From Sordariomycetes sp. S80-01Y (Eukaryota > Ascomycota > Sordariomycetes): a stretch of DNA of 64,000 nucleotides. The stretch spans positions 992,001 to 1,056,000 of the forward strand of contig JAXQJY010000029.1 in assembly GCA_037042185.1 (NCBI GenBank), given 5' to 3'. Positions 1 to 64,000 of this stretch are shown in pieces. The notes beneath the pieces are model-generated. The model saw only the letters and a list, made by a program, of their open reading frames with translations. It searched no databases and was not told the DNA's origin. Position 1 is the first letter of the stretch. Every line of letters begins with the position of its first letter. The position numbers were made by a program, and so were the translations under genes.

Positions 1-3000
1 CTTGCAAGTGCTGTCTTTGCAATCCTTGTACGTTTCCGGGATGTGCTGCGCCAGGGCGTCGGTGGCCGCTTTAGGATTGGCCTTCTTGTCGATGCGCGTG
101 TTGAAAGCCACGGGATTGAGCAGGTTAAGGTTCTCTACGGCGGTTGACAGACTCTGGGAGATCTCCGCAAAGACCTGAGAAGGTCCGTACTCGGGCTCAG
201 CGACATCTTTGGGCTCCTTCTTTTTGGGACTCTTCTCAGGCTTGGGCTCAGGTTCAGCCTCGGCCTCGGGCTCAGCGTCGTGCTCGTGATCTTTCTCGAT
301 CTCGATCTCGTGCCCGTCTTCATGCTGAGGCTTCTGCTGGGGCTCTTCAGGCTGGCTGGGCTCGTCGGCTTTCGGCTGTTCCTTGACTTCCTTCGCCTTC
401 TTTTCCGGCTCAGGCTTGGGTTTGGCGGGCTTCTCTTTCTTCTGCTTCTTCTTGCGTCCCATAATCGGTGCATGTTCTTCAGGCTGTATTTCCTTGAGGG
501 TCTCGGCAAGCACCTTGGTCTCCTGCTTGGTTTGGTCTTTGCGTTGCTTCCGCTGTTGGCTCTTTGTTGCAGCACGAGTATGTGCTGACCCAATTATAGA
601 GCTACCAGGCGGAGGCGAGCCGGCGCGTGAAGCTGAGACCGAGTTTGAAACCATCGAGGCCGTCTCGCTCATCATCTCACTGGGAGGGGTGCCAGGACGG
701 GTGTTGGAGATCGACATGGCTCTCGAGATGGCGGAGACTGGAGATCCGACAGGCACGACTTCAGGCTTGGGCGTGGAGACGAGACGAAGGGTTTTGGGTG
801 CTGCCTTGGGCGCCTGCGGCGACATGGCTGACGCAGCGGGTAACGACGGGAATGCCCCAGACTTCTCAGGAACAGCAGATGGCTCCTTCGAGGGCGACGC
901 AGTGATGTTGGTATCCACGGTGATTGGCACCCTCTCTGAAGCCTGAGCCTGAGCCTGAGCCTTAGCTGCCTCTGCCGCCTTTGCCGCAGCATCCTCCTCT
1001 GCAGTCTTCTGCTGCGCGACCTCTTCGGCAACCTTCTTCTTCTCTTCTTCCTTGGCAGCCTTTTCAGCTTCCCTAGCAGCCTTCTTGGCGGCCTTTTCGG
1101 CGTCTCTGGCTTCCTTCTTGGAAGCCTTCTCTGCTGCACGTTCTGCAGCCCTCTCGGCGCGTTCTGCCGCCTTGCTTGCGAGCTTAGCCTTCTTCGCTAT
1201 GGGGGTACCAGATGGAGTAGAGGCTGCCGGCGTTGCTGGCTGATCCTTCTCTTGGGTCTGCCGGCCCAGCGCTGGGAAGTCCTCGTCCTGCAAAGCTCCC
1301 TGAGCCGGCTCAGGCTGGGCGTGGGGTGACATGACCCTTGACAGCCCAGTCTCAGCTGCAAAAGCCTTGATGTTCTTCTTCGCGTCGCTCGAGGCAGGCG
1401 TAATCGGCCTCCGCTTGGTCTGTTCAGGCGTAACGACACCAGAGCTGAGACCGGGCGGCATCCTCGCTGGGGCAGGTGATGGGTGAGCATGACGAGATGC
1501 TGGCGAGCCTGTGGACGACTCAAAACCCGGCGGCGCCATCACGCCACTCGCGTTCTGCATGTATCGTTCGAATGTGTCGTCAGAAACTAACGCGTCGACC
1601 TCGTCCTCTGCTTCGTTAAGAAACGAGAAGTCGTCGTCTGGAAACGTTAGCCCATGCTCGTTCCGTACTGGACCAAGAAATGCAACGTCTACGCCATTAT
1701 GTACATGAGATGAGACAAGCTGGGCCTGCCACCATCGTCTTCCACGGGAACAAAGAGAGAGCGACTTGGAGAGAATAAAGTGGTAAGGTATATTCTGACC
1801 AAATGCCGCCAGCCTAGGCGGAGCGCGGTCTGTTAACGTACATGCCGAGTGGAAGACGATGATGGCGTGCCTGGCTCGGACCCCTTCGCCATCCCGGTCG
1901 TCGTGAAAAGAGTTGACGCCCAATGTAAGCCTATCAGCCACCGTTTGTGGCCAACCGTGCATTTCGCAGTCGGATTGCATGCGTATCCCGCAGGATCTGA
2001 CGGAACCTGCCCCCCTCTAACGCCCGTGTCGCAACAAAATCAAGAATAACAAAATTATGTTTCACCACCTGGGTATCCGTCTCATTCCATTCACCACCTA
2101 GTGGGATATCCGGCGTTGTACATCATGTTAGGGTACCCACCTTGACTCTGACCAAACAGCCCAGGGCCGGCTCCGGCGTTGTTCTGAGACTGATGCTGCA
2201 TCCTTGCTTGGAGTATGCTCGGGTCCGCAAGATCTACTAGGCCACTCCCCCCAGAGGAGGAAGTGTTAGCATGTCTGTGCTTCTTCCCCTTCTTCTTCTG
2301 CTTGGAACCAAAGTCTTGGAAACCGGGCTGGTTGCCGTACAGCGATCCCAAGAGACCGGGAGCTGGGCCAGGGGTGGAGGTCGAGGGAGGTGGGTACTGG
2401 TTTGAAAAAGAAGAAATCATGTACTCACGCTTACCGGCATCATGTGCCTGGCCGTTGCCTCCACGATTCCTACCGATGAGGCTCTGCAGCAACTCGTTCG
2501 ACGAGTCTTTGGGCGCCCCTCCAAACCCCGATCCCCCAAAACCTTGACCAAACATGTTGGGCGGCGTGCCCGTAGATTTGAGACCTGGTGGCGGGCCGGG
2601 CATGCTGGTGCCGTAAAATTGACTGCCCTGCGACTGGAACGAGTTGGGCATCATCGACGACTGCTGGGCCATGGCGCGGGGATTACCCGCCAGCTTGACA
2701 TTGGTTGTCGAGTTGCCGCCCTCATTGGCGAAACTGAACCGCGATGACTGGCGATTGTGACCCTGACCTTGGAACATGTTGCTTTGCCCGGCAATGCCCG
2801 GAGGACCTTGGTCGAATCCTTGTCCGCCCCGTTGCGAGAACAGTTGCTGCGGTGTGACCGTGCGACCAGGCTGCGAGCCCAGCGCAGGGCCAAAGGGGCC
2901 GTCGTTGTTCGTGCGTTGGATAGGGGGTTGAGCACCAGAACGACGCTGGTCAAAATTTTGAGTGTCGCCGCGATCACGTTCCTCGGGCTCACCACCGAGG

Positions 3001-4540
3001 GCAAGACTACCGCCAGTCTCAGGTTCGCCTTCTGAGGGTTCTTGAGGCTCTGTCTGCTCCTCTTGATCTGCTTCTAGTCTGTCGTCTTCCTCACGCATGA
3101 GTTTACGCCGTTCGCCACCGCGGATGTCAAACATGGGCGGGCCGTTTGGCACGTTGTTGTGGTCGAGAGGCGCCAGGCTCCAGTTTCGGAGCGCTTGCGT
3201 CAGTGCTCTCAAGCATCCTTCGGGGTATAGTTTGAGCAAATCGTTTATAGGATCCGGACGTGGCTCTTCACAAATGGGGGATGGTTGGGCGGCAGGTGCT
3301 TGGGTAGAACTGCTGGGCGCCTCGGACTCCTCGATAACTTCTTCAGAGGGCCTGGGCGCCGGAACAGCAGCCGTAACAGCTGGACTCGGTGCAGCGCCGC
3401 TTGTAGCATGGCTACCGCGGCGGCTTCGTTGGGGATTCCGTGCCCAGCTAGCTGCGGCTGGAAGTGCCGACGAGTCCACCCCGCCATCGGAGCCATCTTT
3501 GCTGGAGCTTCTAGCCATTGACTGAGTCGCGGGTGGTGGCGTAGGAGCTTCGGTCGGCTGGCGCATGGCTTGCCGTGAGGCACTGCCCCCGCCTGGTAAT
3601 GGTCGCTGGGTGTGAATGCTGTTCATTGACGATAAATCTTGCCGGGTGTAGCTGTCCTCATCCTCGCCCTGCTCGTGTAAGAACATGCACCCAGGATTAT
3701 TGCACTTCTCGTACTTCAGCCATGCTGAGCAGTACTTGGTTGTTCCGTGCTGTGCTTTGAGATATCGGTCGCCGTTAAGCGAGCCATGGACCGCTTGTAT
3801 ACATCGCGTTGCCTCATCGTGTCTCTCGAACGTAACATAAATGCCGAGCGACTGCTGTTGGCCGTCGGGGCTCTTTCGGTTGCTGATCGAGATCTTCTGG
3901 ATGTTTCCGTATTGTCCGAAAAACTCTGGTTTTCGTAAAGTCTTGAGCAGCTCGTCCTCCCGAACTGTTGGTGCTAGACCCGTAATGTAGACCAAATTCT
4001 TTTGGACGACGCGGACGCCGACGAGGTTTTTGCGGTTTTCTTTCTCGGCTTCACGTTTTTGAACCTCCTTGTGTTTTTGCTCTTGGGCTCGCTTCTTCTG
4101 GTTTTTATGGATGTTCGCACGGAACTCGGCGACCCTACTTAAGTTAGTCTTGAGGCGCGGTCGGGGTCATGGGACGAACTCTTCGGATGTAACGACTTTC
4201 CACTCTATCGTTTTCTCGTCGTAAGGTCTTCGACATGCCGGGCACAGGCCGTTCATGTTGTTCTTGATGTTGTTGAAGCAGAACTGGCACACCTGTCGGA
4301 CGTCAGCATGGAAGCATCAAATCGCGCCATACGGGTCTTACCTGGTAACCGCAGGGGCACGGTCGAAAGTTCCGATCCGAGAGATCGAAATCTTCGATAC
4401 AAAGAGGGCTGCGAGATTGTTAGCTTGATCCCCTGTGGCCATAGCTGCCCGAAAGCCCGGCAAAAGGCGCGTGTCGGGGAGTGTGGCGCGACTCACCATG
4501 TATCGCCCTCTTCGTCTATAAATGAATCTTGTGGTGCCAT
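1..4540 (-). CDS. NOT4: CCR4-NOT complex E3 ubiquitin ligase subunit NOT4 (partial, C-terminus off left edge)
   Basis: Not4 is the RING ubiquitin ligase of the CCR4-NOT deadenylase complex, acting in mRNA decay and co-translational quality control. The start at 4540 and the exons 4497-4540, 4342-4408, 4180-4292 and 4134 downward join in frame. They give a C4C4 RING at residues 15-57 (Cys 15, 18, 32, 34, 39, 42, 54, 57), a basic coiled segment, then an RRM (LVYITGLAPTVRED) and a C3H finger (CSAWLKYEKCNNPGCMFLH). Low-complexity Gln/Gly/Pro sequence follows. That exon reaches a stop at 2091, but a second open frame on the same strand runs from about 2010 to base 1 without a stop. It carries sequence typical of fungal Not4 C-termini (LQDEDFPALG, APKTLRLVSTPKPEV, KSQQRKQRKDQTKQE, IMGRKKKQKKEK). 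I infer an intron joining the two, somewhere between about 2150 and 1700; its exact ends are not determined. An isoform ending at 2091 is the alternative. Confidence 0.88.
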
Positions 4541-4855
4541 CGTGACAGTCTGTATTAGGAAGGGTGGAAAACTCGACGCGAGATGGTGTTGCGAAGAAAT
4601 GTGACGAATAGTAGAGATTCAAAGCCAGCAGCCAGCACGGGGGATAAAGTTCAGAAACTCGCTAGCCTAGGTGGAGCCTAGCGTGGTGACAGCAGTCACC
4701 TGACCCTTTCTGGACGACGCCGGTAAATTGTCGGAGATTTTGTCCAACCGCAGCTGGTGCGTTTCAATCCACGGCTGAAGCAATCATTGACCTTCCACGC
4801 CAGATCTCGCCCACCTCGAATCGTCAATTGGCCATCTCCTAACGCGAAACCGGCC
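4541..4855. promoter_or_regulatory. Divergent promoter region between NOT4 and NDUFS3
   Basis: About 315 bp separate the two divergent start codons, so both 5' leaders and promoters must lie here. I see no convincing TATA box and no ORF worth calling. Confidence 0.5.
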
Positions 4856-5774
4856 ATGGCGACCAGGTTTTCTCGAAGCGGGGCGCTTGCCTCAGCTCTC
4901 CGGCCTACGAAGACATCTGCGACGTGCCGCAATGCCCAGACTTTGCGCTGTCTCTCGACCACGAACTCCCGATATGTCGCAGTCGGACAGGAATCGAAGA
5001 ACATGCGCACCGCGCCTAGAGATCAGGCACCCGGAGCTCTGAAGGCCCCCATCGTCAACCCTGCAGACAAGTACCAGAGCAAGGCGGAGAATCTGCACCG
5101 GTACGGTGCCTGGTTGATGGGCTGCCTACCCAAGTATATCCAGCAGTTCTCGCTGTGGAAAGATGAGCTCACCATCTACACTGCTCCCTCCGGTATCATC
5201 CCGGTCATGCAGTTCTTGAAGTGTATGTTGATCACAGAGTCACTTGGGGGACCAGACTAATTTCTCAGACAACACGGCCGCCGAGTTTACGCAGGTCAGC
5301 ACAGTTACCTGCGCCGACTACCCGACCCGGGACAACCGCTTCGAGATTGTCTACAACCTCCTCTCCGTCCGCCACAACTCCCGAATCCGGGTCAAGACCT
5401 ACGCCGATGAGGCCTCTCCTGTTCCCAGCATCACCGGTCTCTTTGGCGGTGCCAACTGGTATGAGCGCGAAGTGTACGACCTTTACGGTGTCTTCTTCGT
5501 TGGCCACCCGGATCTGCGACGCATCATGACCGACTACGGCTTCGAGGGACACCCGCTGCGCAAGGACTTCCCTTTGACCGGATACACGGAGGTCAGGTAC
5601 GACGAGGAAAAGAAGCGCATTGTTACAGAGCCTCTCGAGTTGACTCAGGCGTTCCGCAACTTCGAGGGAGGTTCGAGCGCGTGGGAGCAGATCGGCCCCG
5701 GCGAGGAACGAACGCCCGAGACGTTCAAGCTGCCGACTGCCAAGCCGGAAGAAAAGACTGAGGAGAAGAAATAG
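4856..5774 (+). CDS. NDUFS3: NADH:ubiquinone oxidoreductase 30 kDa subunit (NDUFS3/NuoC family), mitochondrial
   Basis: This is a core subunit of the peripheral arm of respiratory complex I, in the matrix. Exons 4856-5222 and 5269-5774 (intron 46 nt, gtatgt to ctcag) give 290 residues, the usual length. The first 35 or so residues ([16 protein letters not shown] and onward) are Arg/Ser/Ala-rich and acid-free, as in a mitochondrial presequence. The family signature [12 protein letters not shown] followed by GHPDLRRI lies at about residues 187-205, and [14 protein letters not shown] follows. The C-terminal 20 residues are Lys/Glu-rich. I chose the ATG at 4856 because it begins the presequence. 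An in-frame ATG 99 nt upstream would add an extension without presequence character. The 51 kDa subunit of the same complex is encoded at 55.7 kb. Confidence 0.95.
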
Positions 5775-6930
5775 AGGGTTGTGAGGACTGTGTATGAGTT
5801 GTTAGATATTACATGCCCTAAACGGCAATCGATCCCCGACCTCTTTTGTTCAGCTGGGGGCCTCGATGCCCTGTGAAATGTTTTGGTTTTCACTGATGGT
5901 CGCCTCGAATGTTTCCAGTCGGGCAGGACATGACAAAGCTTGGCCACAATGTGCAACTTAGCAATCGGTTTTACAGAACCGTGGGCGTTCGTTTGGGAGC
6001 AACTTTGATCTGCCAGCATCGTTTTCAATTTAGGGAACTCCGGCTCTGATTGGTACTTCAAGAGTAAAATCCAACCAACGACCAGCGGAGCACAGCGTCA
6101 CTACAAGGGATTGGCGCCGCAGCCTCCAATCATGCAAGTCAGTTCGGCCCAAGCTTCGGCGGCTTTGCAGTTACGTGTGATCTGGGGGAATTTGGGGCCA
6201 CCGACGCTGTCGACGCGAATGCCATGATAGTGACCTACCTATGTAGAAGCAGCCTGGAGCCATATGCTATCGCTCACAAACAGAAGGCTGAACACATGGC
6301 TGGATCAATAACATGGATCCGCGTCCCAAGTCGATGACATCGTTGCCCAACAGAGGAGTCGTGGGCGTCGAAGCGCACTAACAACTCCGCACGTGACGCG
6401 AAACAGCGCTGGGCCCAGTGGTCAGTCGCCCAAGGAGACCTGAAGAGGCGCGCTAATGCGGAGCAGGCTACTGCCGCCCTTTGCAGGCAGGCTATTAGCG
6501 AAGACCACTATCTCATCTGGCACCCGATGCCACTCGCATCCTCCTAACGAAACGAATACCGACCGCACGACGCCTTCGAATCATCTGAATTGGCGAAAAG
6601 AGCTTTCAACGAGCGACGTACGAGCCTGGACGCGCCCAACCGCTGGCCCCTTTACAAAGGAAGCCCCTAATCGATAGTTCATCATTTCGGCCTCATGCGA
6701 CGATAGAATCGGCCAACACCCACTGCGTCGATTAAGGAGGTGCAGTTGTCTCTGCCTGAGGTCACTCGGTCGACAGTCACAACCCACCGCTTGCGCCCAC
6801 CTTGCTGTGGTGTCGCTTCGCCCATGAGAGGACTGGAACACTATCGTCCTTGATTTGGGATACAGCGAAGGATCGCGAAAGGGGACTACGGTGCCGCATA
6901 GGCCTCCATCGAGGCTTGTCCCCGTTCTCC
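5775..6930. other. Intergenic region, no gene seen
   Basis: This is the 3' flank of NDUFS3 and the long 5' flank and leader of the Zds1-like gene. ORFs here are short, lack codon bias and match nothing I recognise. I see no RNA gene. Confidence 0.5.
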
Positions 6931-9890
6931 ATGATGGTACGTCCTGGCCACTTCTGCTGTACGCAGTAGACTCTGTAATGTTTGCTTCGGGGTCGCTTCT
7001 CGTCCGGCTCTCAACAACTGCTTGCAAACGGTCTCCGACACTGTACTAACTTTGACAGGCCTCGCCTCGACCCCGCGGACATGTGGGTGGCAGCTTTGCC
7101 AGCCGACGCGGTCATGCCGGTCAACTCTCGATATCGGACCCGAGTCATCATGTCACCGAAGCCATCGGGACGCTCTATGGCGATGAGGACGAGAATGAGC
7201 AAGGACGCCCGTTGAGCTTCGTCGGAGGATCAGGGCACGAGGAGCAGATTCAGACTGTTAACCAAGACCGAAACCACTTATCCCCGATCGATGCTCGAAG
7301 ACCACTTGCCCGCTCGACCTCGGATCAGCCTCAGAGTTCACCGCAGCCTGAACATGGCAGCCTTCGGAAGTCCCAGACGCTGCCCATCAACACCTCAATT
7401 CAGCACAACGGTTCGAACGACAGAGGGCCACACTCTCCACGGTCACCGACGATATCGCTTCGGGATGTGCAAAATGACCCGAATACCTCGCAATTCCAGT
7501 TGACGGATATTGAAAACCCGAACGACATTGCACAGGAGCTGAGCAATCTGCAGGCGCTAAGGCGTATGTCTATGGACGTGGGGAACATGAAGGACCCTGA
7601 TATGCCGCCAATGACCCTGTCCAACATACCTTCGATGGCCCCAAGTGGCGATGACGACGAAGCTGACCCATCCCGACTGCTATGGGTTCCTGCGAGAGTT
7701 CACCCCGAACTTGCTCCCTCCGAATTCCAATCCTTCCTTGAGACACGAGTCAACTCCATAAGGCGCAGATCAAGGGATTCATCACTATCAGCAGACACAG
7801 ATCCAGGCCCTAATCGATCTGGAGCTTCACTTGGCATAGGTGGAGGATCTCTGAGGAGACAAAAGTCCACGCTGTCAAGGCAGGTTGATGCCGGGAATGA
7901 GAGTGCTGCCAGCTACGTTGATGGGGCAGATCAACTAGCACGGGCTCGTTCCCGTCATGCTCAGCACAATCGCGAACTCAGTCTAGATGACTTGGTCAAG
8001 GATCCGACAAAGACAGTGAAGAAGCTCGCTGAAGAGTCACAAACTCCCCCTGACGGCGCAGAGAGCAGCGCCGACGACATCATCCTACCAATGGCTCCTG
8101 GCATGGGCTTGCGGCGATCAACTCGTACGACTTATCGGAAAGGAGGCAGTTTGCGCTCGGCGCAGAGCGGTACTTCGAGGAGGCATGGAAGCCGTCATCA
8201 AGACAGCGAGGCGTCCGAACCTGCAGTGCCACCGATGCCAGACGCTCCGCCCGGCCACGGTCTGTCCAGAGTACAGTCCGAGCCGATCTCCGAGAGTTTC
8301 TCGAGGCCACCAAGGTCCTCCCGCCGACCTCAAGGTGGCATCATTCAAGAGTCACCCGAAACACTTGCCGCCTTGGAGGGCTCAAGCACATCCCCTGAAG
8401 AGCTATCCCCAGCGTCGCAATACCAAGATCAGCTCCCAATACGAAGTGCATCGACAGCAACCACGAGCGCGAGCCAAGCATATGAGCAGTCCCCTGATCA
8501 GAACTACGGCAACAGGGAGGCTCATATGAACAAGGAATCCCAAGAGGCCTACTTATCGGATCCTCCAGTGACTGAGCCGCCACCAAAGTCCATCAGACGG
8601 AAAGCCAGCCATAATACTACTGGCCAGCCACCTCAGCCGTCCCAATCGCCTCATCAGGCTCCAGCTCAACATGCTCAACAACATCCGCCCCAACAACAGT
8701 TCACGTCCAAGACTCAGCACCAGCACCAAACCCAATCTCAAAACTTGGACGAGCAGCTGGGATCTGGGCCGTCACCTTTCCCGAGCAGCGCTTCCGGTCG
8801 GACAGACAACCTTACATTCATTCCTACCATTAACGAAGAGAAGAAGCCCGACAAGAAATCCAAGAAGGACGACGACAGCTCATCGACGAAATCGTCCGGC
8901 AGCGCTTGGAAAGGGTGGTTCAAAGGTGGCAACAGCGATGACAAGAAGAAAGACGACGGTAAAAAGTCAAAGACGAAGCAATTGGTCGAGAAGGCTCAGG
9001 ACAATGTTCGCTTGGATGTTATCCAAAGCTCGATTGAGAAGACCTCAGCACCTCCGAAGGGTCGCGAGAGCTTCGTACTAGACCGAGATGCGGTCGACTC
9101 GAAACTTCAGGAGGAACGCAAGAAGGAAAACAACCGCCGCAGTGACTCTAAGAAGGAGAAGGACGGCAGCATATTCTCGTCCATCTTTGGTGGCAGCAAG
9201 AAGAAGGAAGAGAAGGATCGCAATAGCAAGAGGAGTCACCACCTTCGCGTGCCGTCCGAGCAGCCCGTGGTCAAGCATCTGGAACCCGACGTCGACTACC
9301 ATTGGACACGCTTCCCTTTGTTGGAAGAGAGGGCCATTTACCGAATGGCCCACATCAAACTGGCCAACCCTCGCCGCCCGCTCATTAGCCAAGTGCTGCT
9401 CAGCAACTTCATGTACAGCTACCTTGCCATCGTGCAGGCTATGCATCCAAACATGAACGTTCCTGTTTCGCCTCAGCAGAAACGGCAGGAGGAGGAGGCT
9501 CGCCGGAAACGAGAAGAGGAGGAGTATCTTGCACAACAACAGGCTGACGATGAAGGGATGGAGCAGTACGATTTTGATTATCATCGGGTAAGTTCAACTG
9601 CACGCGAAATGATCCCGCCGCCTAACCGCGTACAGGGGCACGCACAGTACGCCGACCAAGGGTCTAATGGCTCAGTCGAGTACGTAGACGAAGCCCAGAT
9701 CTACGAAGACGAGCACGGTGATAGCTACAATCAGCACCACCATCAACAAGGTCATCACCATCAACAGCACCATCACCGACATCAAGATTATGGATACGAT
9801 TCTCAAGACCAGTACGATCACAAGGACTACTACCAATACCACGATCAAGGAGGCCATCGGCGTCACGACGGTCGGGATGATATGTGGTGA
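6931..9890 (+). CDS. ZDS1: Zds1/Zds2-like protein (PP2A-Cdc55 regulator) with His-rich tail
   Basis: Zds proteins bind the B-type subunit Cdc55 of protein phosphatase 2A and control mitotic entry and exit and cell polarity. Exons are 6931-6936 (ATG ATG), 7059-9587 and 9636-9890, giving 929 residues. The tiny first exon is inferred: ATGATG precedes a gtacgt donor and joins in frame to MASPRPRG, and the conserved N-terminal motif (HHVTEAIGTLYGDED) follows. Residues 30-740 are Ser/Pro/Gln-rich and apparently disordered, with Lys-rich stretches. The Zds_C domain is at about residues 746-805 (YHWTRFPLLEERAIYRMAHI, LANPRRPL, QVLLSNFMYSYLAIVQAMHP). Unusually, about 120 residues follow it, ending in a His/Gln/Asp/Tyr-rich tail. 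The last intron (48 nt, gtaagt, ctaac, acag) is a multiple of three with no stop, so its retention would leave the frame open. Confidence 0.9.
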
Positions 9891-11069
9891 CTACATGGCA
9901 GCGACAGCAGCAGCAGCAACGACAACATCCCCAACGGCGGAAATGCTGACAACAACTGGCTCTAGTTGCTACGACTTCTACTTGCTCTCCCTCGATATAT
10001 ATAGAGTCGCCAAGGTTCATCGATCGAACAGGCGGCAAGTTCCATCCTCTGTGTATAATGTCTTGTATGGGGTGGCGGCATCGCAGCATATGGCGGAGTT
10101 CATCGGTTTCCAGCGAGGCACACAGTGATTGAGGACCACTACACACACACACACGCACACACACAACTGCCTTGCATATATCTGTACTGGGATTAGCGAC
10201 AGCGATGACGGCGCCTAGCTCTTCATTTTCAATTTCTTATTTCTCTCTCAAAAGGTAACGTTTACTGTGGGTCGTTCTCGCAGCCTGCGCAGGGTATCAA
10301 GATGGGACAATTACGGACCGTCATAAGGAAGAGGGCGAATTCGCGTGTGGTTTACGGTGAACTTGGGGTGTGGGCATGATACACTATGCACGTCTGTAGG
10401 ATAGCTGCGAGGAAGCAAAATATAAAAAAAGAACTCGACATGGAGCAAGAGTCCGCATAAGCAATGACCACTATAAACTAACCTGACGTGAGGAGGTGGC
10501 ATCGAGCTCGTATTATTCCGTGGTGTTCAGCGTGCACTCAAGCTGACCAAGCTCACCACCTGCGCTCCAACGAAACGAAGCCTCTATGGAACGCACCTAA
10601 GCCGTCAGTAAATTTAACAGTCTCTTGGGCACACCTTCATTATCCTCAACGTGCAATAAGCCACCGCGAGGGAGTGAAAAAAAGGCATGTTGGCAAAGTA
10701 CTGCAGGGTAGTCTACCAGCTCAGCCGATCTTTAAGCGGTCATCTATAGGTGGGAACCCCTGCGCGCTAAACCGCAAATAGCAACGACGGGCGTCGCGTT
10801 TCTCGGTGCACCTCCCAGAAAATTATCTCCAGCCAAAAGCCCCAGAGCCGTAATACAGCGCGAAGCTCTGCCACGATCAAATATCACCCCCTTCAACCCT
10901 CCTACAACCGCCACCTTTCCTCATCGTATCGCGCTTTCTTTACTCTTTTGATACCCATAATCTCTTCGAGCTTCCCCTCTCTCTCGATTTCCGACGCGCA
11001 GGCCCCCCTTACTTGCCTCTCGAACCACTCCTGCTACGAAGCGCGCGCATTCGGTCCCTGAACGATAGA
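9891..11069. other. Intergenic region with simple repeats
   Basis: This is the 3' flank of the Zds1-like gene and the promoter and leader of the DUF2433 gene. It begins with a CAG/CAA-rich stretch (about 9899-9935) just after the stop codon, continues with a CA repeat, and ends with a pyrimidine-rich tract (about 10930-10995) typical of fungal core promoters. No convincing gene. Confidence 0.5.
10141..10166 (+). repeat. (AC)n microsatellite
   Basis: Thirteen AC dinucleotides, interrupted once by a G at 10155, lie in the 3' flank of the Zds1-like gene. Confidence 0.9.
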
Positions 11070-13320
11070 ATGGCTGCCGTGAGTCTCCCCCCCCAAGATC
11101 TCTCCTGCCGGGCACCAACCAAGCTCGGGTCTACCTTCCCATGGCTATAAGCACGATGTTGTCGATGCGATCCGCCGTCTTCTGCTGGCTGAAGCTCGGC
11201 CGAGGCAGTGTTTGTCACATTGACATCGGCATGGCTATCCACTACCAGTAGCATCACCACATCTTCGAGGATCAAACTGCGCTTTCATGTAGATAGCAAG
11301 AGAAGACATTAACTGACATGACTGATTCGCAGCCCCGTCCTTACAACCAGGGCTACCTCCAGAACGGTGCGAGCGGTATTGCCCCCGGTGCGGCACCTCT
11401 GCTGCCCAACCAAGGCCGAGTCGTCCAAACTGGGCCCATCCGCATCCTCTGCATCGCCGACGTTCGAGGTACGAGAAAACCATTGTGTCTTGCAAATTTC
11501 GGAAAGCTAACCGGCTAGGAAACCTGCGATCGTTGAACGACCTCGCCAAACAGGCCCGCGCCGATCACATCATCCACACGGGAGATTTTGGCTTCTACGA
11601 CAACACATCGCTCGAACGCATTGCTGAGAAAACCCTCAAGCATGTTGCCCAGTACTCCCCTCTGATTTCCGAGCCTGTCAAGAAGTCCATCTCGAGCCAG
11701 CCCGGTCCCGTCAAAAGCCGTTTCCAGCCCGAGGAGCTTCCCCTTTCCGAGCTCCCACTGCTGCTGAGCGGTGAGGTGAAACTGGAGGTTCCCGTTTACA
11801 CAGTCTGGGGTGCCTGCGAGGATGTTCGCGTCTTGGAGAAGTTCCGCTCGGCGGAATACAAGGTGCCCAATCTGCACATCATCGATGAGGCTCGCTCCAT
11901 GCTGCTGGAGATTGGTGGGGTGAAGCTACGTCTTCTCGGTCTGGGTGGTGCCGTTGTCATGCACAAGCTGTTTGACAATGGCGAGGGCAGAACTACCATT
12001 GCCGGTGGCCAGGGTACCATGTGGACGACCTTGCTTCAGATGGGAGAACTGGTCGACACAGCACACCGTGTCTACGACCCCACCGAGACCCGCGTCTTCA
12101 TCACCCACGCTTCCCCAGCGCGCGAGGGTATCCTCAACCAGCTCTCCGTTATTCTCAAGGCCGACTTCTCGATATCTGCCGGTCTTCACTTCCGCTATGG
12201 AAGTTCTTACAACGAGTTCAGTGTCAACCCAACGCTGGATCACTACCGAGGCAAGCTCGCTGCCTCCAAGGCGTCTTTCAACGACGTCTGGGATACTGTC
12301 AAGGGAGAGGTCGAGCCTGCCATTGCGCAGAATGAGGCACAGCAGAACCTCCTCAAGAATGCCCTGCAGCTTGTGGAGAAAATGCCCACGACTGCCGCTG
12401 GCGGCAACCCCTTCGGAGGTCCTTCTGCTGGCCCCTCCGTTGGCCAGGTGGACGAGAGCGCGTTCAAGAACATGTGGAATTTCAACTTGGCTGATGCTGC
12501 GTTCGGATACCTAGTTTTGGAGATTCAGGATGGCCGGATCGGTACTGAAATGAGGGCCCAGGGATTCAACTTTTCTCACCGCGGGTCTAAGCAGCAGCCT
12601 GGCAGTGCACCAGCCCCCCCCGCTAGCGTCGCCAACGCTCCTGTACCGCCCACTGCTGAATCCGCTGTTCCCGCACCACCCAGCCGTCAGCCTTCTGCCG
12701 CTCAGCCCAAGGCCGCTGTCGCACCTCCTGCAACCGGCAAGCCAGGCACACCTCAGCCCGAGGGCAAGGACAAGGCCGCCAACGGCTCTTCCAACGGGCC
12801 TGAGGCTATCTCTTCGCCTGTTCCCAAGTCCAACCCTGCCGACATCATTGGCCTCTTCGTCATGAACGCTCAGTCTGAGGACCAAGTTCGCGAAATGTTT
12901 GCGGAGGAGGACAGGCCGAAGATTGTCAAGATTGAGAAATGGGGCGCTGTAAACAAGGTCGTTCACTTCACCACCACGGAGGAGCGTGACGAGGCACTCC
13001 TTCGTCTGCCCGAGGAGTTCAAGACGAGGACGACAGAGGACAGGACACGGCCGTTGGTCAAAGTCTTCCAGCACCGTGAGGGCAAGGGCTTTGCCAACCG
13101 CGGTGGTGCAGGCAACTGGGGAGCCAGCACACGCGGAGGCAACAGCTCAAGCGGCTACCGTAGCGCGGGAGGCGCTAGCGACTCCGAGAGCAACCGCCGT
13201 GGCGGACGTGGGCGAGGCCGGGGTGACCGCGGAGGACGGGGCGGGCGGGGAGGCCGTGGTGGTCTAAAAGGTGATGCTGGCGCATCATCGCCTGCCGCTT
13301 CTACTCCTGCGGCAGAGTGA
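11070..13320 (+). CDS. DUF2433 protein: metallophosphoesterase-like fold with altered metal motifs and an RGG tail
   Basis: Exons 11070-11078, 11333-11468 and 11519-13320 give 648 residues. The N-terminal 300 residues resemble a calcineurin-like phosphoesterase: a strand ending ILCIADVRGN (about 42-51), HTGDFGFYD (about 66-74), VYTVWGACEDV (about 140) and VFITHASPAREG (about 240). In true enzymes these motifs read DxH, GDxxD, GNHD and GHxH, so the usual His and Asn ligands are missing here. The middle is Pro/Ala-rich. A short folded domain follows (DIIGLFVMNAQSEDQVREMF, about 505-570), and a Gly/Arg repeat (GRGRGRGDRGGRGGRGGRGG, about 610-630) suggests RNA binding. Family membership (fungal DUF2433) is recognition from memory; the cellular role is unknown to me. 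An alternative start at 11318 (MTDSQPRPYN), inside the first intron, would need no upstream exon. Confidence 0.85.
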
Positions 13321-13927
13321 AGCGCGAATCAGCATTTGGACTGATTCACGCTGGTCTTATGCCTGGCGTCCTTTCCATTACAGCACATCTTGAGCCTCGC
13401 GGCGTTTTCTATTCATCCCCTCTTCTTTTGCACCGATACAATTGGCTTGGAAGGACGGAGAGCTGCTTGGTTGGCTGGCCGTTGGACTTTCTGCTTTTGA
13501 TGCGTGGTTCCTTTGTACTGTACCTAATGAGGCGCGAGGCGACAAGACGCTTCGGCATCGAGGATTTGGCTTTATCCTGCCGCGTGTATGGAGTTAGTTG
13601 AGATGAGGGAGAATAAAAGGTCAATGACCACTCTAATCCTTGGTTGCTAGGTGCTTTTGATGCGGGTGGCCGATATGTTCGTTGCTAGCGGCGAGATGGC
13701 CCTGGATGTCCTCTGACCCCTAGTAATTCTTGCAGGCAGGCCGTTGAGCGGCAGCAGCTGCAGACAGCCTACAGTCCTCAGCAGTAACGTCCCGCGACTT
13801 CTGCCCGTTTGATCTGATACCCGCTCTTCACAACCTTTCGACGCCTTCTGGTGTACTACCTATACCTAGACGGGCAATTCACTCATCATTTTGGCGATCA
13901 TCAACACCAATCCACGCCGGCTAGATC
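13321..13927. other. Intergenic region with poly(A) signal of the DUF2433 gene
   Basis: An AATAAA hexamer at 13612-13617, about 290 nt past the stop, probably ends the upstream transcript. The rest is the promoter and leader of the next small gene. No other gene seen. Confidence 0.5.
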
Positions 13928-14101
13928 ATGGAAAGTGCCGCAGCAAACGTTGCCCTCATTCTGCTTGCGGTCTTTGTTCTCATCGGTTTAATCTGCTGGT
14001 TCGCGAAGGCCCAGATCACGACCTTTGCGAGGACACTGCTCGAGCATCGCCGGCAACAGCAGCAGCGGCAGGAAGCTCCTCCGCTCAACCAGTCTGCATA
14101 A
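13928..14101 (+). CDS. Small single-pass membrane protein (57 residues), function unknown
   Basis: A 58-codon ORF starts at ATG 13928 and ends with TAA at 14099-14101. Residues 7-27 form one strong hydrophobic helix (VALILLAVFVLIGLICWFAK). A cytosol-like amphipathic segment follows (ITTFARTLLEHRR), then a Gln-rich tail (QQQQRQEAPPLNQSA). The codon pattern and clean helix-then-basic layout make it a believable gene. It sits on its own between two plus-strand genes, with about 600 bp upstream. I do not recognise the family. Small tail- or signal-anchored subunits of ER or mitochondrial complexes look like this, but that is only an analogy. Conservation in related genomes would settle whether it is real. 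Confidence 0.6.
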   Translation: MESAAANVALILLAVFVLIGLICWFAKAQITTFARTLLEHRRQQQQRQEAPPLNQSA

Positions 14102-14427
14102 GTTCCCTTGTGAGTCCCTTCTCACAGCCAGAACCAAACGTGAATTTGGAAATAAAGCTGGGTTGTGGCGTATTCGCTGGCACATGATGTTTGGGGAAGA
14201 TACAGGTCCCTAGATTCTAACATCTGCAAGGCTGAACCCTCCGAGTTGCCAAGAGCGATCTAGGCCGCGACCCACTTCCCTTTGAACTCGCTCGGACGAC
14301 GATCGCAAATTTCCCTGGACCACCTCCGACTCGCAACCACCTCATCCTGTCCTTTGAAGTTCTCCAAATTGACGCCTTAAACTCTCACCGACACGTCAGG
14401 CTGTTACCAAGGATTCCGGAGGCTCCC
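14102..14427. other. Intergenic region, COQ5 promoter and leader
   Basis: 326 bp that must hold the end of the small membrane-protein transcript and the COQ5 promoter. No ORF or RNA gene supported. Confidence 0.45.
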
Positions 14428-15434
14428 ATGGCTGCGCGACCAGCTCTCCGGAGCTGCATACGCTCCGTCGGCGCCGTGACGCGTGCGAACCCTACCACAA
14501 CCTCTCGCGCGTTCTCAACATCGTTCGCACGGTTTGAGCAACCCAAGACCGACAGGCAAACACATTTCGGATATGAGACGATACCGGAAGCAGAGAAGCA
14601 GGGACGCGTGGCAGGGGTGTTCACCAACGTGGCCGAGTCGTACGATAAGATGAATGACTTGATGTCCCTTGGTGTCCATCGGTTATGGAAGTATGTCGAC
14701 ATGTTGCTTTGAGCTCTTGATACGATATTGGGCTGTTTTTGGTTGCGAAAGACCTTGTGCTGATGATATACAGAGACTACTTCGTTTCCTCTCTCAACCC
14801 CGGCGCAACGAACCCGCTCGGCCAACCCCAACGCATCCTCGACGTCGCCGGCGGTACCGGCGACATCGCATTTCGCATGCTTCACCAGAGCCACATCCTC
14901 AACGGCAACCCCAACATTCACGTCACAATCTCCGACATCAATCCTGCCATGCTCGAAGTCGGGCGGCAGCGATCTTTAGAGCTGCCAGCCGAACAGCAGT
15001 CGTCCCTTTCCTTTCTGGAAGCCAACGCCGAAACACTACCCTCCTCCGTCGAGTCGAATTCATTGGATCTGTATACCGTGGCATTTGGAATCAGGAACTT
15101 CACCAACATTCCCGCTGCTCTTGCCGAAGCGCACAGAGTTCTCAAGCCAGGTGGCGTATTCGCGTGTCTCGAGTTCAGCAAAGTTGACCGTTTTCCGTTG
15201 CTGAACGCGGCGTACAAACAGTGGTCTTTCAGCGCGATTCCTTTGATTGGACAACTGGTGGCTGGGGATAGGGACAGCTACCAGTACCTCGTGGAGAGCA
15301 TTGAGCGCTTCCCTAGTCAAGAGGAGTTCCGGGATTTGATAAAAGGGGCAGGATTCGACGTTGCCGGGGAGGGATACGAAAACTTGACAGGGGGTATTGC
15401 AGCGATTCATAGGGGAATCAAGCCTTTGAAATAG
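14428..15434 (+). CDS. COQ5: 2-methoxy-6-polyprenyl-1,4-benzoquinol methylase, mitochondrial (ubiquinone biosynthesis)
   Basis: COQ5 carries out the C-methylation step of ubiquinone synthesis in the mitochondrial matrix, using S-adenosylmethionine. Exons 14428-14690 and 14774-15434 (intron 83 nt) give 307 residues, the normal length. An Arg/Ser/Thr presequence covers about the first 35 residues. The family signatures are all present: [37 protein letters not shown], the SAM-binding loop [11 protein letters not shown] at about 109-119, [14 protein letters not shown], and [17 protein letters not shown]. The C-terminus ends [14 protein letters not shown]. An AATAAA follows at 15524-15529. Confidence 0.96.
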
Positions 15435-15758
15435 GGAGACATTGAGACCAAAAGCTTGACGGGAAGAAGGTATGAGGGGGTTGTATCAATATCTGTATGA
15501 TTTTGTACCATATACGGCCTGCGAATAAAAGCTTTGACATGAAAATGACAGACCAAAGAAGGCAAGATGAACGCGTAACCTACAAGTATTGCTGACCACA
15601 TGCTTGTGGGCTCCTCTAGAAAGGTTCCTCTGGGCTCTTAGAAGAAAAAAGTTTGGTAAGCTGCACGAATTTGGTGGCTCGCAGCTAAGGCCGATTAATC
15701 TACTATAGCATGATCTGATACAGCATGAACTTGTCGGCGTAAAAAGGAACAAAACTGC
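15435..15758. other. Intergenic region between COQ5 and tRNA-Val
   Basis: Contains the presumed COQ5 poly(A) signal (AATAAA at 15524-15529) and the transcription end of the tRNA gene. No ORF worth calling. Confidence 0.45.
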
Positions 15759-15764
15759 AAAAAA
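15759..15764 (-). terminator. RNA polymerase III oligo-T terminator of tRNA-Val
   Basis: On the minus strand a run of six T residues lies 15 nt past the tRNA 3' end. This is the standard Pol III stop signal. Confidence 0.75.
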
Positions 15765-15779
15765 GAAATGGCGGCGAAA

Positions 15780-15868
15780 TGATTTCGCCCGGGCTCGAAC
15801 CGGGGACCTTTTCGGGATGTATTTGATACATGTTAACGAAATGTTATGACCAACTAAACCACGAAACC
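15780..15868 (-). tRNA. tRNA-Val (anticodon AAC) with a 15-nt intron
   Basis: The acceptor stem pairs GGTTTCG with CGAAATC, and A is the discriminator base. The D arm reads GTTTAGTTGGTCATAAC. The anticodon stem pairs TTTCG with CGAAA, and the T arm CCCCGGTTCGAGCCCGGG holds the B box. The anticodon loop reads TTAACA, then intron, then C, giving anticodon AAC (valine). The intron (15816-15830) starts one base past the anticodon, the canonical position, and can itself fold as TGTAT/ATACA. Removing it leaves 74 nt. The mature sequence closely resembles yeast tRNA-Val(AAC) as I remember it. Confidence 0.93.
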
Positions 15869-16438
15869 AATTGTTGAAGGACATTGAAGCTCATGCGGTA
15901 TAGAAAATTGCGCACAGGGCGTGTGGGCCGACTTAGCGCCTGAGACAGGCCCGAAGAACGCCGGGATACGTGCACATGTTCATCAAGAAGGCCTTTTGGG
16001 CCCTGAAGGACTATGCTTCCGATTGTGGCTTTCAACGGCCCACGATGGGTTCGTCAAATTTTGGCTTGCGACTCTACTGAGGCAGCCTTATCGATAACCT
16101 CACCGGCATATGGGAATGTGGGACTTTCGGCTCAAGCGCAAAGACGTCATGTTGTCTCAACTCGCCGCGCTGGAATAAAAGCAAACAACGTCCTGAGAAT
16201 ATGCTGTGAGGTAACGGTATCTGTTATAAACTTGTATCACCTGTATCGAGCCTTTATGGGGCCTTTGATCCATCTTGGCTAGGCATTGCTAGCTTGGCAC
16301 GGTGTGTCACGGTCTAAGTCGGCTCGCTTTACGTCGGCGGGTTGTCTCGGCTCAAAGGCCAACTCGCCGGACCACCAACTCCCATCGCGGGGACGTCTTT
16401 CCACTGTTGATTCTTCTTCTCTTCTTTCTAGACAAAGA
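15869..16438. other. Intergenic region, tRNA upstream flank and BCKDHA promoter
   Basis: 570 bp without a convincing gene. The reading frame of the next gene stays open upstream to 16286, but only from a TTG and without presequence-like residues, so I treat it as leader. Confidence 0.45.
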
Positions 16439-17871
16439 ATGAAAGCTATCAAAGCAAAATTGACCACCATGAGATCCCGTGCACTTCAGAACACGGCCTT
16501 GCGGCGGGCAACTCTCGCGAGAGCCTTATCGCCTCTCCCTTCCCTATCCATCCGCTCCGCCAGCTCAGTCTCCCAGCGCCCTCACTCTGACTTCGTTTCC
16601 TTCCCGGGGGCTCTGAAATCCGCCTTTGCCACCACTCTATCTTTCCAAACGCCACAAGAATGGACTGCGCTGCCGACATACCGCGTCGTCGACCAAAACG
16701 GCGATGTTGTCGACCCTTCCTTCGAGCCCGACATCCCCGAGGACAAGATCGTCAAACTATACACGGACATGCTGTATATTTCGATATTGGATGTTATCAT
16801 GTTCGATGCGCAACGACAGGGCCGCCTGAGCTTTTATATGGTAAGCGCTGGAGAGGAGGCCGTGCCAGTCGGCAGCAGCAGTGCGTTGGAGATGGAGGAT
16901 GTGATATTCTGCCAGTATAGGGAGCAGGGGACTTACAGGGAGAGGGGGTTCACAACGAAGGATTTCATGGCACAATTGTTTGCCAACAAGCATGATGCAG
17001 GAAGGGGAAGGAATATGCCGGTTCACTATGGAAGCAAGGAGCTCAATATTGTAAGCCTCATCGCCCGCTTGATCTCGAAGCAGCTGACACTGGGTAGCAC
17101 ACTATCTCCTCCACGCTGGGCACGCAGCTGCCTCATGCGGCAGGGAATGCCTACGCGCAACGGATCAGGAGACTTCAGGATCCTTCTTCCAAGCCCGCAG
17201 TCACGGTAGCCTATTTCGGCGAGGGCAGTGCCTCTGGAGCTGATTTCCACGGTGCTCTTAACATCGCCGCCACGCGCTCTTGTCCCATTATTTTCATCTG
17301 CCGTAACAATGGCTACGCCATCTCAACACCAACGTTGGAACAGTACCGCGGAGACGGCATTGCCTCCCGAGGCATCGGCTACGGCATTGACACCATCCGC
17401 ATTGACGGCAACGACATCTGGGCCGTTCGTGAAGCTGTCAAGCGCGCCCGTGAACTTGCCCTCCAGGATGGAGGCAAGCCCGTCCTCATCGAAGCGATGA
17501 CATATCGCGTCTCTCACCACTCCACTTCGGACGACTCATTCGCCTACCGCGCGCGCGTTGAAGTCGAAGACTGGAAGCGGAGAGACAACCCCATCACGCG
17601 CCTGCGTAAGTGGATGGAGGCTCGCGGGATGTGGGACGATGTCAAGGAGAAGGAGGCGCGCGATGGAATGAGGAAGGAGATCTTGAAGGGGATCAGTGAA
17701 GCGGAGAAGGAGAAGAAGCCGCCACTGAGAATGATGTTCGAGGATACGTACGAGGAGCTGACACCCGATCTGAAGGATCAGATGAAGCAGCTGAGAGAAA
17801 TGATGGAGAAGTATCCAGAGGAGTATGATCTACGGGAGTTCGAGGGTGGAATCGATAGCCTCAAGGAGTAG
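16439..17871 (+). CDS. BCKDHA: Branched-chain 2-oxoacid dehydrogenase E1 alpha subunit, mitochondrial
   Basis: E1 alpha forms the thiamine-diphosphate-dependent decarboxylase of the complex that degrades 2-oxoacids from Leu, Ile and Val. Exons 16439-17050 and 17098-17871 (intron 47 nt) give 461 residues. A basic presequence is followed by FPGALKSAFATTL and TYRVVDQNGDVVDP. Then come FYMVSAGEEAVPVGSSSALE, the ThDP/Mg motif GEGSASGADFHGALN (about 244) ending in NNGYAISTP, and the regulatory phosphorylation loop YRVSHHSTSDDSFAYR (about 340). Those loop residues distinguish it from pyruvate dehydrogenase E1 alpha. A second in-frame ATG at 16469 is an equally possible start. Confidence 0.95.
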
Positions 17872-19439
17872 TTCAGCAGCGTAAATTGAACAAGACCCAC
17901 CATCACCATCACGACCATCAAAGCTGACGAAAGTGACTACTCATCTAAATAAACTACTAGTCACAAGTATCAATACTCGCAACACGTAAATAGCTACCAG
18001 GCATATATCTAGCTTAGGTACTCGACGGCCTTCTGTCAGAGTCGGGGTCCGCAAGCCATTTAGACCTGTGTTCGACCGAGGACGAGGCCCTAAGTTTGGG
18101 GATGGCCGCATGGTGTTGATGCGCTGTCTTCCCGGACAATCTTCATGCCCGAACTAGCGCCGTCCATGCCCGAAAGTTGGTCTCCTGTGAATAAGGTCAG
18201 ATGAGTTTTCTAGCGCAGCTTTGGCGCGGGCATTTTGGATTCTAAAAGTTGAGCGGCAGCTCGTTGATGTTGGGAGCACGGAAGTGCAACGGTCGTGGGC
18301 CAGAATTGGCGAAGGATCCTGTACCTGGATAACAGCATCTCCCCGAGTCGAGGCGTCGCACTGCTAAGAGGATGGGCCGCAGCTACATTGCAGCCGCCGC
18401 GTTTTATACAAGGTGTGTCTCCACCCGTCACTAAGTACCCACTGGCATCATCCGCCGGCCACGGACAGCACACCTCATCTACCCGCTTCCGAATCCGCAT
18501 CCATCCTACATCCAAACGTATTCCCATCGCCAACACGAGTCCATTTTCCTTTCCTCTCACAATCTCCCACATCGTGCCGCATCTGAGTTGTAACGACCAC
18601 CGACGACGTATACGATCCAACTGCGAGTCCGCAAACGAACGAGATAGAATCAGACGGAAGGTCGACCCCCCGCATCGGTTCTGTAATCTACCTTACCTTA
18701 CCTACTGAACTTGGCCACTGGGAAAGAGCACCTACCGCGATAGACGCCGCTCCTACCAACGACGTCGCTGGGACCTGCTTCAAGCCTCGTCGTGCCTTCC
18801 CTCTCGATGGCGTCCACATAGTCTGGGCATGGCAGAACGAATATCGGCAGTCGATAACGAAGTGCGCCTTCCTTCCGCGACGACGTCCCGGTCCCCTACC
18901 GGTTCGCACAGGTGAGTTGGAACTTCTCGACCGTCAAGCCTCTATCAACACCTGCACCCCTTTCATATTCCCCATGCACACGCCTGGGCAACAGTCAACC
19001 GCTACCAGCTGCATGCCCCGCGACGAGCGTATTCGAGCTTTCGCCTTGTCCGTCCGAGCCTTGCCAGCCGAGCTGCCATCGTCACCGCTCGAGCTCTACA
19101 TCGGATCAAGTTGGAGCTCCGGGTGCTGATTCACCGATTTGATCAATCACCGGCAGAAAATTCACGTTTCTTCACCTTGGATTATCGGTCCCCTTTTGCC
19201 CATCATCCCTTCTGCCCTCCTTCACAACACAGTATCACTGTCAGATTGACGGCAACCTTATCCATCACAAGCAAGAGAGCTCTGGCCTTGTCACCAAGCA
19301 GCTCCTGCTCCGCCATCAAGGCTGCAGCGTGTTCTCCCCTACCCTGATCTTTCCTTTCTGCTCATCGTCTTTTAACTTCGCATTCATCTTCTACCTTACC
19401 CTGGCCGCCAGTGCCACCTCGTCGGCTTGACTTGTACTC
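17872..19439. other. Long intergenic region holding the UFD4 leader
   Basis: AATAAA at 17948-17953 probably ends the BCKDHA transcript. The rest is pyrimidine-rich near the UFD4 start and contains a short upstream ORF at 18829-18915 with a strong splice donor at 18912. I see no independent gene. Confidence 0.45.
18829..18915 (+). other. Possible upstream ORF / first-exon end in the UFD4 5' leader
   Basis: An ATG opens 28 codons (MAERISAVDNEV...), and the stop TGA overlaps a consensus donor (AG|gtgagt at 18912). If spliced, this would be the end of a 5' leader exon with an intron of about 500 nt. If unspliced, it is an upstream ORF. No transcript data here, so both remain open. Confidence 0.35.
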
Positions 19440-22400
19440 ATGTCTTCTAGAATCACAAGATCATCGGCCAGGCAAGCGGCCAACCAGGCAGCTGCTTCCA
19501 CGGACGCCGATACATCCAACGCATCTATTGCTTCCAATTCCACAACATCCCCGAACCGACCTCCATCTTCCACGGCACCGTCGAGTAGAAAACGAAAAGC
19601 CAACAGGTCTTCAAGCCCTTCAGCACCTGCACCGCAGCCCGAATCTGCGAGCCGAAGGTCAAAGAGACAGAAGATTCCGGCAGTTGGTGCAGCCTCTGCG
19701 ACACCCTCGACATCCGTCAAAAATAAGAAAAAGGGAAAGGGCCCCGACGTCATGGATAGTCAAGAGTATGTTCCGATACGCATAGCTTACCTGGACTTGG
19801 TGCTGATGGTGAATTTAGTGGCGTCTTCGGTGCTCAAACTCCGCCGGAGCAGAACACTAAGTCTGGGTCCTCGAGCAGGAAATCTAGCAGAAGTAAAAGG
19901 CAGATGCCGGGCGCTCAAGGTAACTGCTCTGACCCAGCTCTTCCATCGTAGACTAACATATCAGCAGATTCGACGACACCTAGTGGGTCGTCGTCGACCA
20001 GAAAAGCCAAGAGCCATAGTGACGCCTCCGACGGGGATACTATCATGACAGGCACGGATCAGCCGCTCGAGCCTGGGCCTCCACCACCGCCACCGATCCC
20101 TCAACCTGCCGCCGACGACGATAGTGACGAAGATGACGAAGATGGAGAGGATGACTCCTACGGCCGAGGAGACTGGGGCGAAGACGACTTCTTTGGAGGG
20201 GCTGGAGGCGGGGGCCTTTCGGGAACGCTTAGGGCTCTGACCGGAATGATGACAGGCTTCTCCTCCAGACTCCGAGAGCTTCTCAACAGCCTACGGCAAG
20301 ACGACCTTTCAGTTCAGCTTATAGCTTTGCAAGAGCTTTCAGAGATCCTGCTCGTCTCCAACGAGGACAACCTGTCCGGCCAATTCTCGCCTGACTCGTT
20401 TGTCAAGGAGCTTGTTCCTCTGTTGAATAAGGAGGAAAGCCCAGAAATTATGCTTCTATCGTGCCGGTGTCTCGCCAATTTGATGGAGGCAATGCCCGCC
20501 AGTGTGGCAAACGTGGTCTACGGGGGCGCGGTGCCAGTGCTGTGCCAGAAGCTTCTGGAGATATCCTTCATTGACCTTGCTGAGCAAGCTCTTAGCACGC
20601 TGGAAAAGATCTCCTATGAGTATCCAGGAAGCATCGTTCGCGAGGGAGGCCTAACGGCGTGCCTGACATATTTGGATTTCTTTGCAACCAGCACTCAAAG
20701 GACGGCCGTCACCACGGCAGCTCAGTGCTGCCGCAACATTCCCGACGACTCTTTTCCAGTTGTCCGGGACGTCATGCCCACATTGCTGAACGTCCTCAAC
20801 AGCAGTGATCAGCGGGTCGTCGAGCAAGCGTCACACTGCGTTTCAGGCATCATCGACAGCTTTGGCCATAGGGCCAGCAAGTTAGAGGAGCTTGTAAGCG
20901 TGGATTTGTTACGGGCCATCCTTCGACTCTTAGTTCCTGGAGGCACCAACTTGGTTGGGTCCAACATCCACACAGAATTTCTGCGTGTTCTTGCTCTCAC
21001 CGCCCGCGCCAGTCCTCGACTTTCAGCCGAGCTTTTCAAGCTCAATGTGGTTGACACGCTCTACCAAATGCTCACAGGTGTTTCTCCCCCTAGCGGGATG
21101 GACGACGTGGCCTCCAAGCTCGATAGCGTGGTCATCATGCAAGCACTCATCCACCGACCCCGCGAGCAGATCTTAGAGACTCTGAACGTTATCAGCTACC
21201 TGCTCCCAAGTCTGCCTAGGAGCGTCGACCCGGCTTCGGGCGAGTTTGTGCAGCTTCAGGGCTCCTCAGTGATTCCCATCACTCCAACCTCGGCCGGCCG
21301 CTCCCGTCGTCATAGCAATACAAGCAGCAGCGAGAAGCGTCTAGAGCTACTGAAGGAATGTCCGAATGAGGTCCGCCGCTTCGCGCTGATCCTCTTCCCC
21401 ACGCTGACCGACGCCTACTCGAGCACGGTCAACCTCCTCGTGAGGCAGAGGGTTCTTATTGTTCAACTAAAGATGCTGTCCAACCTGGACACCGATATCC
21501 TCACCGAGGCTCTTATTCCCGTGCCATACGCGTCGTTCCTGGCTTCCATTTTGTCGCAGCAGGACCATCCTTCCCTGGTTCTCTTTGGTCTCCAAGCTGC
21601 TGAGCTTCTATTGGCCCGTCTGGACAAGATTTATCGGTACCAGTTCTATCGTGAAGGCGTCATGTCTGAGATCAATGCCCTTGCAAATGAAGAAGACCCT
21701 AAGCAAGACGAGAAACTCGATGAAGAGGCGGACCCTCAAGAGGAGACCTCTGCGGTTCTCGAATCGGAAGATAAAGACGACACTAGTAATGCCTCTGATC
21801 ATCATGAGGACGGGGACCCTGAAGACGAGACATCCGATGAAGACGAAGACGATCAGGGTGATCCAGATGACGAGAACGAGGATGAAGAAATCGTGGACGC
21901 GGGTGGCCTCATCGAACGCGCACGCTCCGACTCTAGTGAATCAGAAATGTCGGCCGACCTACCACCCTCTCGATTCGCCAGCGACAACGACGCGATGAAA
22001 ACCCGAATCCGTCAGGTTTCCCGGAAATTTGTGGAAACACATGAATCTGAGGAGAGGGGGAAGGAGATGCGAGCCAAAGCTCAGGGCATTCTCGACAACC
22101 TTTCGACTTTGGCCAGCGAGCTTGATGCTTTCTTCGTCAAGCGCTCTGCTTCTGACCTATCAGTCAACAAGGGACGAGGACTATTCACCAAGCTCGCCTC
22201 GTACTTCGACAGCAGTATTCTGGAGAGCGTGACCAGCGCTGAGCTACTTGGCTCAGGTCTGGTGCGCGTCCTGCTCGACATCTTCAGCAACCCTAATGAA
22301 GAGCTGATGCGTACTGCTCAGTCAACTTTCTTGGAAGTCTTCATGGGCTACACTGTGCAATCGAAGCCTAAGACAGCGACAGTGGACTCTCCTGCGACCC

Positions 22401-25324
22401 CCTTCAGTGTAATGGTGCACAAACTTCAGGACTTGCTCAGTAGGTCGGAGCATTTCGAAGTTATCACGGCACAGTCCAACACCTTTGATGGCAGCCGCAG
22501 CAGTCCGGCTTCGATGCTGGGGAAGCAAATTCGCCTGCGCCTAACGGCAGATGACGACTCAGACATTCCGAAGTCGTACCGGAACATCATGGTTTCGATC
22601 CACGCCATCGCGACGTTCAAGTCACTCGATGAGTACCTCAGACCTCGTATTAGCCTGACCGACCGAACACGTGGCAGCGGCTCCCGACGATCAGAGTTAT
22701 CATCTACGAGGGATGGTCTGCAGCGAGCTTTAGCTGCAATGGCTGGCGCTGGTGGTTTGCCGTTGAGCAGTTCCGCCGCGGCCAGGCTTGGTGAAAGGGG
22801 GTCCCTCAGCAGCCTTTTTGCTGCTGCTGGAGGTTCCCCACCCCCACCGCCCCCGGCTACGGGTGCCCCGACCCCCTCGAGCTCACGTTCCGCTCGCAAG
22901 TCCTCCAAGAAGCCTGTGCCAGGACTTGAGACGGCCACCCCTCAGGCCTCTCAACCGGAGTCATCACAAGATCAGGGAGTACTGAGAAGATCCTCCCGTC
23001 AACGCCCGACCGAAGAGACGCCGGTGCGTACCAGGCCTCCCCCGACTAGTGACGAAACCCCTCAAGACACTTTGGAATGCGCAGATGAGAAGCAACTCAC
23101 GGATGAAGATGACGACATTGGTGAAGAGAGCGCACTGGACGCCATCGTAGGCGAGCTGCAGGAGGATATGGGCGAAGAACAGCCAGCAGCCGACCCTTCA
23201 GCTGTGAACATGGAAATCGCCACCGGCGGCAAGGTGACGGCGCGCAAGGAAGATGGAGAGCGCGTTTCCACGCCGGCTGGTGCGAGTTCAAGTACCCGTC
23301 CAGCTCAGCCTGCGGGCGTAGGCCAGCGTACACCTACGCCAGGGTCATCCTACAGGTCAATGTCTTACGCTCGGGCGATCCAATCGACGCCTCAGGACTG
23401 GCATATTCAGTTCAGCCTGGATGACAAGGTGGTTCCGAACGAAACCACGATCTACCGTGCGGTGCACAATCGAAGCCTCTCTACTGATCACCCGCTTCGG
23501 AGCGTTTGGTCTGCGACTTATACGGTCAAGTTCAAGAGAATCCAAGGGCCCCCTCCTACCGAGCCGTCCTCACCAACAATCAACACAGACATTGATGGTG
23601 AAGGTGAAAAGGGTATGCCCGCATCCCTCACTAACCACCCAACCACTGCGTCCATCCTCCAGCTGTTGAACGTTCTCCACGACTTGAACGCCAACATTGA
23701 GGATGTTCTCATCGAGAAGCGCAATACTAGTGACATAAACTTGCACAGAGAGCCTTTGTCGCAATTCGTCAATACCAAGCTCACTGCCAAGCTCAACCGC
23801 CAGCTCGAGGAGCCTTTGATCGTGGCGAGCAACTGCCTCCCCGGATGGTCTGAGGATCTCGCACGGCTTTACCCGTTCCTTTTCCCCTTTGAGACTCGCC
23901 ACCTCTTCCTTCAATGTACTTCGTTCGGCTACGCTCGATCCATGCAAAGATGGCAGAGCACACAGAGCAATGAAGACAGCCGTCGAGACCGCATGAATGA
24001 TCGTCCTTACCTTGGCAGGTTGCAGAGGCAGAAAGTACGTATTTCGCGCTCGAAGCTCCTTGAATCGGCCCTGAAGGTCATGGATCTCTATGGTGCTTCG
24101 CAGAGTATCCTGGAAGTTGAGTACTTCGAAGAAGTTGGTACCGGTCTAGGGCCTACCCTCGAGTTCTATTCATCGGCGTCGCTAGAATTCTCAAAGAAGA
24201 AGAACATGCTCTGGCGCGACAACGATTCTACAGCTACCACCGAATACGTATCTGGACAATCTGGGCTCTTCCCGCGTCCTCTCAGCGAACAGGAGGCATC
24301 GTCTCCAAATGGAGAGCGCATACTTCACCTCTTTAAGATGCTTGGCAAGTTCGTCGCCCGGTCTATGATCGACTCTCGCATCATCGATATGCACTTCAAC
24401 CCAGTCTTCTTCCGCATCGGTGAGGCAGCCTCGTCCGGGGTCAAACCATCTCTCGCTTCCGTGAAGATGGTCGATCCTGGGCTGGCCCGATCCCTCATGA
24501 CCATCAAGCAATTCGCCTTGGCCAAGAAGGAAATCGACGAGGACACCAGCCGTACTCCAGCGGAGAGGACAGCTGCCTTGGAGAACATCGCTATCGATGG
24601 TGTTACCTTGGACGATCTCTGTCTCGACTTCACTCTCCCCGGCTATCCTGCCATCGAGCTCGAAGAAGGGGGAGCCCAGAAGCGTGTCACCATAACCAAT
24701 GTCGGTACCTACCTTGAGAAGGTTGTTGACGCTACGCTTGGATCTGGCGTTCGACGCCAGGTCGACGCTTTCAGAGCTGGGTTCTCGATGGTTTTCCCTT
24801 ATTCCGCCCTCAGCGCTTTCACTCCCGAGGAGCTGGTTAGCCTCTTTGGCCGCGCCGACGAGGATTGGTCACTAGAAAGTAAGTTATTATGGCTTCCCCA
24901 AGAAGTTGATCCTAACAAATCGCAGCCCTCCTTGACTCTATCAAGGCTGATCACGGGTTTAACATGGACAGCAAGAGTGTGCGCAACTTACTGCAGCTGA
25001 TGAGCACCTTTGATGTCAACCAACGCCGCGACTTCTTGCAGTTCACCACCGGCAGTCCAAAATTGCCAATTGGAGGTGCGTCTTTCGTTGAGGATACGCA
25101 CTTGAATAACAGCTGACCCTTTCGCAGGCTTCAGGAGTTTGACCCCGATGTTTACGGTAGTCTGCAAGCCCAGCGAGGAGCCCTTCACGTCCGACGACTA
25201 CTTGCCTAGTGTCATGACGTGTGTGAACTACCTCAAGCTGCCTGACTACAGCTCCATCGAAGCGATGAACAAGCAGCTATCTAAGGCTATGAAGGAAGGT
25301 CAAGGCGCCTTCCACCTCTCATAA
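19440..25324 (+). CDS. UFD4: HECT-type E3 ubiquitin ligase UFD4 (TRIP12 family)
   Basis: Ufd4/TRIP12 assembles polyubiquitin chains in the ubiquitin-fusion-degradation and Arg/N-degron pathways. Five exons (19440-19765, 19819-19919, 19968-24878, 24926-25075, 25128-25324) join in frame to 1894 residues. The N-terminus is Ser/Thr/Arg-rich with a nuclear-localisation-like run (RRSKRQK). An acidic block follows ([14 protein letters not shown]), then armadillo-type repeats from about residue 200 ([47 protein letters not shown]). A long acidic, disordered middle precedes the HECT domain in the last 400 or so residues ([33 protein letters not shown]). The catalytic cysteine is Cys1861 in [13 protein letters not shown], encoded by the last exon and 33 residues from the C-terminus, as usual for the family. 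Confidence 0.95.
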
Positions 25325-26012
25325 GACAGACGCAGGGAAAACAGGGGATGGAATGCGCCTGTGTCGCGACGACAAGAAGCAAAATGATAGACCTACACCA
25401 GCCAATGGAGTGGGTTCTAATTCCAACGACCTAGCATGATGAATGACGCGGAGGACGGATAGATGGTTTGTCTTTGCAGTTTCGGCATTCCGGGGGTCGT
25501 ACGGCGCAAGTTTTTGCCTAATGGAAGGGCCGTCATGATTTCCACAAGACCCGGGAACTAAGGGCATTTGTTGCAGTGTTCAGTAAGGGTAGTTATAGAC
25601 TGGAATGAGCATAATAGGAGTTGTGGTTTCTTCAGCATTGAAGATGCGTCCGGCTTACCAATAGCAAGCATGGGGCTTTGCGCTCGTCCTGGGCGTTCGA
25701 TGCTCGGGACCAGCTACTCTCAAAACGTCACGGGATTACCGTGCGCACCATTCACATCGGAAGATATGTGTTGCGGCAAAGTACGACCGATGGATCTTGA
25801 GCATGTAGTGCCCTTATTCGGGAGCGTAACCAGTCGGGCTATGGCGTTCAACTCATGAATTGGCCCCTCAGATATCTCCCTAATAACAGCAAACAACGCT
25901 TATTCTGAAACTCCGTCATAAAATCGTTGTCATAATCGTCAGGAACATACGCTCGCTAAGTAAAACCTATAACGCCTGGCCATCTTCCCTTTAGTTCCCT
26001 TCCCTTCGCCTT
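25325..26012. other. Intergenic region between convergent genes
   Basis: UFD4 and the minus-strand gene converge here, so this is 3' sequence for both. Nothing else stands out. Confidence 0.45.
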
Positions 26013-29000
26013 TCAACCGTCCCAACCACCTTCATCCCGGGAAAGACTATCAGGCAGCATCTGACTCTTCGTTAGAAGCTGGCTGCTCCTCAACCGTTCG
26101 CATTGACTCAAGGAGATCAGGAAGGGCGGGCTCGAATCCGACCCAGGGAATGCCAGGTCGCTGCTGTTCGAGTCTGGCGGCAGCATCGCCGTCTTCGTCC
26201 CTTGAGGACGCAGCCGGTGGATAGCGGGCGAAGTTGCAGCGGGGAGGTGCTGACTCTCGTCAGACGTCTTCTCGGGCGTTGAGGCTTGGGATGCGGTGGT
26301 GGCTTGGCTAGGACGCACCGTGCGTTGACGCGGGGGTGATAGAGGGATCGAGTCGACGTTATAGGTTGGTGGCGGAGCCGAGGGTCGTTCCTTTAACGGC
26401 GTTGAGGGGCAGAGGATTTCGTCGGCCGAAGCCTTCTTGTGAGATGCCTGCTCTGAGAGGAGTTGGGCCTCGGCAGCTTCAGATACGGAGAAGCTGCTGT
26501 CAGGATTGGGTGTCTGCTTTCGTGGTGTAGCTGTTTTCGGTAGCTCGGGGACAGAGTCTTCTTCCTCCCGTGCCTGTGTCGCGTCGTCCTCCTGCTCGTT
26601 GACTTGCGTAAGTTGCGTTTCAGGACCAGTCTCCCCATCCAGGGGGAACAGTGCTTGTCGGAGGTTGGCGAGCAACTGCGCAACCGGTCCGGGGTCGAGG
26701 TACGTGTACCTGTCCACCTTCTCCCAGATGAACCCCTCCTGCATCAGATCTTCCTCGTACATGGGATTGTTCAGCTCGAAGACCTGAGGGATGAAGTACC
26801 GCCACGTCTTCTGCCCGCTGGGGTGAGAAGACTCGGTCTCAAGCTCTGCGCACGCGCCGTACCGTATGACTTCCCGGTTCTCGAAAAGCCATAAGCGTAC
26901 AACCTGCGAGGGGACTTTGAGAGGAAGGGTCAGGTGAAGCGAGTGGCCGCTGACGAGTGGGGCGAGCGAGGAGGTAGCGACGGGAAGGATTATGTCGCTG
27001 CGAGACCCAGGGTGTCCCATGGCCTGGATTGTAGCCAGCGGAATGCGCTGGGATTCGATAGGTTGGGTTTGCGAAGACGGTGGGAGGTTCCGCATGGGCT
27101 TGCGCATGGGTTTCTGCCTCTTTGGCTCTGTGGCTTTCTGCGGTGAAGACGCTTGTGGCGAAGTATGTGGTGTCTCAGCCGACCTCGAACGCTCATGAGA
27201 AGTGCCAGATGGGAAAGGATCGTCTTTCGAGGATTCGATTTCTTTCCAGATACCCTGGGTCTCTTCACCAGCAAAATCATCGTCGTCGGCGTCTTGACTG
27301 TTCACTGAAAGAGCTCGGGGCTTGGGAGTTCCAGCTGTTCGTGGATGGCAGACCGGCTGCCCTACCTCGGACTCGACATCTCCTTCTTGCGTTGCCGTCA
27401 CTCTATCTTCGGTTGCAGTGGGAGGGGGATCTGGTGTAGGTATGAAAGCAGGCGTTGATTGGAAACGAACGACGGTACGAGGCGTTACGTCGTCTCGCTG
27501 CAATGTTTTGTCGATGTGGGTATATGGCTCCTCCTCCCCCTCTTCTTCTTGCGTTGAAGGTGCAGTCTCAGGGAAGGCCTCAAAATCGTAGCTGATCGAG
27601 AGCTCACCATCCTGCAACGTCTTTTCGATGTGGGTAAGCTCCTCGCTTTGCACCGCTGACGATGGCGGCAGCATTGTGCCAACACTTCCCGGCTGCTGAG
27701 TCTTGTCGACATAAGATTGTTGCTCCTCTCGACTGGCTCTAGATGGCGGTGATGACTGGAAGTCATAGTTGGGAATTGATTCAGGGTGTTGAGTCTGGTC
27801 GATATGAGTGAACTGCTGGCTTCCAACACCAGATGCCGATGGTTGAGACTTGCTGAGAGGGATCGACAGCTCTTTTGGATCTTCCGTCGTTCCGTTCAGC
27901 GGTTCTTGGTAAGTAGGGGTACTCCTCTCCTCATCCTGTTGAGGGACTGATCGATCGTCAGATTTTTCTGGCAGCGCTTGCGTTGTGCCTACAGCTTGGG
28001 CAAGATTGCGTCCGTAAACAAGACTGTCCTGCATGCCTAGTATGTCGTCGGGATCGCCGAATTCCACTGGTGCTTCAGCAGCATCCGGAGCAGTAGCCTT
28101 CTGAAGGTTGTCTTGGAGGGGTAGCTGAGGCTCGTCGTCCTCCACCCCGTCACCCCAGTCTTCCTCATCATCCGAATCCGGGATTTCAAACTTCCCACTG
28201 CTAAGCTTCCTCGGCGACCACCTCTTTGTGGGCGTAGCCGTAGATCTCTGACTTCTTTGTGAAGGCTTCTTCGTGGGTGTCTCGTTCTCCTTTCCAAATT
28301 TAAGAGGACGTTGCTTTCTCTGCGACTCTCGTTGTGAGGCACGCTTGGAAGGTGTCTCGTCGTTGCCAGCAACGACCTCTTCTGTGATGTCCTTTAGTGG
28401 CGTACTCTTGGTTGGACTCTTCTTGCTGGGCGTCGTTATAGACAGTGACTCCCAGCCCGCTGTGCTATAAGAGTCCTGAATCACCAAGTTCGGTGCTTTC
28501 CCCGCAGCCTCTGTGATAAGCTCTTTTTCTTGCGTACACTTTGATGGTGAAGGCTTGTTGGTTTCGGGGGCCCCATAGCGAGCAAGCATTCGATTTGACA
28601 GAGGCGTGCCACTTTGACTAGATGAGGGAACCTCCCAAATGCTTCCCCCAGTCCTTTGCTTCGTTGGAGTTGAAGGCCCAGCAGCAGCTGCCAACGGTGC
28701 CTTGCCCTTTCTCTTCAGCGCTGGCGAAACACGTCTGCTCGGACTATCACGCGCAGGAGCATGAATTTTCGTCCTTGTAGTTGGGCTATCAGCCTCCTTC
28801 AACCACTCTTCAAATCCCTCTCCTTCTTCTTCGTCTTCCGAGTCTCGAACCATTGCCAACATGTCCCTTCCGACAAATTGTGTCAGAGTCTGGGTATGAT
28901 ACGCACTGGCGCTCGGCGCATCACCGAGTGTCTTTCTCCGGCTCTTTCCCTTGTCTTGCTTGAGGCGTGCCTGCTCAGTGGTATCGCCAAGGGTCCGTCG

Positions 29001-29444
29001 CCGTTTGCTCGGATTGCCCTTCGCTCGCATGCGCTTGCGCTTCGTGCTTGAGATTGGCTCTTCGTCTTCGTCCTCCTCCTCATGATTGTCATTCTCCTTC
29101 TCTTCTTCGCTATCGCTGAATTCGATATTCGATCCCTCAAAACTAGCAGACACCCAGTCAATTTGCGTCAGAGTCTTCTGCTTTGGGTCACGCCGGGAGC
29201 CATGTCTGTGCGAGGCTTTCTTCGACGTTGATACAGAGGCTATCGGGGTCGAAGACGAAGGGTGCGATAATTCGGCATCCTCGCCTGCATCTTCAACTTG
29301 GTCCGCTTTCGGGGTGCCTTTCTTCTTCGAATATGTCTTCACAACTTTTCGTCGAGGTGGAAATGTGACTTGGTGAAGAGTCGGTGAAGTGTTGTAAATA
29401 CGGCTTGGTGGGGGCTTCCCACTTGAGCGAGTCGTGGGTGGCAT
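26013..29444 (-). CDS. Large SQ/TQ-rich nuclear-type protein with an ASCH-like domain, function unknown
   Basis: From the ATG at 29444 the protein has 1143 residues without introns. It begins MPPTTRSSGKPPPSRIYNTS and is basic, with candidate nuclear localisation signals (TKRKRMRAKG, PSKRRRTLG) and acidic runs (EEEKENDNHEEEDEDEE). It is rich in Ser/Thr-Gln sites. At about residues 545-650 a degenerate motif of the type THIDKTLQ recurs four times. At about 795-935 there is a folded domain: RIPLATIQAMG, SDIILPV, LVSGHSLHLTLPLKVPSQV, RLWLFENREVIRYGACAEL. Its strand order and length resemble ASCH/PUA-like RNA- or modified-base-binding domains; this is inference by eye. The frame continues upstream to a possible ATG at 29642, but the chosen start has the more protein-like N-terminus. 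I cannot name a function. Confidence 0.8.
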   Translation of the reverse strand: MPPTTRSSGKPPPSRIYNTSPTLHQVTFPPRRKVVKTYSKKKGTPKADQVEDAGEDAELSHPSSSTPIASVSTSKKASHRHGSRRDPKQKTLTQIDWVSASFEGSNIEFSDSEEEKENDNHEEEDEDEEPISSTKRKRMRAKGNPSKRRRTLGDTTEQARLKQDKGKSRRKTLGDAPSASAYHTQTLTQFVGRDMLAMVRDSEDEEEGEGFEEWLKEADSPTTRTKIHAPARDSPSRRVSPALKRKGKAPLAAAAGPSTPTKQRTGGSIWEVPSSSQSGTPLSNRMLARYGAPETNKPSPSKCTQEKELITEAAGKAPNLVIQDSYSTAGWESLSITTPSKKSPTKSTPLKDITEEVVAGNDETPSKRASQRESQRKQRPLKFGKENETPTKKPSQRSQRSTATPTKRWSPRKLSSGKFEIPDSDDEEDWGDGVEDDEPQLPLQDNLQKATAPDAAEAPVEFGDPDDILGMQDSLVYGRNLAQAVGTTQALPEKSDDRSVPQQDEERSTPTYQEPLNGTTEDPKELSIPLSKSQPSASGVGSQQFTHIDQTQHPESIPNYDFQSSPPSRASREEQQSYVDKTQQPGSVGTMLPPSSAVQSEELTHIEKTLQDGELSISYDFEAFPETAPSTQEEEGEEEPYTHIDKTLQRDDVTPRTVVRFQSTPAFIPTPDPPPTATEDRVTATQEGDVESEVGQPVCHPRTAGTPKPRALSVNSQDADDDDFAGEETQGIWKEIESSKDDPFPSGTSHERSRSAETPHTSPQASSPQKATEPKRQKPMRKPMRNLPPSSQTQPIESQRIPLATIQAMGHPGSRSDIILPVATSSLAPLVSGHSLHLTLPLKVPSQVVRLWLFENREVIRYGACAELETESSHPSGQKTWRYFIPQVFELNNPMYEEDLMQEGFIWEKVDRYTYLDPGPVAQLLANLRQALFPLDGETGPETQLTQVNEQEDDATQAREEEDSVPELPKTATPRKQTPNPDSSFSVSEAAEAQLLSEQASHKKASADEILCPSTPLKERPSAPPPTYNVDSIPLSPPRQRTVRPSQATTASQASTPEKTSDESQHLPAATSPAIHRLRPQGTKTAMLPPDSNSSDLAFPGSDSSPPFLISLSQCERLRSSQLLTKSQMLPDSLSRDEGGWDG

Positions 29445-29889
29445 CGTGCCGAAATTCGCATCGAATCGATCAGCTTTTAGGGAAAGCGAAGCGTGCGGAT
29501 CGAGATCGTCTAATAGTTCGTCTTGCAAAGGTGTACTGGTGTGCTGGTGGCGATCTGAAGTGATGTGACTGTAGTCTAGACTCGAGGGTCGATGCGAGAC
29601 GCGTCGCGTAAATTGGTTTTGCCCATCCACGTGTGGCAACATGACGTAGCGCGTCTTAGGCAGCGACACCAGGTCACGGGACAATCCCAAATCACAACTT
29701 GCATACCTGAGTCAAGGATGCCGTGGGCAGTGATGGCAAATTATGGACATTCCCTGATCGGCTTGATCTCGAAGACTTTTTCTGTTTACTCTCAATATCA
29801 TGATTCCCTCTCTAGGTTGTTTCCTGAACGCCCCACTGACCCACTAACAAGTCGTGTAAGTCGTAAGCGTGCTAGGTAGATGAGCAGGT
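29445..29889. other. Upstream flank of the ASCH-like gene
   Basis: This holds the promoter and leader of the minus-strand ASCH-like gene (or up to 66 extra codons if the upstream ATG is used) and the 3' flank of the next minus-strand gene. No other gene seen. Confidence 0.4.
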
Positions 29890-31026
29890 TCAGTCAATCA
29901 TCACAACATCCCTCTTCCAAAGAATCTTCAGTACCGTGCTCGGCATCCCAAAAATTATAATATCCTGGATGATCTCGCCCAATCCCATTACCCCAAACTC
30001 GAAGACTCCAGCCCGATGCGCCAACGTCACAGCCCAAACCACACCCGCCGAGGCACCGCAGTAGTAATCCCACTGCAAAAATTGTATGCTCGCCTGCGCA
30101 ATACTACACGATCCATACCAATGGACGCCATGCGGAATAAAAGTGTCCAAAAGTGCAGGTTGCTGGACTAGTGCGCCGGAGGAAAGGTAAGGCCAGAGGA
30201 AGGTGATTATAATGGTCGCCCAATGTGTCAGGGCGCCGAACGCTATAGAGAATGTATAGATTTGATTAATTCCTTCAAGATCAGATTTGGCTTTTTGCTT
30301 GCCCAGAGGCGATGGGGTGAGAGGGTGCATTTTGGCGAAGATTTGGAAGAAGAAGACGACATAGATGGGGAAGGGTTGCCACAGCGCGAGGAAAATTTGA
30401 TGAAGATCCTCTGAGACGTGGAGGAGCTGTAGTCCTGAAGGAAGAACATAACCCAAGGCTATGGCTGGGATGAAAACTCTCGATTGAAGCTTGCTCGGGC
30501 TTCGAGGCCGCAGGTCCGGAGGCGAGTGAGACGATAAAAGGAGATCCGTAATGTAGTATACGGGCATGACAACGCCGTAACCAAAAGCCTGCATGGCAAT
30601 CATCCAAGTTGTCGCCCTATTCATTATCAACCAAATCACTTATTCGCATCCAACCCAAGGAGCTTACCAGGTCAACGCCCAAGTCTTGCCCTTCCTCATG
30701 CCCTCGACTATCATCAACGTCAAGTGAGCGGGAATCTGGCCGGCGAAATGTGCAGAGAACAAGGTCAACTCTGGAATTTCCCACGTAAAGATGGGCATGA
30801 ACATGGTCAAAACTATGGTGAGAAATTTGTCGATCTGGGGGATGCTAGTGTAGGTCTTCCGAAGGCGGTCATCGTTTGGATCCAATACGGGAGCGATGAG
30901 GTCCGAGTAGGATATTCGACCGAGCTGCAAGTGCAAAGCGTCTAGAGCAAGGAGGAAAATAGCAAAAAGAACAGCCAACGACAGGATAGGCAATCCAAAC
31001 GGGGGAGAAGATGAACTTGTTTTCAT
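29890..31026 (-). CDS. Polytopic membrane protein (8-9 predicted TM helices), possible metabolite-cluster type
   Basis: Exons 30668-31026 and 29890-30616 (intron 51 nt, joined as LTWATTWMIAMQ) give 361 residues. Hydrophobic helices are visible at about residues 10-34, 68-86, 90-114, 121-146, 168-188, 195-220, 240-265, 295-315 and 325-350. No transporter motif is obvious. The neighbour across a shared 822-bp upstream region is a group A FAD monooxygenase. Similar polytopic proteins of about 350 residues accompany such enzymes in some fungal indole-diterpene and meroterpenoid clusters. That comparison is from memory and from context, not from an alignment. It could equally be a stand-alone membrane protein. 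Confidence 0.8.
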
Positions 31027-31848
31027 TATTGCGACTGGGAGAGTCCGAAGTGCGGTTGAACGTTAGTACGCTCGTGTCCGGCGAACCCTACATTATACGC
31101 TCTGTCCATGGGACCCCGAACTGCCCGCGGAGCCCGGTTCCCCGGTTCGCCGTTCGCACGTGGCTATTACGCCGAGCGAAAACGAACGGGGAGAATGAGG
31201 AAGACTTCGTTTTACGCGTTGATAGGCAGCTTTGTTCTGTCAACATGGCAGATCGATGCGTCATAGGGCTGACCCGCTCTCGGCCGAACAGGGCACGGGT
31301 TGCCGCAATTTGAACCGCTGTGCGAATGCGAGCCAGAATGCCGACAGCGTATGCGATCCCGCAAGCGAATCACGCTACCAGGTCTCAGCATCCCGCATCG
31401 AGCAGATACGTTCGCAATTACGTGTCTCTCATTGGCCCAAATGAGCCCAAGGCGCATTAGTCCCGACCAGAGGCGGCTATCCAACAGCGGCGCCTATTCG
31501 CGATCTATCAGGCAGTGAGGTCAGCATCGCTGCCGGTTGTACCGCGAGGACGATTTGTGAGTTGAGGTCGCACTGCGCCGGCGTGGCTTCGGTGCCCGTC
31601 CGAGTGCGATCTCACGGTGATGCGAGCTACGAGGAGTATTGGATGGCGCAGGCGATGTTCCAACGATATGTGACCTAGATAAAAAGGGCACCATGTCTGC
31701 TCGTAGACGACGTTGAATAGACCAAACCAAAGAACCTCGAACCCACAAAGAAGAAGCAGCTCATCGACGTTAAACTAATCACTTTCTATTCGATCAGACT
31801 TGTATTACGCACCACATAAAGCGGGAGACACCTCACGAAAGCATCAAC
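31027..31848. promoter_or_regulatory. Bidirectional upstream region of the membrane protein and FAD monooxygenase genes
   Basis: 822 bp between two divergent start codons, so both promoters lie here and co-regulation is possible. I see no clear repeated operator. Confidence 0.45.
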
Positions 31849-33304
31849 ATGGCAGCATCCACCACCTTCAGAGTCGTTGTGGTGGGCGGTGGTCCCGTAG
31901 GCCTTACAGCAGCCCACGCCTTTTCCCGCGCTGGGATCCCTTTCACCCTGCTCGAACGTCGCGAGAGCACCATAATAGATGCTGGCTCCAACCTCGTTCT
32001 TCTACCAGTCGGCATGCGAGCTCTTGGACAGCTTGGGTTGCTTGCGGACCTGGACAGGGTCAGCTCGGCGCTCCATGACATTAGACGAATCGACCATGAC
32101 GGAAAGAAAATGGGGAACTTGAAGTACTTTGAGTACAGCGAAGAGCAGTGAGTCCTTTACTTGGAACTCCGTATGAGCAATTAGCTAACGCAGCTGTAGG
32201 TTCGGCGTCTTGCCGAGAGTCTTCAGCCGTCATGACCTAACGAAGGTCCTTTACGAAACCCTTCCCCAATCCGCGAAAGACTCCATCCTCGTCGACAAGA
32301 AGGTTTCGGATATCAAGACTACACCTGAAGGTGTGAGCGTCTCCTGCTCAGACGGTACTTCTTATCCGGGGACTATTGTTGTCGGAGCAGACGGCGCTCA
32401 CAGCATGGTCCGCTCACGCATGCGGGACCTCGCCATCGAGGCCGACTACCCCGAGATCAACGAAGAACAACCATTCCTCACCACCTACCGCTGTATCTGG
32501 ATTCGGTTTCCGACAAACGCCTCGCCTCTCCTACACGAGGGTCTGACGTCCGAAACACACGGACCTGGCGCGGCTACGCAGCTGTTCGCCGGTGAAGAGA
32601 CAGGAGTGACTGGTGTATATGAGCGTTTACCCGCCCCGACTCGGGACAGGATTCGATATACCAAGGCGGATGAAAAAGATCTCATAAGGGAGTGGGGCCA
32701 TCTGCCACTGCTCAAAGGGGATGGAAAAGTACCCGATTTCACCCTGGCAGATGCCTATTGTACCAAAGTCTCATCTGGCCTCGTTTCCCTGGAAGAAGGC
32801 GTCGTCGACCACTGGTCTTTCGACTCCCACATCGTCCTCACCGGCGATTCAGCACATAAGGTAAGCAACCTCTCCATCTCTGGCGTTATTGCGGCTAAAC
32901 AGGATTCTCAGTATACACCTTCCACAGGCGGCGGCTGTAACAACGGCATCATTGATGTCGTGTCCCTCGCCAACGAGCTCCACAAGATCACCTGCTCTTC
33001 CCTGCAACCCAACCGTGGACAGATTCGTGAAGCATTCAGAGCGTACCAGGCGACACGATCTGCGACAGTGGCGGCGCTGTGCAAGGAGTCTGGCGATGTG
33101 ACCAACATGGCGACCTGGGGTACAGGAGTGCACAAGTTCCTTGACAAGTACATCGTGGGCCATGAGGCTGTGCAGAAGTGGTTGGTCAAAAAGGCGGCGG
33201 GTAGCGTGGCTAACACGCCGCGTTTCGATTTCGTGGTTGCGGATGAGAAGTTCAAGGGGAGCGTGCCTTGGCAGAAGCCAATGCCTACTGTTGTGAAGGC
33301 CTAA
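31849..33304 (+). CDS. Group A FAD-dependent monooxygenase
   Basis: Flavin monooxygenases of this class hydroxylate or epoxidise organic substrates using NAD(P)H and O2. Exons 31849-32147, 32200-32860 and 32912-33304 give 450 residues. The Rossmann FAD motif VVVVGGGPVGLTAAHAF lies at residues 9-25 with the acidic end ERRES, the DG motif VVGADGAHSMVRS follows in the middle, and GDSAHKYTPSTGGGCNNG is the second FAD-binding GD motif. The C-terminus has hydrophobic helices but no clear membrane anchor. Intron 2 is 51 nt without stops, so an unspliced message would insert 17 residues right inside the GD motif. The fold is like that of enzymes in fungal secondary-metabolite clusters, and an MFS exporter lies downstream. 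The substrate is unknown. Confidence 0.88.
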
Positions 33305-34302
33305 GGGCAGGGGACTCTAGGTTGGTATCATTGTTGCTTTTGGCAAATTGTCTTGTGTATAGGGAGTTTTTGCCTAATTTGAGATGTTTTGGGCTGCAAC
33401 CATTAGAGATGCTTCATCATTTAGAAGATGAGCCTTTTGTCATGAACATTTTACTTATCTGGTCTCGTCTTGTTCATCTTGTACTTAAAGTACAATCTTA
33501 TATCTAAAACTCTATCTGATCGAGTCACCAAACTTCTTTGGAGAGGCATGCTCGGGCTGAGGCCACAAGAGACGAAAAGATGGATGCCTCAATGTTATGC
33601 CAAGAGCAGGTCGACGGTCGAGGAGCTGGCGTGTGCAAGATTCACGAGGTAAGAATAGGGTTGAATGAGGATGAGAGACTCATGTTTGATGCTACTTAGG
33701 GGTTTAATTGATGATATGGGCAGAAACTACCTTCCAGAAAGTGGTTAGTCAACACCCCAGATTCGCACCTGCCCACATAGGATCGTACCGTACAGCGCCG
33801 ATAGGCACATAGGCAACTTCGGTGGTGATCGCAACGACCGCCACCTCTGGCGCCGCCGAATCGGAATTAGCGCCACCGCTGCTCTTGCTCAGGCGCGGCG
33901 CATCCCTAGCTCAGGTACTCTTCATTTAGGTGACCTTATTTGGAATTCTATGCACATATATGCACCGTTTGCTTACGACTGACAGTGCTGCTGATGGACA
34001 GTTGGCGTCTCGGTTCTGCCGCCAACGCCTCGTACCGTTTCAGGCGTACGAATTCGTCTGCTACCTGACATACTTTGTCTGACTCCGTACCTCGCGTGGT
34101 CCATCTATAGGAGCGCCTTGAAACACGCTCTTGGCTACGCGAATGACGAGCCTCCACACTAGAAGAGTTGAAGAGACCCAAGCAAGTCCTCACGAATGTA
34201 TCAGAAGATGCCAGAGGAGGGTTTTGAATGACGGGCCTGGTTTTTAATAGTATTTCCAATCTTGTTCTTCAGCATAGAAGGCCAATCCGAATGTGCAGTC
34301 AC
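33305..34302. other. Intergenic region between convergent genes
   Basis: About 1 kb of 3' sequence between the monooxygenase and the minus-strand transporter. Short ORFs only, with no recognisable protein. Confidence 0.45.
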
Positions 34303-35793
34303 TCAAAGCCTGAGCTTCTCATTCTTTCTCATCTTCCCTCCAAATTTGTATATCAGCGCCGGGATAGGAACCATGGCTAAAGAGATGAGACCCAAGACGG
34401 AGTTTCCCCAGCCAACACCCAGCCTCTCATACATTGCCGGTCCAGCCAGAGGGAGGAACGCGGCAACTATACTCCTCATCACAGAAAAGGCAGCAAGGGC
34501 ACTAGCGGCATAGCGAGAGTACCCATCAACAACGTAGAGCTGAGTAGGGAGCCATATGCCCTCAAAGCCTATCCCAAAAAGAGCAAGTCCTAAGATCGGC
34601 ACAGCCCAGTGGACAGCTTGGTCGCTACTCCAGCCGTACCAGAAGAACGAGATCGGAAGGAGAGCGGCAAAGTAAATGCAGAAAGGAAGCCGCATCTCGG
34701 CCTCGTAAACGCCCCCATTTGCAGCAGTCATATGACGGATTGTCTTATTGGAAAGGAGGGAGAAGGCTAAAAGGCCTACGGTGTATCCGAAAAGAAGTGC
34801 CAGGTAGACGATGCCCGAGATGCCCGCTGACCAATTGTAACTGCCGCGAAAAACAATAGGGATTGTGTTGAAAAGTAAGTATAGGCATCCGTAGACGAAA
34901 GAAACATATAGGGACACTCCGAAGATGATTGTCGAGCTGAACAGCAACTTGAGCGGTCGAACAAGCCCAGACAGGATGATGTCGGTGCTGCTGACAGCCA
35001 TTTCTGCCGCATCTGCGTAACAGCTACACAGGTCCGGCCTATTGAGGGCCTTGGCCAATCTTCTCGTCTTCTGCTGAATAAGTACCTCGTGGTGAGTTTC
35101 GGGATAGACAAACACCATGGCGACCAGAAGCGCCGAAGCAGGAATGAGCGTAATCCAATTAAGCCATCGCCAACCGATCGACTCAGCCACGAAACCGCCG
35201 ATTAGCGGCGCCAACGAGGGTCCTAGGATCGGACCTAGGATCCATATAGTCATAGCATTTCCACGCTCAGCCACGGCGAATAAATCGGCGATGACGGCTC
35301 CTCCGACGGTCTGCGAGGCAGACCCTCCAACTCCACACATGAAGCGGAAGAATATGAGGAGGTCAATCGAGGGGGACAGCGCGCATGCAACAAGGAAGAG
35401 GCAAAAGACTAGATTAGAGCCCATCATGACAACCCTACGGCCGTAGATCTCCGAGAGGGGTGATAGAACGAGAGGGCCGACGGCGTACCCAAGGAGAAAG
35501 ATGCTCACAGGCATGGCGCTTTTTGTAATATCAGGGACGCCAAAGTCTTCTGCAATGTATCCGATGGCGGGTGCAATGATTGACGACGCAAACGGCGTTA
35601 TGAAGGCTAGAGCAGAGAGGAGGGCGGTAATGAGCCATTTGAGAGTAGGAGTGAAGTTTTGGGGGTACTTGGGGTCGTCTTCGCCCTCCCAGCCAACAAC
35701 GCCGTTTTCGAGGTCCATGAGGGACTGGTGCAGGCCAGGATTGTCGACGTTGCGCCTGACGGAACCGTCATCGGTACTTGAGCGTACGTGCAT
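34303..35793 (-). CDS. MFS transporter, DHA1-type drug/metabolite:H+ antiporter
   Basis: An intron-free ORF of 496 residues with 12 hydrophobic segments after a hydrophilic N-terminus ending in WEGEDDPKYPQNFT, a sequence characteristic of fungal DHA1 exporters. Motif A is seen as GPLVLSPLSEIYGRRVV after TM2, motif C-like sequence as GPILGPSLAPLIGGFVAE in TM5, and WRWLNWITLIPASA follows. A central cytosolic loop separates the two halves. Likely at the plasma membrane, exporting toxic compounds or metabolites. Its position beside a monooxygenase and a polytopic membrane protein fits an accessory metabolite set, though DHA1 genes are also common singly. Confidence 0.92.
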   Translation of the reverse strand: MHVRSSTDDGSVRRNVDNPGLHQSLMDLENGVVGWEGEDDPKYPQNFTPTLKWLITALLSALAFITPFASSIIAPAIGYIAEDFGVPDITKSAMPVSIFLLGYAVGPLVLSPLSEIYGRRVVMMGSNLVFCLFLVACALSPSIDLLIFFRFMCGVGGSASQTVGGAVIADLFAVAERGNAMTIWILGPILGPSLAPLIGGFVAESIGWRWLNWITLIPASALLVAMVFVYPETHHEVLIQQKTRRLAKALNRPDLCSCYADAAEMAVSSTDIILSGLVRPLKLLFSSTIIFGVSLYVSFVYGCLYLLFNTIPIVFRGSYNWSAGISGIVYLALLFGYTVGLLAFSLLSNKTIRHMTAANGGVYEAEMRLPFCIYFAALLPISFFWYGWSSDQAVHWAVPILGLALFGIGFEGIWLPTQLYVVDGYSRYAASALAAFSVMRSIVAAFLPLAGPAMYERLGVGWGNSVLGLISLAMVPIPALIYKFGGKMRKNEKLRL

Positions 35794-36610
35794 CTCAACG
35801 CCTTCAGTTAGGCTGACGACTCTAACAAGCTAGATACAATTAGTAAGAGGCTCTCTTCAAGGGGAGTTTTAACCGACATCTTGGGCCATCTGGAACGATA
35901 CACACTAAGGTGAAGATTTCCTTGATCTTCTGGAGTAGGTATTTTGGGGATTTTGAGAGATATCAAAAGCTGCGTTAGCCGAAGTCTGCGGGATGCGCAC
36001 GCAACAGACTATCTGTTGTAAATTCCATTTTGCTGACTTACAGTCGCCGCCCCACGCTGCAAGATCGCTTGCCTTTGACTAACAAGGCCCAGAAATTGAC
36101 GTCCAAGGGCGCGCAAGTTGGCGTGCCGTGACACGTTCGGTGGGTACCCTGGCGGAGACGGTGCAATACCTTATGTGATGATCGGGTCTGTGCTAGCTAT
36201 AGGGTAGGTAGGAAATGTTGATGGTTTATTGTTCGTAGTCATTATATAGTAGGGAAGACAAGGTCATAAGTCCTTGTATAGAGGGTATCACGATGACATG
36301 AAAAATGATGGGATACATGGGAATATAGGGATTCCTTCGCAGCAGACTTGGAAGTCAAGATAAACAGTGCAAATGGTTTTCCCGGCCAAAAGAGTCTTAA
36401 TTGAGCTAAGCTTGTGTTCTCCACGAGGTGTAAGTGTGGGTGGGTCAGATTGCTCCCTTCCATGACAAGGTGGCGCGATTTCGTTTTCGCCCCTGAGTGA
36501 CAGCAACCCTCTCTACATCCCAAGCAAAGATTCAACATCGTTTACTTTGCATACCTCCATGTATGCCATGCTCACTTGCCGTTAAACAAGAAACTCACAC
36601 GCCCCAAGCC
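35794..36610. other. Divergent upstream region of the MFS and homeobox/C2H2 genes
   Basis: Holds both promoters. The homeobox gene's frame stays open upstream to 36497, with an ATG at 36563 as an alternative start. No other gene seen. Confidence 0.45.
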
Positions 36611-39270
36611 ATGACAGAATACCATCTGGGCAGCAATATGGAAGGGCTTCCTTCCGCCACCGAGTTCGCCCAGGATCTCGACTATGACCTCGACCTCCAG
36701 GAGGACGATTTCTTTAACTGGATGCAGGAGCAAGCGGAGGACATTGATGCTACCTGGACCACTACAGATCTATTTCTGCCAGCCTCTCCCTCAGAGACCC
36801 GCGGTCTCCAAGCCTCAGCCACCGATGTAGTTGGTGCGTCCAGTACGAGCACCACACCCATGGGCCAATTACAAAATCCGCCAGCCATTGTGCCGCCAAA
36901 ACTTGGTCGTCGCTTTTCTACTCGGGTGGCAAAGATACTGGGGCACTGGTTCGCAGTCCATCAACAACATCCCTATGCCACCGCTGAAGACCTCGAGATG
37001 CTTCAGGACCAAACGGGTCTCAGCCGGCAGCAAGTAACCAACTGGCTCGTAAACGCCAGAAGGCGCTCTAAGCCGCCTTCTTCCCGGCTTCAAACCACAT
37101 ATATCCGTGATGCTACTCAATCGACATCAACCGGACCTAACACCATCAAGATCCCCCGCCGACCCCCGACGCCTATGCCATGTGAAGAAATGAGCCCCCT
37201 CCAGCGCTGGCAACACTCACCACCCGAATACGAACCCGCTACTGTCGCCAGCATCTCTCGTGCCGTGGCCGCCTCGCCTAAACTTGGGCCCTTTTCGCCC
37301 TTATCCGGCAGATCTTCAGGTAACGCCTCATCAGTCAGTAGCACAGGCACCTCCCATTCAAGCCGCGGGTCTGCGCATTATATCTCGGCCTATTCGGACA
37401 GCTCCGGAAGCTCGATCCCCAGCCTGGCGCGACATGCTGGTCGGAGAAGACGGCGAATGGCGGCCAAGCGACAAGGTTACTCCAGGCCAAGTCTGTTCCA
37501 CACGTACCACACTTACCAGTGTACATTTTGTCCAGAGACATTCAAAACAAAGCATAACTGGACTCGGCATGAAAAGTCACTGCACCTCTCGCTCGAGAGA
37601 TGGGTTTGCTCTCCAAACGGGGCCACTGCCATGCACCCGGAGCAAGGCATATCGTGTATCTACTGCGGACAGGCCGACCCGAACGAGCCGCACCTGAATG
37701 CGCATAATTATGATTCATGCATAGAACGTTCGATTGAGGAGCGTACTTTCTATCGGAAGGACCACCTTCACCAGCACTTGAAGTTGGTACATGGTACCAA
37801 GTACATGGAGTGGCCGATGGGCTCATGGAAAGCCGACAACGCCGAGATCAGATCTCGGTGCGGCTTCTGTGGAGAGGCTCTATCGTCCTGGGCAACACGG
37901 GTCGACCATCTCGCCGACCACTTTAAGAATGAAAGCACAATGGCGGATTGGAAGGGCGATTGGGGATTTGACCATGACGTGAATGAAATGATCGAGAATG
38001 CCATACCACCTTGTGAGTAGCTGTTTCTGATATGACAGTTCTCACAACTAACCGATAGATCTCATTCATTTCGAGCAAACCTCGCCACTTCCCTTCTCTG
38101 TCACGCAAGGGCCGGCCGGCACATCCTCTAGCGCATATGAGCTCATCAAGCTAGAGCTCGAGTATTATATGTACGGCTACCTCGACGCACATGGGCGTTT
38201 GCCTTCAGATCGCGAACTCCAGCGCGAGGGATGTTCCATTATTTTTGGTGCAGAAGTCGCCTCTGGCCATCCTGTCCCGCCAGCACCGTCATGGCTTCGA
38301 GACATCTTCACCAGTTCAACCGAGATTGTTCAACAGGCTCGGTTGTGTCCCATGGAGCAGGTCGCCAAGTCACGCATGAGCCAACTCAAAATCAATGGCA
38401 AAAGTGACATTTTTGAAGGTTGCGAGCTAGAGTCTCGACTATGTCGACTAGCTGCGTTTCAAAACATGATAGGCCTTCCGATGACAGACTTTGAGTTGCA
38501 GAGAGAGGCGGCTAATCTACTTGACCGAATCGAATCTGACTCGCCCAACTCGTCTCAACTTTTCACCGGATTCTTGACGAGGCTCGTTTGGATGTCAAAC
38601 ACGTGGCTTGCCGCCTTGCGTGATCGAGGACGACAATTCCCAGCAGAGAGCATAGCAGACGAGAAAGGTTCTCGGCCAAACTTGGCCACCGTTCATTTAC
38701 CCAACAGGCCGGCCAATTCTGAGCACGATCTTGGGCAGCTACAAGGGGGGATCGGAACCCCTGTGCCATCTGCGAAGGCGTCATATGTACCTTTCTCACC
38801 GCTGCGGAGGCCAAACCACGGCAAGGGCCTCGGCGACGCCTCAAATACTCATCGTGCGAGGCCGCTCCCTACAAATCAGAACTCTTTTCATGGTAGTACT
38901 CCTTTCAGTTGGGCGCTCTTCAACAACGATAGCAACAGCTACAGGCGTCTTGCGAGAGGTCTGTCACGATTTGTGATGACCACCATGTCGTCTAACAACC
39001 CTAGCAGTCATGTACCAACTGATGAGGAGCTGAAATATCAGGCACGTTGGATTTGGTATGGCGAGTGAGTACAAACATCATTTTCTTCGATCACTTGAAA
39101 TGCAGCCATTACTGTTCTTTCTATTATTTCGCCCGTATCACTATCGCTAACAGTGTCTTCATAGCGATGACCCATGGAACCAAACTCCTGCTGACAATGC
39201 CGAATGGCTCAATGGCTTTAAACGTGATTGTGGCATCATCAACGATGATGGGCGGGAAGTTGAGAGATAG
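36611..39270 (+). CDS. TALE (KN) homeobox plus C2H2 zinc-finger transcription factor
   Basis: Exons 36611-38012, 38059-39064 and 39165-39270 join in frame to 837 residues. After an acidic N-terminus (DYDLDLQEDDFFNWMQEQ), a TALE-type homeodomain covers about residues 95-155. It shows the three-residue-extended loop (HQQHPYATAEDLEMLQ) and the recognition helix QVTNWLVNARRRSK. A Ser/Pro-rich stretch follows, then zinc-finger sequence at about 301-325 (CTFCPETFKTKHNWTRHEKSLH). Further Cys/His clusters follow: CIYCGQ...H...H, KDHLHQHLKLVHG, CGFCGEALSSWATRVDHLADH. The C-terminal 350 residues have a helical domain (YELIKLELEYYMYGYLDAHG) and end NGFKRDCGIINDDGREVER. This homeobox-finger fusion is a known fungal class of DNA-binding regulator; targets are unknown. 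An upstream ATG at 36563 would add 16 residues. Confidence 0.88.
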
Positions 39271-40245
39271 ATTATCAAACTCTTGATATATCAGCGACAA
39301 GACAACGGTTGACACTTCCGTCATAGATTTAACCTGATGAACCCGCGCAGAGACTAGCAGCTCAAGTGAACTACTCCAATTCCGGTCTCAAAGCATCACA
39401 CTGAACGTATAGCAAGTAAGGTAACACTGGTGCGTCGAAACTTGAAGTATTGAAAGTTTGTTACACTTTGAGGTTGTCACGGATAGGTTGAGTTGGTTCA
39501 GTTCAACTACCCTGTAGGTCCACTTAAAGCTTCTGCCTTAGTGATGTAGTTCTTCATTCATGAAAGTAATTAGTGGATAGCGGAAGATGTACACATAGGG
39601 ACCATTGATCCATATTGGGGCAACCGTTAAAGATGGTAAAGCTTTATAAAAACTCTTTCACTTTATGGAGAGGGATCCGCTCTCAAGGTATACGGAGTAA
39701 TGTGAAGTGGCTAGGCTCTGTCTAAAAGCGGCACTGCTCAGGCACCCAACCATTCAAAAATCTGGGTGGTCACATCCACCTAGGTGGTGGTGTGTTAGTA
39801 AGTGGACACTAAAACGATCTTAGACATTTGCAGTCTGTCGGTAACACTCGACTTGAATATTGCTTGACAAAGTGAAAGGCAGACTCGGGTCGTCTAACAA
39901 AGCGATTAACAATTGGTCGCGAACCCTGTACTTCGAGTGGTTCGATTTCCAGGAAGCAGCCCCTGACAAGGTCGCTCGATAAAGTTGGCTGTCGAGTGCT
40001 TTGCTTTTTGTCCGCCATCGTGCGGTGACGTTGGCCGTTGCAGCCACATCCAGGGGCTGAGCTCGGTCGGTGGAATGCTGATCCTCCACAGCGCGCGCAG
40101 CTTCGGATACCAGCCACAATCCGACCTGGACGTCGACCACGACACCTCAACCACGACAGCCTCGCCAGGCTGCACCGATCCAGCTCCCCTACAGCTTGTC
40201 GCCGAGTCAGCCATCGCCGCCCCATGAGCGGCCACCGCTCTCCTG
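39271..40245. other. Intergenic region, no gene seen
   Basis: 975 bp, rather A+T-rich at 39400-39700, holding the 3' end of the homeobox gene and the SEC3 promoter and leader. Nothing recognised. Confidence 0.45.
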
Positions 40246-43200
40246 ATGGACCGCGGTAATGGACCTGGAGCTGGAGGTCCCGGCGCGGGCAACAACCGTG
40301 CCGAGCGCTTCGAGGACGAGAAGCGCCGCATCGTCGACACCTGCTTTAGCAAAAAAGACCCCGACGGCTCCCTGCAGGAAACCTACATAACTCACATCCG
40401 CATCGTCGAATACTCGTCCCATCCTGCCGCCCCGCCGCCTCCCGCCGCGCGAACACCCGAGTCCGAAAAGGCGCGTGTCATCATCATAGCTGTTCGCAAA
40501 TCTGGTCGTGTACGCATGCACAAGTCCAAGGAGAATGCTAATGGCTCCTTCTCCATCGGAAAGACGTGGAATCTTGACGATCTCACGAGGATCGAAAGCT
40601 ATACCGGCCCAAATGTTGAGCCCAATTCGAAGGACTGGGCGGGGGACACTGGGTTTTTGGTGACCCTGGGGAAGCCGTACTATTGGAACGCGCAAACGGA
40701 CAAGGAGAAGAAGTTCTTCATTGCGTCAATGGTCAAGATCTATGGGAAGTATACGCAGGGCAAAACCCCAGAAATGGTGGGCTTTGATCAGAAAGAGTTG
40801 GATCAGGTTCTGGGAGCTGGGAAACGACCTGCTGTCGCGCCGCCGCGGCCCGCACCGATCGAGCACCGACCCAGTACACAGAGTGCGCACAGCGGCTACT
40901 CCTCAGCGACTGCTACTGCAGCTCCTAGTCCTGCGCCGACTGCCAGTCCTCAGCCAGCCGCGACCTTGGCTCCTCAAGAGGTGCCCCCGAGATTCCATCA
41001 AAAGACGCCACCAGTCCGCTCGCCGCCTAGTGGGACTGGTTCGCCGGCCGGTAGTATCGACTCCACGGCTTCAAGGGAGCGACTGGGGATGCGCAAGATT
41101 GCTTCGAACAACAAGAGTCAGGAATCTGTAGCAGCTTCGTTCGCCACGAGGGAAACAAGGGACACTCGAAGCGACAACAGAAGCGATGATGCATCGAGTC
41201 TGCCGCCCCGGTCGAGAAATGGCATGCCTGGGCCTGGCGCTTTTGGCCGCTTCGGCGATGGGAGAGGCGAAGCTTCGGAGCCGCCATCCCAACCCCTACC
41301 GCAGCCACCATCAAACCCCTCATCGAGACCTAGGACGCCCAAAGACGGCTCTCAACCACCTCCTGAAAGGAGGAGACCGCCTATGGATCCAACTCGCCCG
41401 CTGGACCGGGACCTGGTTCCTCCTCCCTTGATGGCTCCCAGTCAGAAGCGAGAGCCCATGGCACAGGAGACACCTCCGCCCAGAGACCCTGTCGTGCCAC
41501 CACCGAGAAGCTCTGAGCGCATGTCACCCCGAAAGGACTCGCTCAGCTACCGCCCTGGTACGGCTCAGTCGCTCGCTAGTAGTCTGCAGGACCGAAGCAC
41601 ACCTCCACCGTCAATGACACCCAAAGAAATGAGATCGCCAGAGCAAGCAAAGACAGACTCGCCAAAAAACGACCGAGTGCCGTTCAAGAGTCCGTCAAGC
41701 ACCTCATTGCCAAGAAATGAGATTCCAGTAGCCAGCCCACCTCCTGAAGAGCCGACACAGCCACCAGCTCCTCCACCGGACCCGGAAGAAGACTCCCGTC
41801 CAGGACTGGGGCCGATGATTAAATCGAAACGATCAAAGGGAGAGATTGCTGGGGCTTTCCGAAAGGCTGCTTCTGCTGCAACGGCAGCATCCGCTTTCAA
41901 GCCGCGCCCTGGTGGCGCTGGAGAGCGCCTCAGACTTGCCGCTCAAGCAGCCCAAGCATCCCAAAAGTCGGACGAGCCTGATGGAATCACAGGCGTGGTC
42001 CCTGCTCCCCCGAGACCAGTATCTAGGGGCGACAGGCCTGTCTCGCGAGGCACTAGAGAGCCTACACCAGAGCCAGTACCGCCTCCAAGGGCACCACAGC
42101 GCACATCAAACGTGCCTGAAGTCAAAATCTCTGTGCCTCAGTCAGGCAGCCGGCCAAACTCGCAGGGCCAGCCGCGCGAAGTACCAAAAGAGGCAGCGCA
42201 AGCTCAGGAAGAAGCACCTCAACCTCCGCCGCGAAAATCAGTTGTGGCTAGTAACGACGCGAAGTATCTGCAAAGTCTCGGCATCGACCCCAACCTGCTA
42301 GACGGACGCAGCGAGGACTTCGGCCAGTGGCTAGATCATTTTGGCTGGATCCCTGGTACGCAGATGCAGACGCGCAATATCGACGACATGAAGACCGATC
42401 TCGAGCGCGAGCTGAACAAGGCTCAGGCTGGTGGATGGTTAGCGCGATTCCAAGAGGAGGACGAGAGAGTAGATGCCATCAAGTTGGGTATTGATGTTGC
42501 CATGACAGAGTGTGAGGAGCTGGATAATCTCCTCACCCTGTACTCTGTGGAGCTATCCGTGAGTAAACAGCGCAAGATGCCGAAACTGGTCAGCTAACCG
42601 TCATAGACTTTATCTGAAGACATCGCCTACATTGAAGCTCAGGGTCAGGGCCTGCAGGTGCAGACAGCGAACCAAAAGCTGCTCAAGAAGGAGCTTGAGT
42701 CCCTGCTCGAAACTTGTGCGATCACTTCAAACGATCTGGAGCCGCTAAAACTCGCGCCGCTCGACAATTTACGTGGACTTGAAGACGTAGAGTCCTCGCT
42801 CGTCACTCTCTACCGCGCTATGATCAAAATTGATCCTACTCTTGGTGGCAGTGAACCCGGCAAGACAGATGCGACCATGGATTCTGAGCAGACGATGGGT
42901 CTCAACAGCGACTATGGGCAAATGCGTATCGTACAGGAGAAGAAAGAGATGTACCAGCGCGAGAACTCCCACTTTATGGACCGCCTGGTTGAGTTCATGC
43001 CTCAGCAGTTCCAACTCGCCTTTGCCGAGACGAAGCGCACAATGGAAGGTGCCCTCTCAAAGAAGGTTGATCCGGCACATCACGAAGTCGCTCGCGATAT
43101 TCTATACAAGTACCACCCCCTGATGCTCTACGCCCGCGATGCCGACCTCGACAATTGGAACCGCCTCATCAACGCGTACCAAGATCGCGGTGGACCCATT

Positions 43201-44652
43201 TACAAGAGTGAATTCCAGACAGTCATAGCAAGCTGGCGGAGAAACGCTCGGAAGATGACCGGCGAAGAAACGGAGTTGTTGTTCACCTCGCAGGTTGAGA
43301 AACAGCAAGAAGGCATGGCCACCGCCGCCCGCAAGATGACGGTGAAGCGTAGCCAGACTCTCGCACGGGCTATGCGATCTCCGTTGGCAGCTGGCGGCAA
43401 AGCAGAGCGCGAGAAGTCAGGGGCCGAGAGCAGAAGCTTCCCTTACGAAGTCTTTGCCGGCGTTTTGGAGGACTTGATGCCTCTGGTCGAGATGGAGCAA
43501 AACTTCATCATCGATTTCTTCCACGCTACGACGCTGGAACAGGCTGACTTCCCGGATGCCGTTGCTGCCACCCGGCCACGAGACCGAAGAGGCGGGGACC
43601 TCAAACGTCACCGCCTCATGGAACCAGACCGAGAACTCGCCAGACGAGTGACCCGTTCGATGGAAGTCATATTCTCCTTCCTCGACCAGGAATTCACCCG
43701 TCTCATGGAATGGGTCGTAGCTCAGGATCCTCTCCAGGGAATTGGTGTTCTGGTTACCGTCGAGAAGAAGATGGCCGACATCGCCCAGTCGAACCAAGAC
43801 TATCTCAACACAATATTCCAGAAGCTGCACGGCTTGCTGGGTGGCCGTTTCCGGAAGTTCGTCGACGATCAAATACGAGCTATTGAGGAGACAAAAGTCA
43901 AGATCAACAAGCGAAAGGGCGTCATTTCCTTCATCCGCGTCTTCCCCAACTTCTCGACTGCAGTGGAAAATATGCTTCAAGGCGTAGATCCTTCGCTTCC
44001 CATTCGGAGGACTGTTGACAAAGAGTACGATCGTATGCTCAAGTCCATGTTCGACTCCCTCATGGTCATCGCCCGCGAGAACCCAGCCGTTGGCGTGACA
44101 TCCACCGGCGGTGCCGACCCAGAGGACAAGGAGGCCCTCAACTTCCACATCCTCCTCATCGAGAACATGAATCACTTCGCTGAGGAAATTGACACACGAG
44201 GTCTTGAGGTCCTTGAAGTATGGAAGGACAACGCCAATGCTGAATACCGTCAACACATGTCCCTCTACCTCGCGGCCGTCATGCGCAGACCCCTGGGCAA
44301 GCTCCTCGACCATTTGGAAAATATTGAAGCGCAGATCCAGACCGGGAAATCGCCCACCTCCATTGCCGCACAGCCCTCCAACTCGAAGAACATCTTCAAC
44401 AAAGTCTTGGGCAACTACGACGCAAAGGAGGTCAGGAAAGGCATAGAGGCGCTGAAGAAGCGAGTTGAGAAGCACTTTGGTGACGCGGATGACCCGGCAC
44501 TGAGTAGAGATCTGGTCAGCAAGGTGCTGAAGGAGTGTGAGAGATTCTACGGAGAAGTGGAGGGGAGGATCGGGAGGGTTGTCACGGACTGTTACGGAGG
44601 AGATACGATTTTCGAGTGGCCGAGACAGGAAGTCAAAGCCGCGTTTAGGTAG
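40246..44652 (+). CDS. SEC3: Exocyst complex component SEC3
   Basis: Sec3 marks sites of polarised secretion. Its N-terminal PH-like domain binds PI(4,5)P2 and Rho GTPases, and the rest joins the exocyst tethering complex. Exons 40246-42558 and 42607-44652 (intron 48 nt) give 1452 residues. The PH-like domain lies at about residues 70-168 (ARVIIIAVRKSGRVRMHKSK, GKTWNLDDLTRIE, FLVTLGKPYYWNAQTDKEKK, IASMVKIYGKYTQGK). A Pro/Ser-rich linker covers about 190-660. The Sec3 coiled-coil and helical-rod region follows (QVQTANQKLLKKELESLLE, NSHFMDRLVEFMPQQFQLAF, IRVFPNFSTAVENMLQG). The protein ends DTIFEWPRQEVKAAFR. Length and order match filamentous-fungal Sec3. Confidence 0.95.
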
Positions 44653-44883
44653 CGTAGCAGTGGAAGCAAATGTACGCCATGAATGGAAGAGTGTATTCTG
44701 GGCTGAGACTCTGCAATCCGTAGCTAGTCGGTGTTCGAATGTAAAAAATGGCATCCATATCGGACCAAGCGACGGTAGCCATCGCAGTGCTGAGAGCTAC
44801 ATAACAGGCCGGGCTCAACCAAGCATCGTCCTGGCCAAGCGCGTAAGGGCTCCTTTCCAGGTGCTACTTGGATGGCTTCATTC

Positions 44884-46041
44884 TCATAGCCTCTTGGTCA
44901 CGATGTCTTTTACTCTGTCCAGGTCCAAAGCTTCGACTTTCCTCCCCTTGTGCCCAATCATAGTCTCGGCCATTGTCAAGCAATTCAAGATGGCCTCCTC
45001 CGTAGCCTCCGCCACCGCCTCAAAGGCTCCCACAATCGTCGCATTATCACACATGTCCACACCCATGGGCGCCGGGGTGTACGGCGTCGTTGTCTTCTCG
45101 CTGCCGTTCATGCTCAGCTCCTGGAAAGGGATCTTGTTAGCCGTGCTGAAGGCGAGGAAGATGTCTCCCGATGAGTTGGCGCCATATCCCCCGACCCGAC
45201 CGAGACCGATGGTGGCACGCTTAGCCAGCCGTTGAAGCTGGATCGGCAACATGGGGATGTCGGTCGCGATAACGATAATAATTGATCCGTCCTTGCGGGC
45301 TTTGTCGGCGTCCCTGTCCTCGGCAGTGGCGTCTTGGTCCTTCATGATACGACCCACAGGCACGCCACCCACGGTGAGATTCTCCGGAGATCCGTAGTTT
45401 GCTTGGGCGAGAACCCCGACAGTGTACATCTTGGAGTTGCCGTCTGAATCGAAACCCGCAAGGATTCGGCTCGAAGATCCCGTCCCGCCCTTGAATCGAT
45501 GGCAGATCATGCCTGTCCCGCCCCCGGTATTGCCCTCTGGTACCGCGTCGCCAGTCGCGCTCTGTATGCCGGTGATGATATCCTGAGGCTTGATGGCGAA
45601 GACGCTGTTATCATTCAGAAACCCGTCGAATGTTTCTGCCACGCAAGGGAAAATGAAGAGATCCATCTCGCCCTCATCGTCCGTGCAGTACTTGTAGCAG
45701 TATTCCAGTATGCCACGATATGCATCCCCTACCGCGCCCGTGGTCGTCAGCACCACCGGGCTGGTGAGCAATCCTGTCTCGTTGATCCAGTGTGCCCCAG
45801 TCATCTCACCGCAGCCGTTGAAGCTGAAGATGCCCGCGAAAGAGGAGAAGGAGGTCCAGTCCGCGCGGGGGAGGATAGTGGTGACCCCAGTGTTCACAGA
45901 CCCAGTCGGCTGGATGGACTGAGTGTGGACAAGAACCCCGGGAACATCGGTCAGGGAGTTCTGCACTCCAGGTGTATATTTCCCTAATGGGAGGTTGGGG
46001 ATGAGCTCCCGAATACGCTGGCGCGGCGTTGGAGAGCCCAT
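44884..46041 (-). CDS. P1-family peptidase (DmpA / L-aminopeptidase-type, N-terminal nucleophile)
   Basis: A single-exon ORF of 385 residues. The family (MEROPS S58) activates itself by cutting before a catalytic Ser and then acts as an aminopeptidase or amidase. The N-terminus has the typical PGVQNSLTDVPGVLVHTQSI and NTGVTTILPR. The middle shows AGIFSFNGCGEMTGAHWI, GAVGDAYRG, and GNTGGGTGMICHRFKGGTGSSS. The nucleophile region GGYGANSSGDIFLAFST is near residue 290. No signal peptide is visible, so it is probably cytosolic. The next two minus-strand genes include a small secreted repeat precursor. A link is not shown by anything beyond proximity. Confidence 0.92.
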   Translation of the reverse strand: MGSPTPRQRIRELIPNLPLGKYTPGVQNSLTDVPGVLVHTQSIQPTGSVNTGVTTILPRADWTSFSSFAGIFSFNGCGEMTGAHWINETGLLTSPVVLTTTGAVGDAYRGILEYCYKYCTDDEGEMDLFIFPCVAETFDGFLNDNSVFAIKPQDIITGIQSATGDAVPEGNTGGGTGMICHRFKGGTGSSSRILAGFDSDGNSKMYTVGVLAQANYGSPENLTVGGVPVGRIMKDQDATAEDRDADKARKDGSIIIVIATDIPMLPIQLQRLAKRATIGLGRVGGYGANSSGDIFLAFSTANKIPFQELSMNGSEKTTTPYTPAPMGVDMCDNATIVGAFEAVAEATEEAILNCLTMAETMIGHKGRKVEALDLDRVKDIVTKRL

Positions 46042-46770
46042 AATGTATACAATCTGGGGTGCTGTCAGGCGACTAGGGAGTTAATATGTGACTGATGCTG
46101 TGGGTTGAGGAGGATGGCTGACGGTCTACTTTATACCTATGAATATTCGCAGACTCCGGGCTTCTCTCGTTGCTAGTTTCCAATAAGGAAGGTTGTCTAC
46201 GTTGACGTTGACTCAGTCGGCCACGAAGCTTACACGGGATGTCGGCTCTCGGCTTCGGTTTCGGCGTTGATCATCAACAATACCTCTGCTACGCCCGTGG
46301 TTGGGTCTTTGCTGCCAGTATTAGATACGGGTCTTTTATAACAGGAAAAAATGGCGAGGAAAGACATTTTTTACTGAAATAAAATGGTCATAAAAAAACC
46401 CGCCCAAGTGAGAACGAGAGGAGTCCTACAAGCGTCACGTCTGCTCGTCCTCACTAACCCGGCGACATAGGAAATGGATCACCCAGCATGATTCTCTTCC
46501 GCAGATTTTCTGGTTTTTCTAGTGTTTTTGGTTTTTCTTTTCTGTAAAATTGTCTATTGTTATCAACCATCGAAGAGCTTCGAAGGAAGTCGCCGTATTC
46601 AAAATCTTCGCTCGCCGTCCGCCCAAGTACATGCCCAAAAGCGATTCGTCCCCACGATGCCAAATTCTCCAAAACAATCATATACTTAGGCTTTTAGTTC
46701 ACCGTAAGTCTGCCTTCGCCTAAAAAAGGCACTTGCACAACTGTTCCACCTCGTCATTCTCGTTGGTGTG
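46042..46770. other. Intergenic region, no gene seen
   Basis: Promoter of the P1 peptidase and 3' flank of the four-TM gene. A short minus-strand ORF at 46454-46681 lies in the probable 3' UTR and looks non-coding. Confidence 0.45.
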
Positions 46771-47540
46771 TTAGGCGCCTTTCGTGGCAGCCGATGCAGT
46801 CTCGTGCGGCTCCGGACGGATCGCAACGTCGCTGTCAAAGCTGGTGTCGCGAAATGTGGTCTCCTCGCTTGGACGACTGATGGTGTAGTCCTCCACTCGG
46901 TCGCCTTGAGCGGCTTCAATGTTGCCAGTAGAGGCGTGGAAGCGTGCGTGGCAGTTGGGGCACTCGGGAAGATTGTTGCGTTTGATGCGCAGAGACCTGT
47001 AAATTTCGCCAATGCCAAGCATGGCAAGCCATGTGTGCGCGATGCTAGGTGATCAATGTCAGTGGAGATCGCCAAATCGAGAAAAGACACTTACTAGCAG
47101 AAGATCATGGGCACTGTGGTGTAGGTAGCCAGGACTATCATACCGTCCGGCATGTAAGAATAGCCCCTCCCCAATGGACTGATCGTCCAGGTGCAAACAA
47201 GAACAGAAAGGAGCAGGCACGAGACCAGAGCGTCACAGAAGAGGTTCACCAACGTTGGGTCGAGACCGCCAACGCGCTTCTTCAAAGGCCAGCGTCGGAA
47301 GAGCTCATCCTCCTCGCTTTCTTCATCCTGAAGGTGAATGCGGTTCCTCTGTCTCCAAGCTGGAAAGATGAGAGCTGCAGAGTGAAGCCCCGAGATTGTG
47401 CATGGAATGAGACCGAGAGTGGGGAGTACAGAGCGGACGATGGCAGCGGTGCAGATACAGAGGATCAAAGTCGGCACGTAGACGATGATGAGTATCGCAC
47501 GCAGGTGGTAGCCAGGACTGCTCATCGTCTTGGGCGCCAT
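46771..47540 (-). CDS. Four-TM membrane protein, function unknown
   Basis: Exons 47095-47540 and 46771-47044 (intron 50 nt) join as MIFCYIAHTWLAMLG and give 239 residues. Without splicing, the frame stops exactly at the donor (TGC TAG taag), which supports the intron. Hydrophobic helices are at about residues 15-35, 39-59, 98-121 and 133-160. A charged loop (LQDEESEEDELFRRWPLKKR) lies between helices 2 and 3. The cytosolic tail has CPNCHARFH and is otherwise hydrophilic. I do not recognise the family. Confidence 0.72.
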
Positions 47541-48895
47541 GGTCGAGGCTAAAGTATCCTTCGGTGTTCTCTGCGATGGGTTCTTGGGGCAGTCGATTCT
47601 GATGCTCTGTCACTTGTTGCGTGGTGCTCGACGGCCGAGCATCATGCGGGCATTCAAGTTGAATTTATGTGTCTGAACTCGTCCCGACGGGAGCAAAAGA
47701 TCCAATGCTGCCAACAAGGCATCAACAATAATGGAGGGCAGGCATCAACTTCTCTTAAGCTGCAGTGTGGAGGCCCCTCCCTCGGAGGATTCCTCTTTGA
47801 GTGCCCCCATGCACGATGTAAAGTGGCTGTGCGAAGAAGAGACGCGCGCGTTGTCGCGGGGCCGCCAGCGCAAAATGCGTCTACGCCGCATTGCCGATCT
47901 GAAACACTGAGTGCGAGCGGGCGGTCCTCAGGTAATTGACGTCTTTCTATTTATATTGCATGTGGCTGTTCACAAGCTACAGAGCGTACCAACTGCTGCT
48001 GACGCCGTGATGCCAAGACCGACATTGATCTTCACAGAGCGTTACGACCGGGTTCTACGCAGCGCCCAACCCCTTCAACAAGCAATCAAGTTCGGGGGTG
48101 AGCGCTTGCAGTTCGAAAAATCACAGGGCCTGACTCCACAGCACACACTGTTGCCGCAGATCTCATGCCCCTACTGTACCACGCCGCACGACGTGGCGTT
48201 GTAACTCGAGATGGACGTCTACGGGGGTTTCACGACAGACCAGTCGCGTGATAACCACTCCGTCGAATCGTCAATCGGAATATTTGCTGGTACTTCAGGG
48301 TAAAGGTATTTCTTTACAAGGCGGAGTACCGATGTCAACAACCAGGGTCCTTTTGTACGGATCCATCCGAGTTAGGGTCGCCGGACCATGTCTGCCTGCG
48401 ATGCCGGGAGCCCTGAAGTGGGAATTAAGGATTCAAGGCTGCCGCGACGCTTTCATTCGATTGGCTTGAGATTCCAGATTTGTTGCCTAGACCGCTCGAG
48501 ACACTAACTGAAATAGATCTGACTCTTCCAATATTCCTCGATGCTGAGATTCGGCGATACTACAATCGGTCATTTCAATTGATGCCCCCGAAGCAACTTA
48601 GGCACCGGCTTTGGAAAGCAGAGAAACACCCTTAATCGGGCCAAGGACATGAAACCACGCAGCAACATGACCGAATCAACTGCTTCGTCACAGAAAGACC
48701 GGTGGTATTCCTGAGTATAGGCCGGTGTCTTCAAACCCTGGATCCCTATGCACACACTCTCTAGGACCTGGTCGCGTTGAATGCATATTAAGACGGGGCC
48801 GGAAACACTAATATTGCATTGCTTCAGGAATACGGTTATAGCCAATTGAGCCCTTCGAAGAGCGTTTGATGATATAGAACCCCTCCTTCACCTCC
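47541..48895. other. Gene-poor stretch, no gene seen
   Basis: 1.36 kb of sequence with only short, unbiased ORFs on both strands. It holds the upstream region of the four-TM gene and the 3' flank of the repeat-peptide gene. Confidence 0.45.
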
Positions 48896-49348
48896 TTACC
48901 AGATGCACTCATCCGGGTTCTCGTCACAGAAGGCCTGTGCCTCTCGCTTGGTGATGCACTGGTCGGGGAAGTCCTGGCAAAACTGCTGCGGATCTCTCTT
49001 CCACGTGCATTGGTCCGGGTTCTCGTCGCAGAAGGTCTGAGCCTCCCGCTTCCACGTGCACTGGTCAGGGTTCTCTTGGCAGAATGTCTGTGCCTCTCTC
49101 GTCCAAATGCACTGATCGGGGTTCTCATCGCAGAAGGCCTGAGCCTCTCGCTTGGTAATGCACAGATCCGGATGGTCCTGGCAGAACTGTTGAGGGCTTC
49201 TTTGGGCAATGGGGAGATCTTCCTCAACCGGCAAGGTGATTTCTCCATCCTCAATCATATCTGGTGGAGGGACAGCCGCCGGGGCGCCAAGGGCTCGAGG
49301 AGCGATGCTCATGATAGCGAGGGCAGTGGAGAGCTTGATGAAAACCAT
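48896..49348 (-). CDS. Secreted Kex2-processed repeat-peptide precursor (alpha-pheromone-like or RiPP-type)
   Basis: A 150-residue protein with a signal peptide (VFIKLSTALAIMSIAPRALG, cut probably near residue 21), an acidic pro-region to residue 50, and six tandem 17-residue units. Four units end in KR and one in TR; the last ends in the stop. After each basic site comes EA, SP or DP, which are substrates for Ste13-type dipeptidyl aminopeptidase. The remaining cores are 13 residues, for example QTFCDENPDQCTW, always with Cys-x6-Cys. This layout is that of yeast alpha-factor and ascomycete PPG precursors, whose mature peptides also have Cys-x6-Cys and Trp. Here, however, the Gly-containing turn of the usual consensus is replaced by acidic ENPD or similar. 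It could therefore be a divergent pheromone or another Kex2-processed (KEP/RiPP) peptide. No UstY-type (DUF3328) oxidase is visible nearby. Confidence 0.87.
   Translation of the reverse strand: MVFIKLSTALAIMSIAPRALGAPAAVPPPDMIEDGEITLPVEEDLPIAQRSPQQFCQDHPDLCITKREAQAFCDENPDQCIWTREAQTFCQENPDQCTWKREAQTFCDENPDQCTWKRDPQQFCQDFPDQCITKREAQAFCDENPDECIW
48899..49198 (-). repeat. Six tandem 51-bp repeat units in the peptide precursor
   Basis: Units on the minus strand run 49198-49148, 49147-49097, 49096-49046, 49045-48995, 48994-48944 and 48943-48899 (the last one lacks the final KR). Spacing is exactly 51 bp. Every unit keeps two Cys codons and an FC...PD..C pattern. Units 1 and 5 are one subtype (start SP/DP-QQ, end CIT); units 2, 3, 4 and 6 are another (start EAQ, end C-I/T-W). 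Confidence 0.93.
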
Positions 49349-50862
49349 GTTGCCGACTTTCGTAGTTGTGATTTTGAGGGACTAAGATAAAAGAGACAAC
49401 AGGTGTTTTTACAAATTGGAGAGAGGAACGTGGGAAATCGTCAGGAGACCTGCTCGTTGACTGTAGTGTTTTGTTTTGAGATGGTACGCAAAGCCGTAAT
49501 TCGAGTGCTCCCATGTGTCCTTTATACATATTTAGGATGCCTCATATACTATTATGACGACAGAACGTTGCCCGAGATCTGAAGGCTGTGGCAACGCTCC
49601 AAGACAATCACTTCCTTGGAGTACGGGGCCAAGTCGCTCAAGTCGTAAGCCAAATATCCGAGAACGGTCAGATTCGCACCACAGGCTGCGGTTTTGATGG
49701 CGGTGCAGTTTCAGGATCTAAGTTAGTATTAAGCTTAATGCAAAGTTCGGACTCCGATCCGGAGTGCGTCATCATTCGGAGGTAGTCTGGGGGAGGATCC
49801 TACTTCAAGTCAGGGGTCGAGGGGCGATCCCGTGAGGTGTCGGACTCAAGTGCTCGCCTTGGGCTGCTTGAAAAGAGGCCCTTAATGCTCATTAATAATA
49901 TGAAGTAACTCAGAGGTATGGAATCGGGCACGTTTCATTGAAGCCACTGGTTGTGGTCGAACTCGATCGACCAAAATTGTTGACATATCGCCGTCAACCG
50001 TCAGGAATGGCACTCGCGCCTTAGTCTGGCAGTAGTGGACAATAGCATTGACCATGCTCTGAATAGGGAATCTTTATTGAGTGGTGTCCATTGTCAGAAT
50101 CACTAGCTACACATGACAATGAATCAGAGCTGTGGAGTTGTGGGTAGAGTATCCCGGAGTTGTTTGAGTGCAACTATAACGGAGTGCCCAACAATACTAA
50201 AAGGGCCGGTGCAGAATCTGCAAACCCATGGGGCAAATCTCTGACATATAATTGCGAGACTTCGAAAGTTCGCAAGCTTTGATGAGTCTTTCCACTCATT
50301 TGGTTGAGGCTGTGATAACTATCCGCCCTGTGGGAGTGACAGTTTGATAGGGATACATCGACAAGCCAAGTCGGCGCCATGTACCCTCCGACACTGCTGA
50401 TTAGATGATTCGGAAGTAGTCTGGTGCACGGAGAATTTGTGTTGATAGCGATGAGTACAGGTCAAAACATTGACTAAGAGATTCTGTATTGCTGGCTGTG
50501 ATGTGTGCAAGTTCTCTCCATTGACGCCGTTTTTGCTCCTTAGTGACAGAGACGGTGGTCTTCTCGGTGCCGTTACCTGGTCCTGTTTAAATTGATACAG
50601 TCAGATACCGGGAATTATCATTTCGTTTGAGAAAAACGCCATCAAGCAATCTGAGTTCAGCCCGCCTACCAGCGTCGCAGCAGACTTCTGGGCGCTGGTA
50701 CCTCGTGCTCCTCAGCCCGAACATTCGAAGGTTAAATCCAAACATATGGCAAACGTTGCTTCAGAACAATTCATCTATAGGTTTCAATATATAAGATATT
50801 TTTCGTCTTTTAGAAGTCCCCGAAGCGCGCTCTCTTATACAATACGATTTTGACAAGCACCC
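49349..50862. other. Gene-poor stretch, no gene seen
   Basis: 1.5 kb with many stops in all frames. It contains the promoters of the divergent repeat-peptide and 2EXR genes. I see no tRNA, no mobile-element ends and no credible exon. Confidence 0.45.
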
Positions 50863-52032
50863 ATGGACCCAACTTTCCCAGCAGGGGACTCTCATCCGCG
50901 AGCAGGAGCGCTTCGCCTACGCACACCAACCAGTGAGTCCCTGGAAGCTGTGGACGCAAACGCCCCTCGTCCTAATCCACCAACCGACCAGAATGGTGAC
51001 CACGTTTGCGAAAGTGCCGGCCCAAGCAGCTTCCCACTGTTCCTTCGGCTGCCGCCTGAGCTCAGGGAAATGGTACTGATAGAGGCGATATCAGACACCG
51101 AGGGGAAGCCAAAAGCCCATTGGTTTCGAATTGTACGTCCGAAACAAGCGGCGGAATCCTCTCAAGAAACTGGCAATGCAACGATGGTCGAACGCAGTGC
51201 GCGACCCAACACTACCCGACAGGTTCAGGGAATGAAAACCCAGCAAACCCCAGGTTCCTTCAATGAACAATTCCAGATGATTCTTAGCCCTGGAAATAAG
51301 CCATCAGCATACAGTGATGAATTCATTAAATGGTTGGCCTGCAAAGAATTCCGGGGCCGATTACTGAGGCGATGGACCAAACAAGTGGCTGCCATCCCCA
51401 AGGACGCCAACATTGTACAATACGAGCAACCACCTCAGAGCGCAGAAAACCCACCGTTTCCGCTGAACCTGCGAGAAGATCTCTTCTCTGTGGATATTCC
51501 AAAGTTCGGTGCGCATGAGGTGGACAGCATCGCGCTACTCGCCAAGGGTAGCATCTTTGGCGGGGAGGTTAACAATATCGCGCTTCCTCTCAAAGACACG
51601 TGGATGCCGCAAATTTTGACGGCCGTTAGGATCCAGAATGGGCCCCTCAGGCTGTTGGATCTCGGTGCAGAGATTGAGAGGCTCGTCGATTTGCTCCTCA
51701 GACTCACCCAAGAAACATCTGCTAAGCTATGGCTCATTGACAACACTTTGGAATTGGACCATATTTTCATCGACGGCGGAGGGAATAACAGCCGTACAAT
51801 ATTCCATGGAAAGGACGTACGATATGTCGAGATCAGTGTGATAGATTACTGGGTCTCAACTTATACCACGAGACCTCGGAATTTTGGATGGAGGAGGGCC
51901 GTCGATTCATATGCGGTTTTCTATCTCGCCTTTTACTTGCGACATCGTACAAGCACAGCAGGGACACCAAATGTTGGTATACTGGTCGAACACTCGGAGG
52001 AGTCCATTGGACCTTCGCGCATGTACCCGTGA
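50863..52032 (+). CDS. 2EXR-domain-like fungal protein, function unknown
   Basis: A single-exon ORF of 389 residues. Residues 55-75 read FPLFLRLPPELREMVLIEAI, the F-box-like opening of the 2EXR family, which is common and expanded in filamentous fungi. The remainder alternates hydrophobic and charged residues with no known catalytic motif, e.g. DIPKFGAHEVDSIALLAKG and LDLGAEIERLVDLLLRLTQ. Such genes are often lineage-specific and of unknown role. It sits in the gene-poor region and is convergent with the transhydrogenase gene. Confidence 0.75.
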   Translation: MDPTFPAGDSHPRAGALRLRTPTSESLEAVDANAPRPNPPTDQNGDHVCESAGPSSFPLFLRLPPELREMVLIEAISDTEGKPKAHWFRIVRPKQAAESSQETGNATMVERSARPNTTRQVQGMKTQQTPGSFNEQFQMILSPGNKPSAYSDEFIKWLACKEFRGRLLRRWTKQVAAIPKDANIVQYEQPPQSAENPPFPLNLREDLFSVDIPKFGAHEVDSIALLAKGSIFGGEVNNIALPLKDTWMPQILTAVRIQNGPLRLLDLGAEIERLVDLLLRLTQETSAKLWLIDNTLELDHIFIDGGGNNSRTIFHGKDVRYVEISVIDYWVSTYTTRPRNFGWRRAVDSYAVFYLAFYLRHRTSTAGTPNVGILVEHSEESIGPSRMYP

Positions 52033-52175
52033 TTCAAGGTGGGAGAGTGAGCAGATGATATGAAAGCGTTTGGCGACGTTCCTGCGTCACTTCTAATAGC
52101 ACGTCAAACTTGGTCGCGTCGTGGGCAAGAGCCTGACGAATCCGTCAATTTATGAATTACCAAATACACTTAATG

Positions 52176-53766
52176 TCAGTGGGACATTGCGTCCTCAAAC
52201 AACTTCCTCAGCTGTTCCTTTTCAGCCTCCAATTCCGTTTCCAATCCTGGTGCCAGCTTGATAACTCTATGCTGCGGGAGCGTACCCTCCACCAAGGCCT
52301 CGATATCCGAGTTCGCAAAGCCCAGGTCCTTGATACCAGCAGGCTGGTCACCCAGGTCAGCTAAGAACTTTGAGATCGCTTCTGCGAGGACCTCGCCCGC
52401 GCTCTCGCGCTTGACGTTGGAGATGTCGACGCCGAATGCTTCGGCGGCTGCAAGGTGGCGGTCTGGATTGGAGGGGGCGGTGAAGCGGAAGACTGCTGGG
52501 GCGGAGACAGCGACGGATACGCCATGGGGAATGAGGGCATGGTCGATTTCGTAACCGTTGTGGTGGTAGTCCTTGTTTTGGCCGGAGATTGGGTAGGACA
52601 TGCCTAATTGAATAAGTCCTGCGCAAGACGCTTCTTGGAAAGGGGCTTACCGTGGCAGAGGTGGACTCCTGCGTTGCCAAATCCGACACCAGCTAATGTG
52701 GCAGCAAGCAACATCTCACTCTGGGCTTCGAAGTCGTCTGGGTCGCGGACAGCTCGCGGCAGGTACTTGACTGTACTTCTCAGAGCGTGGAAAGAGAACA
52801 CATCGGAAATAGGGTTGGCACCCTGGTAAGCTGGGCGGTTGATAGGATTCGTCGGCCTCGGCGTCCGCTCAGTGTACGGAATAGCTGTGTAGGACTCGAG
52901 AGAGTGGCACAGGACGTCCAGACCTGACGAAGCCTTCACGGCAGCAGGCATAGTCCGTGTGTTGATAGGATCACAGATGCCCAACGTGGGCTTGAGGTTG
53001 CGGTGGGCGACACCAGTCTTGGCTCGCTTAGAGACAAGATCAAAGATGGCAGTGCCAGTAGTCTCGCTGCCCGTACCAGCAGTTGTGGGAACGGCGATTA
53101 GAGGCAAGAGGGGCTTGTCAACGGGACGGCCCTTTCCAAGTGGTGCATTAACAAAGTCGAGGAAGTCGGCTTCAGGATAGGCGTTGTAGAGGTTCATCAG
53201 CTTGGCGGTGTCCATGACAGAGCCACCTCCGACGGCGAGGAATGCATCGGGCTTGTAAGGTCGAACCCAATCGATAGCCTCCTTGATGCTGTGGTCCTTG
53301 GGCTCAATCTTGACGTTGCTGAAGACCTCAAAGCTGATACCCTCCCTCGTCAATCCCTCCCTCACTTGCCTCATGGCATCCAGCTTGTCCACAGTCTTGT
53401 CTGTCACGACACAGACCCTCTTCGCACCCAAGTTCTTGAAGTCCATGCCGACCTCCTTGGTGACGCCGGGACCAAAACGGATGGACGAAGCGGCCATCTC
53501 GAAGGCATATTCCTTCTGCTCAGCCGCGGCGGGCGAGGCATAGCGGCGACCTGCGTTCTGAACCCTCGAGATCAAGCTGTCTTGAGCTTGGTGGTAACCT
53601 GGGTTTGAGTGGCAGGGGCATGAGGGGGGATGAGTGTATTGTATGGTGCGCAAGAGACTGCTGGCCCTCTTGGCCGCCTGTACATGTTAATGAGTAACGC
53701 TCCTTCAACCTAGCTTCTTGTGACTTCACCTACATTGGGCAGAGTTCTGATCAATGATGCAACCAT
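52176..53766 (-). CDS. ADHFE1: Hydroxyacid-oxoacid transhydrogenase (iron-type alcohol dehydrogenase), mitochondrial
   Basis: HOT oxidises 4-hydroxybutyrate to succinic semialdehyde while reducing 2-oxoglutarate, in the mitochondrion. Exons 53734-53766 (33 nt), 52651-53677 and 52176-52603 join in frame to 495 residues. The tiny first exon gives MVASLIRTLPN, which continues into AAKRASSLLRTIQ, a convincing presequence. Family features are YAFEMAASSIRFGPGVTKEV, the nucleotide motif GGGSVMDTAK (about 160), PTTAGTGSETT (about 205), and the metal-binding histidines in GLDVLCHSLESYTA and GVHLCHGMSYPISG. The second intron splits the Gly after that last His. The C-terminus is a Glu-rich helix. Iron-ADH relatives without the HOT role exist, but the length and motifs fit HOT best. 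Confidence 0.93.
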
Positions 53767-54648
53767 GCTGACAGATTGAGATGTGACCGGGGCTGACCAA
53801 GCCAAAAAAAAACGACGGGATAGGGAAATATAAGAAAGGGAGAGTCTAGAGCTCACCGAACCTCGGCGTTTGGTGAGTTGGAGACGCGGAGTCGCGGGTA
53901 TTGCGGGGGAGCGAGGAGGCATCATCGGATCCGATTCAGCGTTGGAGGATGTGGAGTTACCCCACTGCCCCAGACTCGGCTCGGCTCTCAAGCGATCTGA
54001 TAGCCGATGGACATTGGATGATTTACCAATTAACAGACAACACACAGAACAGCTTCTCAAGGAATATATTGATGGGAAGCATCCGTCCATCTGCACAACT
54101 GCTTACATTGTCCAGTCCTCGCAATGCAGTGAAAGCTGACCCTAACGGCAGAGAAACAGAGCTGTGCTCCAACCCTGCTCCAAAGGCAAGCGCAAATAGA
54201 ACAGAAATCCTTCATTTCATACCATGCCAACTGCTGTTGCCAAAGTTCCCTAGCATATCGCGTACCTCTTCCTCACCGCACCGTTACTGGGAGGCTCCCG
54301 CCTAGGGGTCGAGGTTCGCTGCTCATTGACACTTATGACAACGACGAGAGCCCAAGAGCGTTGCGTTGTGGTCACCTGAACCTACTGCAGAGCTGGCGCG
54401 AGATCTTCTCCCCCATCGCAGCATCAATCAGTCTCGTGATGAGGCGTGTTGTGGGGTAGAGGGCATTGTGCATCTCGCCCAGCGGCATGGGCTATGGACA
54501 AGCGCTGTACAGCGAGCAGCTTATGCTCTAAGAGCCGACAGGAGCCGTGACCCTTGGGGACAACATGCCCAGGAGATTAGATCGTCCGAAGAGGAATGTC
54601 ATGCGCCTTGGACGCGAGTACAGTGTATCGAGGTTAGAAGTCGTCCCA
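53767..54648. other. Intergenic region, transhydrogenase promoter and DCTN6 3' flank
   Basis: A T-rich tract on the minus strand (A9 on plus at about 53804-53812) lies just upstream of the transhydrogenase start. I see no further gene. Confidence 0.45.
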
Positions 54649-55284
54649 TCACTTGAATTTGTCAGGGTCGTTCTTGATCATGGCCTTCGAGACGTTGATC
54701 TGCTTCACGAGACCAATCTTCCGTGTTTCAATAATTCGGCGTCGGTCGATTCGTCGTTTGCCGTTCGAATAGACAACTGTCCGATCTGGTATGACTTCGC
54801 CGGCGGCTATTTTTGACCTGGAACATATCGTACAGTCCTAGCCGATATTAGTTTATTGCATCAGGGGAAGCAAGAAGAGGGACCCGCGTACCTTGCCTAT
54901 TCTTGCACCGCTGCCAATTCTGCACCCAACCTCGACGACGGTGCCTTCACCAATCTCCGTCCCGCCTGCTTCGATGATAGAGCCGGTCTCTATCACCACG
55001 TAGTCACCCATAGCAAGGCCTCCGGACTTTGCAGTCTCCGGAGATTCAGGCTGGGCTCCAAGGTTGGCGCGCTCGTGGACAACACATCGCCGACCTATCA
55101 AGATGCTGCCGTAGGTTGAGTTGAGTATCGCTCGGGGGTGAATAAGAGTTTCGGCTTGGACTGTAATCGAATGTGTGCCGATCAATGCCGCATCTCGAGG
55201 TATCGTAAGGCTTGAGGAGAAGTTGACGGGCGGCTTAGGGGCTGCTGGCGCGGTTGACTGTCGTTTCGACGAGGGAGCGGACAT
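54649..55284 (-). CDS. DCTN6: Dynactin subunit 6 (p27), left-handed beta-helix protein
   Basis: p27 belongs to the pointed-end complex of dynactin, which adapts dynein to cargo on microtubules. Exons 54892-55284 and 54649-54837 (intron 54 nt, joined as ARIGKDCTIC) give 193 residues. Hexapeptide-repeat strands are visible throughout: LTIPRDAALIGTHSITV, AETLIHPRAILNST, GSILIGRRCVVHERANLG, GDYVVIETGSIIEAGGTEIG, and GTVVEVGCRIGSGARIG. The C-terminal helix follows (GKRRIDRRRIIETRKIGLVK). An upstream in-frame ATG (55323) would add 13 residues lacking conserved character. Confidence 0.9.
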
Positions 55285-55717
55285 TGTGGGAGCTTGACGA
55301 ACTACGACCAACGAGTAGAACAAATCAGGCTGAGAAAAGAATGATCATCAATGGCAATAAGATTCGGAAATGGTGTCTACCTAAGGACGTTCCTCAGGAT
55401 CATGTTCGTGGTCGCTGTAAACGACCTATAGCTATTGGCCTGGTGACTGCGCGTCGAAGCTTCGGGCTGCCGCAACTCAAATTCCGATAAAGTCGATGAG
55501 GTCAAGCAACAAATGAGTTGCAAAGTACTTTGCCCCCAGGCTTCGGGGTTGCGTGGCGCAGAGTAGTGGCTAACCCGTGTGATGAGTAATGACACGGTGC
55601 ATTGGCCAATGAGCGACCTCGCATTTCTGACCTCCACGAACCTCTACCAAACTCGAAGTGCCGCATCGTCACGACTCTCCCTTCCGCCTCTCTCCATCGC
55701 CACAACACAACGACACG
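55285..55717. promoter_or_regulatory. Divergent promoter region between DCTN6 and NDUFV1
   Basis: 433 bp between opposite start codons, so both leaders lie here. No other feature recognised. Confidence 0.45.
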
Positions 55718-57284
55718 ATGCTGTCCTCGAGAGCGACGCCCAAGAAGGCTGTCAGCCTCTCACGGACCGCCGTGAGGGGTCTGGCGACCGTCCAGGATGG
55801 CAACCCAGTTCGACACTACGGTGGTCTCAAGGACCAGGACCGCATTTTCCAGAACCTCTACGGACGATACCCTGCCGACCTGGCGAGCGCAAAGAAGATG
55901 GGCGACTGGCACAAGACCAAGGAGATCATCCAGAGGGGTCACGAATGGATCATCAGCGAGGTCAAGGCTTCCGGCCTTCGTGGTCGCGGTGGCGCCGGCT
56001 TTCCCTCGGGTCTCAAATGGGTGAGTTGTTGAATATGCCGAACGTGATAGCGGCGTGGGCTGACACGGATCTAGTCGTTCATGAACCCCAAGGGATGGGA
56101 CCAAGACACCAAGCCCCGATACCTCGTCGTGAACGCCGACGAGGGCGAGCCCGGAACCTGCAAGGACCGCGAAATCATGCGAAAGGACCCTCACAAGCTC
56201 GTCGAAGGCTGTCTCGTTGCCGGCCGAGCCATGAACGCGACCGCCGCCTACATTTACATCCGCGGCGAATTCATTCAGGAAGCAGCTATCCTCCAGAACG
56301 CGATCAACGAGGCGTACAAGGATGGACTGATTGGCAAAAACGCCTGCAACTCCGGCTACGACTTCGATGTGTTCCTGCACCGTGGAGCTGGTGCCTACGT
56401 CTGTGGCGAGGAAACTTCGCTGATTGAGTCTCTTGAGGGCAAGCCGGGCAAGCCCCGTCTCAAGCCTCCGTTCCCCGCTGCCGTTGGTGTCTTCGGCTGC
56501 CCTTCGACTGTTGCCAACGTCGAGACCGTCGCTGTTGCTCCCACAATTTGCCGCCGCGGTGGCGACTGGTTCGCCAGCTTTGGTCGTGAGCGTAACCAGG
56601 GCACCAAGCTCTTCTGTATCTCCGGTCACGTCAACAACCCCTGTACAGTTGAGGAGGAGATGTCCATTCCTCTGCGCGAGTTGATCGACAAGCACTGCGG
56701 CGGCGTCCGCGGCGGATGGGACAACCTCCAAGCTGTTATTCCTGGTGGATCGTCGACTCCCATTCTCCCCAAGAGTGTCTGTGACGACCAGCTGATGGAC
56801 TTCGATGCTCTGAAGGATAGCCAGTCTGGTCTCGGTACTGCTGCTGTCATTGTCATGGATAAGAGCGCTGATGTCGTCCGCGGAATCAGCCGCTTGAGCC
56901 ACTTCTACCGCCATGAATCTTGCGGACAATGCACTCCGTGCCGCGAGGGCAGCAAGTGGACTGAGCAGATCATGCAGCGCTTCGAGAAGGGACAGGGTCG
57001 CGAGCGTGAGATTGACATGCTCCAGGAGCTGACCAAGCAGGTTGAGGGTCACACCATCTGCGGTACGTATAATGACCAATCCGCAACTGAACTATTTGCT
57101 AACTTCCCTAGCGTTGGGCGAGGCTTTCGCCTGGCCCATTCAGGGTCTGATCCGCCACTTCAGGCCTGAACTTGAGGCGAGGATGCAGAAGTACGCAGCT
57201 GAGCACGGTGGTGCCCAGACCTTGGCTGGTGGTGAGGCTCACAATGCGAGGCAGTTGGGCAAGCTGGTGTCGCCTGGCCAGTAA
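55718..57284 (+). CDS. NDUFV1: NADH:ubiquinone oxidoreductase 51 kDa subunit (NDUFV1/NuoF), mitochondrial
   Basis: This subunit binds NADH, FMN and the N3 iron-sulfur cluster at the tip of complex I. Exons 55718-56020, 56075-57062 and 57112-57284 (introns 54 and 49 nt) give 487 residues. A presequence ([20 protein letters not shown]) precedes the mature protein. The NADH/FMN motifs are [34 protein letters not shown] and [19 protein letters not shown]. The cluster ligands are [11 protein letters not shown] (about 382-392) and the last Cys in [13 protein letters not shown] (about 429). Intron 2 falls directly after the codon of that fourth cysteine. Confidence 0.97.
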
Positions 57285-57866
57285 ACGTATAAGCCTAAGG
57301 AAAGGGTGGTTTTCCTATCTCGGCGTCTGTTAGAAGGGGCCGTCGCGTCCGTGTACCTACTTAGTTGTGCATAGTCAACCGTAGAGGTTTGCATTTTACT
57401 ATGTTTTCTTGAACCCAGACAGTCATAGTTCTGCCTTCCAGCAACGAACTATATCGTGATATGGCCCATTATCGAGGAGGACTATGACCTACTGTACTCC
57501 TTCACATACATGTCTCTTTTCAATGAACACATCTATCGGCCAGAGTACGATGTTCCAGCTGTCACCAGCTTTGAGGCCATCATCGATCACAACTAGAAAT
57601 AATTTGTTCTCCTGGGCAATCTAGTATCCAGGTGTTTGCTGACTGATGCCTTCTGGAGCCTGCCAACGTCCTGAGTGGATCCACTTTGCCCACGTTGGCG
57701 CCTTAATCAATTCATCTCATGCGGGCAACTCAACCACCTGATCCTAATTTTTGAACTCGAATTCTGTCGGCTTGAGGGAATCAACAAACTTTCCACTAAG
57801 TCAGCTGATACGTCTGAGCTGAAGCGGCACTGATTCTTCTGCTTCGACTTACCTTATCTGGACAAG
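57285..57866. other. Intergenic region, no gene seen
   Basis: 582 bp holding the NDUFV1 3' end and the PEX11 promoter. Short stop-rich frames only. Confidence 0.45.
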
Positions 57867-58752
57867 ATGGTATCATTATACGACCAGTTTATCGCCTTCG
57901 GCGTCGACAACGGTGAGTCTCATATAGTCTCCCCGAACCTGGTTCTTACAGTACACAGCCGGCCTCGAGCGCCTCCTCCGCCTTTTCCAATCCATGTTCC
58001 TGATCCTAACATCCTACCCATACCTGATCACGCAACTCCTCCCCTCCGCCCTCCCCATTACCCACATCCGCACCGCAACCACCCTCTCCCAACTTGGCGC
58101 TCACATCAACCTCGTGCGACGCTGGCTGCGCACCTTTCGCTTTCTCGACACCCTCCAGTCAGGATGGCGATCCTACGTGGCTCCAAACAAGACCCTCGAG
58201 ACCTGGTTGGATGCACATGCCAAGACCTGCCTGGGGCTGTTTGGCATGTTGGAGACGGTCACGTTGCTGGATCTGGTGAATGTTGATCATTTGGTCATTT
58301 GGGGAAGGAAGGAGGCTGAGAAGTTGAATGTTGACGCGCAGAGATTCTGGTTCCTTGGTCTGTTCCTGTCCGCCATCGCCTCGGGCGTTAGGCTCTTGAA
58401 GCTTCTGGCTTCCAGCCCCGTCCCTCAAGACGGTGACTTTGGCGCCGTCGACGAGAAGAACTCTACGGTTGAGGACAAGTCGAAAGCGCTGGAGAAGAAG
58501 AAGGAGCAAAAGAAACAGCTAGCCAAGCAGAACAGCGAACAGATCATGAGCCTGGTGCTGAAGCTACTAGCCGACGTCATGGATCTTATCATCCCAGCGT
58601 CGGTCCTCGGCTGGGTCAAGGTTGATGTCGGTCTGGTCGGCATTGCTATGTTCTGCACCTCGGTTCTCACGGGTGCGGATGTTTGGAAAAGGTGTGGACG
58701 TGATGTTGCGCTGAAGGAGGCTGGATCGAAAGCTCCCCAGAAGACACAATAG
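57867..58752 (+). CDS. PEX11: Peroxisomal membrane protein PEX11
   Basis: PEX11 proteins tubulate and divide peroxisomes. Exons 57867-57912 and 57959-58752 (intron 46 nt) give 279 residues. The family layout is clear. DQFIAFGVDNAGLERLLRLF is followed by an amphipathic stretch (LVRRWLRTFRFLDTLQSGW), hydrophobic segments (GLFGMLETVTLLDLV, WFLGLFLSAIASGVRLLKLL), and a Lys/Glu-rich loop (LEKKKEQKKQLAKQNSEQ). A C-terminal region follows (LADVMDLIIPASVLGW, GLVGIAMFCTSVLTG) before DVWKRCG. It resembles the PEX11C-like paralogue group in filamentous fungi, but I cannot assign a paralogue with certainty. Confidence 0.88.
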
Positions 58753-58972
58753 ATCCGCATCGCAAAAAAGGTGGGTATAAAGAAATGAGATAGAGAAAGC
58801 TTCATAGATGAGAAGAATATGGCGGTCACATTCGCGCTTGGTCAAAATCAGCTCCATTCTACTCTTTCTCTAGCCAATCTTTCCCGTCATATATCATCAC
58901 TGCATCTATGCAAAACGAACGCCACGCTATGCCAAATATCATCATGCCCCTATTCTTCCGTCACAACCCAAC

Positions 58973-60726
58973 CTACCTTCGCCCGCTTATGAGGAACTTG
59001 CCTGTCTCGACCTGCATCTTCCACCCGTCCTGCAACAAAGCCGCGGCGACAGCCTGTCTCAACTGTGACACCCCGCCAGCACTATGACGACCCAGCCCGG
59101 TGATAACGGTAAAAGGACGTTCTCTGGCCTTCCTGCTCCTGAACTCGCCAAGGTTTTCCCACCAGCTCTGCACCCGGTTTCTCGCAATACGAGCTCCATC
59201 CCTGACAGTCACGCCATGGAGGTCGATGGAGGTGGGTGTGCTTTGCTGCTCCACTAGCGCTTCGGCAGCCGAGGACGTCATCGTTTGGGCGTAGCGGGCG
59301 TGGTCTTGGGCTCTTTCGCGGTAGACGTGAGCTGCTTGCTTGTAGAGGCCGCCTGAGCCGCCACGACGGGACAGTTGGTTCGCGTGCGAAGTAGCTTCGT
59401 GCCGGGCTTGGTTGTGGCTGGCAATGCTTTGGAGTGTGTGCGCCCAGTCCAGATTTCCACCAGGAGATGCTCGAGACGGCGGGCGCGTTGAGAGATTCGA
59501 TCCCGGCGTCCGAGGCTTGCTTCCCGGCGTGAGAGACCCGAGGGAGTCTTCTAGGTCTTCGTTGGGGAGTGGGGTTATCCTATGGCTGAGGTCGAGGCGC
59601 TGAGTCCAGGGGTTCTTGGCGAAGTGCTTGCTCAAGAGGGCAGCAACGTCATGAGCCGAGGAGCTTCCCGGTCCCGTGACTTGGACAAGAGTAAGGAGAT
59701 AAGGATCGGGAATGTTGCCATGTTGGGCGCCGAGTTTCTTCGCTTCCGCCTTTCCGTCAGGGTCCTCCGATGTGATGCCCAACTTGATATACTGGTCCAG
59801 GATTTCAACTGCTGCAGCTCCGCTAGAACATTTTTTGCGATAGTAGATACCTGAAACCTGATCATACGGCATATTGATCCGATCAGCCAGGAAGGCAATC
59901 TCATCCTGATGCTGAAGCTGCTTAGCCTGATTCCTCTCGAGAACCTCCTTGGTCGTAGTGTCGATATCAAAATTGTCGGTCGTGGGCGACAGGTTCTTCA
60001 CCTTTTTCCTCTTCCCTTTGCCCTTCTTCTTGTTCGTCACTTCATCAGGCTGGAAGAACCCTTCAATACCTCTCGTGAATTGACCCGTGGACTGAAGATA
60101 TTGAATGTTCAGCAAATCATCCAGCGTCGTCTGAAAGTCCCCATTCGCTTTCTTCAAGGAATGCTGGATATCAAACACCTTCAGGTCGTCAAACATGGCT
60201 CTCAAGCTCGCGACCTTGCTCTCATCAGACTCCTCGTTGAACATCGTAAGGACAGGAATGTGGCCAGATGAGTCGGCTTGATTTGACGAAATGTCGGTAC
60301 TGCTCGTTTGGGTTCGACGATCTTGGGAGCCCTGGTGACTACTGCTGGAGGCTGACATGCTGGCATCATCACGCTCGTCGCTAGATTTGTTAACGACATC
60401 GACATTGAGCGCGCCGCTAGGGTCGAAGCCCGTTGCTTCTTCTAGGACAACGTCTTTGGATAGTTCCCTGAGGGCGCTTTCCGCGGCGTCGTAGCCGGAC
60501 TGGGTATCCAGATCATAGTCGCCTGCTATCGCGACAACCAGTGATTCATCAAGGAGACTCCTGAAGCATTCCTGAATGAAGCGTTAGCAATGTTGTTCAA
60601 CCTACTGGCATTACCCTCTCAGACTACCCGGTACCCTCACAACAAATGTTCGATGCGACTTCTCATGCCAGGTCTAACACTTACCACCAGCTTATCGATG
60701 TGGTTTTCATTTACAGAAGTCATCAT
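58973..60726 (-). CDS. CUE2: CUE-like / DUF1771 / Smr-domain endonuclease (Cue2 type)
   Basis: Yeast Cue2 is the endonuclease that cuts mRNA at collided ribosomes in No-Go decay. Exons 60685-60726 and 58973-60571 (intron 113 nt, joined as DKLVECFRSLLDES) give 546 residues. Two CUE-like helical segments are visible near the N-terminus (about residues 12-30 and 127-170, e.g. SLRAMFDDLKVFDIQHSLKK). A Lys-rich linker follows (KKKGKGKRKKVKN), then a central disordered region. DUF1771 comes next (YKQAAHVYRERAQDHARYAQ), then the Smr domain with DLHGVTVRDG and the catalytic-type loop VITGLGRHSAGGVSQLRQAV. NOT4 and UFD4, encoded in the same window, act in related quality-control pathways, but they are far apart. 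The first exon begins ATGATG; either could be used. Confidence 0.87.
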
Positions 60727-61853
60727 TGCGTCTCACACGCGGTGTTGCATACGTGATTCGAATCAAAGACGTAATGTTTGTCGTGCAAATGACCAAAAGC
60801 ATCGTCAAATTGGTTTGTGTGGCTGATTACAAATGAGATCAAAGTCTTCGGAAAGAAAACAATTTGCTGATAACGGTAACAACGAGAATAGCAAATCTTG
60901 GATCCGATGGATGGTGCCTGTGGACGGAGTTCCAGGACGAGTCACTCGACTTCGTTGGTTAGGTGATTCATCGGGCTCCTGACATCAATGACTGAGTGCG
61001 CTCATCGCTCGGAGTGGGTTTTAGGGTCACGTGGCTCTTGTCATGCTGGTTTGTTCTGTCCCTCGTCGATAATTGGAACGACTTGGTATGAGATGTTATA
61101 ACTAGACAAAATCATTTGCGAAGACCTCATAGGAAGAGCTTGATCCTGAAAGAGCTTCCACAGATATTTTGAAAAAAGGTAAGTGAGGTTGAATGCAGGA
61201 CATCTCAGTAAGACCCTTTGGATCAGGTCTTAGTAAGTCTTGGAGATCACGTGACATACACGCCCCACCGTTGCGTCTACTGGAGTGCAACCAGTCAGCT
61301 TCCAGATAGAGAGCGCCATGGTCACGAAGGGCCATTGTGTTTTCGCAGTACTTACCATCGAAGAAGCTTCAAAAAGAGGTACAGACCACTCGACTAATCG
61401 TTGCCATCACCGCTCTGCCATGATTCAAGTGTCAGCGACTGCCTTCCTTACCTCTTGTGGATTCGGGACGGAGCGGACAAAGCAGGTCCCGCCCGGCATT
61501 CTGGGGAGGTGGGGAGCTTCCGCTCCGAGGTCCAATCACGCAGCTCCCCTCCAAACCTTGGCACGTTTACGTCAGGCACCACAGCGCAACCTGCTGATCA
61601 TGGCTGCCGCAGTCGGTCTCCCACGGCCTCACGTCCCCGTCATCATCGATTCTCGACTCGAGGTGCACATGCATCTAACATCCATCAACATTCGGCATCT
61701 TTTTCGGGTTCCCAAGAGCAGCCCTCGCAGCACTGTGTTCTTCCATTCGATCGAACGTCTTATCCATATTGTTGCTATTGTTACGAAGCTGTAGACCTAT
61801 ATCACCACACGAGTCTGTCGGAGTGTCGCGGCCTCGAGCCCGTCACCACCAAC
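60727..61853. promoter_or_regulatory. Divergent upstream region of CUE2 and the NPC1-like gene, with two CACGTG boxes
   Basis: 1.13 kb between divergent starts. It contains CACGTG at 61028-61033 and again at 61248-61253, the latter within ATCACGTGAC. Such E-boxes bind bHLH factors, including SREBP-type sterol regulators. The NPC1 frame is open upstream to 61401, but its signal peptide starts at 61854. Confidence 0.45.
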
Positions 61854-64000
61854 ATGCGTCATCCAGTCGCAGCTTGGCTCGTTGGAGTCGCGATGGCCGC
61901 ACTGGCATCAGCTGGCAGCGCGGATCAATTTACGCCGAAACACGAGAACGGACGATGCGCATTTCGAGGACATTGCGGAAAGCAGAGCCTCTTTGGCAAA
62001 GAGCTGCCCTGCGTTGATAATGGCGTGGCTGAGGATCCGGACAAGGAGCTTCGGGACGAGCTGGTAGAGCTTTGTGGACCCAAATGGGCAGAAGGGCCGG
62101 TTTGCTGTGAACTTGAACAGGTATGTGAGACTCGCTACGGTGCGTAGACGGCTTCTAACAACGCACAGGTCAAAGAGCTCAAGTCGCAACTTGGTACTCC
62201 AAATACGATCCTCGGATCATGTCCTGCCTGCAAGGACAACTTCTTCAACATGTTCTGTACATTCACCTGCTCTCCCGATCAGTCAACCTTCGTCAACATC
62301 ACCAAGGCGGCCGAGAAGGGCGATAAGTTGTTGGTCACCGAACTCGACCAGCTCATCTCCGACACATATGGATCTGGATTTTACGACAGTTGCAAGGAAG
62401 TTAAATTCGGCGGCGCCAACAGCAAGGCCATGGATTTGATTGGCGGTGGAGCGAAGAATTACACCGAGATGCTCAAGTTCCTCGGCGACAAGAAGCCCTT
62501 CGTTGGGTCGCCTTTCCAGATCAACTTTCCCGAAGAGTATCCGGATAAGTACATGGCACCAGTCGATATGAAGCCAAAGAAGTGCAACGACGAGGATCCC
62601 AACTTTCGATGCGTCTGCGTGGACTGCCCCGAAGTCTGCCCTGAACTACCCGATGTTAAAGAGGCACGCTCTTGCCATGTTGGCCTTCTGCCTTGTCTCT
62701 CATTTGCATCCATCTTCACTTACAGCATACTTCTATTCGCGCTTCTGTTCTTACTCTTCGGACACGTTGCTTGGAGGCGATATATTCAACGCCGCACGGA
62801 GCGTACCAGGTTGCTGCACCAATCGGTACACAGCGACGACGAGGATGAAGGCGGCCCTGTCCAAACCGAGGCAATGCGCGATCGTCCTACCAAGCGCTAT
62901 CGAATTAACGATCGCTGCGACAAAGCTTTCTACCAGCTCGGTCATTCAGCCTCGCGGTTCCCAGGAATTACAATCTGCGCTAGTTTGATCGTGGTGGCCG
63001 TTCTCAGTGCCGGTTGGTTTAGGTTCGACATCGAGCAGTCGCCTGCTCGTCTTTGGGTCAGCCCAACCTCGGCCGCTGCCCAGGAGAAGGCGTACTTTGA
63101 CTCCAACTTCGGACCTTTCTATCGCGCTGAGAAAGTCTTCTTAGTAAACGACACGCTTCCTTCTGGACCCGGCCCTGTTTTGAGCTACGATACCCTCGAA
63201 TGGTGGTTTGAGGTAGAGAAGAGCATCGAGAACCTCGAAAGCCCCGTCTACGGAAAGTACCTGAAAGATGTCTGCTTCAAGCCGACAGGCGATGCCTGCG
63301 TCGTCCAGTCTATAAGCGCATACTGGTATTCCAGGGGTGGTCTTGACCGTGATTATTGGCAAGATGATCTGAAGGCATGCACCAAGTCACCGGTTGACTG
63401 TCGTCCCGCCTTTGGCCAGCCTATTGACCCCAGCATGGTGCTTGGCGGCTATGACGATGACGTTCTCGAGGCGGAAGCCATCACGGTGACATGGGTCGTC
63501 AAAAATGCTCAAGAGGGCACTGGCACCATTGCTCGAGCCATTGATTTCGAGAACGCTCTGCGTGACAGATTCCTCGAAGTCCAGGAAGAGGCCAAGCAAC
63601 GTGGTCTTCGTTTGTCTTTCAATACCGAGATCAGCCTTGAGCAGGAGCTCAACAAGACAACCAACACCGATGCTAAGATTGTTGTTATCAGCTACATCGT
63701 CATGTTTATCTACGCTTGCATGGCGCTTGGAACTCCCCTCAAGCATGTCTTCCGCAACCCTGCCGTCCTCTTGGTTGAATCCAAGGTCACACTAGGCTTG
63801 GTTGGCATCCTGATTGTGCTGATGTCGATTGCTGCTTCCATCGGGTTCTTCTCGTGGGTTGGCTTGAAGGCTACGCTCATTATCGTCGAAGTTATCCCGT
63901 TCATCGTACTGGCTGTCGGTGTCGACAACATCTTCCTCATTGTCCACGAGCTTGAGAGAGTCAATGCAAGCTGCCCTGACAAAATGGTCGAAGAGCGCGT
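61854..64000 (+). CDS. NCR1: NPC1/Ncr1-like sterol transporter (partial, C-terminus off right edge)
   Basis: NPC1 proteins in the lysosome or vacuole membrane insert luminal sterol into the membrane. Exons 61854-62120 and 62169-64000 (intron 48 nt) give about 699 residues, roughly half of the usual 1270. A signal peptide (HPVAAWLVGVAMAALASAGS) precedes the cysteine-rich N-terminal domain (CAFRGHCGKQSLFGKELPC, GSCPACKDNFFNMFCTFTCS, CVCVDCPEVCPELP). A TM helix is at about residue 264 (FASIFTYSILLFALLFLLFG), then the first large luminal domain follows (RLWVSPTSAAAQEKAYFD). The sterol-sensing domain starts near residue 593 (ITYLV-type helices: LGLVGILIVLMSIAASIGFF, VIPFIVLAVGVDNIFLIVHE). The frame is intact to the edge. 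Confidence 0.95.

Follow-up and report, generated by a model that had tools for sequence, protein, structure and literature searches.

A secreted-type repeat precursor with an alpha-pheromone-like maturation plan and an acidic Cys-x6-Cys core, separate from the canonical alpha-pheromone gene of a Sordariomycete

Sordariomycetes sp. S80-01Y carries a gene for a secreted-type repeat precursor, located in a 64,000-nt window (the whole stretch of DNA that was analysed), whose six units follow the layout of ascomycete alpha-pheromone precursors around a different, acidic core. We favour, with restrained confidence, the reading that it is a KEP with the alpha-pheromone maturation plan, most likely giving rise to a secreted self-signal apart from the canonical mating alpha-pheromone, which is encoded elsewhere in the same genome. 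As regards its class, the precursor is best read as an addition to the known, very diverse KEPs, with a Ste13 signature and a different core.

The precursor gene and its coding constraint

The precursor gene occupies 48896..49348 on the minus strand, with its ATG at 49348 and its TAA at 48896-48898, and encodes 150 aa plus stop in a frame that is complete without any intron; it was delimited from the ORF listing, the repeats, a codon test and comparison with a relative, P0002. By eye, residues 1-21 (49286..49348, minus strand) form a signal-peptide-like N-terminus, probably cut after ALG, followed by a pro-region of residues 22-50 (49199..49285, minus strand), which was recognised by comparison with P0002 and has TLPVEEDLPIAQR as its C-terminal end. 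A TATAAA located by string search at 49521..49526 on the same strand, 178 bases upstream of the ATG, is a possible core promoter. The remainder is a tandem array of six units that keep strictly to a 17-residue spacing, with TRF periods of 51 and 102 bp.

An open frame is weak evidence for a gene here, because three long frames overlap in the array: stop-to-stop frames of 161 and 148 codons are open on the gene strand and one of 170 codons on the opposite strand. Of the 15 codons compared between the six units, 14 vary at position 3, seven at position 1 and six at position 2, a third-position excess with a Fisher p of 0.0013 that serves as a guide only, since the units share ancestry and the pairs are not independent. 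Pooled pN/pS between units is 0.33 in the gene frame. Of the five other frames, four give 1.13-2.49, and the remaining one, frame 1 of the opposite strand, gives 0.37 but is interrupted by stops in three of the six units. The other frames open across the array were rejected on this codon test (pN/pS and stops), and a plus-strand reading of 48896..49348 is not the gene. For pairs of units, dS runs from 0.97 to 2.50 and is not computable in six cases of 15, so the array is old. Codon variation between the units, together with the one relative, supports a real, old and constrained gene. No NCBIfam profile matched the precursor with E values allowed up to 1, and Rfam gave 0 matches in the 64,000-nt window at gathering score.

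Units, basic sites and expected products

All unit boundaries lie on the minus strand and are those used in the codon test. Unit 1, SP-QQFCQDHPDLCIT-KR (49148..49198), is preceded by QR, and is followed by unit 2, EA-QAFCDENPDQCIW-TR (49097..49147), whose terminal TR is not dibasic. Units 3 and 4 read EA-QTFCQENPDQCTW-KR (49046..49096) and EA-QTFCDENPDQCTW-KR (48995..49045), unit 5 reads DP-QQFCQDFPDQCIT-KR (48944..48994), and unit 6, EA-QAFCDENPDECIW (48899..48943), ends at the stop codon after 15 residues, without a basic site at its end. The units fall into an XP type (units 1 and 5), SP/DP-QQFCQD[H/F]PD[L/Q]CIT, and an EA type (units 2, 3, 4 and 6), EA-Q[A/T]FC[D/Q]ENPD[Q/E]C[I/T]W, with the core consensus Q-x-F-C-x6-C-x-[T/W]. 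An XA/XP dipeptide opens every unit and Cys-x6-Cys is present in every core (6/6 each), and in none of the six is there a GQ/PG turn dipeptide, [N/H/F]PD being found in place of it. Trp occurs in four of the six units, and Tyr in 0/6 cores. The core pI is 4.05-4.20 throughout (6/6), and the net charge is about -2 to -4 compared with -0.3 for the canonical peptide. Predicted turn scores of the best tetrapeptides, 1.29-1.38, are similar to the canonical value of 1.37. An AlphaFold model of the whole precursor, made from a two-row alignment, is too weak for use (mean pLDDT 47.4, pTM 0.21); at this low confidence it places short helices across the units instead of a turn and gives no support for a loop.

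The sites preceding units 1-6 are, in order, QR, KR, TR, KR, KR and KR. In a yeast-derived Kex2 matrix, Q and T at P2 score 0 (PMC2515848, Table 1), so that unit 1 may remain fused to the pro-region and units 2 and 3 may exit as one 30-residue piece; evidence for processing with other P2 residues is mentioned in the same paper (PMC2515848). The P1' residue is D or E in five of the six units, and these two residues are described as over-represented at P1' of cut Kex2 substrates (PMC2515848). The TR lies at 49097-49102 and the QR at 49199-49204. Where the pro-region meets unit 1, P0002 likewise has QR, so that this site may be conserved and cut more slowly or used in a different way. Trimming by a basic-specific carboxypeptidase would leave unit 2 with an additional Thr, and clean 13-residue products are expected from the other five units.

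An earlier note on this DNA had described much of this anatomy correctly, namely the signal-peptide-like start (by eye here), the pro-region, the Kex2-type sites, the XA/XP dipeptides, the N-terminal Gln, the C-x6-C, and units that begin with EA, SP or DP after mostly KR sites (four KR, one QR and one TR). Its 'six exact 17-residue units' hold in number and register but are of two types rather than identical, with a shorter sixth of 15 residues; its uniform 13-residue peptide is expected from all units except the second; and the Trp that it likened to that of alpha-pheromones is missing from two units of the six.

A single relative

P0002, a protein of 126 aa from a 525-base ENA record, is 42% identical to the precursor (E 4.4e-25; single query, 172 candidates). 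An alignment query with 432 candidates returned the same one protein, and a longer joined query gave no relative among 2819 candidates. P0002 retains much of the N-terminus and the pro-region motif (two copies), with TLPVEEDLPLVQR at the position of TLPVEEDLPIAQR, and contains three units, DP-RQFCIDHPGLCIT, SP-QQLCTDFPDQCIT and VP-QQFCDNYPDLCIT, all of the XP/CIT type. The XP dipeptide and Cys-x6-Cys are present in 3/3 of these units, and PG in one of the three.

Conservation as described here is that between two sequences, the precursor and P0002. Among their nine units, both cysteines with their spacing and a Pro at the fourth loop position are found in all nine, and the leading Gln in eight. 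Each of the nine dipeptides opens with one of S, E, D and V but ends in Ala or Pro, the position that Ste13 specificity would hold constant. No relative was found in viral contigs (88 pattern stretches) or in bacterial/archaeal genomes (109 pattern stretches), results that say little on distribution, because both collections lie outside the fungi. No paper in the literature searched contains any of the six peptide strings in exact form.

Canonical pheromone, receptors and processing enzymes in the same genome

The genome comprises 30.87 Mb in 16 contigs and is recognisable as fungal from its exocyst, PEX11, STE2 and MAT alpha-box genes. The precursor gene, on contig C12, is single-copy at the sensitivity used. 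A relaxed protein search with residues 1-67 (E up to 10) returned only this gene, and the DNA pattern for FC-x3-P-[D/G/N/S]-x-C (third-codon set GRY) gave 10 matches, the gene's own six units and four singles, compared with nine in the reversed control; on these two results, a gene family in this genome was rejected. For one of the singles, on C14, the stretch is absent as that peptide from the four listed ORFs of at least 40 aa.

Searched for as DNA, the canonical core WC-x3-GQ-x-C gave 16 matches, 12 of them within 1.1 kb on C15 and four scattered, compared with two in the reversed control. On C15 there is a canonical alpha-pheromone gene, a 433-aa open frame with 12 WCERPGQ[S/P]C[W/F] units. 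BLAST of our precursor against this canonical precursor gave weak, mainly repeat-driven pieces (best E 2e-04 in one comparison). The canonical precursor (433-aa ORF, positions 727-2028 of its locus, minus strand) also has a Cys-x6-Cys stretch of its own, ICKQFNLPCYHG, at residues 29-40 in the pro-region, before the first KR, which could represent one more peptide or a degenerate one.

One STE2 locus was found (two adjoining matches, C9), one STE3 locus (C8) and one MAT alpha-box locus, the last on C10, another contig than that of the precursor gene. There is one genome match to the Kex2 P-domain (P_proprotein) and there are two to the DPP-IV family (DPPIV_N), at C3:701726-702814 and C9:1988487-1989623. 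With an E cut-off of 0.01, UstYa (DUF3328) has three genome matches; they lie on C2 and C15, none on C12.

The Pfam scan of the window covered 21 of its 97 stop-to-stop frames with 130 codons or more; weakly conserved neighbours may be missed in it, and several frames gave no match. The neighbours named by Pfam include Sec3 (exocyst), an S58 peptidase, an iron alcohol dehydrogenase, the complex I 51-kDa subunit, PEX11 and NPC1, and a dynactin-5-like neighbour has a match below the cut-off. The complex I frame has its best match in PDB 7zm7 (719 bits, the next 630 bits), which we take to be from Chaetomium thermophilum; taken with the WC...CW pheromone, this would point to a sordariomycete. The S58 (DmpA-type) peptidase, at 44887-46080 on the minus strand, lies about 2.8 kb from the precursor gene. 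Three more named neighbours are 11-17 kb from the precursor gene. The homeobox protein, 36497-38017 on the plus strand, matches KN homeobox and, below the cut-off, a C2H2 zinc finger, and the monooxygenase-type FAD-binding frame (32189-33301) and the MFS transporter (34306-35829) are 13-17 kb off. Neither a mating-locus marker nor a UstYa cluster was found among the Pfam-named neighbours (21 of 97 frames).

Relation to known precursors

KEPs are defined by a signal peptide and Kex2-separated repeats (PMC6339444, PMC7329392), and the precursor resembles them (Le Marquer 2019, Umemura 2020) in having six repeats, where at least three are needed, and four KR sites, and in falling into the published 9-24 length class; by eye, its N-terminus looks like a signal peptide. 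Of the motifs given in full in the main text of PMC6339444, which do not include motif 1, none corresponds to its core. KEPs with a Ste13 signature and no known function have already been described (PMC6339444, PMC7329392), so that the 'new class' of Kex2-processed peptide suggested in the earlier note was too strong a term.

Alpha-pheromone precursors of the Ppg1, Ccg-4 and MF2-1 type share with the precursor its secreted-type layout, repeats of 9-14 residues, XA/XP dipeptides, KR sites, the Cys-x6-Cys and an aromatic residue next to the first Cys. Unlike these, the precursor lacks GQ or PG and has [N/H/F]PD instead, its peptides are acidic, with 13 residues, Q-x-F-C and Trp in four of six, and it is separate from the canonical gene of its genome, the precursor of which is the one with which homology was compared. 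Basidiomycete Ste13-signature KEPs, such as the -AADW peptides of Pleurotus and QYKAPSW of Coprinopsis cinerea, also follow the alpha-pheromone plan, and some have an N-terminal Gln and a C-terminal Trp, in a phylum whose own mating pheromones are of another type. The mushroom peptides have been detected, with pyro-Q forms when expressed in Pichia (PMC9769878). They differ from ours in belonging to another phylum, and neither cysteine nor disulfide is mentioned in PMC9769878.

Proposed maturation and role

The anatomy of the precursor, its coding constraint, the Kex2- and DPP-IV-family genes and the separate canonical pheromone gene are features of the DNA itself; from these we infer a route to a secreted signal. 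The precursor would enter the secretory pathway and be cut by Kex2 after KR and, less surely, after QR and TR. A Kex1-type carboxypeptidase would then trim the C-terminal basic residues, and a Ste13-type dipeptidyl aminopeptidase would take off SP, EA or DP. This would release about six acidic peptides of 13-14 residues and of two related types, in which the exposed N-terminal Gln may cyclise to pyroglutamate and one disulfide would close the C-x6-C loop over [N/H/F]PD. The peptides would most likely act as a secreted self-signal read by a receptor. The signalling role is proposed by analogy, and a toxin, an effector or a surface peptide could share the same precursor plan.

A reading outside mating is favoured because a canonical 12-unit pheromone gene lies elsewhere in the genome and one STE2 locus was found. 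It accords with the proposal by Le Marquer and colleagues that Ste13-signature KEPs are hormone candidates outside mating (PMC6339444). A more specific version, a second peptide-hormone channel that reuses the export and maturation of the alpha-pheromone for an acidic, disulfide-closed message in EA/Trp and XP/Ile-Thr variants, and that acts on a receptor other than Ste2, is tentative and, in our view, rather doubtful. In Fusarium, Ste2 also mediates roles of the alpha-pheromone outside mating (PMC10057649), which counts against taking a separate receptor as given.

Alternative readings

It is unlikely, though to be taken seriously, that the precursor yields a second mating alpha-pheromone, divergent in sequence, with Ste2 as its receptor too, perhaps at another affinity or stage. 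Such a pheromone would account for the common maturation plan and Cys-x6-Cys spacing, the aromatic residue before the first Cys in 6/6 units, the Trp near the end in four of the six, the similar best turn score and, on a side-by-side reading, an E-x-P-[G/D]-Q that WCERPGQSCW has in common with the three ENPDQ units (2-4), offset by one position. Duplicated alpha-pheromone genes in Berkeleyomyces and cores without a central Gly in Meredithiella (PMC13037118) keep this reading alive. Against it stand the canonical 12-unit gene, the finding of only one STE2 locus in the genome, the more negative charge of the cores, and the MAT alpha-box match on another contig. Moreover, the vast majority of Leotiomycete repeats carry a GQ or PG (PMC10569646); since no unit of the precursor does, and BLAST homology to the genome's own precursor is weak and mainly repeat-driven, we do not place the precursor among the mating pheromones. 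The earlier note had considered a divergent mating pheromone and had named a second, canonical gene as the check to make; such a gene was found, with 12 units on C15, and the proposal is weakened accordingly. The basic sites and XA/XP dipeptides, whose loss in homologues the note had named as a refutation, are found again and again in register within the array and also in P0002.

Somewhat less probable again is a peptide acting on other organisms as an effector, toxin or antimicrobial. Small secreted Cys peptides often act outward, which counts for this reading, whereas typical antimicrobial peptides are cationic, unlike the acidic cores here (pI 4.05-4.20 in all six). Pathogenic species are a frequent source of conserved KEP peptides, and KEPs include some toxins, but Ste13 signatures are absent from Rep1 and from the precursors of the toxic cyclic peptides and the epichloecyclins (PMC6339444).

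It is improbable that the precursor stays uncleaved and serves, with its 12 cysteines, as a surface or structural repeat protein. The regular array and a Pfam match to a Cys-periodic surface antigen would fit such a protein, but the match is under the cut-off (19.9 bits vs 21.2), the processing sites recur as just described, and no confident fold was predicted (mean pLDDT 47.4, a weak argument from two aligned sequences).

The precursor of a cyclic, UstYa-modified RiPP of the dikaritin type (ustiloxin, phomopsin) is the least credible reading, since a secreted-type precursor with Kex2-separated repeats, and an FAD-binding monooxygenase-type frame and MFS transporter 13-17 kb away, are set against the absence of Tyr from all six cores, the presence of Ste13-type dipeptides and UstYa matches that lie on C2 and C15; with no such match on contig C12, a dikaritin cluster was rejected.

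Implications

Repeat precursors with Ste13 signatures in ascomycetes are generally taken for mating pheromones (PMC6339444, PMC9769878). In the genome described here, a canonical alpha-pheromone gene occurs together with a second, alpha-like precursor that is under purifying selection and has a different core, a warning that architecture alone is insufficient for the pheromone label. The question of non-mating peptide hormones in fungi is thereby opened to a direct test that needs one receptor and a pair of short synthetic peptides. If true, the reading as a second channel would mean that Ste13-type peptide hormones exist in ascomycetes besides the mating pheromone.
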